Shown: one piece after another, positions 1-64,000 of the stretch
Position numbering within the stretch: the first letter of the stretch is position 1
Layout of the letters: the number at the start of each line of letters is the position of its first letter
Translations under genes and position numbers: made by a program
Notes under the pieces: generated by a model
Database searches by the model: none
What the model was told of the DNA's origin: nothing
Seen by the model: only the letters and a program-made list of their open reading frames with translations
DNA from: Rhodanobacter sp. LX-99
GTDB lineage: Bacteria; Pseudomonadota; Gammaproteobacteria; Xanthomonadales; Rhodanobacteraceae
DNA: 64,000 nucleotides
Direction: 5' to 3'
Assembly: GCF_018599185.1 (NCBI RefSeq)
Contig: NZ_JAHFVL010000002.1
Span: 496,001-560,000, forward strand

Positions 1-60
1 GCTGGCAGTACGCGCCGTCATTGTCGACGGTATTCCTCGATCCCTGCCAGGAGAGTTCCC

Positions 61-465
61 ATGCAAGGTTCCACCGATCTGGGCAAGCTGGTGCTTCGCG
101 TCGTGCTGGGTGTGTTGATCCTGTTCCATGGCGTGTCCAAGCTGATCCATGGGCCGGGCTACATCGTCAGCGTGGTGACCGCGGCGGGCCTGCCGTCGTT
201 CCTGGCCTACGGGGTGTATGTGGGCGAGGTGATCGCGCCGCTCCTGCTGCTGCTCGGTTACTGGACGCGGGTGGGTGCGCTGATCATCGTGATCAATATG
301 CTGGTGGCGATCGGGCTGGTGCACCTGAGCCAGTTCGCCACGCTGGCCGATACCGGCGGCTGGGCGCTGGAACTGCAGGGGATGTTCCTCGGCACCGCGC
401 TGGCCATCATGCTGCTCGGCGCCGGCCGCTACAGCCTGGGCGGCAGCCACGGCCGCTGGAACTGA
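61..465 (+). CDS. DoxX family membrane protein
   Basis: 134-aa integral membrane protein of the DoxX/DoxD type. It has about four hydrophobic helices: one near residues 8-25, one around 45-63, and two in the C-terminal half. The early sequence contains the FHGVSKL pattern common in DoxX proteins. The family is linked to respiratory or redox functions but has no single defined reaction. The ATG at 61 follows an AGGAG ribosome binding site at 50-54. It is the first complete gene of the window, so its upstream partner is not visible. Confidence 0.85.
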   Translation: MQGSTDLGKLVLRVVLGVLILFHGVSKLIHGPGYIVSVVTAAGLPSFLAYGVYVGEVIAPLLLLLGYWTRVGALIIVINMLVAIGLVHLSQFATLADTGGWALELQGMFLGTALAIMLLGAGRYSLGGSHGRWN

Positions 466-614
466 GCAGGCTTCCCGCCAGACTCGCTTGAACGCCTGGA
501 ACGCCAGCCGGCGATGGCTGGCGTTCCAGGCAGCGGTTGCGGTTGTCGGACCCTTGCCCGCTTCGCAAGCGCGGTGCGATTTGCCACACTCGACGCTTTC
601 GCCGATGGGTCGCG

Positions 615-1616
615 ATGCGCTCGAACGCTCTTGCCGCGGTGGGACTGGCGTTGTGCTCGGCGCTGTTCTTCACGCTCACCTACGTGCTCAACCGCAGCCT
701 TGTCGCCGGCGGTGGACATTGGGCGTGGGCGGTGATCCTGCGTTACCTGCTGACCCTGCCGATGCTCGCCGTGGTGCTGCCGCTGCAGGGCGGGCTGGGC
801 GAGTTGCCGCGCGAACTGCGCCGGCATGCCCGGCCGTGGCTGCTGTGGAGCAGCGTGGGTTTCGTGCTGTTCGGCGTGCCGCTGACCTGGGCGGCCAGCA
901 GCGGACCGTCGTGGCTGATCGCCGGCAGCTTCCAGACCACCGTGCTGGCCGGGCCGCTGCTGGCGCCGCTGATCTATCGCGACGAACGGCGCCGGCTGGC
1001 CTGGCGCACACTGGCGCTCGGCGCGCTGATCGTGGCCGGCGTGTTCGCGCTGCAATGGGGCCATGCGCAAGGCCGGCTGCATGCCGGCGACTGGCTCGCG
1101 ATCGGCGCGGTGGTGCTGTCCGCGTTCGCCTATCCGCTGGGCAACCGCAAGCTGCTGCTGCACCTGGAGCATGCCCAGGCGGAGCCGGGCGGCAGCCGGC
1201 TCAACGCGGTGCAGCGGGTGTTCGGCATGACGCTGTGCAGCTGGCCGCTGTGGCTGCTGTTCGCCGTGGCCGCGTGGTTCACGGTCGGTCCGCCGACGTG
1301 GCGCGAGGCGCTGCTGGCCGGTGGCGTGGCGCTGTCCTCCGGCACCATCGCCACGGTGATGTTCTTCCGCGCCACCGACATGGTGCGCAGCGAGCCGACC
1401 GCGCTGGCCGCGGTGGAGGCGATGCAGGCGGCGGAGCTGCTGTTCGCCACGCTGCTCGGCGTGCTGTTTCTCGGCGAGGCGTGGCCGCATGGCTACGCCC
1501 TGTTCGGCGCGCTGGCGATCGTCGTCGGCATCGCGTTGTTCGGCTGGGTCAGCGGGCGCGGTGCGGCAGGGCATGACGAGGAAGTGCGCGCGCTACGCGG
1601 CGACCGCAGCGCCTGA
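615..1616 (+). CDS. DMT/EamA-type multidrug resistance efflux transporter family protein
   Basis: 333-aa protein made almost entirely of hydrophobic segments, about ten predicted helices, matching the two-times-five-helix layout of the drug/metabolite transporter superfamily (EmrE-like subfamily). The ATG at 615 begins directly before the first helix (MRSNALAAVGLALCSALFF). An upstream in-frame start at 537 would add a charged, cysteine-containing tail untypical of the family. The last helix ends shortly before a charged C-terminal tail. The substrate cannot be inferred. It stands alone, with no visible operon partner. Confidence 0.8.
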   Translation: MRSNALAAVGLALCSALFFTLTYVLNRSLVAGGGHWAWAVILRYLLTLPMLAVVLPLQGGLGELPRELRRHARPWLLWSSVGFVLFGVPLTWAASSGPSWLIAGSFQTTVLAGPLLAPLIYRDERRRLAWRTLALGALIVAGVFALQWGHAQGRLHAGDWLAIGAVVLSAFAYPLGNRKLLLHLEHAQAEPGGSRLNAVQRVFGMTLCSWPLWLLFAVAAWFTVGPPTWREALLAGGVALSSGTIATVMFFRATDMVRSEPTALAAVEAMQAAELLFATLLGVLFLGEAWPHGYALFGALAIVVGIALFGWVSGRGAAGHDEEVRALRGDRSA

Positions 1617-1696
1617 GGGCGCATGACTGCCGGCACATGCGGGCACGGTTGCGGCGGCGTATTCCGGAGCATTCCGAATGGCCTGCAGAGAAGCCC

Positions 1697-2182
1697 ATGC
1701 CGACAAGCATCCGTGCTCCTTCATGGGTCGCCGTTCTTTATGGCGGCTTTGTCGCCGGTTCGCTCGACGTTCTTGCCGCCGCGCTGATCAACTGGCTCGA
1801 TCCGCTGATCATCATGCGTGCGATCGCCAGCGGCCTGCTCGGCCGGGCCGCGTTCCAGGGCGGCTTGCCGGTCGCGGCGCTGGGGCTGGGGCTGCAGTGG
1901 GCGATGTCGCTGCTGATCGCGGCGATCTTCGTGTTCGCCGCCGGGCGGATGTCCTGGTTGGGCCGGCGCTGGATCGCTGCCGGCCTGCTTTACGGCGTGG
2001 TGGTGTTCGTGGTGATGGAGTACGTGGTGGTGCCGTTGTCGGCGGCCGCGAAGCCGCATTTCACCGCGCTCTCCCTCGTCGAGAACCTGCTGGCGATGCT
2101 GCTGTTCGGCCTGATCGTGTCGTTCTTCGCCCGCGGTACGGGGCCTCGTTCGCCCCCGGATCAAGTCCGGGGCGGGCTCTGA
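1697..2182 (+). CDS. conserved hypothetical membrane protein
   Basis: 161-aa protein with four hydrophobic segments: residues about 10-30 (containing GGFVAGSLDVLAA), 50-75, 82-105 and 120-145. The overall pattern resembles small YagU/DUF1440-like inner membrane proteins, but I do not recognise it firmly. The ATG at 1697 is chosen over one at 1637 because the upstream extension is arginine-rich and unlike the rest of the protein. It lies 80 nt after the DMT transporter and may be co-transcribed with it. Confidence 0.65.
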   Translation: MPTSIRAPSWVAVLYGGFVAGSLDVLAAALINWLDPLIIMRAIASGLLGRAAFQGGLPVAALGLGLQWAMSLLIAAIFVFAAGRMSWLGRRWIAAGLLYGVVVFVVMEYVVVPLSAAAKPHFTALSLVENLLAMLLFGLIVSFFARGTGPRSPPDQVRGGL

Positions 2183-2263
2183 GCGGGCAGATCACGGATT
2201 TCGACGCGAGCTACACTCGGCGCGGACGGGTGAGCCTCGCCCCTTGAATTGAAATGCGAGCCG

Positions 2264-3511
2264 ATGATCGATCCTGAAGATGGGCCCGTCCACCATGGCA
2301 CGCCCGCGTTCCGGCGCACCAACCTGGCATTGTTTGCAGCCGGCTTTGCCACCTTCGGCCTGCTGTACTGCGTGCAGCCGCTGATGCCGGAGTTCAGCCG
2401 CGACTACGGGGTGAGCGAGGCGGGCGCGGCGCTGTCGCTGTCGCTGACCACCGGCGTGCTGGCGTTCGCGATGCTGTTTGCCGGAGCGCTGTCGGATGCC
2501 TGGGGGCGCAAGTCGGTGATGGTGGTGTCGCTGCTGTCGTCGGCCGTGCTGGTACTGGTCACCGCCGTGATGCCGGACTGGACCGCGCTGCTGCTGGTGC
2601 GCACGTTGCTGGGGCTCACCCTGAGCGGCCTGCCGGCGGTGGCGATGACGTACCTCAGCGAGGAAATGCACGTCGAGTCGATCGGCCTGGGCATGGGCCT
2701 GTACATCAGCGGCAGCGCGGTCGGCGGCATGGGCGGGCGGCTGATCACCGGGGTGCTGGCCGACTTCTTCGGCTGGCGCATCGGCGTGGCGGTGGTCGGC
2801 GCGATCGGCGTGCTGGCGGCGCTGATCTTCTGGCGCGCGCTGCCGCCGTCGCGGCATTTCGTGGCGCAGCCGTTGCGCTGGCGCACGGTGCTGGGACGCT
2901 TCAACGGCATCTTCCATGACCGCGGATTGCCGTGGCTGTTCGTCGAGGGTTTCCTGTTGCTCGGCGCGTTCGTCACCGTCTACAACTACCTCGGGTACCG
3001 GCTGCTGGCGCCGCCGTACAGCCTGAGCCAGGCGGCGGTCGGACTGATCTTCGGCATCTACCTGGTCGGCACGTTCAGCTCGGCGTGGATGGGCCACCTG
3101 GCCGGCAGGCTCGGGCGGCGCAAGGTGCTGTGGACGGCGTTCGCGCTGATGCTGGCCGGCGTGGCGCTGACCATGCTGCAGCCGCTGCCGCTGATCATCC
3201 TGGGTATCGTGGCGGTGACGTTCGGCTTCTTCGGCGGCCACTCCATCGTCAGCAGCTGGGTCGGCCGGCGCGCCGGCGCGGCGAAGGCGCAGGCCTCGTC
3301 GGTGTACCTGTTCTGCTACTACATGGGATCGAGCATCGCCGGCGCCAGCGGCGGGCTGTTCTACGCGTCGCACGGCTGGAACGGCGTGGCGCTGTTCGTC
3401 GGCGTGCTGGTGCTGGCCGGCCTGCTGATCGCGCTGCGGCTGTTCCGCCTGCCGCCACTGGTCAACGTGGCGACGCCGCCGGCGCCGATGAGCCGGGGCG
3501 CGATGCCTTGA
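2264..3511 (+). CDS. MFS transporter (YnfM/arabinose-efflux-like)
   Basis: 415-aa major facilitator superfamily transporter with twelve predicted transmembrane helices. The MFS motif A is visible twice: GALSDAWGRKS in the loop after helix 2, and GHLAGRLGRRK in the equivalent loop of the second half. The helix-1 sequence reading LLYCVQPLMPEF is typical of the YnfM-type efflux subgroup. The ATG at 2264 is preferred over a TTG at 2249, although no strong Shine-Dalgarno is seen. Substrate is unknown; family members export small molecules such as sugars or drugs. Confidence 0.85.
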   Translation: MIDPEDGPVHHGTPAFRRTNLALFAAGFATFGLLYCVQPLMPEFSRDYGVSEAGAALSLSLTTGVLAFAMLFAGALSDAWGRKSVMVVSLLSSAVLVLVTAVMPDWTALLLVRTLLGLTLSGLPAVAMTYLSEEMHVESIGLGMGLYISGSAVGGMGGRLITGVLADFFGWRIGVAVVGAIGVLAALIFWRALPPSRHFVAQPLRWRTVLGRFNGIFHDRGLPWLFVEGFLLLGAFVTVYNYLGYRLLAPPYSLSQAAVGLIFGIYLVGTFSSAWMGHLAGRLGRRKVLWTAFALMLAGVALTMLQPLPLIILGIVAVTFGFFGGHSIVSSWVGRRAGAAKAQASSVYLFCYYMGSSIAGASGGLFYASHGWNGVALFVGVLVLAGLLIALRLFRLPPLVNVATPPAPMSRGAMP

Positions 3512-3514
3512 GGG

Positions 3515-3598
3515 CCGGGATTCGGGATTCGGAAAGGCGAAAGCCAGCGACATGCTGCTCTACCGAATCCCTAATCCCTAATCCCTAATCCCCAATCT
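3515..3598. repeat. REP-like element with GGGATTCGG / CCGAATCCC arms
   Basis: The spacer between two convergent genes holds a left arm with two GGGATTCGG-type units (3515-3532). The right arm starts at 3563 and contains CCGAATCC followed by CCTAATCCC units repeated three to four times. The two arms can pair as a hairpin. Such simple GGATT-rich palindromes are common between convergent genes in Xanthomonadales, and it may also act as a transcription terminator. Confidence 0.7.
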
Positions 3599-4874
3599 CG
3601 GCTCTGAGCATCCCCTTCACCGCCTCGTAGTCGCCGTCGTTCGCGGCGGCGGGTATGCCGAGCAGGTGGGTCATCAGCGGGTAGACGTCCACGTTCGGGA
3701 ACGCCGGCACCTTCGCGCCGACGCGGAACGCCGGGCCGTGCGCCACGAAGATCGCCTGCATCAGCGGCTCGGCATTGTCGAAGCCGTGCTCGCCCACGCT
3801 CAGCCGGCCCTTGCGCTTCGCCGCGTAGTCGCTGGTGGTGATGCGCCAGTGCACGTTCGCCAGGCACAGCAGCTGCGGCACGCGCGGGTTGCTGCCATAG
3901 GCCAGCCGTGCCGGCACGCGGGTCTTGTCCCAGCACTGCATGTGCGGGTGCGGCTGCTCCAGGGTCTGTTCGACCTTCGCGAAATCGGCGCGCGCCTCGG
4001 CGCTGTCCGACTTCGAGTTGAAGCCGGCCAGGATGCCCATGCTGACCATGTGCACCCGGTCGAGCGGAACCAGCTTGTCGATCATCACGCTGTTCGCCTC
4101 CGGCACGCTGGCCATGCCGTGGTCGGACAGCACGATCAGGTTGATCCGCTCGAACAGGCCACGCTGCTTCAGCCCGTCGACCAGCCGCGCCAGCGCTGCG
4201 TCGGTCTCGCGCAGCGCGTCGTTGACCTGCGGCGAGTCCGGGCCATGCACGTGACCGGCGTGATCGACTTCGTCGAAGTACAGGGTAAGGAAGGCAGGCC
4301 GTTCGGCAACCGGAAGGTCCAGCCAGGCCAGCACCTGATCGACCCGCTGCGCGGGCGTCACGGTGCCGTCGAACGGTTTCCAGTAATCCGGCCGATGGCC
4401 GTGGATGTCCGCCTCCGAGCCGGGCCAGAACATCGTGGCGGTGCGCAGGCCGTGCTGGTCGGCGGTCTCCCAGATCGGCGTGCCCTCGGCCCACCAGCGG
4501 CCGTCGCCGACCGCGCGGCGGCTGCCCAGCGAGAACTTGCCCAGCTGCGGATCGAACATCGTGTTGTTGACCACGCCGTGATGGTCCGGGGTGAGGCCGG
4601 TGACGATCGTGTAGTGGTTCGGGAACGTCAGCGACGGGAACGCCGGCTGCATCGACGCGGCTTGTACGCCGCCTTGCGCCAGCATCGCGAGGGTCGGGCT
4701 GAGCCCGCGCTGCATGTAGTCGTGGCGGTAGCCGTCGATCGAGACCAGCAGCAGGGGAACGGGTTTGCCGGCCTGCGCCGCGACGGCGGTTGCGGGCGTG
4801 GCCGGGCGTTGCGTGGCACAGCCGAAGCTGAATGCTGCCAGTGAACACAGCAGCACGCGAAACAGGATTTTCAT
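3585..4874 (-). CDS. ectonucleotide pyrophosphatase/phosphodiesterase family lipoprotein
   Basis: 429-aa member of the alkaline-phosphatase-fold nucleotide pyrophosphatase/phosphodiesterase (NPP) family. It begins with a lipoprotein signal, with the cysteine of AFSFGC near residue 19 as the predicted lipidation site, so it should be anchored in the envelope and face the periplasm. Metal and catalytic motifs are visible: SIDGYRHD (first metal aspartate), SLTFPNHYTIVTG (the Thr nucleophile region), DEVDHAGHVHG and LSDHGM. The family hydrolyses phosphodiester or pyrophosphate bonds of nucleotides. It is divergently oriented from the next gene. Confidence 0.88.
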   Translation of the reverse strand: MKILFRVLLCSLAAFSFGCATQRPATPATAVAAQAGKPVPLLLVSIDGYRHDYMQRGLSPTLAMLAQGGVQAASMQPAFPSLTFPNHYTIVTGLTPDHHGVVNNTMFDPQLGKFSLGSRRAVGDGRWWAEGTPIWETADQHGLRTATMFWPGSEADIHGHRPDYWKPFDGTVTPAQRVDQVLAWLDLPVAERPAFLTLYFDEVDHAGHVHGPDSPQVNDALRETDAALARLVDGLKQRGLFERINLIVLSDHGMASVPEANSVMIDKLVPLDRVHMVSMGILAGFNSKSDSAEARADFAKVEQTLEQPHPHMQCWDKTRVPARLAYGSNPRVPQLLCLANVHWRITTSDYAAKRKGRLSVGEHGFDNAEPLMQAIFVAHGPAFRVGAKVPAFPNVDVYPLMTHLLGIPAAANDGDYEAVKGMLRAEIGD

Positions 4875-4926
4875 GCAGGGAACCTTACGATGTATTCAAA
4901 CCATCCCCGCATGATCGCGCACCGTC

Positions 4927-5343
4927 ATGACCATTACACGCCCTGCCTGGCACTCCCCGCTGTTACGCACGCTGTTGGCGGGAGCGTTGGCGCTCGCTCC
5001 GCTGGGCGCCGCCTGTGCCTGGCAGCAGTCCGGCACGCAGCCGGTGATCCGGCCGGTGCCGCCGAGCGTGCGGTTCCAGCAGGACGCGCAACAGCAGCAG
5101 GTGCGCGACGAACTGCAGAAGAGCCAGTTGCAGCAGCAGTTGCGGCAGAGCGTGTCGGACAACGCGAAACGCCCGATGGCGAATGACGCACGCACCCGCG
5201 AGCAACTCGATCAGGCCGACCAGGCGCAACGCGACCGCGATCGTGCCCGGCAACAGGACCTGCTCGACCGCGAGCGTGATGCGGCAAACCTGCCGCGGGT
5301 GGTGCCGCAGGCACTCCCGGCGCCGAAGCAGGACGGCGGCTGA
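4927..5343 (+). CDS. secreted glutamine/arginine-rich hypothetical protein
   Basis: 138-aa protein with an N-terminal signal peptide (hydrophobic core about residues 12-28, cleavage after the AAC-A region). The mature chain is almost wholly hydrophilic, rich in Gln, Arg and Asp, and probably forms a coiled coil from about residue 50 to 120. No catalytic motif is seen. The low-complexity composition makes it a likely periplasmic structural protein rather than an enzyme. The family is not recognised. It ends 13 nt before the convergent ogt stop. Confidence 0.6.
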   Translation: MTITRPAWHSPLLRTLLAGALALAPLGAACAWQQSGTQPVIRPVPPSVRFQQDAQQQQVRDELQKSQLQQQLRQSVSDNAKRPMANDARTREQLDQADQAQRDRDRARQQDLLDRERDAANLPRVVPQALPAPKQDGG

Positions 5344-5355
5344 TCGATCGCCGCC

Positions 5356-5868
5356 TCAGCCGAACAAGTCGCCGCGTGCGATGCGCTCTTCCAGGCTCAG
5401 CAGGTAGCGCTTCGTCGGCAGGCCGCCGCCGAAGCCGGTGAGGCTGCCGTTCGCGCCGATCACCCGGTGGCACGGCAGCACGATCGGCAGCGGGTTGCGT
5501 CCGTTCGCGGCGCCGACCGCGCGCACCGCCAGCGGCTTGTCGATGCGCCGGGCCAGCTCGCCGTAGCTGATGGTGACGCCGTACGGAATGCGCCCCAGCT
5601 CGTGCCACACCTCCAGCTGGAACGGCGTGCCGACGGGGTGCAGCGGCAGCTCGAAGTGCTGGCGTTCGCCGGCGAAGTATTCCTCCAGCTGCACGCGGGC
5701 GAACTTCAATGGTGCGGCCGCGTGGACCCAGCCCGGATACGCCCGCTTCGGATGGCGTTCGCGCTCGAACCAGATCTCGCGCAGGCCGCGGCCGTCCGCG
5801 ACCAGGCGCAACGTGCCGACCGGGCTGTCCATCTCGTCGTAGTAAATGGTATCGGGCAGGTTCGTCAT
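5356..5868 (-). CDS. ogt: methylated-DNA--protein-cysteine S-methyltransferase
   Basis: 170-aa O6-alkylguanine-DNA alkyltransferase. It carries the invariant active-site motif LPCHRVIG, whose cysteine accepts the alkyl group from the lesion in a suicide reaction. It also has the YGELARRI helix-turn-helix region and the conserved [10 protein letters not shown] segment before it. Its start (ATG at 5868) overlaps the stop of the upstream alkylation repair gene by 4 nt (ATGA), so the two are translationally coupled. Together they cover the functions of Ada, AlkA and Ogt in an adaptive response to alkylating damage. Confidence 0.95.
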
Positions 5869-7370
5869 GCGATCGCCTCCGGTTTTTTCCGGCGCGCCGG
5901 CGACGGCGCTTCCGATGCGCCGCGCCACAGATGGATGACGGCGTACGCGCGCCACGGGCGCCACGCGTTCGCGCGTTCGGTCAGTGCTTTCGTGCTGAGC
6001 GGCGCGGCGTCCGCTGCCGCTTCGCGGCGCAGGATCAGGTCTGCCGCCGGGAACGCGTCCGGGTCGCTCAACGCGCGCATCGCGATGTAATGCGCCGTCC
6101 ATGCGCCGATGCCGGGCAGGGCGACCCAGCGCGCCACGAACGCATCCAGCGATTGCTCCGCGCTGAAGTCCACGCGGCCGTCCAGCAGCGCCTGCGCCAT
6201 GCTGCTGATCGTCGCGGCGCGCGTCGTGGTCAGGCCGATCTCGCGCAGGTCCGCCTGCGCCAGCGCGGCCGGCGTCGGGAACAGCCGCTCCAGTCCCGGC
6301 AGCGGCGCCGCCGGCAGCGGTTCGCCCCAGCGCTGCACGATGCGCGTCGCCAGCGTGCGCGCGGCCGCCACGCTGATCTGCTGGCCGAGGATCGCGCGCA
6401 CCGCGATCTCGAAACCGTCCCAGCCGCCGGGCAGCCGCAGGCCGGGATGGCGCGCGACCAGCGGGCCGAGCACGGCGTCGTGGCGGAACGTGTCCGCGAT
6501 CGCCTGCGGGTTCGCGTCCAGGTCGAACATCCGCCGCAGCGTCGTCACCACGCCGAGCAGTTGGGTCGGCTGCGGGCAATGCAGTTGCAGCTGCAGCGCG
6601 TGCTCGCCGCCCGGCCACGCGCTCAGGCGCAGCCAGCCCGGTGCATTCGCCGGGCCGAATACGCGTGCGTAGCTGTGCGCGTCGACCTGTTCCACGCCCG
6701 GCAGCGCGCGCGTGCGCAGGAACGCGAGCAGCGCGTCGAACGCATACGGCGGCCGGTAGCCGAGCCGCAGCACCAGCGCCGCACCGGCCGCCGCGCGCGG
6801 GTGCCGGCGCAGTTCGCGCGGCGCGATGCGGTTCGCCTGTGCAAACGCCGCGTTGAACCGGCGCAGGCTGCGGAAGCCGGACGCGAGCGCGACTTCCGTC
6901 ACCGGCAGCGCGGTCTCGGTCAGCAGCTGTTTCGCGAACAGCAGCCGGCGCGTCGTGTGCACGCTGATCGGCGGCGCGCCGATGCGCTCGACGAACAGGC
7001 GGCGCAACTGGCGCGCGCCGATGCCGACGCGCAGCGCCAGTTCGTCCAGCGATTGCTCCGCCAGCGCGCCGGCCTCGATCAGCTTCAACGCGCGCGCCAC
7101 GACATGATCGCTGCGCTGCCACTGCTCGTTGCCCGGTGCGAGCTCCGGCCTGCAGCGCAGGCACGGCCGGAATCCGGCCGCTTCCGCGGCGGCCGCGTTC
7201 GCGTAGTAGCGCACGTTCTCGCGCTTCGGCGTCGGCGCCGGGCATACCGGGCGGCAGTAGATGCCGGTGCTGCTGACCGCGGTGAAGAACAGCCCGTCGA
7301 AACGCGCGTCGCGGCTGAGTCGGGCCTGTTCGCAGACATGCGGGGCGGGCAGGGTGGGCGGTTCGTTCAT
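5865..7370 (-). CDS. alkA: Ada-type regulator fused to DNA-3-methyladenine glycosylase II (AlkA)
   Basis: 501-aa fusion. Residues 1-85 are an Ada-type zinc domain, with Cys39, Cys43, Cys70 and Cys73 as ligands and methyl-phosphotriester acceptor. Residues about 95-190 form an AraC-type helix-turn-helix. The remainder is the AlkA N-terminal domain plus an HhH-GPD glycosylase, with the hairpin [17 protein letters not shown] and the catalytic-Asp region [10 protein letters not shown]. It should sense alkylated DNA, activate transcription and excise 3-methyladenine. It overlaps ogt by 4 nt. The starting methionine lies just upstream of the conserved zinc domain. Confidence 0.93.
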
Positions 7371-7523
7371 GGGTGCAGGCTAGCACCGTCGCAGCGGCCT
7401 GACTCGCCGTTTTCGGACATCAATGGCGCGCAAACGGGCCGGTCGGGGCGGCATTCAACCGGCCAGGACATCAATTCGCGTGATCGATCCACGCAAGCAT
7501 CGCGTGTGCCTTGCTGTGGTCCC

Positions 7524-8105
7524 TCACTTGATCGGCGCCATCAGGTGCTCGTACGGCGTGCCGGCCCACATCACGTACGGTGCCGCCGTATCCGGATCCG
7601 CGCTTTTCGGATAGTTCGCATAGAACGCCGGGTCCGCGCCGACGATCATGAAATGCGGTCCGGTCTTGATCCAGTGGTTGCCGCTGTCCGGCTTCTGCGC
7701 GTACGGGTCCGTGTTGCTCGCGTCCGTGCCGCCGGCCAGCATGTACATCATGCCGATCTTGCCGGCCGGTGGCGTTTTCTTCGCCATGTACGCGTTGATC
7801 CACTCCATCGCGTTCTGGTCCATGCACATCGGGTCCGGCCCCGGCGTCGACGGGTTGTCCGGCATGCAGGTGAACCCATTCGTGCCCTTGCGCAACGTGC
7901 GCATCGCGCCATCCGCGCCCATCGCCACGATCGTCGCGCCTTTCGCGACGCGTGCCGGTGCCGCGTGCATCGCGCTCGCGATCAATTGCGCATCGCTCAT
8001 TGCGGGATGCTCCGCCGCCAGCGCTCCGCCCCCGACGGCGAACAGCGCAGTGGCGACGATGGCCCGGTTCTTCCAGCCCTGTGGTTTTCGGCCTGTGGTA
8101 TGCAT
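7524..8105 (-). CDS. secreted hypothetical protein
   Basis: 193-aa protein with a Sec signal peptide (hydrophobic stretch at about residues 16-30, ending GGALAAE). The mature protein contains GTNGFTCMPDNPSTPGPDPMCMDQNAM with two cysteines likely to form a disulfide. It also has a methionine-rich segment and a C-terminal MWAGTPYEHLMAPIK. The ATG at 8105 is preceded by an excellent GAGGAGG ribosome binding site. I do not recognise the family by name. It is conserved-looking, periplasmic and without visible catalytic motifs. Confidence 0.7.
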   Translation of the reverse strand: MHTTGRKPQGWKNRAIVATALFAVGGGALAAEHPAMSDAQLIASAMHAAPARVAKGATIVAMGADGAMRTLRKGTNGFTCMPDNPSTPGPDPMCMDQNAMEWINAYMAKKTPPAGKIGMMYMLAGGTDASNTDPYAQKPDSGNHWIKTGPHFMIVGADPAFYANYPKSADPDTAAPYVMWAGTPYEHLMAPIK

Positions 8106-8250
8106 GACAACCTCCTCACGGTGACGTGTGACGGTCACTCCGGGGTTCCCGCGAGAAGTCTGTGCCGCCGCCATGGCGCGGTCAATCGGCGCGATGGCCG
8201 GGCCGGGCGGCGGCTGTCGGGAGGCGTGCGCACCGGCCGGCCGGCGTGGA

Positions 8251-8790
8251 TCAATTCGTGCCTGCGGCGGCCGGGCAACGGGGCTGGCGGCCGGCGCGGA
8301 ACGCGGCGACATCCGCGTCGCCCGCCGGCTTGCCGGCGTCGCCGCCGTCGAACACGACGCGCCAGGCGCCGTCGCCGGCGCGGCGCCACACCGTCGCGAA
8401 CCGGCCGGTCACGTAATGCGGCTTCGCACCCGGCGCCGGATTCTCGAACAGGTACGCGCCGCTGGAATACGCCAGCGTGCCGTCGCCCGACGCCACGACC
8501 TGCTGCGGGTACCAGTCCACCCGCTGCGTCTTGCCCGCGATGAACGCGGCCCAGTGCTGGCGCACCGCGGCCAGTCCGCGCGTCGGCTGCGGCGTGTTCG
8601 CGTCGAAGATCGCGTCCGCCATGACGTGCTCGGCGAATGCCGCCGCGTCATGCCGCTGCACGCTCTGCGCGAACGACAACTCGCGTTGCCAGACCTCGCA
8701 CGCCGCCTTGTCCGCGGCCGGCGGCGTGGCCGCGGCAGGCGCGCAGGCGACCCATAACGGCAACAGCAGCAACCCGGTTCGGCGTGGCAT
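8251..8790 (-). CDS. NTF2-like (DUF4440/SnoaL-type) secreted protein
   Basis: 179-aa protein with an N-terminal signal sequence (LLLLPLWVACAPAAAT). A nuclear transport factor 2-like domain follows: alpha-helical start SFAQSVQRHDAAAFAEHV, then FDANTPQPTRGLAAVRQHWAA and beta strands ending GAWRVVFDGG. This cone-shaped fold serves as a small-molecule-binding or enzyme scaffold and gives no specific reaction here. A cysteine in the VACAP segment could be a lipidation site but the lipobox is poor. It is the last gene in a leftward run with the b561/peroxidase pair. Confidence 0.75.
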   Translation of the reverse strand: MPRRTGLLLLPLWVACAPAAATPPAADKAACEVWQRELSFAQSVQRHDAAAFAEHVMADAIFDANTPQPTRGLAAVRQHWAAFIAGKTQRVDWYPQQVVASGDGTLAYSSGAYLFENPAPGAKPHYVTGRFATVWRRAGDGAWRVVFDGGDAGKPAGDADVAAFRAGRQPRCPAAAGTN

Positions 8791-8857
8791 CGGCGTTCTC
8801 CTCGTTCGTTGCGGTGCCGCAGCATCCTGCGAACGCCGCCAGGTCGCCAGTGCCGGA

Positions 8858-9394
8858 TCAACGCCGCCCGAGCATGCTCGACAGCACGCCGTCGCGGCGA
8901 ATCAGGCCGTGGTACAGCGCCGCCGCCATGTGCGCCAGGAACGTCAGGAACAGCAACATCGCGAACCCGGTATGTAGGTGGCGCAGCACGGCGAACGCGA
9001 CCGGGCTGGCCGGGAAGATCGGCGGCAGCCGCAGCGACGCGCCGAGCATCACCGGATAGCCGCCGGCCGACAGCATCGCCCAGCCGATCAGCGGCATCGC
9101 CAGCATCAGGAAATACAGCAGCCAGTGCGACGCCAGCGCCGCCAGTTTCTGCAGTGCGGGCAGGTCCGCCGGCAACGGCGGCGGTGGATGGCGCAAGCGC
9201 ACCGCCAGCCGCACCACCGCCAGGATCAGGATCGCGATGCCGAGCGGCTTGTGGATCGCGAGCAGCCATGCGTGCCGCTCGGAGACGGACGCGACCATGC
9301 CGACGCCGATGAACAGCATCGCCAGGATCATGACGGCCATCAGCCAGTGCAGCACGCGCGCGGCGGGCGTGAACGTGTTCGTGGCGGCCTTCAT
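8858..9394 (-). CDS. cytochrome b561
   Basis: 178-aa four-helix membrane cytochrome. Heme-coordinating histidines are visible in RVLHWLMA (helix 1), AIHKPLGI (helix 2), ALASHWLLYF (helix 3) and RHLHTGFAML (helix 4), as in bacterial b561 proteins. These proteins pass electrons from quinol across the inner membrane. Its ATG overlaps the stop of the upstream peroxidase by 4 nt, so it most likely supplies electrons to that membrane-anchored heme peroxidase. Confidence 0.9.
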   Translation of the reverse strand: MKAATNTFTPAARVLHWLMAVMILAMLFIGVGMVASVSERHAWLLAIHKPLGIAILILAVVRLAVRLRHPPPPLPADLPALQKLAALASHWLLYFLMLAMPLIGWAMLSAGGYPVMLGASLRLPPIFPASPVAFAVLRHLHTGFAMLLFLTFLAHMAAALYHGLIRRDGVLSSMLGRR

Positions 9395-10473
9395 CGTTTC
9401 GTCTCCGCCGAGGGCGCGGCGCTGCCGGGCAGGTGGGCTTCCTCGCTGGTGCGGCGCAGGTACGAGTCCCCATACGCGGCCGAGCGCGCAGGCAGCAGCG
9501 GGTCGTCGGACGCGGCGATGCCGGCCGGCAGCACCAGCGGGTCGTAGTTGATGTCGCGGCAGGGGCCGCTGTCCTGCGGCTCGGTGCGCTGCAGCACCAG
9601 CGTGCCGGCGTCGATCGTGCGGCGGTCGTCCGGCCACGTCTTCGTCGCATCGTTCGTCGGGTCGCCGGGGTTCGCGAGCGTCACCTGCAAGTGCCAGCGC
9701 AGCGGTCCCTGCGCCAGGCGTTCGGCCAGGTCCGTCGCCAGATAGTCCGTGTCGGTAGTTTTGCCGGCGTCGCCGCCGGCGTTGCCCGCTTCCGGCGCCA
9801 TGCGCCAGCGCACCGGCTGGCGCTTGCCGTTCGCGTCGACGAACACGAACGCGTTGAGGCCCCAGTAGCTTTCGGTCGCGAAGCTGGCGGACGGTTTCGC
9901 CGTCTTCGCCCAGGCGCGGAACGCGGCCGTTTCCGGATGCGCGGCGAAGAACGCGGCCAGCTTCGCCGGGCCCGGCTTGCCGGTGGCCGGGTCCGGCTGC
10001 TGCGCCTGCAATTGCGCGAAGAACGCCTGCGGCGTCGCGACCGGGAACACCGGCATGCTGTTCATGCCGGTGCGCCACTGCTGTCCGTTCGCGAGCGCGA
10101 AGCGCAGCGCCATGCTGCGGATCGGCACGCTGGAGTCCGGCGCGTACGGGTTGCTGCCGGGGATCGCGAAGCGGCCGACCACCGGCGTGCGCCCAGGCGC
10201 GAACACCTGCGCCATGGAGTACGCCTGGGCGCGGCCATTGCTGTCGAAATACCCCGTCACGCAGACACCCTTCGCGTGGTTGCGGCGGTAGCCGGCGAAC
10301 GTGCCGGCGTTGTCCTGGAACTGGTTCACCAGCCGCGCCGGGGTGAGCCGCTGCGGCGCCAGCCAGCCGCCGACGTAGCCGAAGGAAACCGCGGCTACGC
10401 CGACCGCGGCGGCGATCAGCGCCCACGAGCCGATCCGGCGCGCGGGTGAATCCGGTGGAACGGGATCGTGCAT
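9391..10473 (-). CDS. membrane-anchored catalase-family peroxidase (SrpA-type)
   Basis: 360-aa monofunctional-catalase-like heme protein of the short SrpA/catalase-related peroxidase class. A single transmembrane anchor spans about residues 14-35. The distal histidine lies in RRNHAKGVCVTGYF and the proximal tyrosine region is INYDPLVLPAGI. It lacks the length of true catalases (about 480 aa), which fits a peroxidase using reductant from its partner. It overlaps cytochrome b561 by ATGA. The ATG at 10473 is chosen for its AGGAG site; an upstream GTG/TTG extension lacks support. Confidence 0.9.
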   Translation of the reverse strand: MHDPVPPDSPARRIGSWALIAAAVGVAAVSFGYVGGWLAPQRLTPARLVNQFQDNAGTFAGYRRNHAKGVCVTGYFDSNGRAQAYSMAQVFAPGRTPVVGRFAIPGSNPYAPDSSVPIRSMALRFALANGQQWRTGMNSMPVFPVATPQAFFAQLQAQQPDPATGKPGPAKLAAFFAAHPETAAFRAWAKTAKPSASFATESYWGLNAFVFVDANGKRQPVRWRMAPEAGNAGGDAGKTTDTDYLATDLAERLAQGPLRWHLQVTLANPGDPTNDATKTWPDDRRTIDAGTLVLQRTEPQDSGPCRDINYDPLVLPAGIAASDDPLLPARSAAYGDSYLRRTSEEAHLPGSAAPSAETKR

Positions 10474-10654
10474 GTTCGACTCCTGGCCGCTCGGGCCACG
10501 TGTGGCGGGGTCCACGGCACCGGGTTTCGTGCCATACCAGTCAGGTCTTCGCTCCGCGGCGGCACTTCGTTACATGGCATGCGCCGATTCCCTTCCGCCG
10601 AACACGCGCGTGCGGTGCTATCGTCGTCGCTCGGGTGGCCTGGGGGAGGCGCGC

Positions 10655-12271
10655 ATGAACTCGATGCAACGCGGGGTGCTGATCGCGGCAATCGTCCTGT
10701 TGGGCGTCGGCGAAGGCGTGTGGATCACCCATTCGGTGTATGCGCAGATCAGCCATCAGGAGCAACTCCTGATGGCGCGGCAGCCCACACCACCTCCGCT
10801 GCCGGTCGCCCGCGAGTTCACCCGCGACGAGGGCTACGCGTTCCTCGCTGCGGCGAAGAAGGCCGAGGCGATCACCGACCCGCTGCAGCGCTGCCTGGCC
10901 TACCCCGATCCGCCAGACAGTCACTGGTCGCGCGATGCAGTAGTCGCGTACTGCCATTACCGCATGCAGACGTTGCTTACGTTTGCCGAGGCGCAAAAGC
11001 TCATCCAGGACGGCCATGCCGCCGAACTCGACCGGCGCCTCGCCGCCGCGTTGCGCGCCCAGCAGACGGATCCGGATTCGCGCGGCCTGCTCGATCGCAT
11101 CTACCAGGAAGCGTTCCAGAACGGCTCGTTCGACATTCGCCCGACCCTGGACGCCTGGAAACGCGATTCGCCGAACAGCGCCTTCGCGTTCGCCGCCAGC
11201 GGCATGGCCTACGTGGCCATGGCCGGCGATGCGCGGGGAGCCAAATACATGAAGGACACGCCGCAGGACAGCCTCGACTCCATGCACAAGCTGCTGGCCC
11301 AGGCCGACAGTGACCTGCGCCAGGCGATTGCGTTGGATCCCAAGGTCGTCCCGGCCTATTTCGCATTGATCCATGCCGGTGGCCTCGGCTTCGGTCGCGC
11401 GTACACCGACGAGGCGATCCGCCGTGCGCTGGCCGTGGCGCCGGACGACTACGTGGTCCGCAGCATGGCGATGTGGACGCTGGAGCCGAAGTGGGGCGGC
11501 TCGCTGGACGCGATGGACCGGTTCGCCGCGCAGGCACAGGCGTACGCGCACATGAATCCGCTGATGAGGCTGATGTTGTCGGAGCGGCCGTACTACGAAG
11601 TGGACAACTGCGACTGCACGCAGGATACCGAGCTGGCGGCGTATCCGGCCGCGCTGGACCAGCTTGCCAGCGTCACCTACCTCGAACGGGCCGGGCTGGC
11701 GGCGGACGGCAACCGGAACATGGCCGTGCCGGGGATCTACCTGTCCGAGGCGCTGCGTTTCGGGTCGGAAAGCGAGGACGTGCGCACCCACCGCGTCTCC
11801 GCGCTGGTGGATTTCGACGAGACCGCCTGGGCCATCGCCGACATGAGCCGCCTGCTGGCCGCGTCGCCGCGCCATGCGGACGCGCTCAGGGCACGTGCCT
11901 ACGCCTACGAAATGCAGGCCGACTATGCGCATGCGGAACAGGATTTCCGCGCACTGCTGGCGATCGACCCGGGCGACATGCATGTGCTGCCCCAGCTCGG
12001 CGACATGTTCGTGAACCTGGCACATGACTGGGACAAGGGCTGGGCCGTGGCCGACCAGCTGATCCGCGAGCAGCCGCAGAGCCCGTACGGCTGGATGCTG
12101 CGCGCCACCATCCAGGAACGGCAGCCGCGGCCAGGGCTGGACGCCACCGCCGACCATCTGCAGGCGCAGTTCGGCAAGGACCCGCAGATCGCGAAAATCA
12201 TCGTGCGCATGCGCGCGGCGGTAGCCCTGCGCAAGCACGCCGGCATCGACGCGCGGGCGAGCGCGCCTTGA
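10655..12271 (+). CDS. TPR-repeat protein with N-terminal membrane anchor
   Basis: 538-aa protein beginning with one hydrophobic segment (residues about 8-30), either an uncleaved anchor or a signal peptide. It is followed by a mostly alpha-helical body. Tetratricopeptide-like helices are clearest in the C-terminal part, for example [37 protein letters not shown] central cysteine pair sits in the segment DNCDCTQD. The ATG at 10655 is preceded by GGGGGAGG. It probably acts as a periplasmic or membrane-tethered scaffold. A DUF4034-like central region is possible but not certain. Confidence 0.75.
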
Positions 12272-12338
12272 GCGGGGCTCGGGGTCACAGCGGCAGCTGA
12301 CCTATACTTCATGGTCTGACTCACCGGAGCCCTTCGTG

Positions 12339-14009
<1,671 letters not shown>

Positions 14010-14093
14010 CGCTTCTATTGCGATAGGTTTGCGTTTTTGCCGTTCCTAGATTATTGACTAAGTGCAAGATGCGTCCACGTTTACGGGGGAGAC

Positions 14094-15128
14094 ATGTACA
14101 AGGATGATGTTTATAAAGCGTTGGTGCGGATCGCACTCACGCCAGGGGGCGCTGTACAGGGGCTGCTAGCTCAAATCCAAGCTGCCGAACCTAAGCTCAA
14201 TGGCACCCTTGAAGAGATCGCGGCGAACAACGATACAAGTGTCAACGCTGGTCGTTCTCATCTTCAGGAAGCAGTTCGCCCTATTGCTCGGCAACTTCAA
14301 GATATTTCCCCCTCCGCAACTGCGGTCGAGTTGCATGAACTGTCCCGGAAGTTCGACTTGATACTCGAAGAGTATCCGTTGCTTGAAGGGTTGCTTCGCC
14401 CAGGAAGGCAAGCACTAGCCAAGTTAGCAGGGGCTTTTGATGTCGTTCTTCAAAAAAACAAGAATGCTCCGTCAATAACCGGCTTGCTGGCACCCGGAGC
14501 TGCGCTGATCACTTGTTACGAACATTACGAGGCGTTGGGGTGCCTATTCGCCGCGCCAGTTAAAGAAGGAGAAGCTGATCAATCGTCAGTTGTTCTAGAG
14601 CTGGATGGCGTTGATCGATTAGGAGCGTTTGCTGATTACATGGCCTTGCTGTCGCGCTTGGCAGATGTAGGCAAGTGGGTAATCGAGCAGACTGATCAAC
14701 GGTCTGATGGATTGCGTGACGAAATCTGGATAGCAAGCATCGACTCAGGTTCGCCGGTCCGTATTAGCGTCACTGGTGATTCGAAGGCCATCCGCCTGCT
14801 ACTTGCGATGGTTCGCGATGTAGTACGTTTGCCGTATCTTCACTTGACGCGTCACGGACGGGCCATCCAAGCCATGGAGACATTGGCGCGTGCTAGAGAG
14901 CTTGGCGTTACCTCGGATGCCGTGTTGGATAAACTGAATGATGCGGTGATCTCGGCGGCTGACGACTACGCCAAGTCATTTAGGCATGAAGAGGTCGGCG
15001 TAACTATTGATGGTCAGCCGATCCAAGCCGTTCCTTTGAAGTATCCCGCGGCCAAGGAGACCCGTAGGTTAGGTAATTCGGTGCAGCCAAAGTTGCAGGG
15101 GCCGGGGGGTGCTCAATCGGAGGAGTAG
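14094..15128 (+). CDS. unknown protein, first gene of a two-gene accessory module
   Basis: 344-aa soluble protein with no recognised family and no signal peptide or membrane helix. The N-terminal 160 residues look helical. The middle contains a beta-rich stretch (VRISVTGDSKAIRLLLAMVRD), and the C-terminus is disordered with Pro, Gly and Glu. Base composition is clearly lower in GC than the flanking genes and codon use is less biased, suggesting transfer. The ATG has a GGGGGA ribosome binding site. It lies 139 nt upstream of an OLD-like ATPase/nuclease in the same direction, so a joint role, possibly in phage defence, is inferred only from context. Confidence 0.7.
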   Translation: MYKDDVYKALVRIALTPGGAVQGLLAQIQAAEPKLNGTLEEIAANNDTSVNAGRSHLQEAVRPIARQLQDISPSATAVELHELSRKFDLILEEYPLLEGLLRPGRQALAKLAGAFDVVLQKNKNAPSITGLLAPGAALITCYEHYEALGCLFAAPVKEGEADQSSVVLELDGVDRLGAFADYMALLSRLADVGKWVIEQTDQRSDGLRDEIWIASIDSGSPVRISVTGDSKAIRLLLAMVRDVVRLPYLHLTRHGRAIQAMETLARARELGVTSDAVLDKLNDAVISAADDYAKSFRHEEVGVTIDGQPIQAVPLKYPAAKETRRLGNSVQPKLQGPGGAQSEE

Positions 15129-15267
15129 GTAAAAGATTGACGAATCGAGGGGGCAGGCGATTTAACTTCCCCCGCCCCGGTTTTGGTTTTGGCTGAGCTG
15201 TGCTGGAACATGCGGGTTGGACAATCGTCCCGCCCACCCCCCTAACTCCCCATGCAAGGACGCCGCC

Positions 15268-16884
15268 ATGCGTATCAGCAAGATCACCGTCGAGAACTTC
15301 CGCTCGATTGAGCGCGTTGAGCTAGCCGCCAATCGCTTTAATGTGCTGGCCGGCCAGAACAACCACGGCAAGACCAACCTCTTCGAGGCCATCGAGTGGT
15401 TCTACAACGGCTCTGGGAACCTCGACGACATCCGGTTCAAGCATCAGGCCGTCCGCGAAGTCACTGTTGAAATCGAGTATTCCGACATTCAAGCCGGCAT
15501 CGCGGCTGTTATCAACGAGGCAACAAAGGCACGGTTCGAGAAGTTTGCCGATGGGCGAGATGTCATCAAGGTGAGGCGGACCACAGCGGAGGACCCGTCG
15601 AAGCGACAGCTATGGGACGAAGCGAAGGGCGAGTGGACCCAGAAGAACTTTGCCGGCTTCGATAAGGCGTTCAACGATTGCGTGCCGCGCCTCCAATACG
15701 TTTCTACCCGCACGTCTCTCACCGAAGTCTCCAAGTGGGGCAAGAAGACGCCCATCGGCGAAATGTTGTCTGGGGTGCTCAACGCTATTTTGGAGAAAAG
15801 CGAGAAATACCGTCAGTTTAAGGAGAAGTTCGACGAACTGTTCACGCATGAGCAGTCGGAGGTAAGGCAGGAACTCGACCGCCTTGCTGGGAAGGTGAAG
15901 GACCACTTGGAGCAGCAGTTTCCGGAATGTAGCAAGGTCGGATTCAGCGTGAAGCCGCCTATGTTTGATGAATTGTTGAAGTCTTTCGAAACATCGGTCG
16001 ACGATGGCATCGAGACCTCCGCCGAAGAGAAGGGCGATGGTATGCAACGCGCCCTCATGCTCGCTATCTTAAAGGCCTACTCCGACCATCGCCGTGAGAG
16101 CGATGAACTGGGCAAACGGTTCCTGTTCCTCATCGATGAAGCCGAACTTCATCTCCACCCGACTGCTCAGCGCCAACTCAAGCTGGCCTTGATGGATCTG
16201 GTCAAGAACGGCGACCAGGTCTTCATCAACACCCACTCGTCGGTGCTGGTGACCGACGAGGACAACGACCAGACGCTCTGGCGGGTTGAGAAGGTCGATG
16301 GCGCGACAAGCATCAAAAAGATTGAAGGGCGTGACAAGCCGGAACTGATCTATGAACTTCTGGGCGGCTCACCGGCAGATCTCCTCTTTCCCAGAAACTT
16401 CCTGGTGGTGGAAGGGGCATCCGAAGACATCCTTTTGGGGCACGTGGTGCGACGTTTCTATATCGACAAGCCGCAGACGAAGATCATCAGGGCGGAGGGC
16501 GACCACTCCCGACAAAAGCGCTCAATGGATGCCATCAACGTAGCGTTTGTCCCGTTGTCACAAACTCCGGTGTATAGCGAGCGACTGATTGTTCTTTGCG
16601 ACCAGCCAACGCCTGAGAGGAAAAACGATTTCGACGGATTCATGCGTGCATATGCGAGGCACGAGCAGAACGGCCAGTTTGTCGTTGCCCCGACTCATTC
16701 GCTGGAGGAGAGTTATCCAGAGCCTTGGCGAAAGACCGCTGACCAGGTGAGAGCGATGTCAGGGAGAGACAAAACCGATCTCGCGGAGCTGGTGGGGCAA
16801 AACATCACCCAGACGCAGTTCGAGAACGAGATGGCTCACGCCTTTGCGGCGCTGGCGAAGGCATGGGAGAAAGCCCACAGCTAG
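15268..16884 (+). CDS. OLD-family-like ATPase with C-terminal TOPRIM-like nuclease domain
   Basis: 538-aa SMC/ABC-type ATPase. Walker A is GQNNHGKT at residues 29-36. Walker B is FLIDEAE with Asp290/Glu291, and the switch histidine is in NTHSSV near residue 322. From about residue 375 a TOPRIM-like domain follows: VVEGASE (Glu382), LIVLCDQP (Asp445) and SLEESYPE. OLD proteins are ATP-dependent endonucleases, several of which act in anti-phage systems (Gabija GajA, PARIS-like). No UvrD-type GajB helicase is adjacent; the neighbour is the 344-aa unknown. ATG 15268 follows AAGGA; an upstream TTG is unlikely. Confidence 0.85.
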   Translation: MRISKITVENFRSIERVELAANRFNVLAGQNNHGKTNLFEAIEWFYNGSGNLDDIRFKHQAVREVTVEIEYSDIQAGIAAVINEATKARFEKFADGRDVIKVRRTTAEDPSKRQLWDEAKGEWTQKNFAGFDKAFNDCVPRLQYVSTRTSLTEVSKWGKKTPIGEMLSGVLNAILEKSEKYRQFKEKFDELFTHEQSEVRQELDRLAGKVKDHLEQQFPECSKVGFSVKPPMFDELLKSFETSVDDGIETSAEEKGDGMQRALMLAILKAYSDHRRESDELGKRFLFLIDEAELHLHPTAQRQLKLALMDLVKNGDQVFINTHSSVLVTDEDNDQTLWRVEKVDGATSIKKIEGRDKPELIYELLGGSPADLLFPRNFLVVEGASEDILLGHVVRRFYIDKPQTKIIRAEGDHSRQKRSMDAINVAFVPLSQTPVYSERLIVLCDQPTPERKNDFDGFMRAYARHEQNGQFVVAPTHSLEESYPEPWRKTADQVRAMSGRDKTDLAELVGQNITQTQFENEMAHAFAALAKAWEKAHS

Positions 16885-17032
16885 GTCGTTGCGAACCGAA
16901 ACAGGGCCAACTCAGGTTCACTTAGCAGTAACCAAATCCGACCCCGAAAGTAGCGTTGGGTATGCCAGCCTGAGCTCCCGGTTCAGCCGGGCACACTTTA
17001 GTGAAGCGGCCCGGCATGGTCGGCATTTGCGC

Positions 17033-17389
17033 TCAGTACGACACGTTGCTCGGATGGAGCGGTGCGGGCAGGGGCAGCTGACTAAGCTGTTCGGCTTGTT
17101 CGCTGAGGAAGTACAGGGCGGCGAAGAGGCCTTCGGTGGTGGGGGCGTCGAGGGGGCTGCAGCCGGGGTCGATGGTGTTGCTTTCGCTGTTGGCGTGGAG
17201 GTCGCGGAAGGCTTCGCTGTTGGCGAGGACGCGGGCGAGGGCGTGGATGGCGGTGGTAAGGCCGGCCAGAGTGGCGGCGTCGCGTTCGTCGGGGCTGGCG
17301 TCGGCGAGGGTACTGCAGGGGCGCGAGAGCGGGTTGGTGGGGATGCGCGCGCCGTGGTGCGTGACTGACGTATGATCGGGCTTAGCCAT
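17033..17389 (-). CDS. small hypothetical protein
   Basis: 118-aa hydrophilic protein. The N-terminal half is polar and probably unstructured. The C-terminal half contains two helices (ATLAGLTTAIHALARVLANSEAFRDL and TTEGLFAALYFLSEQAEQLSQLP). The ATG at 17389 is preceded by GAGGAG with a 6-nt spacer, which makes translation likely. The family is not recognised; short proteins of this helix layout are frequent in Xanthomonadales and Pseudomonas accessory regions. Confidence 0.55.
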   Translation of the reverse strand: MAKPDHTSVTHHGARIPTNPLSRPCSTLADASPDERDAATLAGLTTAIHALARVLANSEAFRDLHANSESNTIDPGCSPLDAPTTEGLFAALYFLSEQAEQLSQLPLPAPLHPSNVSY

Positions 17390-17701
17390 GATCAACTCCT
17401 CAGAAGTTGGTTGTGGTCAGCGGGTCGCATGGGTTGCCGCCCATGCGGCCCGCGCTGTTTTTGCCTTGCGGGTTTTCTCCGGTCGGCGGCGATGTGCCGT
17501 CGGCAGGTTCCATAGTAAATAAAGTAGGGCGACAAAATCTGTAGGGAAAGGACTTTACTTTGTAGTCTGCGTTTTTGATTGATGGAAATTAAGGCGTGAA
17601 AAGGTGTCGGGGGCAATTTGATGGCGACTCGCGTAGCGCTTGAATTGTCTTCGACATTATTCTTGCTGTTCTTATCGCGAGGGATTTCCCTTGCAAAGAA
17701 A

Positions 17702-17731
17702 AGCCGGGCTTTCGCCCGGCTCCTCAGTGGC
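17702..17731 (-). terminator. Rho-independent terminator of the DUF2188 gene
   Basis: On the minus strand an 8-bp stem, AGCCGGGC / GCCCGGCT with a GAAA tetraloop, is followed by TTTTCTTTG. It lies 11 nt past the stop of the gene at 17742, the expected place for an intrinsic terminator. Confidence 0.9.
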
Positions 17732-17741
17732 ACGGCCTGCA

Positions 17742-17966
17742 TCAACCTTTCGACTTGGCCGGGTCGTCCTTGCGTTGGTAAGTCCGTTCCTCCTCGATCT
17801 CCCCGTTTTCCTTGTGGATCTTTACGGATCCCACTTTGTCGCTCATGAATTCGCTGGTTTTGTGAACGATTTCGGCTTTGGTGCCGGCTCTGATCGTCGC
17901 GCGTTCAGCGCCTTGTTCCTTGAGCTTCCAGCCGTCACTGTCCTTGGTGATGTGATAGTTCTTCAT
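17742..17966 (-). CDS. DUF2188 domain-containing protein
   Basis: 74-aa protein matching the DUF2188 pattern: MKNYHITKDSDGWKLKEQGAERA, then a helix TKAEIVHKTSEFM and a strand pair SVKIHKENGEIEEERTY. The function of DUF2188 proteins is unknown; they are small and soluble. The ATG at 17966 is preferred because family similarity begins exactly there. The longer in-frame reading upstream is cysteine/arginine-rich and unlike the family. A canonical terminator follows. Confidence 0.82.
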   Translation of the reverse strand: MKNYHITKDSDGWKLKEQGAERATIRAGTKAEIVHKTSEFMSDKVGSVKIHKENGEIEEERTYQRKDDPAKSKG

Positions 17967-18537
17967 GTGAACCTCGCTTACGGTGGGAGAAGCCACGTTG
18001 TGTCGTTGGCACGATGCTCGTTTCGTCAGTGCCGTTCGCTTGCTACAGCACTCGAAGCCGACGGCGAACATCCGTGGCGCTTTTGAGTTCATCAAGCACC
18101 GGTTGGCCACTATCCGGCCGACGTTTTTTATGAACTCGCCGTCATCATAGCGGCATCTGTCTCACCCATCGAGACAACAATTCTGTGGATAAGTCGCGAG
18201 TGATTGGGGGTAAAAAGCGGAATTGCCGTCAATCCAATGATGCGCGCAATGAGCCGCAGTCATTGAGTTTTTGATTGCTTTTTGTGCGGCGAGCCGGGCT
18301 ACTCGCACCACAATCGAACCTTCGCTCCTCGCAGATTGTTTTCGACCCTACGTCAGCCAACCTCTACACCACGACCTTCCTCACACCGACAGCCACCTGC
18401 TGCTGCCTCTGGCATTGTTCCGGCGCCTCCACTTTAGGCAGTGAGCCGAGAGTGTCGCGGGCACTATCGGTCGCCTGAAAACGCAATGGAGTCTGTGCGG
18501 GATACGGGCGGCCTCACCAACCGATACGGAGATCGTG
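17967..18537. other. long intergenic region, no gene recognised
   Basis: 571 nt between divergent genes. GC falls markedly between about 18120 and 18260 (GAACTCGCCGTCATC to GAGTTTTTGATTGC). This suggests promoters for the DUF2188 gene on one side and the 18538 gene on the other. No conserved RNA, tRNA or coding frame with a ribosome binding site was found. Confidence 0.5.
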
Positions 18538-19017
18538 ATGTCACAGAACCTGATTTCGCTGGCCTTGACGGCCGACCAGCTGACGGCCGTCGAAGGCGCG
18601 CTGGCGACGCTGGAAGAGAACCTTGGCGGGCTGATTGCCCTGCAGCCGGCGCAGCGCCGGTCGTTGACCAAGATGGGCGACAAGTCGGAGGTGTTTTGCC
18701 GCCAGACGCTGAAACTGCTGCAGCAGAACCCGCAAGTGGTGCCGCCCAGCCTCGACGTGGCCGAGGCGGCAGCGGATCTGGTCGCGTTCGACCAGATCGG
18801 CAGCTTCCTGCTGCGCCTGACCCGGCTCAGCGAGCGCGCCGAAGACACCTCGACTGCGCTGGGCAGCGACCTGATGAGCTTCGCGTTGGAGGGTTACGGT
18901 CTGCTGCGGGTCAGCGGCCATAACCAGGGCCTGGAAGACCTGCGGCGCGAACTTGGTGCCCGCTTCGCCCGTCGCGCGGCGCGCACCACACCCGAGCCGC
19001 CGGCCGCAGCGCTCTGA
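18538..19017 (+). CDS. conserved hypothetical helical protein (Xanthomonadales type)
   Basis: 159-aa soluble, mostly helical protein: ALTADQLTAVEGALATLEENLGGLIAL, then PAQRRSLTKMGDKSEVFCRQTLKLL, then AADLVAFDQIGSFLLRLTRLSERAEDT. I know this only as a conserved hypothetical type and assign no function. The ATG at 18538 follows a GGAG site. A perfect intrinsic terminator follows its stop. A broken fragment of a second copy lies at 23781-23850, sharing 28 identical nucleotides with 18772-18799, so the gene has been duplicated in this region. Confidence 0.75.
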   Translation: MSQNLISLALTADQLTAVEGALATLEENLGGLIALQPAQRRSLTKMGDKSEVFCRQTLKLLQQNPQVVPPSLDVAEAAADLVAFDQIGSFLLRLTRLSERAEDTSTALGSDLMSFALEGYGLLRVSGHNQGLEDLRRELGARFARRAARTTPEPPAAAL

Positions 19018-19051
19018 TGATCCAGCTCCAAACGTAACAGGGTGACCACGC

Positions 19052-19095
19052 GGCCCGGTGCCTGAGGCAAACCACCTCACGCACCGGGCCTTTTT
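19052..19095 (+). terminator. Rho-independent terminator
   Basis: Perfect 10-bp stem GGCCCGGTGC (19052-19061) / GCACCGGGCC (19081-19090), with further pairing in the loop (CTGAGG/CCTCA), followed by TTTTTG. It lies 35 nt after the 18538 gene stop. Confidence 0.95.
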
Positions 19096-19168
19096 GTGTC
19101 CGCGCCACGGCGCGAACCTCCCGCGGGTGCCGGATCGGCGCGCCGGCCCGGCATTTCGCACCGTCCAC

Positions 19169-19465
19169 GAGCCATCTAGCCTGGCGCACCGAGCTCTTTT
19201 GCCGACCCGCGGAGTTATTTGCTCGGCCGCCCGAGCTTTTTTCTCCACCCGCCGAGCTTTTTGCCCGGGCTGCCGAGCTTTTTTCCCGGCGTGCCGAGCA
19301 CCCGAACCCGGCGCGCCGAGCTATTTGCTCGACCCGCCGAGCCTTTTTCCCGGATCGCCGAGCTTTTAGCCCGGCCGATCGAGCTTTTTTCCTGGCGCGC
19401 CGTGCACCTGAACTCGACGCATCAGGCTATTTTCCCGGCCCGCCGAGAAATGATCTCGATCGATG
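19169..19465. repeat. array of about fourteen degenerate 21-bp tandem repeats
   Basis: Direct repeats with consensus close to GAGCTTTTTTCCCGGCCCGCC. Unit anchors (the GAG or its variant) fall at 19169, 19191, 19212, 19233, 19254, 19275, 19296, 19318, 19339, 19360, 19381, 19402, 19423 and 19445. The spacing is therefore 21 bp, with 22 bp at three steps. Most units carry a T-tract of four to six bases in the same position. Two helical turns per unit would place the T-tracts on one face of the DNA. The array lies between a terminator and the first DUF3761 gene. Confidence 0.9.
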
Positions 19466-19600
19466 TAGCTGGTTTCGCCGGCAGCCGAGCGCTTCAGCCA
19501 GCGCATTCGGAAAATTTACCGCCCCCCGGTTTGCCCACCGAGTTCAGTTCTGGCAGGCCTGTTGCTTACTTAGCCAGGTTGAATTGCCTCAGGTCGCTCC

Positions 19601-19891
19601 ATGCTTAGGTTTGTGCCGCTGATTCTCATGCTTGGCCTCATCCCCGGCCTGTCGCTGGCGCAGAAGCATGAGCCTTCAACGTCACATACTGCCCCCGCGG
19701 GTGTGGTGACGCTTGTGGAGAAGGGCAGCTATACGAACCGTGAGGGGTTCGAGGTTCATCGTCCAGCGCATACGACCACGGGGACGATTCCATCGGGTGC
19801 AACGGCACAATGTCGAGATGGATCATTCAGCTTCAGCATGAGCCGCCGTGGTACCTGCTCGCATCATGGAGGCGTTGCTCGGTGGCTATGA
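19601..19891 (+). CDS. DUF3761 domain secreted protein, copy A
   Basis: 96-aa protein with a signal peptide (MLRFVPLILMLGLIPGLSLAQ, cleaved near residue 20). The DUF3761-type core is CRDGSFSFSMSRRGTCSHHGGVARWL, in which two cysteines probably form a disulfide and a His-His pair precedes the final Trp. Function of the family is unknown. It is nearly identical to the gene at 24595 (differences at about eight positions). The duplication extends into the upstream sequence, where TCTGGCAGGCCTGTTGCTT occurs before both genes. Confidence 0.85.
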   Translation: MLRFVPLILMLGLIPGLSLAQKHEPSTSHTAPAGVVTLVEKGSYTNREGFEVHRPAHTTTGTIPSGATAQCRDGSFSFSMSRRGTCSHHGGVARWL

Positions 19892-19921
19892 GCGCAGTGC
19901 GATCGGCGATCGAAACCGGCA

Positions 19922-20000
19922 CGGAGGAAGTTAAGCAAGAGGCCGGGGGCGCGACAAATCCAAGAAGCCAAACGATTTAACTTCCGCCGTCCCGGTTTGC
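19922..20000. repeat. dispersed palindromic element, member 1
   Basis: Arms ACGGAGGAAGTTAA and TTTAACTTCCGCCGT can pair across a loop containing GAGGCCGGGGGCGCGACAAATCC. Related sequences occur at 15145-15185, 23529-23568, 24910-24938 and 25733-25795. It follows the DUF3761 gene and may serve as its terminator. Confidence 0.6.
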
Positions 20001-20006
20001 AGCTCC

Positions 20007-20279
20007 TTAGCTCGGCTTCCACTCGTGACAATCGTGGAGGCCATCGCGAACTTCCGCCAGAAAGGTGCAGCCGACCGCGGTGAGCCCAAGGTATATCCGA
20101 TGACCTTCGAGCTCGGCCGCGGTTACAGAGTGCACTGCTTCGCGGTCGTCCAACGCCCTCAGGAAGCCCTGAATCACAAACCGGCCGGCGACGTCGATCG
20201 CGATCGCTTCGTGGCAGCCGTGTTCAATCTGGAACAGCAGGTCGACATCTTCCTGCGGAAGCGAGGTGGGAAATTCCAT
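20007..20279 (-). CDS. small hypothetical protein, possible winged-helix
   Basis: 90-aa soluble protein. The C-terminal part (SVTAAELEGHRIYLGLTAVGCTFLAEVRDGLHD) has the look of a small winged-helix ending, with an LTAxGxxFL pattern, but this is only a resemblance. The start at 20279 has AGGATG about 9 nt upstream; alternatives lie at 20291 and 20342. A 103-aa reading on the opposite strand (20025-20336) covers the same DNA but looks less protein-like. Confidence 0.45.
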   Translation of the reverse strand: MEFPTSLPQEDVDLLFQIEHGCHEAIAIDVAGRFVIQGFLRALDDREAVHSVTAAELEGHRIYLGLTAVGCTFLAEVRDGLHDCHEWKPS

Positions 20280-20753
20280 GCATGCGCCCATCCTATTCAG
20301 TGCCCCATGGTCCGCGCGATCCTCAATGGCTGTTAGGCACAACCATGGAGTTCGTAGACCATGACTGACAACTCGGCATCAATTTGTCACTGGAAACTCG
20401 ACCTATGGTCGTTCGCCGAACTATTTACGTGCCGCAAGCTCGACAACCTGCGCTTGCTTGAATCCGAGGGAAACATGGATGCAGATGCAGGAACCAAGAA
20501 CCTAAAGATAGACGTTCGTATCACGGCCACTTTCCATCCCATCTGAACTGAACAGTGGTGGCTCCAGTTTCGCGCTCGTGGTGAATTTCGCCGCTAATGT
20601 CGTCCCGATTGTAGTCAACAGTCACATGCTCTCCCAAGCGAAAAGGGACGTGGCTAATTAAGTTTCTTCCTGGATGCTTGCTCAGTCTTGACTCGCCTCC
20701 ATGGCAGTAGCAGACTCGATCACAAGGAGCCTAGAAACTCCCCAGGTAGCGGT
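20280..20753. other. long intergenic region
   Basis: No convincing gene. A 61-codon reading at 20361-20546 on the plus strand lacks a ribosome binding site and family features. The GC content is lower than in the surrounding chromosome. Confidence 0.4.
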
Positions 20754-20784
20754 ACCCACCTCCGACAAACCGGTGGGTTTTTTG
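20754..20784 (+). terminator. terminator-like hairpin within the XAC0095-A leader
   Basis: ACCCACC (20754-20760) pairs with GGTGGGT (20772-20778), followed by a run of six T. It lies 170 nt upstream of the gene at 20951, so it could terminate an upstream transcript or act as an attenuator of that gene. Confidence 0.75.
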
Positions 20785-20839
20785 TGCCCGCATCAGCAGG
20801 CACAACCGACGTGACACCTGCGTCGGGAGGGCGGCTAAT

Positions 20840-20950
20840 ACAACACCCGCAAGGGGAATACGCCCGCCGGCTACCTGCGGTTTCTAGCCTCCCGACTTCC
20901 CGTCCGTCGTCATGCCGTGGACGGGCACTTCATGGAATAAGGAGGCGACC
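20840..20950 (+). promoter_or_regulatory. conserved leader upstream of XAC0095-like gene A
   Basis: This 5-prime region is repeated with high identity before the paralogue at 22259 (22160-22258). Both copies contain AATACGCCCG, GCGGTTTCTA, CCTCCCGA and a hairpin CCCGTCC...GGACGGG ending just before the AAGGAGGCGACC / TAGGAGGCGAGC ribosome binding site. Conservation of non-coding sequence next to the start suggests a regulatory RNA structure controlling translation. Confidence 0.6.
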
Positions 20951-21640
20951 ATGTCGACGTTCGATTCGGATGATCTGCAAACGACGGGCTATTTCCTGCC
21001 GGAGGACAGCCAGTTACGGCTGAAGAAGCTGCGCGAGTACGTGGAGTTCCTCTCGCATCTGGCGCAACCGCGAAGGCCGGACGAGGAGCGGGAAGGGGTT
21101 CCCGAGATTCGCCCGGGCGAAGTGGCGATCTGTCTGGAACTGCTGGAGGAGCAGATCGCTCAGGTGTTGGCTGAACTCTCCTGGCCGGCTGAACGTGGCG
21201 AAAGAGGGGCAGCACTCAAGGCCGATGCGGAAGCGGAGGTGGAGGCGGAGGTGGAGGCTGACACGGAAGTCGCGGAACCGGACGCCGCCACGTCGGTAAT
21301 GGACGAGGCCGGCAACCGCTTCCTCTTCGGCGTTACCCTGGATCAGGTCGACGAGAGCAACCTGCTGCTGAGCAGTCTCCGGGCCCTTGGCAATGTGGTG
21401 ACTTGCAGCGATCACGCCGAATTATCCGACGTCACGCTATCGATCATGGGGGATGCCATCGTCCGCGACGTGGAGAAGCTGCGCGACATCATCAGCGACG
21501 TGAATGCGCAGAGACTGGGGCCACCGCACGGTACGAAGCCCGGTGTCCGCGAGGAGTGGGCCACTTACCTCGCGCTCCCCGCGCGTTCGCCCTCGGGCGG
21601 CGCGTCGTACATCGTGCGGCAGCACCCGACCTATCAGTAG
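20951..21640 (+). CDS. XAC0095-like domain protein, copy A
   Basis: 229-aa protein. The N-terminal about 80 residues contain GYFLPEDSQLRLKKLREYVEFLSHLAQPR and RPGEVAICLELLEEQIAQVL, which I associate with the Xanthomonas XAC0095-like family of unknown function. An acidic linker follows (AEAEVEAEVEADTEVAEPD, about residues 95-115). Then comes a second domain GVTLDQVDESNLLLSSLRALGNVVTCSDHAELSDVTLSIMGDAI and a tail ending VRQHPTYQ. The GNVVTCSDHAE segment suggests a bundle resembling DUF3077/DUF6124 C-termini. The start is decided by AAGGAGG. Confidence 0.75.
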   Translation: MSTFDSDDLQTTGYFLPEDSQLRLKKLREYVEFLSHLAQPRRPDEEREGVPEIRPGEVAICLELLEEQIAQVLAELSWPAERGERGAALKADAEAEVEAEVEADTEVAEPDAATSVMDEAGNRFLFGVTLDQVDESNLLLSSLRALGNVVTCSDHAELSDVTLSIMGDAIVRDVEKLRDIISDVNAQRLGPPHGTKPGVREEWATYLALPARSPSGGASYIVRQHPTYQ

Positions 21641-21682
21641 CCGGGAGTCCTGGCGATCGCCCGCCAGCCCAAAAACGAGGCC

Positions 21683-21715
21683 AGGTTCACTTCCTGAGAC
21701 ATGGCAAGTGAACCT
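21683..21715. terminator. hairpin between convergent genes, also a shared 20-bp element
   Basis: Perfect 10-bp stem AGGTTCACTT (21683-21692) / AAGTGAACCT (21706-21715). There is no T-run, so it would be a weak or bidirectional terminator. The right arm plus flank (AAGTGAACCTGAGTTGGCCC) is repeated in inverse orientation at 16905-16924. Confidence 0.6.
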
Positions 21716-21772
21716 GAGTTGGCCCGGATTTGACGGACGCCTTTGAACGGCGAAATGGTGACACCTTTCTCC

Positions 21773-22003
21773 CTACTTCTTGAGCCCAGACACCGGCTCC
21801 AACAGGTGAGCGGGACTGACCTTCAGGGCCTTTGCAAGCTTATAAATGTTCAGTAGCGCAATGTTGCGCTGACCGCGCTCGACGCCACCGAGATAGCTGC
21901 GGGCGAGCCCGCTTTCGAGTGCAAGACTCTCTTGGGAGAAACCCTTTGCCTTGCGGACTTCAGCCAGGCGCTGGCCGAAGATTGTTCTGGGATCTGTGGC
22001 CAT
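21773..22003 (-). CDS. XRE-family helix-turn-helix regulator
   Basis: 76-aa single-domain lambda-repressor-like protein: RLAEVRKAKGFSQESLALESGLARSYLGGVERGQRNIALLNIYKLAKALKV, the complete five-helix HTH_3 fold with recognition helix around RSYLGGVERG. It has no effector domain, so it most likely controls its own promoter and perhaps neighbours. A strong promoter overlapped by an inverted repeat lies 60-90 nt upstream. It sits between the two XAC0095-like genes. No HipA or RelE-type toxin is adjacent, although a relE remnant lies at 23653. Confidence 0.9.
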   Translation of the reverse strand: MATDPRTIFGQRLAEVRKAKGFSQESLALESGLARSYLGGVERGQRNIALLNIYKLAKALKVSPAHLLEPVSGLKK

Positions 22004-22063
22004 CTTGGGCTGTCCTCTTTCGTTGTAGGCGAGCCTAGGGAGGGAGGCTCTATGAGGCCACGT

Positions 22064-22092
22064 CTTATAGGATCACGCTCTATAAGTGACAA
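22064..22092 (-). promoter_or_regulatory. sigma-70 promoter with overlapping inverted-repeat operator for the XRE gene
   Basis: Reading the minus strand, TTGTCA (22092-22087) is followed after 17 nt by TATAAG (22069-22064). The inverted repeat CTTATA-N11-TATAAG overlaps the spacer and the -10 box. This is the arrangement expected for autorepression by the single-domain XRE protein encoded 60 nt downstream. Confidence 0.75.
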
Positions 22093-22159
22093 ATTTGATG
22101 AGACGTATTAGGATCGAGTCTGGGTGGTTGCTGCGGGCGCGGACCGATGCGAAACCTGC

Positions 22160-22258
22160 ATCGAAATACGCCCGTCGGCTATGAGCGGTTTCTAACCTCC
22201 CGATTTCCCGTCCGGCGTCATGCCATAGACGGGCACTTCATGGAACTAGGAGGCGAGC
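22160..22258 (+). promoter_or_regulatory. conserved leader upstream of XAC0095-like gene B
   Basis: Second copy of the leader described at 20840. The hairpin here is CCCGTC...GACGGG and the ribosome binding site is TAGGAGG. An in-frame TGA (within CGGCTATGAGCGG) breaks the peptide reading that is open in copy A. Conservation is therefore at the nucleic-acid level. Confidence 0.6.
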
Positions 22259-22960
22259 ATGTCGACGATCGATGCGGATGATCTGGAAGCGACCGGCTAT
22301 TTCCTGCCGGAGGACACTTGGTTGCGGCTGAAGAAGCTGCGTGAGCATGTGGAGTTCCTGGCCAACCTGGCGCGGCCGCGCATAGGAGACGAGGCCAAGG
22401 AGTGGTATGCGGAGATTCGCCCAGGCGAGGTGGCGATCTGCCTGGAACTGCTGGAGGAGCAGATCGCTCAGGTGCTGGACGAACTCTCCTGGCCGGCCGA
22501 GCGTGGCGAAAGGGCGATGGCACCCAAGGCCGATGCGGGGACGGAAGCGGACGAGGACGCTTTGGCCATGGAAGCCATGGAACCGGACGTTGCCGAGCCG
22601 GACGTCGCCGGGCCGGTGGGGGATGAGCCCGGTAACCGCCTCCTCGTCGGCGTCAGCCTGAATCAGATCGACGAGATCGACCTGCTGCTGGGCAGCCTGC
22701 GGGCGCATGGCAATGTGGTGACTTGCAGTGATCATGCCGAGTTGAGCGACTTCACGCTGTCGATCATGGGGGATGCCATCACCCGCGATGCGGAGAAGCT
22801 GCGCGACATCATGGACGACGTGAATGGGCAGAAGCTGGAGCCACCGCACGGTACGAAACCCGGCGTGCGCGACGAGCGGGCCAGCTACCTCGCGCTCCCC
22901 GCGCGTTCGCCCTCGGGCGGCGCGCCCTACGTCGTGCGGCAGCACCCGACCTGCCAGTAG
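22259..22960 (+). CDS. XAC0095-like domain protein, copy B
   Basis: 233-aa paralogue of the gene at 20951, with roughly 70 percent identity. N-terminal GYFLPEDTWLRLKKLREHVEFL and RPGEVAICLELLEEQIAQVLDEL are conserved. The acidic linker is different (DEDALAMEAMEPDVAEPDVA, probably an expanded repeat of EPDVA). The C-terminal domain GVSLNQIDEIDLLLGSLRAHGNVVTCSDHAELSDFTLSIMGDAI is retained. A third, unlinked function is not evident. The XRE gene separates the two copies. Confidence 0.75.
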   Translation: MSTIDADDLEATGYFLPEDTWLRLKKLREHVEFLANLARPRIGDEAKEWYAEIRPGEVAICLELLEEQIAQVLDELSWPAERGERAMAPKADAGTEADEDALAMEAMEPDVAEPDVAGPVGDEPGNRLLVGVSLNQIDEIDLLLGSLRAHGNVVTCSDHAELSDFTLSIMGDAITRDAEKLRDIMDDVNGQKLEPPHGTKPGVRDERASYLALPARSPSGGAPYVVRQHPTCQ

Positions 22961-23038
22961 CCGGGAGTCATGGCGATCGGCTGTCGATTTCCGTCCACGC
23001 CGTTCGTCGTCCTGGCACAACCCCAAGAGGAATCCGCC

Positions 23039-23446
23039 GTGTCCCGCATGATCTTCGTCAACCTCCCTGTGTCCAACCTACCGGCCTCGATGGCTTTTTA
23101 CGAAGCGCTGGGCTTTGCCAACAACCCGCAATTCACCGACGAAACCGCCGCCTGCATGGTGTGGAGCGAGGCGATCTACGTGATGCTGCTTACGCACGGC
23201 AAGTGGCGCACGTTCACCGACCGCCCGATTCCGTCGCCGACCTCGAGCGAGGTCTCGCTCGCGCTCGCACTGGACAGCCGCGAGGCCGTCGATGCCATGA
23301 TCGCGGCGGCTGCGGCCAGCGGCGGCACCGCGGACGTCAATCCCGTGCAGGAACTGGGCTTCATGTATGCGCGCGACCTTGCCGACCCGGATGGACACGT
23401 CTGGGGGCCGTTCTGGATGGACATGGCGGCCATGCCCGCCGGTTAG
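23039..23446 (+). CDS. VOC family (glyoxalase-like) protein
   Basis: 135-aa vicinal-oxygen-chelate fold protein: MIFVNLPVSNLPASMAFYEALGF opens the first beta-alpha-beta module, and YARDLADPDGHVWGPFWMD closes the second, as in lactoylglutathione-lyase-like enzymes of the small dimeric type. The reaction cannot be specified. The GTG at 23039 is chosen for its AGAGG site (8-nt spacer) and the alignment of MSRMIFVNLPV with family starts. Confidence 0.82.
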   Translation: MSRMIFVNLPVSNLPASMAFYEALGFANNPQFTDETAACMVWSEAIYVMLLTHGKWRTFTDRPIPSPTSSEVSLALALDSREAVDAMIAAAAASGGTADVNPVQELGFMYARDLADPDGHVWGPFWMDMAAMPAG

Positions 23447-23528
23447 CTCCTCGTCGCACGACGTTGCCGCGGGTCACGGTCGCGGCATCGTGCCCATCAA
23501 GCAGGAACGCGACGATGCACCGGAAACC

Positions 23529-23568
23529 GGGACGGAGGAAGTCGAGCCGAGTTGGCTGCCTCCGTCCC
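23529..23568. repeat. dispersed palindromic element, member 2
   Basis: Perfect 10-bp arms GGGACGGAGG (23529-23538) / CCTCCGTCCC (23559-23568) around AAGTCGAGCCGAGTTGGCTG. It has the same core as the elements at 19922 and 24910. It lies 80 nt after the VOC gene and could act as its terminator. Confidence 0.65.
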
Positions 23569-23652
23569 TTCGCTTTCCATCCCTGCGAAGGAACCAGCCT
23601 GTCGCAAGGTGGAAAGTTGCTGCTGGTCAGCTCTTCGGCGCTGGCCTGACGC

Positions 23653-23760
23653 GTTTCGGCGAGCAAGCTGCGCGCGTCAGGTTTCCGCCTGGTCTACCAG
23701 GTGCATGACAAGGTTCTCGCGGTCACCGTGATCGCGGTGGGCAAGCGTGAGAAGGGGTTG
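23653..23760 (+). pseudogene. 3-prime remnant of a RelE/ParE-type toxin gene
   Basis: The frame reads SKLRASGFRLVYQVHDKVLAVTVIAVGKRE, the characteristic C-terminal half of RelE toxins (KLRASGYRLVYQV...VIAVGKRE). A TGA stop at 23647-23649 lies directly upstream in frame, and no N-terminal half or antitoxin is present. Downstream, the frame runs on into unrelated sequence. This is a dead fragment left by deletion or recombination. Confidence 0.75.
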
Positions 23761-23780
23761 ATCTACTTCGCCGAGTGGGG

Positions 23781-23850
23781 GCGGATCTGGTCGCGTTCGA
23801 CCAGATCGCACGTTCCTGATGCGCCTGATCCAACCGACTGGAACCGGGCC
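23781..23850 (+). pseudogene. fragment of a paralogue of the 18538 gene
   Basis: GCGGATCTGGTCGCGTTCGA and the eight bases after it (23781-23808) are identical to 18772-18799. Similarity continues with small deletions to about 23840 (TTCCTGATGCGCCTGATCC versus TTCCTGCTGCGCCTGACCC). The reading frame is destroyed. It abuts the relE remnant. Confidence 0.75.
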
Positions 23851-23855
23851 AGTAC

Positions 23856-24362
23856 CTACATGAGCACGCATCCACATCGGGCCTTGGCGCCCTTTTTTGC
23901 CTTGGCAGTCGTCCAGCCGAACTTGTCGCCCAATGCATTGCATTGATCGTTCACTTCCTCGGGAGTCGAGAAGTACATCTGGAAGTTGGCAATATCGAGT
24001 GTGACCGGTCCAGGCGTATCCGTGCCTCCATATCGGAGCCGGTCGATACCGTAGCCGAGCCTGATGGCCGGTGACATGAAGAGCTTGACGTCCCCGGAAT
24101 GGCGAAAATTGGTCGCGACGAGAATGTTGCTCTGTCGGCAACCGGCAAGAAACTTCTTTATCTTCGTGACCGTGGCTTCATCGCTGCCGCCGCCCATGCT
24201 CTCCGGGTAGTACTGTCTTCCCGTGAGGTGCGCAAAGAGGGTTTCATCCGCGTTCTGGGCGGCGATCGCGAGGCAGTCGCCGACACCTCGGGTCCATATG
24301 TAACGCTCGCTGGTGCTGTTCGATACGATCTGGTATTCGCCCATCTCCACTTCGATGCTCAT
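23856..24362 (-). CDS. putative CheD/CNF1-like deamidase with C-terminal CaaX-type tail
   Basis: 168-aa soluble protein of no named family. Residues 20-49 read YIWTRGVGDCLAIAAQN...TLFAHLTG. The Thr24-Cys30 spacing and His45 match the Thr-Cys-His active-site pattern of CheD-type glutamine deamidases. The C-terminus is polybasic (AKAKKGAKAR) followed by CGCVLM, so the last four residues CVLM form a eukaryotic CaaX box with an extra upstream cysteine, as in Ras proteins. ATG 24362 follows AAGGAGG. There is no signal peptide. Function as a host-directed effector is inferred; the active-site match is by eye. Confidence 0.7.
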   Translation of the reverse strand: MSIEVEMGEYQIVSNSTSERYIWTRGVGDCLAIAAQNADETLFAHLTGRQYYPESMGGGSDEATVTKIKKFLAGCRQSNILVATNFRHSGDVKLFMSPAIRLGYGIDRLRYGGTDTPGPVTLDIANFQMYFSTPEEVNDQCNALGDKFGWTTAKAKKGAKARCGCVLM

Positions 24363-24594
24363 GCGGGTCGTCCTCCTTTGTGACGTCCAATCAAGCGGCA
24401 GGTTCGGCTTTCTTTGCCAAGAATACGCCTTGAACGAAACCCGGGGCAGAGTCACTTCCGCACGCAAGAATTTGCTGGAGCGGGGCGCTTCGGCCGGCGT
24501 ATCCGAAGAATTTCCCGGCCTGCCGGGTGTTGCCAGCCGGGTTCTGGCAGGCCTGTTGCTTGCTGACCTGGGTTGAGTTGCCTCGGGTCGCTGC

Positions 24595-24885
24595 ATGCTT
24601 AGGTTCGTACCACTGATTCTCTTGCTTGGCGCCATTCCCAACCTGTCGCTGGCGCAGAAGCATGAGCCTTCAACGTCACATACTGCCCCCGCCGGGGTGG
24701 TGACGCTTGTGGAGAAGGGCAGCTACACGAACCGTGAGGGGTTTGAAGTTCATCGCCCAGCGCATACGGCCACCGGGACGATTCCGTCGGGTGCAACTGC
24801 ACAATGTCGAGACGGATCATTCAGCTTCAGCATGAGCCATCGCGGTACCTGCTCTCATCATGGAGGCGTTGTTCGATGGCTATGA
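24595..24885 (+). CDS. DUF3761 domain secreted protein, copy B
   Basis: 96-aa near-identical copy of the gene at 19601, with the same signal peptide and the core CRDGSFSFSMSHRGTCSHHGGVVRWL. Substitutions are scattered and mostly conservative, with many silent, so both copies appear to be under selection for function. About 60 nt of upstream sequence and the palindromic element after the stop are also shared, which points to duplication of a gene-plus-terminator cassette. Confidence 0.85.
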   Translation: MLRFVPLILLLGAIPNLSLAQKHEPSTSHTAPAGVVTLVEKGSYTNREGFEVHRPAHTATGTIPSGATAQCRDGSFSFSMSHRGTCSHHGGVVRWL

Positions 24886-24909
24886 GCGCGAGGCAATCCG
24901 AGACTGGGC

Positions 24910-24938
24910 CGGAGGAAGTTGAGCCGGGTTAACTTCCT
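24910..24938. repeat. dispersed palindromic element, member 3
   Basis: Arms GGAGGAAGTT and AACTTCCTCC form a perfect 10-bp stem around GAGCCGGGTT. It has the same core as the elements at 19922 and 23529. It follows DUF3761 copy B by about 25 nt. Confidence 0.7.
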
Positions 24939-25024
24939 CCGTCTCCTTTGCTGGTCGGTGCCAGATAGGGCAGCCATGCCGAGCATAGAGGGTGGCAGAT
25001 AATCCGAGCCCGTTTCCGGCAGCT

Positions 25025-25651
25025 CTAGAAGTGTCTGGCGTGGCCTGGATACATGAATTCCGGAACCAGCAACCTGCTCCTGCAGAACGTGCAGTGGATG
25101 TCGGTGTAGTCCATGGCGGCCAACGCAGCCACCACTTCTTCAAGTGTCACGTAGCCTGTGAATCGGCGATTGCGCACGGTCACGATATCCCTTGCAGGAT
25201 TTGACCTGTTCAATAGACCGAGGATGTCGTTCGAGACTACGGTGTTTCTTTCGCCGACAAAATTGCTGACGGCGCCCCTCCAGGAGGTGTCTTCGGAGGG
25301 GTTGATCTTTGCCAGGCCGTAATTGGTGCAGTTGGTACCAGACACGTACGTCTTGGATGACACGACTTCGTTGCGCAGGACCTGTTTCACGACGTTGGCC
25401 CAACTTAGCTGAGTGCCGTCGTCATACCTCGCTATCGTGGTTCCTGACACGACTGCTTTTCCGCCCGGCGTGTAGAAATGGATGCTGATCTGGTGGCCTG
25501 CGTTGTTGGTCGGAATGGGAAATTGGTTTCTCTGGTGCGGGGATTTGAACCCGTGCGAATCGATGACGACATGGTCGCCGCTCTTTGCGCCGTTGTTCTT
25601 CGTGTAAAGATAAAGTTGATCGTTGAGAATCGACGTTCTTCCGGCAGGCAT
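25025..25651 (-). CDS. Stv-like putative adhesin/effector-domain protein
   Basis: 208-aa protein without signal peptide. DHVVIDSHGFKS followed by FPIP...HQISIHFYTPGGKAV resembles the Stv putative adhesin domain (a histidine-glycine motif and an FY strand). The C-terminal segment has two further cysteines (IHCTFCRSRLL). A separate SGTNCTNYGLAKI motif could be a catalytic cysteine region. ATG 25651 has GAGGAG with a 6-nt spacer. The domain occurs in plant-pathogen and other proteobacterial secreted proteins. Function is unproven and the assignment is by pattern only. Confidence 0.5.
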   Translation of the reverse strand: MPAGRTSILNDQLYLYTKNNGAKSGDHVVIDSHGFKSPHQRNQFPIPTNNAGHQISIHFYTPGGKAVVSGTTIARYDDGTQLSWANVVKQVLRNEVVSSKTYVSGTNCTNYGLAKINPSEDTSWRGAVSNFVGERNTVVSNDILGLLNRSNPARDIVTVRNRRFTGYVTLEEVVAALAAMDYTDIHCTFCRSRLLVPEFMYPGHARHF

Positions 25652-25732
25652 TGGAAGCTCCTCGGCAGACTGTGATGTGTCGAATCGGGGAAGGAAAAGG
25701 CGTCAAACAATTTGATGCTCGAACCAAAACCT

Positions 25733-25795
25733 GGACGGAGTCAAGCGAGAGGCCGGAGTGCAACGAATCCGGAAATCAAGTCGAAACGAAATAGG
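25733..25795. repeat. dispersed palindromic element, partial member
   Basis: GACGGAGTCAAGCGAGAGGC and the following CGGAGTGCAACGAATCC align with 19922-19980 (ACGGAGGAAGTTAAGCAAGAGGCCGG...ACAAATCC). The second arm is lost. Confidence 0.5.
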
Positions 25796-25870
25796 CGTCG
25801 GGGGCAATTTTCGGAAGGCCGGCTGAATGTTCGAATGGTTCCTGGCACGATTTTTCGGAACGCATTCTGG

Positions 25871-26524
25871 TCAACCGGCCGGCGACTTGCCGGTGAACAC
25901 CGCCAGCTGCGCGGCAAACGCACGCTTGTACGCCGGCCGCGCTTCGCCGCGGGCGACGTAGGCGGCGAGGCTCGGATACTCGTCCAGCAGGCCCGAGGGC
26001 TTCAGCCGCTGCAGCGTGTGCACCATCATGAGGTCGCCTGCGCTGAATGCGCCGTCGAGCCAGTCGGCGTCGCCAAGGCGGACGGAGAGATCGCCCAGTC
26101 GGGCGCGGATGCGATCCTTGATGAGCAGCAGGCGTTCCGCGGTCCAGGGCTTGTCGCCTTCCGCGAACTTGGCGGTTTGCAGGTCGAGGATGGGCGGCTC
26201 CACGGTGTTGAGCGCGGCGAACATCCACATGATCGCGCGCGCCCGGGCGTTCGCGTCGCCCGGCAGCAGGCCCGCATGGCGCTGCGCGATATGCAACACG
26301 ATGGCGCCGGACTCGAACAGGACGAGCTCGCCTTCTTCATAGGTGGGAATCTGCCCGAACGGGTGCAGCGCGCGATGCGCGGGTTCCTTCATTGCCTTGA
26401 ATGAAACAAGGCGAACGTCGTAAGGCTGGCCTGCTTCTTCCAGCGCCCAGCGAACGCGCGTGTCGCGCGCGAGTCCCTGGCCGCGATCGGGCGAACTTTC
26501 AAAGGCGGTGATGGTGGGGGTCAT
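25871..26524 (-). CDS. glutathione S-transferase family protein
   Basis: 217-aa two-domain GST. The thioredoxin-like N-terminal domain carries HPFGQIPTYEEGELVLFESGAIVLHIA, including the cis-Pro (QIP) and the ESGAI glutathione-binding motif. The C-terminal helical domain ends in SAGDLMMVHTLQRLKPSGLLDEYPSLAAYVAR. It conjugates or reduces small electrophiles in the cytoplasm. ATG 26524 has CGGAG 7 nt upstream; the longer reading would translate a palindromic repeat and is rejected. Confidence 0.9.
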   Translation of the reverse strand: MTPTITAFESSPDRGQGLARDTRVRWALEEAGQPYDVRLVSFKAMKEPAHRALHPFGQIPTYEEGELVLFESGAIVLHIAQRHAGLLPGDANARARAIMWMFAALNTVEPPILDLQTAKFAEGDKPWTAERLLLIKDRIRARLGDLSVRLGDADWLDGAFSAGDLMMVHTLQRLKPSGLLDEYPSLAAYVARGEARPAYKRAFAAQLAVFTGKSPAG

Positions 26525-26590
26525 GGGAAGCTCCGGGCGTTTGCGTGACGTGGAAGGGGTGGCGCCTACAGGGGAGGCTGCGAACGAGCC

Positions 26591-26668
26591 GTCATTCCAG
26601 CGGAAGCTGGGGCCCGGCGCCTCGGCCACTCCTTCAAGGCACTGGATTCCAGCTTTCGCTGGAATGAC
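26591..26668. repeat. GTCATTCCAGC palindromic repeat
   Basis: 20-nt arms at 26591-26610 and 26649-26668 (GTCATTCCAGCGGAAGCTGG against CCAGCTTTCGCTGGAATGAC) with one mismatch. It lies upstream of the GST gene. Elements of this type are abundant intergenic repeats in many proteobacteria. Confidence 0.8.
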
Positions 26669-26775
26669 GGGCAACGGGCTTGTTCAGGCATTTCCAGGCG
26701 AAGCCGGTGCGGGAAGCGCCTTCGCCTGGGCGACGGTGCTGCCTACCCGGTTACCGCGCCTGATCGTCGCCAGCG

Positions 26776-27255
26776 TCAGCCGCGCCGGGCGGCCTCGATC
26801 GCGGCGATGTCGATTTTCGTCATCGTCATCATCGCCTCGAACGCGCGCTTGGCGACGGCGGGATCCGGGTCGGTGACCGCAGCCATCAGGGCGCGCGGGG
26901 TGATCTGCCACGACAGGCCCCACTGGTCCTTGCACCAGCCGCACTCGCTGGCCTGGCCGCCGTTGCCGATGATCGCGTTCCACAGGCGGTCGGTTTCGGC
27001 CTGGTCGTCGGTGGCTACCTGGAACGAGAACGCATTGGTGTGCGGGGTCCCGGGGCCGCCGTTCATGCCCAGGCAGGGGATGCCCATGACCGTGAACTCC
27101 ACCATCAGCACGTCGCCCTGCTTGCCGGCGGGGTAGTCGCCCGGCGCGCGGTGGACGGCGCCCACGGCGCTGTCCGGGAACGTCTTGGCGTAGAACGTCG
27201 CGGCATCCAGGGCGGCGCCGTCGTACCAAAGGCAAATCGTGTTCTTGCTGGCCAT
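26776..27255 (-). CDS. VOC superfamily protein, PhnB/3-demethylubiquinone methyltransferase-like
   Basis: 159-aa protein of the PhnB-like VOC subgroup. MASKNTICLWYDGAALDAATFYAKTFPDS is the typical start, followed by FTVMGIPCLGMNGGPGTPHTNAFSFQV and QWGLSWQITPRALMAAVTDPDP. Annotation pipelines often name such proteins 3-demethylubiquinone-9 3-methyltransferase, but they lack a methyltransferase fold and their reaction is unknown. Confidence 0.88.
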   Translation of the reverse strand: MASKNTICLWYDGAALDAATFYAKTFPDSAVGAVHRAPGDYPAGKQGDVLMVEFTVMGIPCLGMNGGPGTPHTNAFSFQVATDDQAETDRLWNAIIGNGGQASECGWCKDQWGLSWQITPRALMAAVTDPDPAVAKRAFEAMMTMTKIDIAAIEAARRG

Positions 27256-27447
27256 CTTGGTTCTCCTGGTTCAGGGCGGCGAGGATGCCCTTCATTCTCT
27301 TCGACGAACGACGGGTGTGCAGATCGACACGCGAGACAGGGGGGGCGGAGTGATCGGGCCCGGATTTGGCGCTTGCGGTGTTCCGGCTTCAGGGTGGACA
27401 GTTGGCCGCTGCAACATCGTCAACACTTTATCCGGCAGGGAGCAGTC

Positions 27448-28563
27448 ATGGAAAAGAAGAGTCCGGCGCAGATTGGTGCAGAAATCCAGAAGTTCTTTCC
27501 CCACTTCAACTCCGACAAGCAGAAGAACGACAAGGCCAAGTTCAAGGGCGCGTTCGAGAACCGCGATGGCCTGATGGTGTATGCCGGCGAATCGGCGCTG
27601 TTCCACGACTTGTGCCAGATCGGTGCACTGCTGACGGATGAGGCCGTGTGCCTGAAACACCTCAAGACGTTGAATGAGCGGATGGTGTTCGAATTCGCGC
27701 AGCTGAACTCCGAAGACCCTCGCATCAAGTCGCCCACGCTCACGCCGCGGATGGGGAACGACCAGGCCTACAAGAATGTCGACAGGCCACAGTGGCTGCT
27801 GGGCAAGCCGCCGAAGTTCGGCGGCATCCTCAAGAAGATCCTCATGGAGGAAGAGCTGAAGTGGGGATTCAACGGCACCGAGGCCGAGCCGACCGAACTG
27901 CCCACCTTGTCCGGGTTCGTCCACCCCGACAGCTTCAACAACCTGCTGCTGCGGCAGGCGCGCCACTGGAAGGACCCGGGCGCTTCCATCAATCACGGCG
28001 AATACACGCATCGCCTGCAGTGGTGGATCATCTGCTGCGAACACGCCAGCGGCGGCCTGTACCGCCTGAAGCAGCCCCCCGTGAAGCGCTTCCGGCAACT
28101 TCCGAAATACACGACCTCGCATTGGCGTGGTGCGCAGATCGCGGCCAACGGCGCGACCCTCGAGACGGCCAGCCAGTATCCCACCCTGGCGGACGTCTAC
28201 ACCAACCGCTCGCTTTGGGATTTCCTGTGCGACTGCGTGCCGGCCGACGATTCCATGAAGGAGAGCACGCCGGCCAGCGATACGTTCCGTTCGCCCCAGT
28301 ACATGAACCTGTACCTGACGGCCCCCGCCCGCGAATTCGACCAGCCCGAAATCCGCGTGCTCTACAACTACCTGGTGGCGCGCTTCAACAAACGCACCTG
28401 GCAGAACGCCAACAACATGCTGCGGCCCTACAAGGCCGTGCTGGCAAAGAAGTGGGGCATGAGCGAGGGGCAATTCGACCTGGCTTTCGCGGACGTATCG
28501 AAGTACGGCCAGACGGACGTCTTCGCCACCGTCGACGGGCAGGTGGTGAGCAAACCCAAATGA
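27448..28563 (+). CDS. possible LirA/MavJ-type effector-like protein
   Basis: 371-aa soluble protein without signal peptide or membrane segment. The pattern of conserved blocks (SPTLTPRMGNDQAYKNVDRP, WLLGKPPKF, KDPGASINHGEYTHRLQWW) reminds me of proteins annotated as LirA/MavJ family type IV secretion effectors, first named in Legionella. This is recalled, not computed, and I give it moderate weight. Function of that family is unresolved. The ATG has a GGGAG ribosome binding site. No secretion system genes are in the window, but two CaaX-tailed proteins flank it. Confidence 0.5.
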   Translation: MEKKSPAQIGAEIQKFFPHFNSDKQKNDKAKFKGAFENRDGLMVYAGESALFHDLCQIGALLTDEAVCLKHLKTLNERMVFEFAQLNSEDPRIKSPTLTPRMGNDQAYKNVDRPQWLLGKPPKFGGILKKILMEEELKWGFNGTEAEPTELPTLSGFVHPDSFNNLLLRQARHWKDPGASINHGEYTHRLQWWIICCEHASGGLYRLKQPPVKRFRQLPKYTTSHWRGAQIAANGATLETASQYPTLADVYTNRSLWDFLCDCVPADDSMKESTPASDTFRSPQYMNLYLTAPAREFDQPEIRVLYNYLVARFNKRTWQNANNMLRPYKAVLAKKWGMSEGQFDLAFADVSKYGQTDVFATVDGQVVSKPK

Positions 28564-28650
28564 GCAGCAGCCAGGGCCGAGCGAGACGGGCCGGGCCCAC
28601 CCGGCCACTGTTCGCATGGGGCAAATGAACCTGCCCCTGGCTTCGGCTCG

Positions 28651-29238
28651 CTACTTCATCCGCGTATCGGTCGCCACCCAGTTGATCTCCCAGGTCTTGC
28701 CGCCGTCGTCCGAGAAGGCCTGCTCGAAGCGGATCGTGTCGGCGTCGAGCGGCGTGATCACGAAACGGACGAAGATGGCGCGTCCGTCGAAGTCTTCCTG
28801 GTCGTAGAACTCGCCGCGGCCGTCGACGAATCGGCCGATCGTCGGCTGTCCCAACGTCCCGCCGCTGCTGTTGGCGAAGTTGAGGCTCCACTGGCGCGAC
28901 CGCGGGTTGTAGAGCCGCAGGTTCAGGCCTTCGAAATGGCCGTCCGGGCCGTCGGCCGTCAGTTCGACCAGGTTGGCGCGGCCGTTCCAGACCTTGCGCA
29001 CGGTGGTGACGCCCTCGTATTCCACCCATTCGCTGGATCCCGACAGGGGATGCGCCAGCCGCTTCAGGTGCGTGCGCCATGTGCCGATCTCGAAATCGAA
29101 ATCGTGCTGGCCATCGCGCGGTGTTTCCGCTACCGCCTTGGCGGCCTGCGGGGCTCGTGCGCAGGCAGGCGCAACCGGCAGGTACGGCAGCCCCATGACG
29201 GCCAGGCACGACAGGAAAGCGCGGCAACGGCTCGGCAT
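28651..29238 (-). CDS. DUF1579-like secreted lipocalin-type protein
   Basis: 195-aa protein with a signal peptide (FLSCLAVMGLPYLPVAPACARA). A beta-barrel-like domain follows: HDFDFEIGTWRTHLKRLAHPLSG begins the fold and SFSDDGGKTWEINWVATDTR ends it, a layout typical of DUF1579 and related lipocalin-like proteins that bind small ligands. The ATG at 29238 is supported by GGAG 6 nt upstream. It is divergent from the HxlR regulator with only 45 nt between starts, so that regulator probably controls it. Confidence 0.75.
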   Translation of the reverse strand: MPSRCRAFLSCLAVMGLPYLPVAPACARAPQAAKAVAETPRDGQHDFDFEIGTWRTHLKRLAHPLSGSSEWVEYEGVTTVRKVWNGRANLVELTADGPDGHFEGLNLRLYNPRSRQWSLNFANSSGGTLGQPTIGRFVDGRGEFYDQEDFDGRAIFVRFVITPLDADTIRFEQAFSDDGGKTWEINWVATDTRMK

Positions 29239-29283
29239 GGCATGCTCCAACATGATTCGATTGACTGAACGCTAGAGGCAGCC

Positions 29284-29706
29284 ATGTCCAGCGACAAGAA
29301 GGCACGTCCAGGTGCGTATCTGTTGGCCACCTCCCATCCGCTGGCGGATTGCCCGCTGCACGCGGCCTTCGTCGCGGTCGGCGGCAAATGGAAGCTCACG
29401 ATCCTGTATTGGCTCGCGCGCGAGCCCCATCACTTTTCCGGCCTGCTGCGCCGCGTCGCGCCGATTTCGCACAAGGTGCTGACCGAGCAGCTGCGCGAGC
29501 TCGAAGCCGACGGCCTGGTCGAGCGCCTGGTGGCCGGACGCGTGCCAGCGCCGGTGCAGTACCGCCTGAGCGGCTACGGAGAGACGGTCTTGCCGCTGGT
29601 GGAGGAAGCAAGGGTCTGGGGCCTGGCGCACCTTCGGCGAATGCGCGGGCCGGGTCCGGCGCCGTCGGCGGCAGCGCTGGGCTGTGGCGATGCCCTGGGC
29701 AAGTAG
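29284..29706 (+). CDS. HxlR-family transcriptional regulator
   Basis: 140-aa winged-helix protein with the HxlR signature: CPLHAAFVAVGGKWKLTILYWL, FSGLLRRVAPISHKVLTEQLRELEADGLV and VQYRLSGYGETVLPLV. The family usually responds to reactive aldehydes or quinones through a cysteine near the N-terminus, here Cys23 in the ADCPLH motif. The divergent DUF1579-like gene 45 nt away is its most likely target. Confidence 0.92.
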   Translation: MSSDKKARPGAYLLATSHPLADCPLHAAFVAVGGKWKLTILYWLAREPHHFSGLLRRVAPISHKVLTEQLRELEADGLVERLVAGRVPAPVQYRLSGYGETVLPLVEEARVWGLAHLRRMRGPGPAPSAAALGCGDALGK

Positions 29707-29778
29707 CGGAACCAGAGCTTCTTCTGACTCCGCCAAAGTAGACCGCGGCACGCAGCAATCCGTTCTGCTGGATCAAGA

Positions 29779-29800
29779 CGGGACGGGGTGCGCCGTCCCG
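29779..29800. terminator. bidirectional terminator-like hairpin
   Basis: Perfect 8-bp stem CGGGACGG (29779-29786) / CCGTCCCG (29793-29800) with a 6-nt loop, between the convergent HxlR and DUF1428 genes. T-richness is poor on both sides (TCTTG on the minus strand). Confidence 0.6.
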
Positions 29801-29806
29801 CTTCGG

Positions 29807-30163
29807 CTAGGCCGGCAAGCTGACCACCGGCGCGAAGCCGCCGAAGATCATGCGCTTGCCGTCGAAGGGCATGTCGCCGGCGGCCGCCATGCGGGGATCC
29901 TTCATGATCTTCTCCATGCCGGCGTCACGGGTGGCCTTGTCGGGCCATTCGATCCAGGAGAACGCCACGGATTCGTCCGGCTTTGCCTGCACGGCGCGGC
30001 GGAAGTCGGTGAGCTTGCCGTCGGGCACGTCGTCGCCCCAGCACTCCATCACGCGGGTGGCGCCGAACTCCATGAAAATGGCGTCGAAGGTGTTGGCATG
30101 CGCAATGAACTTGTCGCGGTTGGCGTTGGGTACGGCGATCACGAAACCATCGATGTAGGACAT
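29807..30163 (-). CDS. DUF1428 domain-containing protein
   Basis: 118-aa dimeric ferredoxin-like-fold protein of the DUF1428 family: MSYIDGFVIAVPNANRDKFIAHA, MECWGDDVPDGKLTDFRRAV and MIFGGFAPVV are all typical. The function of the family is unknown; it is related in fold to antibiotic biosynthesis monooxygenases. A leftward single-gene unit. Confidence 0.92.
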   Translation of the reverse strand: MSYIDGFVIAVPNANRDKFIAHANTFDAIFMEFGATRVMECWGDDVPDGKLTDFRRAVQAKPDESVAFSWIEWPDKATRDAGMEKIMKDPRMAAAGDMPFDGKRMIFGGFAPVVSLPA

Positions 30164-30477
30164 GGTGTTCTCCTTGGTGGCGGGGGGCTGGTGCGGCGCC
30201 CCTCACTTGGGCGACGAACGAGAGCGGATGCGATCGACATCGGGCGTGGACAAGGAGGTCAAATCGTACGCTGACTCTGGTTTCATCTCGCCTGACTGTC
30301 CAATGTGCTCATGCTCCACATCCTCTCGTGCCGTGCCACCTGCCCGAGACACCCGGCTGGCTAAGGGGACGGAGTGGATTACCCCGTCTCTTTGGGCGGC
30401 TATCCGGCGGCCGCCGGCGGAGTAAGCTGTGGCCTCCCTGCGACCGGCTCACCATCTCCCACCTTGCGGAGCGTGCC
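30164..30477. other. intergenic region between divergent genes
   Basis: 314 nt. It contains a 14-bp perfect palindrome CCGGCGGCCGCCGG (30404-30417) about 60 nt before the CTLL-tailed gene, and GGGGACGG...CCCCGTC pairing near 30365-30388. No gene is recognised. Confidence 0.45.
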
Positions 30478-30972
30478 ATGTCCCGATTGACCGACAAACA
30501 GCTGAAGGCCTGGGCCCTGCCGTATTCCACCCAGAACAAGGGTGACTGCGCGGGCGTGACGAAGCAGCTTCTGGAGGCGAGTTTCGGCAACTACGCCGGC
30601 GACCCTCCGACCGAGCGGAGGAAGAAGGCGGTCCGCATCCCGCTCCGGGAAAAAACCTCCCACACTGGTGTGCTTCTCCGTTGGGACGCTACGGGCGAAG
30701 AGGTGATCGTGGACGCCACGATCCAGCAGTTCGGCGGTGAAAAACGGGTCTTCGTCGGCAGCTACGACGAGTGGGTAGAGCGCCTGAAGGTGCTGAACAG
30801 CGTGGACCACGTGGAACCTGTCGATGCGGACTTCGGCTTCATGTACGACGTGCTCGATACCGTGAACGCCATGGACAGGAACGACCTGCGGCGAAGCAAG
30901 GGCAGTGCGAGCAGCGAGGCCCACCAGGCCGAGACGCTCAAGAAAGGCTGCTGCAACTGCACGCTGCTGTGA
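30478..30972 (+). CDS. putative papain/transglutaminase-like enzyme with C-terminal CaaX-type tail
   Basis: 164-aa soluble protein without signal peptide. A Cys-His-Asp set is visible in the order of papain-like/transglutaminase-type folds: NKGDCAGVT (Cys24), EKTSHTGVLLRW (His62) and EEVIVDATIQQF (Asp79). Such folds include toxins that deamidate or cleave host proteins. The C-terminus is LKKGCCNCTLL: a basic pair, two palmitoylatable cysteines and the CaaX box CTLL, whose final Leu predicts geranylgeranylation. The closest visual parallel is the RhoB tail. ATG 30478 has GGAG upstream. The effector role is inferred. Confidence 0.7.
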   Translation: MSRLTDKQLKAWALPYSTQNKGDCAGVTKQLLEASFGNYAGDPPTERRKKAVRIPLREKTSHTGVLLRWDATGEEVIVDATIQQFGGEKRVFVGSYDEWVERLKVLNSVDHVEPVDADFGFMYDVLDTVNAMDRNDLRRSKGSASSEAHQAETLKKGCCNCTLL

Positions 30973-31061
30973 GCGGATAAGGGGCGAAGGCAATTCCGTT
31001 AACTACCTCCGTTCCCTTGCTGCCTGCCGACGTCACGCGTCAGGTCGACGTCACCGTGCCG

Positions 31062-31907
31062 CTACCGCTGGCGCTTGGCTGCATACATTGCGCGGTCGGC
31101 GTGCGCCAGCAGGATGTCCGGGTCGCTTCCGTCCGCCGGGAAGCAGGCGATGCCGACACTGGCATCCAGCCGGAACAAACCGTCGGGCAGCGTGAAGGGC
31201 GGGCCCAGGCAGGCGCGGAGGCCTTCGGCGACGGCCCGGGCGGCCTCGGCGTCGTGGCAGCCGGGCAGCAGCGCGACAAACTCGTCGCCACCGACGCGGG
31301 CGACCAGGTCGCCCTTCCGAAGACCCTGCTGCAGGCGCTGTGCGACTTCGCGCAGCAGGCGGTCGCCGGCGTCGTGTCCACCCCGGTCGTTGACCTCCTT
31401 GAAGCCGTCAAGGTCCAGGTAGAGCACGGCCAGGCCGTCGCCGGTCTGCGTCGCGTGTGCGATGGCGTATTGCAGCTCGCATTGCAGCTGGTGACGGTTG
31501 GACAATCCGGTCAGCGGATCGTGGCTGGCACGGTGCTCGAGTTCGCGTTCGGCGCGGCGCAGTTCGGTCACCTCGTGGGCCACGCCGATGCGCACGCCGT
31601 ACTCGGGCAGCCAGCGGGCCGACCACTGGATGTCCACGCTGTGGCCGTCCTTGTGCACGTAGCGGTTGCGGAAGTGGCGCTGCAGCGCGCCGTCCATCAC
31701 CTGTTCGGCCTGCTGCACGGTTGCCGCGCGGTCGTCGGGATGGACCAGGTCGAATATTCGCCGGCCAAGCACCTCGTCGCGGGTGTAGCCGAAGATGCGC
31801 TCGAAGCTCGCACTGACGTACAGGAAGTGGCCTTCGGCATCGACGACGCAGGCCGCGTCAGGCAGCAGGTCGAGCACGTCGGCGAGGGGAGGCAGCTTCG
31901 GGATCAT
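31062..31907 (-). CDS. PAS-GGDEF diguanylate cyclase
   Basis: 281-aa cytoplasmic protein. Residues about 10-125 form a PAS sensor domain (PDAACVVDAEGHFLYVSASFERIFGYTRDEVLGRRIFDLVHPDD). Residues 126-281 form a GGDEF domain with the intact active loop RVGGDEF and the substrate motif DLDGFKEVND. It should condense two GTP to cyclic di-GMP in response to a ligand or redox signal sensed by PAS. There is no transmembrane segment. No inhibitory RxxD site is seen directly before the GGDEF loop (DLVARVGGDEF). Confidence 0.93.
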   Translation of the reverse strand: MIPKLPPLADVLDLLPDAACVVDAEGHFLYVSASFERIFGYTRDEVLGRRIFDLVHPDDRAATVQQAEQVMDGALQRHFRNRYVHKDGHSVDIQWSARWLPEYGVRIGVAHEVTELRRAERELEHRASHDPLTGLSNRHQLQCELQYAIAHATQTGDGLAVLYLDLDGFKEVNDRGGHDAGDRLLREVAQRLQQGLRKGDLVARVGGDEFVALLPGCHDAEAARAVAEGLRACLGPPFTLPDGLFRLDASVGIACFPADGSDPDILLAHADRAMYAAKRQR

Positions 31908-32078
31908 GGAATTGCCGGGTTCGTGGCGCCCGGTCGCGGTGCCGTGAAGATGTGGCCGCAGTATGGCGAACTGACCGGATCGTAACCACGTGCAGTGGAG
32001 CCGCAGAAGTGCAGCGTCGTCACGCCGCGTTGGCCTGGCCTTGCCTACGCTCTCTGCCTCCCGTCACGAGATACCGCC

Positions 32079-32372
32079 ATGCCGACACTGCGCCTGCGCC
32101 TGACCGGAAGCGAAGACGATGTCCGGGCCGTGATCAACCTGCTGCAGAGCCTGGACGGCATCGAGCGCGTCGAGGAGATCGCGGACATGATGGATCACAT
32201 GGACGATGCGGATTCCAGCTCCGCAGGCCTGAGCGACATCCGCGGGCCCGATGCGCACGAACTCGAGATCGATGCGCCCAACACGGCCACCGCGCGCAAG
32301 GTGCGCGAGGCGGTCGAGGCGCTGGCGTCCGAGCTGGACGCGCTGGTGGAATTCGAGGAAGAGGACGAGTGA
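32079..32372 (+). CDS. small acidic hypothetical protein
   Basis: 97-aa acidic protein. MPTLRLRLTGSEDDVRAVINLLQSLDGIERVEEI opens like a ferredoxin-type ACT-like module. It is followed by an acidic linker (MMDHMDDADSSS) and a helix TARKVREAVEALASELDALVEFEEEDE. The alternating beta-alpha pattern suggests a small regulatory or binding domain, but no family is recognised. ATG 32079 is chosen because similarity to a folded domain begins there; an upstream reading adds unrelated sequence. Confidence 0.6.
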   Translation: MPTLRLRLTGSEDDVRAVINLLQSLDGIERVEEIADMMDHMDDADSSSAGLSDIRGPDAHELEIDAPNTATARKVREAVEALASELDALVEFEEEDE

Positions 32373-32483
32373 CCGTGCCAGCATCCCTTGAAGCGGCTCC
32401 CGAAGAGTGAGGCCGGATCCATTTGCCGAAGGCGGCAAGTAAACTCGGCCCCGCCAGTTTTGGCCCCGAGGAACTGCACGACC

Positions 32484-32939
32484 ATGCCACGATGGAACGG
32501 AATCACCGGAAGACACTGGCTGCTGGCGGTGCTGATGGGCCTCGCGGCCAGCGCCGGTGCGGTCGGGCCGAACCCGGCCACCCGCCAGCTGCTGAAAGCC
32601 GAGGCCGACGCCTGCCAAGCCTTCGAGGCCGGCAATGCGAATGCCTTGCGCCGCGCGCTCACGGCGGATTTCACGCTCGTCGATTCGCACGGCAGCGTGA
32701 CGAACCTCGAGCAGAACCTTGCCGAGGTCGCCGCGCGGGAGCCGTTCTACGAGGAGTTCCGCAACCACGACCAGCAGGTGCGCCTGTACGGCGACACCGC
32801 GCTGATCGTCGGCATCACCAGCGTCCGCGGCCGCGCCGGCGGTGAACCGTTCGCCGCCAACTTCCGCTACACGGACACGTGGATCCGCCGCCGCGGCAAG
32901 TGGTTGCTGGCGGCAAGCCACGCCAGCCGGTTGCCGTAG
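32484..32939 (+). CDS. NTF2-like (DUF4440) secreted protein
   Basis: 151-aa protein with signal peptide (RHWLLAVLMGLAASAGAVG). The NTF2-like domain reads EADACQAFEAGNANALRRALTADFTLVDSHGSVTNLEQNL, then VRLYGDTALIVGITSVRG and FRYTDTWIRRRGKWLLAASHAS, the canonical DUF4440 ending. It probably binds a small molecule in the periplasm; no active-site residues can be named. It converges with the START-domain gene 7 nt away. Confidence 0.85.
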   Translation: MPRWNGITGRHWLLAVLMGLAASAGAVGPNPATRQLLKAEADACQAFEAGNANALRRALTADFTLVDSHGSVTNLEQNLAEVAAREPFYEEFRNHDQQVRLYGDTALIVGITSVRGRAGGEPFAANFRYTDTWIRRRGKWLLAASHASRLP

Positions 32940-32946
32940 CGTTCGG

Positions 32947-33393
32947 TCAGTCCGGGATTTCCGCTTCCACCAGCTTGCCGAGCAGCACCAGCGATTCCTG
33001 CCAGCCCACGTAGCACTGCTCCACCGGGATGGCCTCGGGCAGGCCTTCCTGCACCACCTGCATGTCGGTGCCGCAGGACACGGCGCGGAAGGTGATGGTG
33101 GTGGTCATCTCGCCGGGCAGGTTGGGGTCCTCGAAGCGGTCGTTGTATTTGATGCGCTCGCCCGGCACGAGCTCCCGGTACGTGCCGCCGAAGCTGTGGC
33201 CGTTGCCGGTGGAGAAATTGGTGAACGTCATTCGGTAGCTACCGCCGACCCGCGCGTCGAGCTGGTGCACCTTGCAGGTGAAGCCGTTCGGCGGCAGCCA
33301 CTTGGCGATGGCTTCGGCATCGAGGAAGGCGCGGTAGATCCGCTCGGGCGGGGCGCGCAGCACGCGATGGAGGCGGAGGGTGTTGGTGGCCAT
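32947..33393 (-). CDS. SRPBCC/AHSA1-family protein
   Basis: 148-aa START/Bet v1-fold protein: LRLHRVLRAPPERIYRAFLDAEAIAKWLPPNGF is the hallmark beginning, and VEQCYVGWQESLVLLGKLVE is the closing helix of AHSA1-type (activator of Hsp90 ATPase-like) domains. Such proteins bind hydrophobic ligands. It is encoded alone, unlike the ArsR-linked copies at 50-51 kb. Confidence 0.9.
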   Translation of the reverse strand: MATNTLRLHRVLRAPPERIYRAFLDAEAIAKWLPPNGFTCKVHQLDARVGGSYRMTFTNFSTGNGHSFGGTYRELVPGERIKYNDRFEDPNLPGEMTTTITFRAVSCGTDMQVVQEGLPEAIPVEQCYVGWQESLVLLGKLVEAEIPD

Positions 33394-33518
33394 GGTGGTT
33401 CCCGTTGCAGAGGGTGAGTCCTCATCTTGAGGACGAACGGGCGGGGCGAAAATCGACCAGTACCATCGAACGCCGCGCAGATCGGGAGCGGAATCGCGGC
33501 GACAGGTCGGGCGCTCGA

Positions 33519-33974
33519 TCAGGCCTCGGCCGCGAATGCCTCGACCAGTGGCTGGTATTCCTCCATCGCCGGAAAGCCGGCGAAGCTGTGCTTCGCCGGG
33601 GTCGACGCCCAGGAGAGCCGGGCGTCGGTACAGGTCTCGATGAACGGCACGAAGTCCGCGTGCGGGTCGAGTACCGAGGGGCGCAGGTTGACCAGCCATT
33701 CGATCCCTGCCGGACGGGTCATCACCCATGACTTGCAGAACGCGCAGTACAGGTGGGTGTGCTCGCCCTGCAGGCCGCCGCGGACCAGTTCGCCTTCCAG
33801 GACCTCCACGCCATCGGCAGGCATCGCCAGCGACAGCGAGAACGCGCTGCCGGTCATCTTCTGGCAGCCATGGCAATGGCACGCCATGGTGAGCATGGCC
33901 GGCTTGGTGATGCGCACGCGCACGCGGCCGCAGCGGCAGGTGCCGGTGGCAGGGAGCTGTCGGGGATAGGGCAT
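33519..33974 (-). CDS. GFA family zinc-binding protein
   Basis: 151-aa protein of the glutathione-dependent formaldehyde-activating (GFA/CENP-V) family. Zinc ligands are visible as TCRCGRV, ACHCHGCQK and YCAFCKS. Family members bind glutathione adducts or small thiols, but few have a proven reaction. A long GC-rich spacer separates it from the DUF885 gene. Confidence 0.9.
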   Translation of the reverse strand: MPYPRQLPATGTCRCGRVRVRITKPAMLTMACHCHGCQKMTGSAFSLSLAMPADGVEVLEGELVRGGLQGEHTHLYCAFCKSWVMTRPAGIEWLVNLRPSVLDPHADFVPFIETCTDARLSWASTPAKHSFAGFPAMEEYQPLVEAFAAEA

Positions 33975-34177
33975 GGCTGGATTCCTCGTGCGGAATGGGC
34001 GTCCGGAATACTGTAGCCGGAGATGGCGTGTTCGCCACCGCAGCGCGCTCTGAAGAGGTGGGCGTCGTGGGCATCACGTGCGAGCGGCCCGGACGTGCCG
34101 GGCCCGCTCTCGGCGTGCGTTTGCTGCACCGCCTTGCACGGGCCTTTCCCGGGCCGCGCTGCTGCGGCGCCGATGCC

Positions 34178-35986
34178 TTACCTGGATGATCCAGCGGGTT
34201 CCGTTTTTGCCGTGGCAGGCGTCGGTGCCACCCACAGCCTGGCTTCCGGCTTGCCGCCCAGCATCCGCGCACGCACCAGCGGGATCGGTGGGCCGCCATA
34301 GCTGAGGAATTGATCGTGGAACGCCTTCAGCGCATTCGGACCCGGGTGTGCGGCGATCCAGTCCTGGCGCAGTTGCATGATCATCAGCTTGCCCAAGGTG
34401 TAATTCAGGTAGGCCGGATCGTAGGTGCCGCGGGCGGCCTGCTGGCGGGCGTTGCCCGGGTTCTGGAAGGCCTTGTCGCGGAACATCCGCTCGGACTGGG
34501 CGACGGTCATGCCGCCGGCATGCAGGCCGATGGCGGAGAGATAGCGCACGTCGCGCAGCAGGGCGTTGGTGAGCTGGCCGATGTGGGCCTCCGGCGTGGC
34601 GCCGTCCAGGCCGGCGTCGAACATCATCTCCTCGGCGTAGTGCGCCCAGCCTTCGGAGAAGGCGTAGCCGACGAACAGCTGGCCGAACTTCCAGTGCGCG
34701 CGGTTGGCGTGCAGGAACTGCAGGAAGTGCCCCGGCCACACCTCGTGCGAAGAGGTGAACAGCAGGTCGGCCTTGCCCGGTATGTAGGCCTGCTGGTCGG
34801 TCTTGCTCCAGGTCGGATCCGGCGGGGCGATGTAATACACCGACGGCAGGTTCTTTTCGTACGGGCCGGGAATCTCGATATAGGCGAAGTTCCAGCGGTT
34901 GAACGGCGGCGCTTCTTCGACCTTGGCCTGCTCGGGACCGGGGATGGTCACCAGGTCCTTGTCGACGATGAACTGGCGCAGGCCAGCGAGTTGCTTGCGT
35001 GCGCCTTCCACGGCGCCGCCGGCCGGCTTGTCCGCGCTCTCCCTGGCGACGCACTCACTCAACGGTTTGCCGGGCGCGAACTTGTCACAGGCGGTCTTGA
35101 GCGCAGCGAGGTTGCGCTCAAGGTCCGACTCGCCGATGGCCTTGAGCTGGTCCAGCGGCAAGTCGACCAGTTCGGTGGCGTGCAGCATTCTGGAGAACTT
35201 CTCGGCTCCCAGCGCGTAGTCGTGGGTGGCGTGGGGTTTCTGCGCCTTCAGCCAGTCGGCGAGATCCTGCGTGGCCTTGATCGCAGCGGCATTGGACGCC
35301 TTGAATCGCGCCTGCAGGGCGTCGTCCTTGACCTCGGCGAAGATCGCCGGGACGTCGGTCTTGAAGAAACTCGCGTACCCGCCAAAACTGTTCACGCCCA
35401 GCTCGATGTACGACTCCGGCAGCGGCAGTTTGAAGTTCGCTTTTATCTGGGCGATCGCCTTGGGCAGCGCTTCCTGATAGGCGACGAAGGCCGCCATGCG
35501 TTCCGGCAAGGGCGCGTAGGGGCGCGTCAGGTACATGCTGGGCGACAGGTCGCCGGTGTAGAAGGCCGGGTTGCTGTACGGAAAGCCGGAGTCTTCGAGC
35601 CAGAACAGCTGGCCGTCGATCACCGCGAGCACGTAGTCGCGGTGGAAGCGGCCGCTTTCGTCGAGCTTGTCGTCGCCGAACGCGGCGAACCGGGCGCGCT
35701 GCGCATGCAGCCAGTCGGCATCCGCCTTCAGGCCGGCCGGACTGTAGTCGGGCAACTTGCCGTCGAACTCGTGCTTGCCGGCGTTGGCGGCAAAGGTCGG
35801 GTAGTGCTGGAACATGCCGTCGATGAAGTCGTCGACGGCGGCCTCCAGCCTGGCGTTGTCGCTGACCACCGCCACGCTGGCGGCAGGTGCGCCGGCGGCG
35901 GGTACGCTGGGGGCTTCCCGGTTGCAGCCGGCGGCGAGCGCGGCGGTCGCCACGACGCACAGGGCGGTGATGTGGATCGAGCGCAT
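34178..35986 (-). CDS. DUF885 family lipoprotein (putative peptidase)
   Basis: 602-aa protein. A lipoprotein signal ends in TAALAAGC. The DUF885 body contains the zinc-type motif SSHEVWPGHFLQFLHANRAHWKFG and the downstream GWAHYAEEMMFDAG, both diagnostic of the family, which is related to M32-like metallopeptidases. It is probably a periplasmic peptidase, but the substrate is unknown. ATG 35986 gives the lipobox at the right distance and has a GGAG site; a longer start at 36043 is rejected. Confidence 0.9.
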   Translation of the reverse strand: MRSIHITALCVVATAALAAGCNREAPSVPAAGAPAASVAVVSDNARLEAAVDDFIDGMFQHYPTFAANAGKHEFDGKLPDYSPAGLKADADWLHAQRARFAAFGDDKLDESGRFHRDYVLAVIDGQLFWLEDSGFPYSNPAFYTGDLSPSMYLTRPYAPLPERMAAFVAYQEALPKAIAQIKANFKLPLPESYIELGVNSFGGYASFFKTDVPAIFAEVKDDALQARFKASNAAAIKATQDLADWLKAQKPHATHDYALGAEKFSRMLHATELVDLPLDQLKAIGESDLERNLAALKTACDKFAPGKPLSECVARESADKPAGGAVEGARKQLAGLRQFIVDKDLVTIPGPEQAKVEEAPPFNRWNFAYIEIPGPYEKNLPSVYYIAPPDPTWSKTDQQAYIPGKADLLFTSSHEVWPGHFLQFLHANRAHWKFGQLFVGYAFSEGWAHYAEEMMFDAGLDGATPEAHIGQLTNALLRDVRYLSAIGLHAGGMTVAQSERMFRDKAFQNPGNARQQAARGTYDPAYLNYTLGKLMIMQLRQDWIAAHPGPNALKAFHDQFLSYGGPPIPLVRARMLGGKPEARLWVAPTPATAKTEPAGSSR

Positions 35987-36080
35987 GCAGGCGGCTCCAT
36001 GGCGAGGTTCGCCGAGAGTAGGCGTCCCGATGGGCACACGCAACTCGCCTCACGCCCGTGGCGCAGGTGTCCGACAAGGC

Positions 36081-37391
36081 CTACTTGCCGATGGCCTGCC
36101 GCACCGTCCAGTCGCCGGCGCGTGCGCCCGGCACGGGCTGCCAGTCCGGTGCCAGCTGCAGGGTCCAGCCCTTGCCGTGCAGCTTGCCGTCATGAACCCC
36201 GCCCGGGGGCACCGCTACCGACAGGCGTGACCAGTCGCTGGTCAGCAGTGCGCCACCGTCCACGTCGATCGTGCCCCAGTCGTCGCTGACGTGCATGGTC
36301 GGGTACACCGTGCCGGCGTCGCCCAGCGGCAGCAGGTTGCTTGGGTTGAACTGCACCTTCATGTGCTTGAGCGGCAGCTGCAGCACCGGGCCGGCGACGA
36401 GCTGGCTGGTGTATGCGGCGACCCGCTTTGCGTGCGCGGCGGCACGGGCGCGTTCGCTCGCCATCAGGGCGGCGCCGTCGTAGCGGGCGGCGCGTGGCTC
36501 GACTTCGGATCCGGCGGTCATGTCGATGTGCAGTGCCGCTGCCAGCCATGCTGCCGGGGAGCCGCCGTGCACGATCTCGCGACGCCAGTCCGGACGGTAG
36601 CGGTCCAGCAGCAAGCCGTACGCCGGTCCGGTGGCGTAGGCGAACGAACGCGTCAGGCCAGCGTCGCCCGCATGGATGGCCAGATCCTTGCGCGCCACTG
36701 CCAGCCGATCGGCCGGAGCACGGTTGCCCACCATCATGCCGGTGTACTCGGCCAGGCCCTCGTTGCGTTCGAGCGCGGCCTCGCTCCGTTCCGCGGTGGG
36801 GAAGCGCCGATAGCGCGCGGCGCGGAAGGCCAGCGCGTCGGCGATGCGCGCGCGGCGGCTGGCGTCGGTCGTGGCCGCCAGCGCCGCGTCCAGCGCGCGC
36901 CACTCCAGTTGCATCGTGTAGCGCCCGTCGAGCGTATCCATGTGCGCGTTGTCGCCGTCCTTCGCGGGCAGGCCAAGGCTTTGCTGGATGCGGTGAAACG
37001 ACTCGTGCGCCATCAGCGTGCGCCGCTCCAGCGCATCGCCGGGCAAGGGCCAGAGCATCTCGCTCCAGTGCACGCCGGCCCAGTCGAGCGAGGTGTTGGC
37101 GAGGGTTTGATCCTCGGGCAGCCGGCCGACGAAGACGCCGCCCTCGGCGTGCAGCTTGCCCTGTGCGTCCGCCTGGCTGGCGATCACTTGCCGCGTGGCC
37201 GGTACCACCAGCAGCATCGGCCCGCACAGCGTCTTGCCCCACAGGCGCCCGTGGTCGGCCTGGCACTGCCGGGTGGCTTCGCCGAACCAGGTTCGGGCGG
37301 ACGTCAACGCCGCATCCGGCGACGTGGCGGCGATGGCGACGGACGCGAACATTCCCAGCAGCAGCGACGGCAAGGCAAAGCGGGGCGACAT
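36081..37391 (-). CDS. secreted protein with HExxH motif (putative metallopeptidase)
   Basis: 436-aa protein with signal peptide (LPSLLLGMFASVAIAA). A zinc-peptidase motif HESFH sits in LMAHESFHRIQQSLGLP. The glutamate needed as third ligand could be in EGLAEYTGMMVGNRAP about 80 residues later, a gluzincin-like spacing. The C-terminal part is beta-rich (LKHMKVQFNPSNLLPLG) and may be a sorting or inhibitor domain. The family is not recognised by name. ATG 37391 has GAGAGGA upstream. It lies 94 nt from the DUF885 gene in the same direction and could form an operon with it. Confidence 0.75.
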   Translation of the reverse strand: MSPRFALPSLLLGMFASVAIAATSPDAALTSARTWFGEATRQCQADHGRLWGKTLCGPMLLVVPATRQVIASQADAQGKLHAEGGVFVGRLPEDQTLANTSLDWAGVHWSEMLWPLPGDALERRTLMAHESFHRIQQSLGLPAKDGDNAHMDTLDGRYTMQLEWRALDAALAATTDASRRARIADALAFRAARYRRFPTAERSEAALERNEGLAEYTGMMVGNRAPADRLAVARKDLAIHAGDAGLTRSFAYATGPAYGLLLDRYRPDWRREIVHGGSPAAWLAAALHIDMTAGSEVEPRAARYDGAALMASERARAAAHAKRVAAYTSQLVAGPVLQLPLKHMKVQFNPSNLLPLGDAGTVYPTMHVSDDWGTIDVDGGALLTSDWSRLSVAVPPGGVHDGKLHGKGWTLQLAPDWQPVPGARAGDWTVRQAIGK

Positions 37392-37620
37392 GCGCAGTTC
37401 CTCTCGGGAATGGTCGGCGGCTTGCCGGGCGAGTCTATCGCCGCGCCAGACACGTGCAGCGTGCCGGGCGTCATGGTCGCGCCGCGGGCGGTGGCGGCAT
37501 GCGAAGCTGCGGGCACAGCCGCTCGGGAAGCGGCTGGACGCCGGAAGCAGGCCGCGCGCCAACACCCGACGCCGCGTTCGGGGCGATACTGGGCCCCCAC
37601 GCAGCGCAGCGGAGCACAAC

Positions 37621-38100
37621 ATGAAGGCAAGCTACTTTCTTCTCGGATTCGGGATTCTTCTGGCGATGGCCGGCCTGGGCGGCACGGCTTCCAGTCACGC
37701 GGCAAGCGCCGGCAACGATGCCGCCGCCATTCGCCAGGTGATGGATCAACAGGCGGCCGCGTGGAACCGCGGCGATGTCGTGGAGTTCGTACGCAGCTAC
37801 AAGGACGCGCCCGACACCACGTTCGTGGGTGCCAGCGTGCGCAAGGGTTACCGCACGATCCTCGAAAGCTACCGCAAGCACTACGCCACGAAGGAGCAGA
37901 TGGGTCGGCTCACGTATGTCGAACTGGACGTGCGCCTGCTGCCCGACGCCCACGGCGAAGTGCGCTACGCCGCCATGACCGGCCGCTTCCATCTCGATCG
38001 CACCACCCACGGCGAAGCCGCCCGCGACGACGGCGTGTTCTCGCTGCTGTGGGAGAAGACCGCCGACGGCTGGAAGATCATCCTGGATCACACCAGCTGA
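37621..38100 (+). CDS. NTF2-like (DUF4440/SnoaL) secreted protein
   Basis: 159-aa protein with signal peptide (YFLLGFGILLAMAGLGG...AAS). The NTF2-like domain is IRQVMDQQAAAWNRGDVVEFVRSYKDAPDTTFVG, then KGYRTILESYRKHY, ending FSLLWEKTADGWKIILDHTS. It is the third protein of this type in the window. It converges with the sirtuin gene, with 10 nt between stops. Confidence 0.87.
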   Translation: MKASYFLLGFGILLAMAGLGGTASSHAASAGNDAAAIRQVMDQQAAAWNRGDVVEFVRSYKDAPDTTFVGASVRKGYRTILESYRKHYATKEQMGRLTYVELDVRLLPDAHGEVRYAAMTGRFHLDRTTHGEAARDDGVFSLLWEKTADGWKIILDHTS

Positions 38101-38110
38101 CTGCTGCGCG

Positions 38111-38941
38111 TCAGTTCATGACCAGTCGCGCCTGCTCGCGCAGGAAGGCCAGCGCCTCGTGGCAAGGCGCGTCGACCTTCAGCGTGAGCAGCGCGTCGGC
38201 GCGGGTGCGACCCAGCGTCACCGCGGCCACCGGCTTGCCGGCACGTGCGGCGGCGTCGACGAAACGGTAGCCGGAATACACCATCAGCGAGGAGCCGACC
38301 ACCAGCACCGCGTCGGCGGCCTGCCAGGCGCGCGTGGCGGCTTCCACGCGTTCGCGCGGCACCGCTTCGCCGAAGAACACAACGTCGGGTTTCACGATGC
38401 CGCCGCAGTGCGGGCAGGGCGGCACGTCGAAGCGGGCGAAGTCGTGGCCTTCCAGGTCGGCGTCGCCGTCCGGCGCATCGGTGGCGTCGAGCTGCGCCCA
38501 GGCCGGGTTGCGTTCGACCAGCGTCTGCTGGAACGCACGGCGGGCGAGCCGCCAGTCGCAGCTCATGCAGCGCACTTCATCGAGACGGCCGTGCAGGTCG
38601 AGCACCCGCTCGCTGCCGGCGCGCTGGTGCAGGCGATCCACGTTCTGCGTCACCAGCAGTTCGACCTGGCCGCGCTGCTCCAGCCCGGCCAGCGCGTGAT
38701 GCGTGGTGTTCGGCAGCGCGCTGCCGAAGCGCCGCCAGCCGACCATGCTGCGCGCCCAGTAACGCCGGCGCGTGGCCGGCTCGTGCATGAAGGCGGCGTA
38801 GTTCACCGGCGGCGGACGCTTCCACTGGCCGTCGCGGTCGCGATAGTCGGGGATGCCCGAGTCGGTGCTGCAGCCGGCGCCGGTCAGCACGAACAGGCGC
38901 CGATGGACTTCGGTGAATTGCTGCAGTGGGGTCATCGGCAT
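38111..38941 (-). CDS. Sir2-family NAD-dependent protein deacetylase
   Basis: 276-aa sirtuin. NAD-binding GAGCSTDSGIPDYRD, TQNVDRLHQRAG, the catalytic histidine in LDLHGRL, zinc cysteines CMSC and CPHC, and VVGSSLMVYSG are all present. It removes acyl groups from lysines using NAD+. The isoleucine normally following GAG is Cys here (GAGCS), which is tolerated in class II sirtuins. ATG 38941 is used; a second ATG six bases downstream also fits. Confidence 0.93.
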   Translation of the reverse strand: MPMTPLQQFTEVHRRLFVLTGAGCSTDSGIPDYRDRDGQWKRPPPVNYAAFMHEPATRRRYWARSMVGWRRFGSALPNTTHHALAGLEQRGQVELLVTQNVDRLHQRAGSERVLDLHGRLDEVRCMSCDWRLARRAFQQTLVERNPAWAQLDATDAPDGDADLEGHDFARFDVPPCPHCGGIVKPDVVFFGEAVPRERVEAATRAWQAADAVLVVGSSLMVYSGYRFVDAAARAGKPVAAVTLGRTRADALLTLKVDAPCHEALAFLREQARLVMN

Positions 38942-39037
38942 GAGATGGGTTCGTGGCGGGGCGGAACAAGGGCCGGTTGCGCTGCTGGATGGGGCGGACG
39001 ATATCATCGCCACTCCCCGACAGCGGAGCCGTGAGCC

Positions 39038-39928
39038 ATGTGCATGAGGCGTAGTCTGTTCGCCCTGTTGACGATCGCGGCACCGGTTGCCGCGGCAAGC
39101 GGGCCATCGCAGGCGGTCCTGCAGCCATGGACGCCGGCCGGCGTGTCCAGCGAATTTTTCGAGTCGCATCCGGCGTTCGACCCGGTGAATGGCGACCTGT
39201 ATTTCGTGCGCAGCTCGAAGTCGTTTTCCGGCTGGCGCATCCTGACCGCGCATTGCGACGGCAAGGCCTGGACGGCACCGGTGCCGCCATCCTTCGCGGG
39301 CGCGGGACTCGAGGCCGACCCGTGGTTCACCCCGGATGGTCGCAGCCTCTACTTCATCTCCAGCCGCGCCAACGCGGGCATGCACAGCAAGGACCTCGAC
39401 ATCTGGCGCGTGGACAGGAGCGCGAATGGCCGGTGGGGGACGCCGGTGCGCCTGCCGGCGCCGGTGAATTCCAGCGAGGCCGAATGGTTTCCCCGGCCGG
39501 CTCGCGACGGCTGGCTGTACTTCGGTTCCAACCGTGCGGGCGGGGCCGGCAAGAACGATATCTGGCGCGCCCGCGAGAGTGCGCCCGGGCAGTGGACGGT
39601 GGAGAACGTCACGGCCGTCAACACGGCCGGGAACGAATACGAACCGCTGCCGTCGCCGGACGGCAAGCGGATGATCGTGATGGCCGACGGCGGGCTTTAC
39701 GAATCCCGGCTGGGTCCGGCGGGCTGGTCGGCGCGGGTCAGGCTGGGGCCACAGGTCAACGTCAACGGCACGGAAATCGGCGCGCTGTTCTCGCCCAGCG
39801 GAAAATCCCTGCTGTTCGCCCGGGATACCGGCGAACCGAAGTCGGGCGAGTTCTTCGTGTGGCATGCCGACGGCCACGAGTCGTGGCCACCTTCCTGCGG
39901 AGCCGCGATGCACGCGCACCATGAATGA
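39038..39928 (+). CDS. secreted PD40/TolB-like beta-propeller protein
   Basis: 296-aa protein with signal peptide. Repeated WD40-like PD40 blades are visible: FDPVNGDLYFVRSS, FTPDGRSLYFISSR, RDGWLYFGSNRAGG, PSPDGKRMIVMAD and FSPSGKSLLFARD, about five blades. Propellers of this TolB-like kind often serve as protein interaction platforms in the periplasm. It has no enzymatic motif. Starts at 39038 or 39044 are both possible. Confidence 0.85.
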   Translation: MCMRRSLFALLTIAAPVAAASGPSQAVLQPWTPAGVSSEFFESHPAFDPVNGDLYFVRSSKSFSGWRILTAHCDGKAWTAPVPPSFAGAGLEADPWFTPDGRSLYFISSRANAGMHSKDLDIWRVDRSANGRWGTPVRLPAPVNSSEAEWFPRPARDGWLYFGSNRAGGAGKNDIWRARESAPGQWTVENVTAVNTAGNEYEPLPSPDGKRMIVMADGGLYESRLGPAGWSARVRLGPQVNVNGTEIGALFSPSGKSLLFARDTGEPKSGEFFVWHADGHESWPPSCGAAMHAHHE

Positions 39929-40090
39929 TTCACGCGAGATCAAATATCTCAAGGATGGTCATATGATTTCCCTCGCGGGAATGACGGGAATTGGAGCTTT
40001 GCGCTTCTAAGTGCCATTCGTGCCAGAGACATCTGAAGTGGTTTTGATCCACTGGCAGACACGCGCCTGCCTCGCTACGGGAATCCAAGC

Positions 40091-41587
40091 ATGCCTGTGC
40101 AAATCCGTCGTCTCGCCGCTGCCTGGCCGTCGCCCGGCGCTTGTCGGAACATCCTGCTGGCCGTCGCGTTGGCTGGGTCGTGTGCGGCTTCATCCGCCTG
40201 GGCCCAGGTGCCGCAGCTGTCGGCGCAGACGCAGCGGTTCGTGAAATATGCGCAGCCGCTGCTGGCGATCACCCATGTGCGGGTGATCGACGGCAATGGC
40301 ACGCCGGCGCTGGAAAACCAGACGGTGCTGCTGCGCGACGGCCTCATCGCGGCGGTCGGCAGGCACGTGAGGCTGCCTAAGGGCGCGACCGTGATCGACG
40401 GCAGCGGGCACACGCTGATCCCCGGGCTGGTCGGCATGCACGACCACATGTTCTATCCGGCGCCGAAGGTGAACCCGGAAGCGAAGGAGGCGATCTATCC
40501 CGAACAGGCGTCGAGCTTTCCCAAGCTGTACCTGGCCGGCGGCGTCACCAGCATCCGCACCACCGGCAGCACCGAGCCGTATACCGACCTGGAGCTGAAG
40601 AAGGCGATCGACGCCGGCAAGATCCCCGGACCGAAGATGCACACGACCGGGCCATATCTGGAAGGCAAGGGCAGCTTCACGCCGCAGATGCACGAACTGG
40701 CGGATGCGGCCGACGCCACCGACACGGTCAACTACTGGATCGGCGAGGGCGCCACGTCGTTCAAGGCGTACATGCACATCACCCGCGCCGAACTCGCCGC
40801 CGCGATCGCGGCGGCGCATGCGAAGCACATCAAGGTAACCGGGCACCTGTGCGCGATCGGTTTCACCGAAGCCGCCGGCCTCGGCATCGACGACCTGGAG
40901 CACGGGCTGCCGGTGGACACCGAGTTCATGGCGGGCAAGCAGCCGGACGTCTGTCCGGACACCAAGCTCGCGCTGGCCCAGCTGGCGACGATGAGCGTCG
41001 ACGATCCGCGCATCCGGCAGCTCATCAAGACCCTGGTATCGAAGCACGTGGCGGTCACCTCGACCCTGCCGGTGTTCGAGACCTTCGTGCCCAGCCGCGC
41101 GCCGATGGACCGGCGCGTGCTGGACGCGATGCTGCCGGAAACCCGGGCGGAATACCTGGCGACACGCGAGCGTGTCGCCAGGACGCCCGACTCGCCGTGG
41201 GTGAAGGTGTTCAAGCTGGAGCAGGATTTCGAGCACGCCTTCGTGCAGCAGGGCGGCACCTTGCTGGCTGGCCTGGACCCCACCGGCTATGGCGGCGTGA
41301 TCGCCGGCTACGGCGACCAGCGCGAAGTGGAACTGCTGGTGGAAGCCGGCTTCACCCCGCTGCAGGCGATCCAGATCGCCACCAGCAACGGCGCCCGCTT
41401 CATGGGCGAGGACCGGCATATCGGCTCCATCGAGGTGGGCAAGGCCGCCGACCTGGTGCTGATCGCCGGCAACCCCGCGCAGAACATCAAGGACATCGAA
41501 AACGTCGAGCTGGTGTTCAAGGACGGCGTGGGCTACGACCCGGTCAGGCTGGCCAAGGCGGCGAACGGCACGGTGGGCTTGCGCTAG
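40091..41587 (+). CDS. secreted amidohydrolase family protein
   Basis: 498-aa metal-dependent hydrolase with signal peptide (about residues 18-39, ending SSAWAQ). Amidohydrolase motifs: GMHDHM (first metal histidines), TSFKAYMH (bridging Lys), GHLCAIGF and LEHGLP (histidines), and LAGLDPTG (catalytic Asp). Imidazolonepropionase/prolidase-like members act on cyclic amides or dipeptides. The substrate is unknown, and export suggests peptide degradation. It ends with the typical GKAADLVLIAGNP tail. Confidence 0.9.
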   Translation: MPVQIRRLAAAWPSPGACRNILLAVALAGSCAASSAWAQVPQLSAQTQRFVKYAQPLLAITHVRVIDGNGTPALENQTVLLRDGLIAAVGRHVRLPKGATVIDGSGHTLIPGLVGMHDHMFYPAPKVNPEAKEAIYPEQASSFPKLYLAGGVTSIRTTGSTEPYTDLELKKAIDAGKIPGPKMHTTGPYLEGKGSFTPQMHELADAADATDTVNYWIGEGATSFKAYMHITRAELAAAIAAAHAKHIKVTGHLCAIGFTEAAGLGIDDLEHGLPVDTEFMAGKQPDVCPDTKLALAQLATMSVDDPRIRQLIKTLVSKHVAVTSTLPVFETFVPSRAPMDRRVLDAMLPETRAEYLATRERVARTPDSPWVKVFKLEQDFEHAFVQQGGTLLAGLDPTGYGGVIAGYGDQREVELLVEAGFTPLQAIQIATSNGARFMGEDRHIGSIEVGKAADLVLIAGNPAQNIKDIENVELVFKDGVGYDPVRLAKAANGTVGLR

Positions 41588-41704
41588 CGCCGGCTTCGTT
41601 TTGCCGCTTCGGACGGGAGTGGCCGGACGCCGCATCGCGGTGAAGCGCCCGTTGCGACAGGCGCCGAAGTTCGGCACGAGGCGCCGGCGCGTTAGCATGG
41701 CGGC

Positions 41705-42382
41705 ATGAACCTGGCTGAACTCGACAACCCATTCTGGTCCTCGCTGCGCAGCCGCCATCGCGCGATTGCGCTGTGCCGCGGCGAGGCGGCGCGTTATCCG
41801 GCGCAATTCGCGCCGTTCCTGGGCGTGGCGAGCGCGCAAGCCGATGTGGCCGCTGCGATCGCGTCGCTGGTCGGCCCGGGTGAATCGGTCTACCTGCTCG
41901 GAGTGGCGCCCGCGCTGCCGCGCGGCTGGGTGCTCGACGCGTTTGCGCCGCTGGCGCAGATGATCTGCCCCGCGCCGATCGCGGTGGTCGACGGGCCGGC
42001 GGTGATCGAGTTGACCGAGGCGCATCGCGCCGACGTGCTGGCGCTGACCGCGCTGGTGTATCCGCATTACTTCCGCCCGCGCACGATGGAGCTGGGCCGC
42101 TACTTCGGCATCTACCAGGGCGGTCGGCTGGCGGCGATGATCGGCGAGCGGCTGGGCACCGACGCGCAGCAGGAGATCAGCGCGGTATGCACGCATCCCG
42201 ACTTCAACGGCCGCGGCTACGCGCGGCGCCTGATTGCGCTGCTGTCGAACGACAACCTCGAACGCGGCCGCCTGCCGTTTCTGCACGTGAGCCACCAGAA
42301 CCATCGCGCGAAGCAACTGTACGAGCAGCTCGGCTACAGCCATCGGCGCGATATCGGGTTCTGGTCGCTGTGTCGGGCATAG
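41705..42382 (+). CDS. GNAT family N-acetyltransferase
   Basis: 225-aa acetyltransferase of the FR47-like GNAT type. The acetyl-CoA binding motif A is EISAVCTHPDFNGRGYARRLIALL (consensus R/Q-x-x-G-x-G/A), followed by LHVSHQNHRAKQLYEQLGY. The N-terminal half (about 110 residues) is a second, degenerate GNAT-like domain. The acceptor is unknown. The start of the DUF1615 gene lies 32 nt after its stop, so co-transcription is likely. Confidence 0.9.
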   Translation: MNLAELDNPFWSSLRSRHRAIALCRGEAARYPAQFAPFLGVASAQADVAAAIASLVGPGESVYLLGVAPALPRGWVLDAFAPLAQMICPAPIAVVDGPAVIELTEAHRADVLALTALVYPHYFRPRTMELGRYFGIYQGGRLAAMIGERLGTDAQQEISAVCTHPDFNGRGYARRLIALLSNDNLERGRLPFLHVSHQNHRAKQLYEQLGYSHRRDIGFWSLCRA

Positions 42383-42414
42383 GCGTGGCCGTTTCCTCGG
42401 CGAAAGGACGGGTC

Positions 42415-43515
42415 GTGCGCCACCGTTCCATGGCGCTCCTTCCGATCGTCGCCTTGTTGCTGGGGGGGTGCACATCCCAGCGCACGCGGGAGGCACAGCC
42501 GCCAAGCCCGGTGCAGGTGCGCGCCGAGATCGTACGGCTGATGCCGGCCGGTGCAAGCGATCGCGAGGGCTGGGCGACGGACATTCATGCCGCGTTCGCG
42601 GCGCAGCACATCGCACCGACCGCCTCGAACCTGTGCGCGGTGCTGGCCGTGGCGGAGCAGGAATCCGGCTTCAAGGTCGATCCGGTGGTACCGGGGCTGG
42701 CGAAGATCGCACGACGGGAGATCGACCGCCGCGCCGCCGCGAAGCATGTGCCGGGATTCGTGGTGGACGCGGCTCTGTGGCTGAAGTCGCCCGATGGCCG
42801 GCGTTACAGCGAGCGGCTGGCGGCGGCGCGCACCGAGCAGCAGCTGAGCGGGATCTTCCAGGACTTCATCGGCATGGTGCCGCTGGGCAAGCGCCTGTTC
42901 GGCAACTTCAACCCGGTACACACCGGCGGGCCGATGCAGGTCAGCATCGCGTTCGCCGAAGCGCATGCGCGCGACTATCCGTACCCGGTGCGGGGCTCGA
43001 TCCGCGACGAGGTGTTCAGCCGGCGCGGCGGCATGTATTTCGGCATCGCGCATCTGCTGGGTTATCCAGCGGATTATCCGCAGCCGCTCTACCGTTTCGC
43101 CGACTTCAATGCGGGCTGGTACGCCAGCCGCAATGCGGCTTTCCAGAACGCAGTGAGCGTGGCATCGGGCATGCCGCTGGCGCTGGATGGCGACCTGGTG
43201 TCGCCCGATGCCGGCTTCGGCGATCCACCCGGCGCGACGGAGCTGGCGGTGCGTTCGCTGGGCGCACGGCTCGACATGGGCGACTCGGCGATCCATCGTG
43301 CGCTGGGGCAGGGCGAGCGCCAGGATTTCGCGGACGCGAAACTCTACGGCCGCGTGTTCGCGTTGGCCGAGCGGATGGATGGCAAACCGTTGCCGCGCGC
43401 GGTGCTGCCGGGCATCACGCTGAAGAGTCCGAAGATCACCCGCAGACTCACCACCGCGTGGTTCGCGAAACGCGTCGACGAACGCTGGCAGCGCTGCATG
43501 CGGCGGGCGGGCTAG
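42415..43515 (+). CDS. DUF1615 family lipoprotein
   Basis: 366-aa envelope lipoprotein. The signal MALLPIVALLLGGC ends in a good lipobox. The DUF1615 body contains AVAEQESGFKVDPVVPGL, a lysozyme/transglycosylase-like ES motif, and NPVHTGGPMQVSIAFAEAHA. The family resembles lytic transglycosylases and may act on peptidoglycan. GTG 42415 is preferred for its AAGGA site with 6-nt spacing; ATG 42430 is the alternative and gives 361 aa. Confidence 0.87.
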   Translation: MRHRSMALLPIVALLLGGCTSQRTREAQPPSPVQVRAEIVRLMPAGASDREGWATDIHAAFAAQHIAPTASNLCAVLAVAEQESGFKVDPVVPGLAKIARREIDRRAAAKHVPGFVVDAALWLKSPDGRRYSERLAAARTEQQLSGIFQDFIGMVPLGKRLFGNFNPVHTGGPMQVSIAFAEAHARDYPYPVRGSIRDEVFSRRGGMYFGIAHLLGYPADYPQPLYRFADFNAGWYASRNAAFQNAVSVASGMPLALDGDLVSPDAGFGDPPGATELAVRSLGARLDMGDSAIHRALGQGERQDFADAKLYGRVFALAERMDGKPLPRAVLPGITLKSPKITRRLTTAWFAKRVDERWQRCMRRAG

Positions 43516-43610
43516 CCGGCGGACCGTTCCCGTCGGCGTCACGTTCCCGGCGCTAGGCTCGGCGAGACGGCGCACCGTGGTCCTGGGCGCCACAACCCGA
43601 GGAGATCGCG

Positions 43611-44015
43611 ATGAAGAAGATTCCCACTGGCGCATGGGTCGTGGTGGCCGACGGCACCGGCGCGCGGCTTCTGCGCAACGTCGGCAAGGGGCTCAATGTC
43701 TCGCTTGAGCAGGTGAAGCTGGTGGAGCCGAAGGACGTGGCCAACGACGGTCCGGCCGGGCGGCAGCCGCCCGAGCGCAGCATGGCCGAGATCGACGAAG
43801 CCACCTTCGCCAAGCAGCTGGCGCGGCGGTTGAATGCAGCGGCGTTGAAGAACGAGTTTGCCCACCTGGTGCTGGTGGCCGACCCGCAGACGCTGGGGCA
43901 GATGCGTCCCTTGCTGCATGAGGAGACCACCAGGCGGATGGTGGAGGAACTCAACAAGACGCTGTTCCGTGCGCCGCTGGAAGAGATCGAGCGCGCACTG
44001 AAGGCAACCTGGTAA
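43611..44015 (+). CDS. host attachment protein family (baeRF-like)
   Basis: 134-aa protein matching the family historically called protein required for attachment to host cells: GAWVVVADGTGARLLRN, FAKQLARRLNAAALKNEFAHLVLVADPQTLGQMRPLLHEE and ELNKTLFRAPLEEIERAL. It has an eRF1-like fold related to bacterial/archaeal release-factor domains. A role in ribosome-linked functions is plausible, while the attachment name is historical. Confidence 0.9.
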   Translation: MKKIPTGAWVVVADGTGARLLRNVGKGLNVSLEQVKLVEPKDVANDGPAGRQPPERSMAEIDEATFAKQLARRLNAAALKNEFAHLVLVADPQTLGQMRPLLHEETTRRMVEELNKTLFRAPLEEIERALKATW

Positions 44016-44119
44016 AGACGCCGGAAGGAAGAGGTCGGCGCGCGATCCGATCGCTCCGCGGTTGAACCGGTCGGGGCAAGCACCCACCTTGCAGTGATTC
44101 CCCACTGCAGGAGTGCCAT

Positions 44120-44824
44120 GTGACCCGGTTGTCCGACTTCCCGATCGCCACGCGCTGGCCAGCCGCGCATCCCGAACGCATCCAGCTGTATTCGCTGAAC
44201 TCGCCGAACGGGGTGAAAGCATCGATCATGCTGGAGGAAACCGGTTTGCCGTACGAGCCGCACCTGGTCGACATCGGCAACGGCGAGAGCCATCTGCCGC
44301 AGTTCCTCGCGCTCAATCCGAACGGCAAGATTCCCGCGATCATCGACCCGGACGGTCCCGGCGGCGAGCCGCTGGCGTTGTTCGAGTCGGGTGCGATCCT
44401 GCTGTACCTGGCGGACAAGGCCGGCCGGTTCATTCCGGCCGACCCGGCGCGGCGCTGGGAGACGATCCAGTGGGTGTTCTTCCAGATGGCGTCGATCGGA
44501 CCGATGTTCGGCCAGGTCGGCTTCTTCAACAAGTTCGCCGGCAAGGCGTACGAGGACAAGCGCCCGCTCGGGCGCTACGTCAATGAATCGAAGCGTCTGC
44601 TCGGCGTGCTCGACGGCCGGCTCGACGGCCGCCGCTGGCTGATGGGCGACGACTACACCATCGCCGACATCGCCACGCTGGGCTGGGTCAACAACCTGAT
44701 CACGTTCTACGAGGCGCGCGAACTGGTGGCGTTCGACAGCTTTGCCCATGTCGCCGCATGGCTCGAACGTGGACTGGCGCGGCCGGCGGTGAAGCGCGGG
44801 TTGCAGATTCCCGGCAAGAGCTGA
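44120..44824 (+). CDS. glutathione S-transferase (YfcG/Ure2-like)
   Basis: 234-aa GST. The N-terminal domain has IQLYSLNSPNGVKASIMLEETGLPYE and NPNGKIPAIIDPDGPGGEPLALFESGAILLYLADK; the Ser/Asn-rich SPNG and the ESGAI motif bind glutathione. The C-terminal domain reads FFQMASIGPMFGQVGFF, typical of the YfcG disulfide-bond-reductase group. GTG start at 44120 with AGGAG upstream; the ATG at 44118 would run into TGA. Confidence 0.93.
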   Translation: MTRLSDFPIATRWPAAHPERIQLYSLNSPNGVKASIMLEETGLPYEPHLVDIGNGESHLPQFLALNPNGKIPAIIDPDGPGGEPLALFESGAILLYLADKAGRFIPADPARRWETIQWVFFQMASIGPMFGQVGFFNKFAGKAYEDKRPLGRYVNESKRLLGVLDGRLDGRRWLMGDDYTIADIATLGWVNNLITFYEARELVAFDSFAHVAAWLERGLARPAVKRGLQIPGKS

Positions 44825-44883
44825 GGCGCAGGTTCTCCTGCGGCAGGGGCCGGGACAGGGCCGCCATCGCGAGCCAACGGCAC

Positions 44884-45327
44884 TTACGCGTCGATGGCGG
44901 CGTCGCGCGTCTCGTTGTCGGGATATTCCAGGAACACGAAGAACGGTATGCCGCGTGCATGCCAGTGCTTCGCCACGCCGTCCAGCATCCGGTGCAGTCT
45001 TCCGAATGCCTCGCGTGCCTCGACCTGCAGTGCCTGTGCGTGATCGAGCAGCAAGACATAGCCGGGTGCCGGCAACCAGTGGAGATCGCCCAGGCCTGCG
45101 GCCAGAGCATCCCAGCCGTGCCCGGCGCCGGCCGGGAACGCGAACGCTCCGGCCAGGCGATGCAGCAGGTCGTCGGCATCGCGGCAGTGCGCGAGGTCGA
45201 GCCGCAACAGATGCAGGCCGGCACGCCGGGCGTCGTCCGCCAGGGTGGCCGGGTCATCCGGCGCGATGCGGTACACGCCGTCGCGGCCGGCGTCATGCAG
45301 ATCGATTCCCAGCACCTTGCTTGTCAT
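44884..45327 (-). CDS. barstar-family protein
   Basis: 147-aa protein containing the barstar fold: LDLAHCRDADDLLHRLAGAFAFPAGAGHGWDALAAGLGDLHWLPAPGYVLLLDHAQAL, matching the barstar (ribonuclease inhibitor) consensus FP..FG.NWDAL.D.L.DL. No barnase-type RNase is encoded nearby, so it is an orphan immunity-type protein. An acidic patch needed to cap an RNase active site is present. Confidence 0.85.
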   Translation of the reverse strand: MTSKVLGIDLHDAGRDGVYRIAPDDPATLADDARRAGLHLLRLDLAHCRDADDLLHRLAGAFAFPAGAGHGWDALAAGLGDLHWLPAPGYVLLLDHAQALQVEAREAFGRLHRMLDGVAKHWHARGIPFFVFLEYPDNETRDAAIDA

Positions 45328-45495
45328 CGCCTGGCCTCGTGGCGGCTGCAGTCGCCGCGCATCATGTGCCGCCGTGTGTGTGCGCCAGGTCGAAACCGGC
45401 CGGTGGCGGCAAGTACCCACGCATGCCGGGGCGCCGGAATCCGGTCACGTGTTCTCGACCCTGATCCTGCCAGGGTGCGGCAAGGAGGTCGCGCC

Positions 45496-45645
45496 ATGAT
45501 TCGCAAACTGAAGTCGGGCGAGTACCGGCTGTATTCGCGCAAGAAGGACCCGGACACCGGCAAGCGCCGCAACCTCGGCACGTTCAAGACGCGCGAGGCT
45601 GCCGAGAAGCACGAGCGCGAGGTGCAGTACTTCAAGCGGCACTGA
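45496..45645 (+). CDS. small basic conserved hypothetical protein
   Basis: 49-aa basic protein, KSGEYRLYSRKKDPDTGKRRNLGTFKTREAAEKHEREVQYFKRH. The alternating pattern predicts three short strands and a helix, similar to small AP2-like/integrase N-terminal DNA-binding modules. Such proteins are common in gammaproteobacteria and unnamed. AAGGAGG precedes the ATG by 7 nt, strongly supporting translation. Confidence 0.8.
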   Translation: MIRKLKSGEYRLYSRKKDPDTGKRRNLGTFKTREAAEKHEREVQYFKRH

Positions 45646-45758
45646 AGGAATTTGCCCGGATGCGGATACGGATGCGGAGCGCGTTTCCGTAGCGGCAGCC
45701 GCGCAGCAGGCATCCCCGGGCGCGAATGTTGACCGGCGCCCGGGAAATCCGCGCATCC

Positions 45759-47987
45759 TCATGAGCCGGGATGATAGGTACGCTCGGTATGCCCCTCCAG
45801 TTGCTCCGGCCAGAAGTACACCGTGCGCAGGTTGCCGGTGGCGTAGCGCTCGGCTTCGTCGTTGAAGTGCTTCGAGTCCGGGTGGCCGCTCTCGCCGCCG
45901 GCGGTGAGAGCGCGGGCGCTGACTTTCGGGCCGAACTCGACCACGGCGACGAAGCTGTTGCCGCTGGTCCCGTAGTAGCGCTTCGTGCCCGGCCAGCGGT
46001 GCGCGCCGAACGAGGCGAGCGAACCCCAGCGTGACGACACGAACGGCACCGGGATGCTCGGCCTGGCATCGTCGAACTTCTGCACGATGGCACCGTCGTT
46101 GCGCTGGAAGCGGTTGATCTCGCCCCACGGCACGCCCCAGCTGCCGAAATCCTTTTCCAGCCGGTCGGACGCCTCGACCAGTGCGCCCAGGCGCGCCTTC
46201 GCGCCGGCATTGCCGGCCATGTAGTCGTAGACCGACTGGTGTTCGGACTCGGCCTCGGCGTGCACCTGGTCCCACAGGATATCGCCCCAGAACACCGCCA
46301 GCGAGGTCGGCATCGAGGCGATGCCCCAGCGGTAATCCCAGCCGCGCAGCAGGGCGATCTGGCCGGCCAGGCGCGGCTTCAGCGGATCGTTGTCGGGCAG
46401 CATGTCGTAGTCGTGGACCAGCACCGGCACCAGCCGCGAGAACGCCGGCAGGAAGGAGTCGAACGCGGCGGTGATCAGCGAGGCCTTGCTGAAATCGCGC
46501 ACGCCATCCAGCACGCGGGTGGCGTGGATGCCGCGCGGGTTTTCGCCGAAGGTGTCCATGTAGCGCGGGTAGTCTGCCTGCCGCGGGCTGAATTTGCCGG
46601 CGGCGGAGTACGGCCAGTTGTTGGTGTTCATGATCCAGCCGTTCGGCGGGTTGAGCAGGTGCGGCGCTTCGTCGAGCGCGTGCAGGCCTTTCCAGTCGGT
46701 GGCCGGGTCGCTGCCGTCGACCGGTTTCGTGTAGTCGAAGCGGTTGTCGCGCTTCGGGATGAACTGCGGGTGCATGTATGCGATCTCGCCCTTGTCGTCG
46801 GCGAAGATCGTGTTGTTCGAGGAGTTGGCCTTGAGCTCGGCGACTTTCATGTAGCTGGCGTAGTCGCTGGCCTTGGTGCGCAGCCAGCTCTGCTCGAGCG
46901 CTTCCAGCGGCTTGTTCATCAGCGCGACGGCGATCCATTTGCCGTCGGCCGCGCGCACGATCGGGCCGTGATGGGTGAAGTGCGCGGCGAAGCTGCGCGT
47001 GGCCATCGAGCCGTCCTTCGCGCGGTACGGCACGCGGATCGTGCGCGTGGTGACCGGCCGCAGTTCCTTGCCGTAGCGATAGAACAGCTTGCCGCCCTTG
47101 TGCACGATGGTTTCGGCGAACTCGTCGACCACGTCGGCGCCGGTGGACGTGTGCATCCAGCCGATGTGCCGGTTGAAACCCTGGTAGACGAAGAACTGGC
47201 CCCAGGTCACCGCGCCGTAGGCGTCCAGTCCCGCGTCGCTGGACATCTGCAGCTCGGAGCGGAAGAAGAACGAGGTGTGCGGGTTGATCCACAACAGCGC
47301 GTGGCCGTTGGCGCTGAGCTTCGGCGCGATCGCGAAGCCGTTCGATCCGGTCGGTTCGACCCAGCTTGCCGGCGTTTCCACCCCGGCGAATTTCTGGCCG
47401 TCGGTGCCGTAGAACGCGGCGAGCTGTTCGAGCGAGACCCGCTCGATGTCGCCGCCGATGCTGCCCTCGCTGAAGCTGAGCGCCATCCACGGTTCGAAAT
47501 GTTCGATGACGCGCGGATGCACGTCGGGATGCGTGGCCAGGTAGTAGTTCAGCCCGTCGGCCCAGCTGTTCATCAGTGCCTGCAGCCAGGCGGGACTCTT
47601 CGCGTACAGCGCCTGCAGCTCGACCGGGTCGATGAACAGTTGCTGCCGCAGATCGCTCCAGATCGCCGATTCGCCCTCGGCCTCGGCGAGCCGGCCCAGC
47701 GCGTTGAGGTAGTTCGTCTCGACCCGGTTGAAGTCGTCCTCGGCCTGGGCGTAGGCCATGCCGAACACCGCGTCGGCGTCGGTCTTGCCGTGCACGTGGG
47801 CGATGCCCCAGTCGTCGCGGGTGATCGTGACCGCCTGCGCCTGGCGCTGCCAGCGCGCCTGTTCGGGCGGGGCGGCCCGTGCGGTGGCGACCAGCCCGAA
47901 CGCGAACAGCGCTGCGGCCAGCAGCAGGCGCGACAGGTGCTGGTGGCGTGCCCGCGGGCACGGGTTGTTCGAGGTGTGTGTATGCAT
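45759..47987 (-). CDS. penicillin acylase family protein
   Basis: 742-aa precursor of an Ntn-hydrolase. It has a signal peptide (LLLAAALFAFGLVATARA) and an alpha chain beginning RWQRQAQAVTITRDDWGIAHVHG. The self-cleavage site is GSNGFAIAPKLSANGHALLWINPH, where the Ser of SNGF becomes the N-terminal nucleophile of the beta chain. Members hydrolyse beta-lactam side chains or acyl-homoserine lactones; the substrate here is unknown. It would be exported to the periplasm. ATG 47987 is chosen upstream of the arginine pair before the signal core. Confidence 0.93.
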   Translation of the reverse strand: MHTHTSNNPCPRARHQHLSRLLLAAALFAFGLVATARAAPPEQARWQRQAQAVTITRDDWGIAHVHGKTDADAVFGMAYAQAEDDFNRVETNYLNALGRLAEAEGESAIWSDLRQQLFIDPVELQALYAKSPAWLQALMNSWADGLNYYLATHPDVHPRVIEHFEPWMALSFSEGSIGGDIERVSLEQLAAFYGTDGQKFAGVETPASWVEPTGSNGFAIAPKLSANGHALLWINPHTSFFFRSELQMSSDAGLDAYGAVTWGQFFVYQGFNRHIGWMHTSTGADVVDEFAETIVHKGGKLFYRYGKELRPVTTRTIRVPYRAKDGSMATRSFAAHFTHHGPIVRAADGKWIAVALMNKPLEALEQSWLRTKASDYASYMKVAELKANSSNNTIFADDKGEIAYMHPQFIPKRDNRFDYTKPVDGSDPATDWKGLHALDEAPHLLNPPNGWIMNTNNWPYSAAGKFSPRQADYPRYMDTFGENPRGIHATRVLDGVRDFSKASLITAAFDSFLPAFSRLVPVLVHDYDMLPDNDPLKPRLAGQIALLRGWDYRWGIASMPTSLAVFWGDILWDQVHAEAESEHQSVYDYMAGNAGAKARLGALVEASDRLEKDFGSWGVPWGEINRFQRNDGAIVQKFDDARPSIPVPFVSSRWGSLASFGAHRWPGTKRYYGTSGNSFVAVVEFGPKVSARALTAGGESGHPDSKHFNDEAERYATGNLRTVYFWPEQLEGHTERTYHPGS

Positions 47988-48171
47988 CAGCCGGTTATCC
48001 CCTTGGTGGTCGTCGGTGCCGCCATGTTTCATGGAGTTGACCACCACTGGGCCGTGCTTGCAAAGCCGGGACGTGGATGACGGGCTGTCGATTTGCGGCT
48101 GGCCCGCTCGTCGTATCCCAGTGAGCCGCTGTGCCGGCTCCGTTTTGCCTACCCGACGACGAGGTCACGCC

Positions 48172-48597
48172 ATGGAAACCCAGCCCTACCTGTTCTTCGA
48201 CGGCCGCTGCGAAGAGGCCATCGCGTTCTACCGCCAGGCGATCGGCGCCGAGGTGGTCATGCTGATGCGCTATGCCGACGGCCCGGACGGCTCCGCCCAG
48301 TGCCCCGACGGCACGCAGCCGCCGGCGGACAAGGTGATGCACGCCTGCCTGCAGATCGGTTCGACCCAGGTCCTGGTCTCGGACGGTTTCAGCGGCGGCC
48401 ATCCCGAGTTCAAGGGCTTCTCGCTGGCGCTTTCCGCCGACGACGACATTGCGGCGAAACGCCTGTTCGACGCACTTGCCGATGGCGGCCAGGTGCAGCA
48501 GCCGCTGATGCCGACCTTCTTCGCCTCCAGCTTCGGCATGCTGGTCGACCGCTTCGGCGTGGCGTGGATGGTGCTGGTGCCGAGTACACCGGGGTGA
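48172..48597 (+). CDS. PhnB-like VOC family protein
   Basis: 141-aa VOC protein: QPYLFFDGRCEEAIAFYRQAIGAEVVMLMRYAD, DKVMHACLQIGSTQVLVSDG and FFASSFGMLVDRFGVAWMVL. This is the PhnB/YjdN-type dimeric glyoxalase fold. Reaction unknown. Divergent from the penicillin acylase gene. Confidence 0.9.
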   Translation: METQPYLFFDGRCEEAIAFYRQAIGAEVVMLMRYADGPDGSAQCPDGTQPPADKVMHACLQIGSTQVLVSDGFSGGHPEFKGFSLALSADDDIAAKRLFDALADGGQVQQPLMPTFFASSFGMLVDRFGVAWMVLVPSTPG

Positions 48598-48835
48598 TGA
48601 AGCCACGGCGGACGCGGGTGGTGGCGACGCCTTTCCGATGGCGGCATGCTGGCGCCATATCCCGCCATCGCCATGATTTGGCCATCCGAACTGAATTTGC
48701 GGTAAACGGGTGTGTGCAAGATACGCACAGGGGTTTTCGGACTGTGCAGTTTTCCTGCTGCATGATCTGACAGGTTGCGGTGCACTCGCGTGCACTCTGC
48801 CGCAGCATTCCGATCTGACAAGAGGAGAACTCCCC

Positions 48836-49414
48836 ATGCTGAATCGATCATCTCGTGCCGCAGGTTTCGCTGTCGCCCTGGCAGCTGTGACGGCCATGGC
48901 GGGCTGCAGCAACTACGTCAAGCGCACCGATTACGACGCGGCCATCAGCAAGCTGCAAAGCAACGATGCGCAGATGCAGCAGCAGCTTGATTCGCTCAAG
49001 GCCGACATGGAGCAACGGTTTGCCAAGTACGATGCCACCTTGACCGAAATGCAGGGACGGCTGCGCGTGGACACGGTGGCCCATTTCGAGTTCAACAAGG
49101 CCGACCTCAACGACCAGGACAAGGCGATGTTGCAGGACTTTGCCCGGGTGATGAAGGAACACCACAGCAACGCCGTGGTGACCGTGGAAGGCTTCACCGA
49201 CCCGGCCGGTTCCAGCGCCTACAACAAGCGGCTGGGGCAGAAGCGCGCCGATGCCGTGCGCGACTATCTGGTTTCCACCGAAGGCATGCCCGATACCCAG
49301 GTGCGCGCCGTCAGCTACGGTGAATCGCGCAATCGCCAGGTGGAGCCGGGTGCAGCGCGCGAGTCCGGCGGCAACAATCGCCGCGTGGCCCTGGTGGTCG
49401 ATTACGCCGGTTGA
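48836..49414 (+). CDS. OmpA-family peptidoglycan-binding lipoprotein
   Basis: 192-aa outer-membrane lipoprotein. The signal ends in TAMAGC, with Cys24 as lipid site. Residues about 30-70 form a coiled coil (YDAAISKLQSNDAQMQQQLDSLKADMEQRF). Residues 75-192 form an OmpA C-terminal domain with VAHFEFNKADLNDQDKAMLQDFARVMKEH, VEGFTDPAGSSAYNKRLGQKRADAVRDYL and NNRRVALVVDY, which binds diaminopimelate in peptidoglycan. It anchors the outer membrane to the wall. GAGGAG site. Confidence 0.94.
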   Translation: MLNRSSRAAGFAVALAAVTAMAGCSNYVKRTDYDAAISKLQSNDAQMQQQLDSLKADMEQRFAKYDATLTEMQGRLRVDTVAHFEFNKADLNDQDKAMLQDFARVMKEHHSNAVVTVEGFTDPAGSSAYNKRLGQKRADAVRDYLVSTEGMPDTQVRAVSYGESRNRQVEPGAARESGGNNRRVALVVDYAG

Positions 49415-49547
49415 TCCGGCGGGGCGCGCACGTCGCGCCCCGTTCCTGCGTCGCCCGCTGGCCGGAAGTGCCTGCGCGCCGTGCACTTGAACAAGCTGGA
49501 AGCGGCAGCGAGACTGGCGCCTTCCTGTCCCGTGCGGTGACCGCGGC

Positions 49548-50069
49548 GTGACCAGTTACATAGCGCTGTTGCGCGCCGTCAACGTGGGCGGCACCGGCAA
49601 ATTGCCGATGGGCGAACTCAAGGCCATGTGCGAGGCGGCCGGCTTCGCGGACGTGCGCACCTATATTGCCAGCGGCAATGTGGTGTTCGGCAGCCGGCTC
49701 GCCGAGAAGGCGGTGAAGAAGGCGCTGGAACGACGGCTGCAGGATTACGCGGGAAAACCGGTCGGGGTGGTGGTGCGCACGGCGGCCGAGATGGCCGCCG
49801 TGCTTGCCGGCAATCCGTTTCCGGAAGCGGCAGGCAACCGGGTGGTGGCGATTTTCCTGGATGCGCCGGTGCCGCCGGGCGCGTTGCAGGAGGCCACCGG
49901 CCTGAATGGCGAGCGGCTGGCGCTGGGGCAGCGCGAGATCTACGTGCATTACGGCGAAGGCATGGCCGACTCGCGGCTGAAGATTCCGGCCGCGAAGGCG
50001 GGCACCGCGCGCAACATGAACACCATCGCGAAACTCGCCGGCATGGCCGCCGGCAAGCCTGCGGGTTGA
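49548..50069 (+). CDS. DUF1697 family protein
   Basis: 173-aa protein: YIALLRAVNVGGTGKLPMGELKAMCEAAGF, VRTYIASGNVVFGS and YVHYGEGMADSRLKIP are diagnostic of DUF1697. Function of the family is unknown; structures show a ferredoxin-like fold. GTG start. Confidence 0.92.
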   Translation: MTSYIALLRAVNVGGTGKLPMGELKAMCEAAGFADVRTYIASGNVVFGSRLAEKAVKKALERRLQDYAGKPVGVVVRTAAEMAAVLAGNPFPEAAGNRVVAIFLDAPVPPGALQEATGLNGERLALGQREIYVHYGEGMADSRLKIPAAKAGTARNMNTIAKLAGMAAGKPAG

Positions 50070-50097
50070 GTGCTGCGACGGCTATGCCGGAAAGGGT

Positions 50098-50574
50098 TCA
50101 GAGGCCATCCGGAAAGCGATCGGCGACCAGGTTCAGGGCGATGCCGTGTTCGAGGAAGGCCTTGGCGCCGGCGAGCACCAGGGCAAACCCTCCGGTGGAA
50201 TCGAGCGCCTGCTTCACTACCTCGTCGCCATTGCCCTGGAAGCCGCGGTTGCTGATGTCGACGAAAGTCGTGTGGTCGGGGCGCGCGGTGAACTGCCATT
50301 CCACCGTGGTGGTGGCGTCGAGGTTCCCCCACTCGATGAGTATGCGTCGGTCCTGCTCGAGCGCCTTCACGGCGACCTGCACGGAGACGTCGTACATCCG
50401 CCAGTCCCAGCGGACCTGCCGGCCCGCCTGCAGCCGCGCGCTGCCGTGACTGAACCAGAAGCGGGAAGTGATGGCGGGATCCACGAAAGCCTCGAAGACT
50501 TCCGCGACGGGTTTGCGGATCAGCATGCCGGCGTTGGCGACGGGTACGTGGGTGATCTTCACGGGTATCTCCAT
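50098..50574 (-). CDS. SRPBCC/AHSA1-family protein
   Basis: 158-aa START-like protein: VANAGMLIRKPVAEVFEAFVDPAITSRFWFSHGSARLQAG starts the fold, and GFALVLAGAKAFLEHGIALNLVADRFPDG is the C-terminal helix. It binds an unknown hydrophobic ligand. It is third in a leftward group with another SRPBCC protein and an ArsR regulator, 27 nt after the previous gene, so it is likely co-regulated. Confidence 0.88.
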   Translation of the reverse strand: MEIPVKITHVPVANAGMLIRKPVAEVFEAFVDPAITSRFWFSHGSARLQAGRQVRWDWRMYDVSVQVAVKALEQDRRILIEWGNLDATTTVEWQFTARPDHTTFVDISNRGFQGNGDEVVKQALDSTGGFALVLAGAKAFLEHGIALNLVADRFPDGL

Positions 50575-50601
50575 CGAAGGTCGGGGTTTCGGGACCGACA
50601 G

Positions 50602-51156
50602 TCAGCGGTCGCCGCTGGGAACGTGCAGCCGTGCCGCGTAGGCAGCGCGCAGCTCTTCCCAGCCATGGTCGAGTGCGGCCTCGCCGATGATCGGTGCGAT
50701 AGGCCGGCCCTGCAGCAGGCGTTCGGCCACATGCAGGCACAGGTGCCAGCCGGCGGCGACCTTGGGGATCCAGTCCTGGTCGCGGATGGTCTGGCGCAGG
50801 GTCAGCCGCGTGCCGCCCGCGCTCGGCTGCAGTTCCCAGCGCAGCACGCTCCGGCCGAACTGCTCCAGCTGCCAGCTGTATTCCAGCACGCGCGGCGGCT
50901 CGGCACGGGTCACCGTGGTGGGGATGTCCGGCTGCTCGCTGTCGAGCATGCTCAGGCTGGCGTCGCCGACCTCGCCGAGGTTGCGGTTCGCGGTATACGG
51001 CGACCAGGCACGCAGGTGGCTGGGGTCGGTGAGCACGTCCCATACGCGCTCGGGTGGCTGCGGCAGTTCGCGCACGAAGACCAGGGTCCAGCCGTCGGCA
51101 TCGCGCCGGCAGTCGACCTGGGCCAGTGGTCCGGTGTCGAAGTCGGATGAAGTCAT
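50602..51156 (-). CDS. SRPBCC-family protein
   Basis: 184-aa START/AHSA1-like protein: LVFVRELPQPPERVWDVLTDPSHLRAWSPYTANRNLGEVG opens the domain, and IRDQDWIPKVAAGWHLCLHVAERLLQG closes it. Encoded 7 nt after the ArsR-type gene, a standard two-component arrangement in which the regulator controls a START-domain protein. Confidence 0.9.
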   Translation of the reverse strand: MTSSDFDTGPLAQVDCRRDADGWTLVFVRELPQPPERVWDVLTDPSHLRAWSPYTANRNLGEVGDASLSMLDSEQPDIPTTVTRAEPPRVLEYSWQLEQFGRSVLRWELQPSAGGTRLTLRQTIRDQDWIPKVAAGWHLCLHVAERLLQGRPIAPIIGEAALDHGWEELRAAYAARLHVPSGDR

Positions 51157-51163
51157 GGTGGGG

Positions 51164-51562
51164 TTACCTCCCGGGTTTGCGCGTGCGCGATGGGTGCGAG
51201 GCGGTTTTTTTCTTTGTGGCTACGGCCGGCGTTGCGTCGGCGAAGTGGAGTTCGCGCAGATAGTCCTCCAGCCGGTCGAGGCGCTGTTCCCACATCGCGC
51301 GGTACTGCTGTACCCAGTCGGCCACCGCACGCAGCGGCTGCGGCTGCAGTCGGCATGGCCTCCATTGCGCCTCGCGGCTGCGTGCGACCAGGCCGGCGCG
51401 TTCGAGCACTTTCAGGTGCTTGGTGATCGCCGGCAGGGTGACGTCGAACGGCTGCGCCAGCTCGGTGACCGAGGCCTGGCCCGAGGCGAGGCGGGCCAGG
51501 ATGGCGCGGCGGGTCGGGTCGGCGAGGGCGGCGAACGTGGCGCTGAGCGGGTCGGCGGACAT
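51164..51562 (-). CDS. ArsR-family transcriptional regulator
   Basis: 132-aa winged-helix repressor: FAALADPTRRAILARLASGQASVTELAQPFDVTLPAITKHLKVLERAGLVARSREAQWRPCRL, the complete ArsR/SdpR-type domain, with a C-terminal helix binding the dimer partner. It lacks classic metal-site cysteines (one Cys only), so ligand control is probably not by metal. A perfect palindromic operator sits directly before the start codon. Confidence 0.93.
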   Translation of the reverse strand: MSADPLSATFAALADPTRRAILARLASGQASVTELAQPFDVTLPAITKHLKVLERAGLVARSREAQWRPCRLQPQPLRAVADWVQQYRAMWEQRLDRLEDYLRELHFADATPAVATKKKTASHPSRTRKPGR

Positions 51563-51570
51563 GCGGGGGC

Positions 51571-51606
51571 CTGGTCGTAATTTACCTTTTGGTAAATTAC
51601 GACCAG
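51571..51606 (-). promoter_or_regulatory. ArsR operator, perfect 16-bp inverted repeat
   Basis: The arms at 51571-51586 and 51591-51606 are perfectly complementary, with TTTT between them. The core TTACCTTTTGGTAA is typical of ArsR-type operators next to START-domain genes. Its edge lies 8 nt before the ATG of the regulator, implying a very short or absent leader and autorepression. Confidence 0.88.
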
Positions 51607-52281
51607 GCGATCAGCGTGTCAAATGCGACCCCTATCAGGTCGAGGCCCGCCACTGGCGCGGCAGGGCACGCACGCCGAGGTCGCCCCTGATCGCCGCGGG
51701 TGGCGCGCACGAAATCCTGCGAATCCGGCATGCAGGGTCAGTGGCGCCACTGCCGTGCGGTTGCCGCTGCGGTGTCTTCGCCGATACGGTGCAACGCCTC
51801 GGCTGAGTAATCCGGCTGGAGGCAGGCGCCGTGGCCCTGGATGTTGCCGCTGTCCATCAATCCAGTGCTCAGGGAGCTTTCCCTTCGACGGCGTGTGGGC
51901 GAGTATCCGGTGGTGGCAGGGGCACAGTTGCCCGCCGGTGCCGGAATCGGGCCATGGTCTGCGCAGATTTTCCCCGAGTTGCCGCGGCCGGCATTTTCTT
52001 CTCCCCGTGCACGACATGTGGACAGGGCGGGCTGGATTGGCCGTCCATCCGGTCGAGGCGAAACCGGGGCCACAGCAAAAACAGGCGAGCTGGCGTACTG
52101 CGCGTACGCGCTCCGGGGCATGGCTTGTGCGATGGGGGCCGCCGCCACAAGGGTCATGCATCAAGGAATTTCGGCATCACCCGCGATGCCGGATCACGGC
52201 CGGCATGGGAGGCTCTGTACTGCCTGCCGGCCATCAACGCTGCAGTCGACTGCAGCTCCATTGACGACCGAGGTGAATCAA
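51607..52281. other. long intergenic region
   Basis: 675 nt between the divergent ArsR and heme-oxygenase-fold genes. Open frames exist on both strands but show no conserved residues, ribosome binding sites or compositional signature of coding. No known riboswitch or RNA fold was recognised. Confidence 0.4.
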
Positions 52282-53058
52282 ATGAATACCCTTTTCGAGC
52301 GTACCGGCCCCCTGACCGAACTGAGCAGCTACCCGCAGTGGGCGCAGGACATGGTGGCCGATTGCGCGGCTACCAAGCAGCGCGTCCTGGACCACGACAT
52401 CTGGCGCATGATGACCGCACTGCAGCTCGACCACGAATCCACCCGCAACTTCATGATGGGCCTGTGGCCGTTCATCGAGCGGTTCCCCAGCTTCATGGCG
52501 CTGAACCTGCTGAAGACCCGTTATGGCCGCAGCCCGGGCGACGACAAGGCCCGGCGCTGGCTGGTGCGCAATATCCGGGTCGAGCAGAATCACGCCGAGT
52601 ACTGGCTGAACTGGGCCGAGGGTGCCGGTGTGCCGCGCGACGACCTGTTGCACGGGGTACCTCCGCATGGCACTGACGGGCTCACCCGCTGGTGCGAGGA
52701 AATCAGCGCTCGCGGTACCTTGGCGGCCGGCATGGTGGCCACCAACTATGCGATCGAAGGGGTCACCGGCGAGTGGTCGCAGATGATCTACGACAGCGCG
52801 AAGTACCGCGAGAGCTTCGATCCGGCGATCCGGGCGTCCAGCCTGCGCTGGCTGCACCTGCACGCCGCCTACGACGACGTTCACCCGTGGGAGGCATTGG
52901 ATATAGTGTGTACCCTGATGGGCGAGACACCCTCGGCCGATGACGTGGCGCATCTGGCCGAGTGCATCAAGCGGAGCTACATGAGCATGATCCTGCTTGG
53001 TGACCGGTGCATCCGGTCGTGTCGTGACCTATGGTTGGCTAAAGAAGCTGCAGCTTGA
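52282..53058 (+). CDS. TenA/heme-oxygenase-fold iron-containing redox-type protein
   Basis: 258-aa all-helical protein of the heme-oxygenase-like fold used by TenA, PqqC and di-iron oxidases: IWRMMTALQLDHESTRNFMMGLWPFIERFPSFMAL, VEQNHAEYWLNWAEGAGV and RWLHLHAAYDDVHPWEALDIV. The Glu/His pattern (ExxxH and HxxxDDxH) fits a di-iron site. The reaction is unknown. It ends 64 nt before a PAS-GGDEF-EAL gene, so the two may form an operon linking metabolism to cyclic di-GMP. ATG 52282 follows GAGGTGA. Confidence 0.78.
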   Translation: MNTLFERTGPLTELSSYPQWAQDMVADCAATKQRVLDHDIWRMMTALQLDHESTRNFMMGLWPFIERFPSFMALNLLKTRYGRSPGDDKARRWLVRNIRVEQNHAEYWLNWAEGAGVPRDDLLHGVPPHGTDGLTRWCEEISARGTLAAGMVATNYAIEGVTGEWSQMIYDSAKYRESFDPAIRASSLRWLHLHAAYDDVHPWEALDIVCTLMGETPSADDVAHLAECIKRSYMSMILLGDRCIRSCRDLWLAKEAAA

Positions 53059-53122
53059 GTCGATACCCGGAACAGACTGTATTCATGGAAGTGAGCCGCA
53101 TCATCAACCGAATGGGCAGGCG

Positions 53123-55879
53123 ATGCACTCCACCGGCAACAGTTTGCAGAAACCTCTGACACGGCGCCTGCTGCCGCTGGCCTATGCGCTGGCGGTGGCG
53201 GTCGCGTTGATCATGGCGCTGACCTGGGGCGTGCTGCAGGTCCAGGTCACTCTCGCTGGTTTCCTCAACAGCGAGAGTGTCTGGTCCAAGGCGCAGAAGC
53301 AGGCCGTGATCGACCTGGACAACTACGCGCTCGACGGCGACGCCGCGGACCTGGCCGGTTTCCAGGATCATCACGGGCTGCTCGAATCCGATCGCTGGGG
53401 TCGCGACGCGATCATCTCCGGTGATTACAGCAAGGAAGGCATCACCCGCGTATTCGAGCGCGGCAACATCATGCCGGCGGCACAACCGGGCATGACCTTC
53501 ATGCTGCGGCACTTCCCGGGCATGCCGCACATACGCGAGGCGCTGGCGGCCTGGCGTTCCACCGATGCGTCGATCGCCGAGCTCGGCACGATCGCGGACG
53601 AACTGCATGCCGCTTACCGCGCCGGCGGGCCGTCGCCAGCCGAGATCGCGCGGCAACGTGGGCGCATCAAGGCACTCAACGCCTATATGGAGCCGCGCAC
53701 GGACCTGTTCTCGATCGAAGTCGTGAAGGGAGCCGTGTGGCTGGGCGAACTGCTGTTCTGGGCCGTGCTGAGCGCGTTCCTGATCGCCGCACTGCTGTGG
53801 CTGCGCATGGCGCGCCGCATTCTGGAAAGCATTCGCGGCAGCGAGGAACGCTACCGCCTGCTGTTCGACAGCGCCGCCGATGCGATCGTGATGGTCGACG
53901 AGGCCAGTGGGCGGATCCTGGACGTCAACCGCACCGCCGCGGTGTGGACCGGGCGCCGCGCGGACGAGCTTGTCGGCGACCGTTTCGTGCACTTGTTCCT
54001 GCAATCCATGGCGGGGCAGCAGGCCGGGCGGGCCGCCACCAACGCACTGCTGGATGCGGATGGCCATGCACGTCCGGTGGAAACGCAGACCAGCCTGGCC
54101 AACTGGGGCAACCAGCGGGTGCGCCAGGCGATCATCCGCGACATCTCCGAGCGGGTGGCGATGGAGCGGGAACGCCAGATCGCCGCCGAGGCGCTGGCCA
54201 ATATCGCCGAAGGCGTGATCATCGCCGATGCCGGGCGGCGGGTGATCTCGACCAATGCGGCGCATACCGAACTGACCGGTTTCACCAGCCAGTCGCTGCA
54301 CGGTAAGCGCCTCGACGACACCCGCTGCCTGCCCAATGGCAAGCCGTTGCCGCAATCGATCTGGGACAGTGTCGCCGCCGGCCACAACTGGATGGGCGAG
54401 GTCCTGAGCACCCGCAGCGACGGCAGCAGCTATCCCGAGCACCTGAGCATCAGCGCGATCCGCGACGGCGAAGGCCAGGTGGTCTACTACGTCGCCGTGC
54501 TCACCGATATCCACGAGGCGAAGGCGAACCAGCACCGGCTGGAGCACATGGCGCGGCACGACCCGCTGACCGGTCTGGTCAATCGGGCGGAATTCGAGCG
54601 GTACTGCGCCGAGGCGATCGCGGTGGCCGAGCGCGAGCGGCTGGCCGTGGTCGTGCTGTTTATCGACCTGGATGCTTTCAAGATCGTCAACGACAGCTAC
54701 AGCCATGCGATCGGCGACCGCCTGCTGATGAAGGTGGCGGAACGGATCCGCCGGCAGTTGTCCGAGGGCGACGTGGCCGGGCGCATCGGCGGCGACGAGT
54801 TCACCGTGCTGATCCCGCGGCTGATCCTGCGCGAGGACGCGCGGGCGATCGTCAATCGCCTGCTCGGGACCTTGTCCGAGCCGCTGCTGGTGGACGATTA
54901 CGAGATCGTGCTCAGCGCCAGCATCGGCGTGGCCGGCTATCCGCTGGATGGCGACAACGCGGCGGCGCTGATCGCGAACGCCGACGCGGCGATGTATGCG
55001 GCGAAGACCGAGGAGCGCAATGCGTTCCGCTTCTATACGCCGATGATGCACGCCGATACCCGCCGGCGGCTGCAACTGGCCACCGAGCTGCGCCAGGCGC
55101 TGGCACGCAACGAATTCCACCTGGTGTTCCAGCCCAGCGTGGAATTGCGCACGGGCCGCATCGTGGCGGTCGAGGCGCTGGTGCGCTGGCAGCATCCGGA
55201 GCGCGGCGAGGTGCTGCCGGCCGAATTCATTCCGGTGGCGGAAGGCCTGGGCCTGATCCGCCGCATCGACGAGTGGGTGATGCAGGCCACCTGCGCGCAG
55301 ATCCAGGCCTGGGACCTGGCCGGCGTGCCGCCGATCCGCGTGGCGGTGAACATCTCGGCGCGCTGGTTCGGCCATCCGGCCTTCGTCGACGGGATCAGCC
55401 GGACCCTGCAGTCGCGGCACCTGTCGGCGAGCCGCCTGATGCTGGAGATCACCGAGAGCGCGATGCTGCGCCTGGGCGACGACATCGAGCGCACCATGCA
55501 GACTCTGCACACGCTCGGCATCGAAGTGGCGATCGACGATTTCGGCACCGGCTACTCCTCGATGGCCTATCTCAAGCTGCCCGCGGTGGCCTACCTGAAG
55601 ATCGACCGCTCCTTCGTCACCGGCCTGCCGGGCGACAGCAACGACGCGGCAATCACCGAGGCGATGCTGGCGATGGCGAAAAGCCTCGGCCTGACCACGA
55701 TTGCCGAGGGCATCGAGACCGAGGCACAGCACGATTTCCTGCTGCGCAGCGGTTGCATGGAGGGGCAGGGCTACCTGTACTCCTACCCGTTGCGGCCCGA
55801 GGAAGTGCAGCGCCTGTTGTGTCCGAACCAGCCGTCGGTGCCGGCGCGCCTGAAACTGGTGCCGCCGAAGCGCAGCTGA
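53123..55879 (+). CDS. membrane PAS-PAS-GGDEF-EAL cyclic di-GMP signalling protein
   Basis: 918-aa protein. Two transmembrane helices (about 17-40 and 208-228) flank a periplasmic sensor region of about 165 residues. Two PAS domains follow (about 245-355 and 360-480). The GGDEF domain has the intact loop GRIGGDEF and DLDAFKIVNDSYSHAIGD. The EAL domain has EALVRWQHP, AIDDFGTGYSSMAYLKLP and KIDRSFV. Both enzymatic motifs are complete, so it may synthesise or hydrolyse cyclic di-GMP depending on input. ATG 53123 lies just before the first helix. Confidence 0.93.
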   Translation: MHSTGNSLQKPLTRRLLPLAYALAVAVALIMALTWGVLQVQVTLAGFLNSESVWSKAQKQAVIDLDNYALDGDAADLAGFQDHHGLLESDRWGRDAIISGDYSKEGITRVFERGNIMPAAQPGMTFMLRHFPGMPHIREALAAWRSTDASIAELGTIADELHAAYRAGGPSPAEIARQRGRIKALNAYMEPRTDLFSIEVVKGAVWLGELLFWAVLSAFLIAALLWLRMARRILESIRGSEERYRLLFDSAADAIVMVDEASGRILDVNRTAAVWTGRRADELVGDRFVHLFLQSMAGQQAGRAATNALLDADGHARPVETQTSLANWGNQRVRQAIIRDISERVAMERERQIAAEALANIAEGVIIADAGRRVISTNAAHTELTGFTSQSLHGKRLDDTRCLPNGKPLPQSIWDSVAAGHNWMGEVLSTRSDGSSYPEHLSISAIRDGEGQVVYYVAVLTDIHEAKANQHRLEHMARHDPLTGLVNRAEFERYCAEAIAVAERERLAVVVLFIDLDAFKIVNDSYSHAIGDRLLMKVAERIRRQLSEGDVAGRIGGDEFTVLIPRLILREDARAIVNRLLGTLSEPLLVDDYEIVLSASIGVAGYPLDGDNAAALIANADAAMYAAKTEERNAFRFYTPMMHADTRRRLQLATELRQALARNEFHLVFQPSVELRTGRIVAVEALVRWQHPERGEVLPAEFIPVAEGLGLIRRIDEWVMQATCAQIQAWDLAGVPPIRVAVNISARWFGHPAFVDGISRTLQSRHLSASRLMLEITESAMLRLGDDIERTMQTLHTLGIEVAIDDFGTGYSSMAYLKLPAVAYLKIDRSFVTGLPGDSNDAAITEAMLAMAKSLGLTTIAEGIETEAQHDFLLRSGCMEGQGYLYSYPLRPEEVQRLLCPNQPSVPARLKLVPPKRS

Positions 55880-55985
55880 TCCGGCGCACCGCGCGCGGGG
55901 CCGGTCCCGGCTGCCTTGACATGCATCAGGGCGCCTGGGCGGAGGTCGCGGGAGACTGCATGGGTTTTCCCGAACCGCGCACCTC

Positions 55986-56975
55986 ATGTCCAGCAGCGAA
56001 TCCGTTCCCGACGGCAGCAAGTACGTCAGCCCGCAAGGCACCCGTGCGGTCAAGGGCGGCATTCGCCCGAACGCCGCCACCGGCGTGCCGGATGTCGACC
56101 GCAAGCCGCCTTGGCTGCGGGTCAGGCTGCCCAGCGGCGCGCAGTACTCGGCGGTGCACGAGATCGTGCGCAGCCACAAGCTGAATACGGTATGCGCCGA
56201 ATCGAAGTGCCCGAACATCGCCGAGTGCTGGGGCCGCGGCACCGCCACGCTGATGCTGATGGGCTCGGTATGCACGCGTGCGTGCAAGTTCTGCTCGGTC
56301 AGCACCGGCAACCCGAACGGCTGGCTCGATCCGCTGGAGCCGCTGCAGGTCGCCGACGCGGTGGCGCTGATGGGGCTGAAGTACGTGGTGCTGACCTCGG
56401 TCGATCGCGATGATCTGGCCGACGGCGGCGCGGCGCACTACGCCGCCTGCGTGCAGGCGATCCACCAGCGCTCGCCACAAACCGCGGTGGAGGCGCTGAC
56501 GCCGGATTTCGCCGGCAATCTCGCGGCGGTCGCCACGGTGCTCGACGCCGGCCTGGTCACCTACGCGCAGAACATCGAGACGGTGGAACGGCTGACCCAC
56601 CCCGTGCGCGATCCGCGCGCCGGCTATGCGCAGACGCTCGGCGTGCTGGCCTTCGCCAAGCGGCACGCGCCGAAGACGCTGACCAAGACCAGCCTGATGC
56701 TGGGCCTGGGCGAGACCGACGCGGAGATCGAGCGCACGCTGGACGATATACGCGGCGCCCACGTCGATGTCGTTACGCTGGGCCAGTACATGCGGCCCAG
56801 CCCGCACCACCTGCCGGTGCAGCGTTTCGTCACGCCGGACGAGTTCCGGCACTACCGCGAACTGGCGCTGGGCAAGGGCTTCCTGGAGGCGGTCGCCGGG
56901 CCGCTGGTGCGTTCGAGCTATCGCGCCGAACGCGTGCTGGAGCACAACAATCTCGGACTGCAGCTGGGTGTCTAG
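55986..56975 (+). CDS. lipA: lipoyl synthase
   Basis: 329-aa radical-SAM enzyme that inserts two sulfurs into octanoyl chains of E2 and H proteins. Both iron-sulfur clusters are visible: the auxiliary one in [13 protein letters not shown] and the SAM-binding one in CTRACKFC. The C-terminal [11 protein letters not shown] is also conserved, including the serine ligand. The usual neighbour lipB is not in the window. The full family length supports the start. Confidence 0.97.
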
Positions 56976-57010
56976 GAGCATGCGGCCGATCACCTGCAAG
57001 GAGTGTCGCC

Positions 57011-57352
57011 ATGGAACATCCGATGTATCCGTCATCCAGCGTGGAGCTGGCGCACAAGCGCCGTGAACTGGCGCCGGAACCGCTGAAGGCGTTCAAGGCG
57101 TTCAGTGCCGCGGTATTCGCCGATGGCGCGTTGCCGAACGTCACCAAGCAGCTGATCGCGGTGGCGGTGGCGCACGTCACCCAATGCCCCTACTGCATCA
57201 AGGGCCATACGGCCGAAGCCTTGAAGCAGGGAGCCAGCGAGCAGCAGATCATGGAGGCGGTCTGGGTCGCCGCCGAGATGCGCGCCGGCGGCGCGTACGC
57301 GCATTCCATCCTGGCGCTGGACGTGATGCAGCACGCACACGAGGCGGCCTGA
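57011..57352 (+). CDS. carboxymuconolactone decarboxylase/AhpD-like protein
   Basis: 113-aa alpha-helical protein of the AhpD-like family with the redox motif CPYCIKGHTAEAL and the preceding KQLIAVAVAHVTQ. Such proteins reduce peroxides or act as antioxidant adaptors through the CxxC pair. It lies 1 nt before the cysteine synthase gene, so the two are co-transcribed and possibly coupled to thiol metabolism. Confidence 0.93.
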   Translation: MEHPMYPSSSVELAHKRRELAPEPLKAFKAFSAAVFADGALPNVTKQLIAVAVAHVTQCPYCIKGHTAEALKQGASEQQIMEAVWVAAEMRAGGAYAHSILALDVMQHAHEAA

Positions 57353-57353
57353 A

Positions 57354-58304
57354 ATGGCCACGCGCTTTGCCGCGGTGTCGGACAGCATCCTCGACGCGGT
57401 GGGCGACACGCCGCTGCTGGAGATCGAGGGCGTCTACGCGAAGATCGAATTCCTCAATCCTTCCGGCTCGATCAAGGCGCGCATCGCCAAGTACATGATC
57501 GAGCGGGCGGAACGCGAAGGTCTGCTCAAGCCCGGCGACACCATCGTGGAGGCGACCAGCGGCAACACCGGCAACGCGCTGTCGATGGTGGCGGCGGTGA
57601 AGGGCTACCACATGCTGGTGGTGATGCCCGAAGGCATGTCCAGCGAGCGCGTGGCGATCTCGCGGGCGTACGGTGCGGACGTGCTGTTCTGCGGCAACTT
57701 CCATGTCAACGAGGCGCTGGTGCGCGCGCAGCGGCTCGGCCAGCAGGCGGGCTACTTCTGCCCCAGCCAGTTCGAATCGGAATGGAACGTGGAGGAGAAC
57801 CGGCTGATCCTCGGCCCGGAAATCCTCGCCCAGCTGCCGCCGGGTCGCACGCCCGATGCGCTGGTGCTGGGCGTGGGCACCGGCGGCACGCTGATCGGCG
57901 TGGGCCAGGCGTTTCGCGCGGTCAATCCGGACGTGCGGCTGTTCGCGATGGAGCCGTCCGAGTCGTGCACGATCCTGTGCGGCGAGATTGCGGCGCATAC
58001 CATCGAGGGCATTTCGGACGGCTTCGTGCCGGGCATCTTCCAGCGCCACGCGGGGCTGGTGAACGAAGTGCTGAGCGTGTCCGGCGCCGATGCCGTGGCC
58101 GAAATGAAACGGCTGGCACGCACGTACGGATTGTTCTGCGGGCCGAGTTCCGGCGCGCACCTGCTGGCCGCCAAGCGCGTCCGGCAGAACTTCCCGGAGC
58201 TGAAGACCGTGGTCACGGTGTTCTGCGACGAGGGCGAAAAATACCTGCACGAATACTTCATGCAGGCCGCCGCGGCCGACGTGGGCGCGGCGCACTTCCA
58301 GTGA
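57354..58304 (+). CDS. cysteine synthase family protein
   Basis: 316-aa PLP-dependent enzyme of the O-acetylserine sulfhydrylase type. The PLP lysine is in NPSGSIKARIA. The substrate loop is TSGNTGNALS. GVGTGGTLIGVGQAF binds the PLP phosphate, and GLFCGPSSGAHLLAA is the C-terminal phosphate loop. It makes cysteine (or cystathionine) from an activated serine. Annotation as cysK or cysM needs comparison, so no symbol is given. Starts 1 nt after the AhpD-like gene. Confidence 0.93.
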   Translation: MATRFAAVSDSILDAVGDTPLLEIEGVYAKIEFLNPSGSIKARIAKYMIERAEREGLLKPGDTIVEATSGNTGNALSMVAAVKGYHMLVVMPEGMSSERVAISRAYGADVLFCGNFHVNEALVRAQRLGQQAGYFCPSQFESEWNVEENRLILGPEILAQLPPGRTPDALVLGVGTGGTLIGVGQAFRAVNPDVRLFAMEPSESCTILCGEIAAHTIEGISDGFVPGIFQRHAGLVNEVLSVSGADAVAEMKRLARTYGLFCGPSSGAHLLAAKRVRQNFPELKTVVTVFCDEGEKYLHEYFMQAAAADVGAAHFQ

Positions 58305-58313
58305 AGTCGCCGC

Positions 58314-60113
58314 CTACAGCGGCGCGCAGTGGCGGTGCAGCCACTCCAGGTCGGCGTCGTCCAGCAGCGGGCTGAGCGCGGCGCGCACGCTGGCGTGGTA
58401 GTCGTCCAGCCAGGCGCGTTCCTCCGGGTTGAGCAGGCCCGGCTCCAGTGCGCGGCGGTCGAACGGGCACATCGTCAGCGTCTCGAAGGCGAGGAATTCG
58501 CCGAACTCGGTGCGGTCGGCCTCGACCACCACGGCCAGGTTCTCGTGCCGGATGCCGTGCCGGCCGGGCTTGTACAGGCCCGGTTCGATCGAGCTGATCA
58601 TGCCCGGTTCCAGCGCCACCAGCGCGCCGCCGGCGACCGGCGGGCGGATCGACTGCGGGCCCTCGTGCACGTTGAGGAAGTAGCCCACGCCGTGGCCGGT
58701 GCCATGGCCGTAATCCATGCCCGAAGCCCACAGCGGCGCGCGCGCCAGCGCATCCAGTTGCGGGCCGCTGGCGCCCTTCGGGAAGCGTGCGCGCGACAGC
58801 CCGATCATGCCCTTCAGCACCAGGGTGGCGTCGCGGCGCTGTTCCGGCGTGGTCTCGCCCAGCGCCAGCACGCGGGTGATGTCGGTGGTGCCGCCGAGGT
58901 ACTGGCCGCCCGAATCGACCAGCAGCAGGCCCTTTGCCTGCAGCGTGCTGTGCGATTCCGGCGTGGCGCGGTAATGCGGCAGCGCGCCGTTCGCCTGGTA
59001 GCCGGCGATGGTGGCGAAGCTTTCGCCGACCCAGCCGGGCTGGGCCGAGCGTTCCTCGTGCAGCAAGGTATCGACGTCGAGTTCGGTCACCGTCATGCCG
59101 GCGGCGAGGCGCTGTTCCAGCCGGCGGAAGCCGCGCACCAGGGCGGCGCCGTCACGTCGCATCACGTCGCGGATATGGTCGAGTTCGGCGGCGCTCTTGA
59201 CTGCCTTGAAGGCAGTGCTGGGGTTCGGCGCCTCGATCCGCGCCACACCTGGCGCAATGGCTGCGGCGACCGCGCTGACCACCCGGCCGCTGTCCAGCAG
59301 CAGGCGGTCGGCAGCGCCCAGCTCCTGCAGGGCCGAGGTGATCGAGGCGTAGTCGGCGATGGCGATGCCGTCGGCGGCCAGTTTCGCGACCAGCGCGTCG
59401 CCGAGCTTGGCGCGGCCCACGAACAAGGTGGCGCGCTGTTCCGCCTGTACCAGCAGATGGGCCAGGAATACCGGGTTGCACTCCACGTCGCTGCCGCGCA
59501 GGTTGGTCAGCCAGGCGATGTCGTCGAGGCTGGACAGCAGGTGATGGGTGGCGCCGAGCCTGTGCATCGCCTTGCGCAGGCGGGTGAACTTGTCGGCGCG
59601 CGGGATGCACGCCCAGGCCAGGTCGTGCTCGACCACCGGCGCCTGCGGCAGGGCCGGGCGGTCTGCCCAGATCGCACCGGGCAGGTCCAGGTCGGTGCGT
59701 ACCGTGGCACCGCTGCCGGCAAGCTGACGCTCGATCTGGCGCTGGGTGGTCACGGCCACGCTGTCGCCGGCCACGGCCAGCACGTCGCCCTCGTGCAGAT
59801 GCTGCTGCAGCCACTCGAGATGCTCGGGCGTATGCGGCACGCGCAGCTTCATCAGGCTGACGCCGCTGCCGGCGAGCTGCTGCCCGGCCTGCGAGAAGTA
59901 GCGCGAGTCGGTCCACAGCCCGGCCTGGTCGCGGCTGACGATCAGGGTGCCGGCCGAACCGGTGAAGCCGGACAGCCATTCGCGCGCGGCCCAATGGGCC
60001 GGCAGGTATTCGGACAGGTGCGGATCGGCGCTGGGTACCAGCACGGCGGCGACGCCGTGCTGCTGCATGGCCGCGCGCAGGGCGGCGAGACGGGCGGGGA
60101 CGGGGTTGTTCAT
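58314..60113 (-). CDS. aminopeptidase P family (Xaa-Pro aminopeptidase)
   Basis: 599-aa M24 metallopeptidase of the long aminopeptidase P type (XPNPEP1-like). It has two N-terminal creatinase-like domains (1-300), then the pita-bread catalytic domain. Metal ligands are in LLVDSGGQYLGGTTDITR, GHGTGHGVGYFLNVHEGP, SSIEPGLYKPGRHGIRHENL and EFLAFETLTMCPFD. It removes N-terminal residues before proline. It runs leftward, converging with the cysteine synthase gene (9 nt between stops). Confidence 0.94.
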   Translation of the reverse strand: MNNPVPARLAALRAAMQQHGVAAVLVPSADPHLSEYLPAHWAAREWLSGFTGSAGTLIVSRDQAGLWTDSRYFSQAGQQLAGSGVSLMKLRVPHTPEHLEWLQQHLHEGDVLAVAGDSVAVTTQRQIERQLAGSGATVRTDLDLPGAIWADRPALPQAPVVEHDLAWACIPRADKFTRLRKAMHRLGATHHLLSSLDDIAWLTNLRGSDVECNPVFLAHLLVQAEQRATLFVGRAKLGDALVAKLAADGIAIADYASITSALQELGAADRLLLDSGRVVSAVAAAIAPGVARIEAPNPSTAFKAVKSAAELDHIRDVMRRDGAALVRGFRRLEQRLAAGMTVTELDVDTLLHEERSAQPGWVGESFATIAGYQANGALPHYRATPESHSTLQAKGLLLVDSGGQYLGGTTDITRVLALGETTPEQRRDATLVLKGMIGLSRARFPKGASGPQLDALARAPLWASGMDYGHGTGHGVGYFLNVHEGPQSIRPPVAGGALVALEPGMISSIEPGLYKPGRHGIRHENLAVVVEADRTEFGEFLAFETLTMCPFDRRALEPGLLNPEERAWLDDYHASVRAALSPLLDDADLEWLHRHCAPL

Positions 60114-60126
60114 CCGGTCATGCTAG

Positions 60127-64000
<3,874 letters not shown>

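Follow-up and report, generated by a model that had tools for sequence, protein, structure and literature searches.

The window, the 64,000-nucleotide stretch of the Rhodanobacter sp. LX-99 genome analysed here, contains two genes, 6.1 kb apart, whose products end in CaaX-type motifs and which we name the CTLL and CVLM genes after their last four residues (Table 1). For the CTLL gene, the coordinates of the reading frame, the length of the product, the tail LKKGCCNCTLL and the motifs GDC(24), SH(62)TGVLL and IVD(79)ATIQQF were all as given in the initial annotation of this DNA. Its codon usage is gene-like (codon score 47.4), its GC content is 62.2% with a third-position GC of 0.84 against a median of 0.87, and the nine aligned rows of subfamily A of the CTLL family all begin at the identical methionine. 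No Pfam or NCBIfam family matched the window CTLL protein in a profile scan. The CVLM protein was taken as 168 residues, and not as the 261-residue frame, because all eight aligned sequences (the window protein and P0013-P0019; P0012, which is 99% identical, was excluded) begin with MSIEV.

Table 1. Features of the locus, with positions counted from the first nucleotide of the window.
Feature	Position	Strand	Evidence
CVLM gene, second CaaX-tailed gene, 168 aa, ends CGCVLM, CheD/CNF1-like fold, predicted triad Thr24-Cys30-His45	23856..24362	-	Alignment, model, weak XopAK match
Stv-domain protein, on the strand of the CVLM gene and upstream of it	25025..25651	-	Pfam PF21527, E 3.4e-17; GC 54.4%
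DUF5636 protein, between the two CaaX genes	27448..28563	+	Pfam PF18686
GGAG, possible ribosome-binding site	30468..30471	+	6 nt 5' of ATG, read in the sequence
CTLL gene, 164-aa papain-like protein with C-terminal CaaX box	30478..30972	+	ORF, homologues, AlphaFold model, structural matches to PMT/SseI
Cys24 codon, predicted nucleophile	30547..30549	+	Invariant in 15/15 rows; N-terminus of helix 24-33
His62 codon, predicted catalytic base	30661..30663	+	Invariant in 15/15 rows; strand 61-69
Asp79 codon, predicted third catalytic residue	30712..30714	+	Invariant in 15/15 rows; end of strand 74-79
CaaX box CTLL, Cys161 the predicted prenylation site	30958..30969	+	C-T-(L/I)-(L/F/I) in 15/15 rows

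Between the two CaaX genes lie ORFs for the Stv-domain protein, a GST-like protein, a small glyoxalase-like protein, the DUF5636 protein, a DUF1579 protein (below the cut-off), an HxlR protein and a DUF1428 protein; the GST-like and glyoxalase-like labels were assigned by reading the sequence and not by database search. The Stv-domain protein may be a further effector or island member. The median GC content over 50 called genes is 67.5% (s.d. 3.0), with a median third-position GC of 0.87; the DUF5636 gene has values of 61.3% and 0.87. Since only the CVLM gene (57.2%) and the Stv-domain gene (54.4%) stand out in GC content, these two are possibly recent arrivals. The gene-like ORFs flanking the CTLL gene (29807-30163 and 31062-31907) are both on the minus strand. 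An 87-aa co-directional ORF (30162-30425) ends 52 bp upstream of the CTLL gene and shares two bases with the gene on the opposite strand; its codon score is -19.6, whereas the CTLL gene scores 47.4, and we therefore take it not to be a gene.

Two further observations concern the rest of the window. Two similar plus-strand ORFs of 242 and 233 aa (20912-21640 and 22259-22960) appear by eye to be a tandem duplication, and the second matched no Pfam family above the cut-off. ARAGORN reported a tRNA of undetermined type at 59168-59244 (plus strand) within a long opposite-strand ORF (58314-60113), which is probably false.

The CaaX tail is conserved across two subfamilies

The initial annotation argued that two Ras/Rho-type tails within 7 kb were unlikely by chance, and a crude model using the amino-acid frequencies of the window agrees, with 0.036 CaaX-like tails expected in 54 genes and a probability of about 6e-4 of finding at least two. 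The conservation of the tail is the stronger argument. A protein search with the CTLL protein returned 11 proteins and a profile search 18, the latter adding a second subfamily (P0020-P0024) that is about 33% identical to the first. The alignment of the family holds 15 full or nearly full sequences (the window protein, P0001-P0008, P0020-P0024 and the in-frame part of L003) and excludes the fragments P0009-P0011, P0025 and P0026. Cys24, His62, Asp79, Thr81, Gln84, Cys161 and Thr162 are invariant in all 15 rows. A CaaX-type end is present in every one of these rows, as CTLL, CTLF, CTLI or CTIL (final residue L in six, F in seven and I in two), and in all eight aligned rows of the CVLM family. 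Three of the five fragments (P0009, P0025 and P0026) also terminate in CTLL or CTLF. Conservation of the tail in homologues, proposed earlier as a check on the annotation, is therefore borne out with the exception of two fragments: P0011 has five extra residues beyond CTLL, so that the box is not terminal, and P0010 diverges after residue 84 and has no terminal CaaX box.

The last four alignment columns have a mean identity of 0.85, the highest of ten blocks, followed by residues 81-100 at 0.76, while residues 121-160 reach only 0.58-0.63. The linker before the box differs in length between members, and the extra cysteines of the tail vary (CCNC, CGGC, CGC or a single cysteine in RRGCTLF), with their total ranging from three to one and with P0022 and P0024 possessing the CaaX cysteine alone. 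As the linker and the number of cysteines fluctuate and the box is kept, the pattern is the one expected of a CaaX box behind a free linker and not of a metal site; a metal-binding or disulfide tail was rejected because the cysteines differ in both number and spacing and because the CaaX cysteine is the only one in two members. The same variation removes the earlier suggestion of two cysteines for palmitoylation, since Cys158 and Cys159 are not conserved, the former occurring in 9 of 15 rows. That the protein is an ordinary intracellular Rhodanobacter enzyme with a fortuitous tail would fit the failure of Pfam and NCBIfam to recognise a transport domain or family in it; nevertheless, with the last four columns the most conserved across two subfamilies, a second CaaX protein of a different fold nearby, and the sporadic presence and decayed copies described below, we find this hardly credible.

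A class I PDZ ligand follows the rule T-x-hydrophobic-COOH, and each of the 15 CTLL-family rows has threonine at P-2 and ends in a hydrophobic residue (P0), so the tail could be read as such a ligand without any prenylation box. However, cysteine at P-3 and an aliphatic residue (L or I) at P-1 are equally invariant, and a CaaX box requires both whereas a PDZ ligand requires neither. Furthermore, basic residues often precede the box (KKGC, RRGC), and the tails of the CVLM family (CVLM, CLIL, CIIL, CVIQ, CILM, CAVM and CAIM) keep the CaaX form but never have T or S at P-2. In addition, GtgE of Salmonella, a papain-like protease, ends in CTIL, and its membrane association is described as requiring the CaaX cysteine and GGTase-I (PMC13423502). 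A PDZ ligand is therefore very improbable, and we predict from the sequence comparison that the CTLL tail is a CaaX box of the host-prenylated type, with Cys161 as the modified residue.

Which prenyl group would be attached is less clear-cut than the initial annotation supposed. Its pairing of a geranylgeranylated with a farnesylated protein survives as a tendency but not as a strict split: the CTLL family ends in six L, seven F and two I, and the CVLM family in five M, two L and one Q. With the end residues mixed in this way we dropped a strict division between the families. Tails of the CaaL/I/M type are described as usable by both GGTase-I and the farnesyl enzyme (PMC11152559). The F that ends 7 of the 15 CTLL-family tails is absent from the CaaL/I/M list given for GGTase-I in that source, which counts against the prenylation reading.

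The predicted fold resembles papain-like deamidases

In the AlphaFold model of the CTLL protein, Cys24 heads a helix, and His62 and Asp79 lie on adjacent strands (Table 1). The order and positions of the three residues proposed in the initial annotation stand; their spatial clustering is suggested by this arrangement in the model. The spacing is compact in all 15 rows, with 34-38 residues from Cys to His and 17 from His to Asp, compared with about 38-40 and 15 in reference deamidases. The closest structural matches are papain-like deamidases (Foldseek E 3.7e-3, above 0.001), namely the C3 domain of Pasteurella multocida toxin (PMT; PF20900; PDB 2ebh, 2ec5, 2ebf) and the catalytic domain of Salmonella SseI, also called SrfH (residues 137-322; PDB 4g2b, 4g29), the latter with about 15% identity in the structural alignment. 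These matches agree with the papain-like reading made earlier from the sequence. Protein glutaminases come next, and papain-like domains of interbacterial toxins (9l5u, 8ssm) match weakly. GtgE is not among the structural matches listed, which is no argument against kinship.

None of the 15 family members scanned reached the cut-off of PF20900 (PMT_C3) or PF15645 (Tox-PLDMTX); below it, Tox-PLDMTX matched three members and PMT_C3 one, the best scores being 15.8 bits against 27 (P0023) and 13.3 against 26.1 (P0024). A sequence search of solved structures returned no papain-like deamidase, the best matches being staphostatin, LINE-1, CylK, PDI and GST at E 0.13 or worse. Judged by the model and the residue order, the protein has both the papain-like fold and the ordered Cys-His-Asp triad of the PMT_C3/Tox-PLDMTX/SseI type, and we predict that its catalytic domain (residues 1 to about 118) is built like the glutamine-deamidase domains of PMT and SseI.

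Proteases, transglutaminases and acyltransferases also use the papain-like fold, so that deamidation by the CTLL protein is an extrapolation. A protein with the same prenylated tail might instead be a GtgE-like cysteine protease, or a transglutaminase or acyltransferase. Clan CA folds with Cys-His-Asp triads are described as covering all of these activities (PMC3498931), and GtgE, with its CTIL tail and a triad of C45/H151/D169, cleaves Rab32 (PMC10333799). GtgE thus shares with the CTLL protein a papain-like Cys-His-Asp triad and a near-identical end, but it is a Rab32 protease of a Salmonella secretion system and, from its residue numbers, has a Cys-His spacing of 106. By contrast, the compact spacing of the CTLL family is that of PMT and SseI, which are also its best structural matches, with protein glutaminases next in the list. 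We consider a protease, transglutaminase or acyltransferase unlikely, while regarding it as a serious competitor to the deamidase that we favour.

The second CaaX-tailed protein matches another deamidase fold

The model of the CVLM protein matched CheD and NTAN1 at a Foldseek E of about 1e-5. Its predicted triad, invariant in the aligned family, parallels Thr21-Cys27-His44 of CheD and Cys866-His881 of CNF1, members of the CheD/NTAN1/BLF1/CNF1 deamidase fold, and the model has the alpha-beta-beta sandwich and the (Thr/Ser)-Cys-His spacing (+6, then +15 to +17) of CNF1/CheD-like deamidases. His88 and Asp123 are likewise invariant in the family. The NCBIfam family XopAK matched residues 3-40 only (20.9 bits, E 2e-4), short of its cut-off of 150 bits, and Pfam recognised no family in any of the eight members. 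The initial annotation had called the two CaaX proteins unrelated. This is right for the fold; however, both resemble deamidases, and because the second also matches a deamidase fold, the idea of a pair of CaaX proteins is strengthened.

The CTLL gene is sporadic in Rhodanobacter

The CTLL gene matched 4 of 100 genomes searched at E <= 0.01, and near-full-length matches were found in its own genome and in two others among the 45 genomes of the genus. A match in G060 (E 0.007, residues 57-114) was taken as chance, given dnaA-, recF- and dnaN-like ORFs, identified by reading, on the opposite strand. The CVLM gene was found in its own genome only, 1 of the 100. In the genome collection, two loci were confirmed among 34 pattern stretches, from Rhodanobacter sp. 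B04 and C05; the plasmid collection gave no match to the feature. The source names of the proteins of both families are Rhodanobacter. In the C05 copy (L010/L003) the N-terminus is in a different frame from the body, through decay or sequencing error. Genome G019 carries a decayed gene of the CTLL family (L051, 982-1190) that retains the first 21 or so codons and then the last 49, with the interior missing, and still ends in GCTLF. About 160 bp after this remnant begins a DUF5636 gene (L051, 1351-2466) that is 92% identical to that of the window. As the remnant lies directly upstream of DUF5636, the two genes may be parts of a single island. DUF5636 itself was found in 4 of the 45 genomes of the genus.

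We also searched the 45 genus genomes for a CxCaaX-stop pattern, which misses TAG stops and does not list the CVLM gene. There were 57 matches, compared with 36 for the reversed control pattern. Of the 32 inspected as loci, 24 end frames of fewer than 100 codons and eight end longer frames (145-452 codons). One of these eight is the CTLL gene, and there may be further real cases among the other seven, from other genus genomes (L019, L021, L022, L026, L033, L034 and L043). The genome with the most matches, G026, has nine against three for the control; the sole locus taken from it ends a 33-codon frame.

Candidate route of delivery

VipB and VgrG each occur once in the three carrier genomes (G000, G007 and G018), VirB10 (TrbI) in none of them, and FHIPEP (flagellar or type III export) in G000 only. 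As VipB is present in 23 of 45 genus genomes, its presence in all three carriers says little. About 476 kb of the same contig separates the CTLL gene from VipB, and the single VgrG match of the genome (C2:64309) is within the T6SS cluster, distant from the CTLL gene (C2:526478); we found neither VgrG linkage in the genome nor, by Pfam, a T6SS marker domain that would identify a T6SS effector. Ten proteins were scanned from the 38 kb that surround VipB in G000; they include TssF, a ClpV-like AAA protein, TssK, TssM, PAAR, TagF, a PP2C phosphatase and ImpE, with the names ClpV, PppA and TagJ assigned by reading. TagF, PppA and TagJ are described as features of group 3, which includes the anti-amoeba T6SS of Xanthomonas citri, and DUF5636 is named as one of the putative T6SS effectors of Dyella japonica (PMC6653060). 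By TagF, PppA and TagJ alone the G000 system is probably group-3-like, and DUF5636 forms the sole, weak bridge between the CTLL gene and the T6SS.

The presence of a T6SS in the genome, together with papain-like domains in interbacterial toxins such as the weak matches 9l5u and 8ssm, would also suit a T6SS or contact-dependent toxin directed at bacteria, in which the C-terminal cysteines have a structural role, binding a metal or forming a disulfide. However, we saw no gene-like co-directional ORF of the immunity type adjacent to the gene in the window, L002 or L009; the gene-like neighbours are opposite in L002 (ORFs of at least 100 aa) and L009 (ORFs of at least 150 aa) as well. The lack of a co-directional gene fits an anti-eukaryotic effector rather than an antibacterial one. 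Moreover, the tail cysteines vary from three to one, and to our knowledge bacteria have no CaaX prenyltransferases. Hence an antibacterial toxin is highly improbable.

Discussion

The feature is real and well conserved: a deamidase-like domain carries a prenylation-type tail, and a differently folded protein of the same kind is encoded nearby. On balance we favour the view, while leaving real room for error, that the CTLL protein is a secreted, eukaryote-directed effector in which a papain-like deamidase domain is combined with a prenylated CaaX tail. The triad residues and the tail come from sequence comparison and the two folds from models; from these we infer prenylation, deamidation, the GTPase target, delivery and the target organisms. 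We propose that the protein, composed of an amidohydrolase domain of the papain-like type (residues 1 to about 118), a variable linker and the CTLL box, would be delivered into the target cell, probably by a group-3-like T6SS. There, the cell's own GGTase-I would attach a lipid to Cys161 and so recruit the enzyme to a membrane, where its Cys24-His62-Asp79 triad would deamidate a glutamine of a signalling protein bound to the membrane; cleavage or transamidation seems less likely. The most plausible substrate would be a G-alpha protein or a Rho-type GTPase. The CVLM protein encoded nearby, with its CheD/CNF1-like fold, would likewise be a deamidase sent to host membranes by its tail, and the targets may be bacterivorous protists or fungi.

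PMT and SseI both target membrane-bound G proteins, and SseI binds membranes through palmitate. SseI differs from the CTLL protein in possessing an N-terminal T3SS and membrane region, palmitoylated at Cys9, whereas the CTLL protein has some 164 residues in all and a predicted lipid site in its C-terminal CaaX box, so that it would use a prenyl group instead. PMT is described as a large exotoxin taken up by cells (PMC6107295), whereas the CTLL protein is a small domain that stands alone and ends in a prenylation-type tail. TecA of Burkholderia cenocepacia is described as a small (17 kDa) T6SS effector of the non-VgrG kind, which has a cysteine-protease-like triad and deamidates Rho GTPases (PMC7641602). 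By that description, which makes no mention of prenylation, TecA differs in acting on an asparagine. The CaaX tails of SifA and of the AnkB and Pel effectors of Legionella are described as lipidated by the host (PMC4951486); the prenylated Legionella effectors are type IV effectors and resemble the CTLL protein in the tail.

More tentatively, and with more doubt than belief, we propose that a free-living soil bacterium injects two CaaX deamidases of unrelated folds through a contractile system into grazing protists, which lipidate them and so bring them to their own G-alpha or Rho-type switches. Host prenylation of effectors is already known in pathogens such as Legionella and Salmonella. Here we suggest it for small deamidase-like domains of an environmental genus, where two proteins of unrelated fold within a single neighbourhood would be modified. 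In the open-access literature we found no report of a prenylated T6SS effector or of a CaaX-tailed deamidase, and, if our proposal is right, these would be the first of either kind known to us. The two proteins would then provide a small, easily assayed enzyme pair for studies of G-protein deamidation. Furthermore, host prenylation would be an anti-predator device beyond the known pathogens, and predatory protists or fungi would be a setting in which lipid-tailed effectors evolve.
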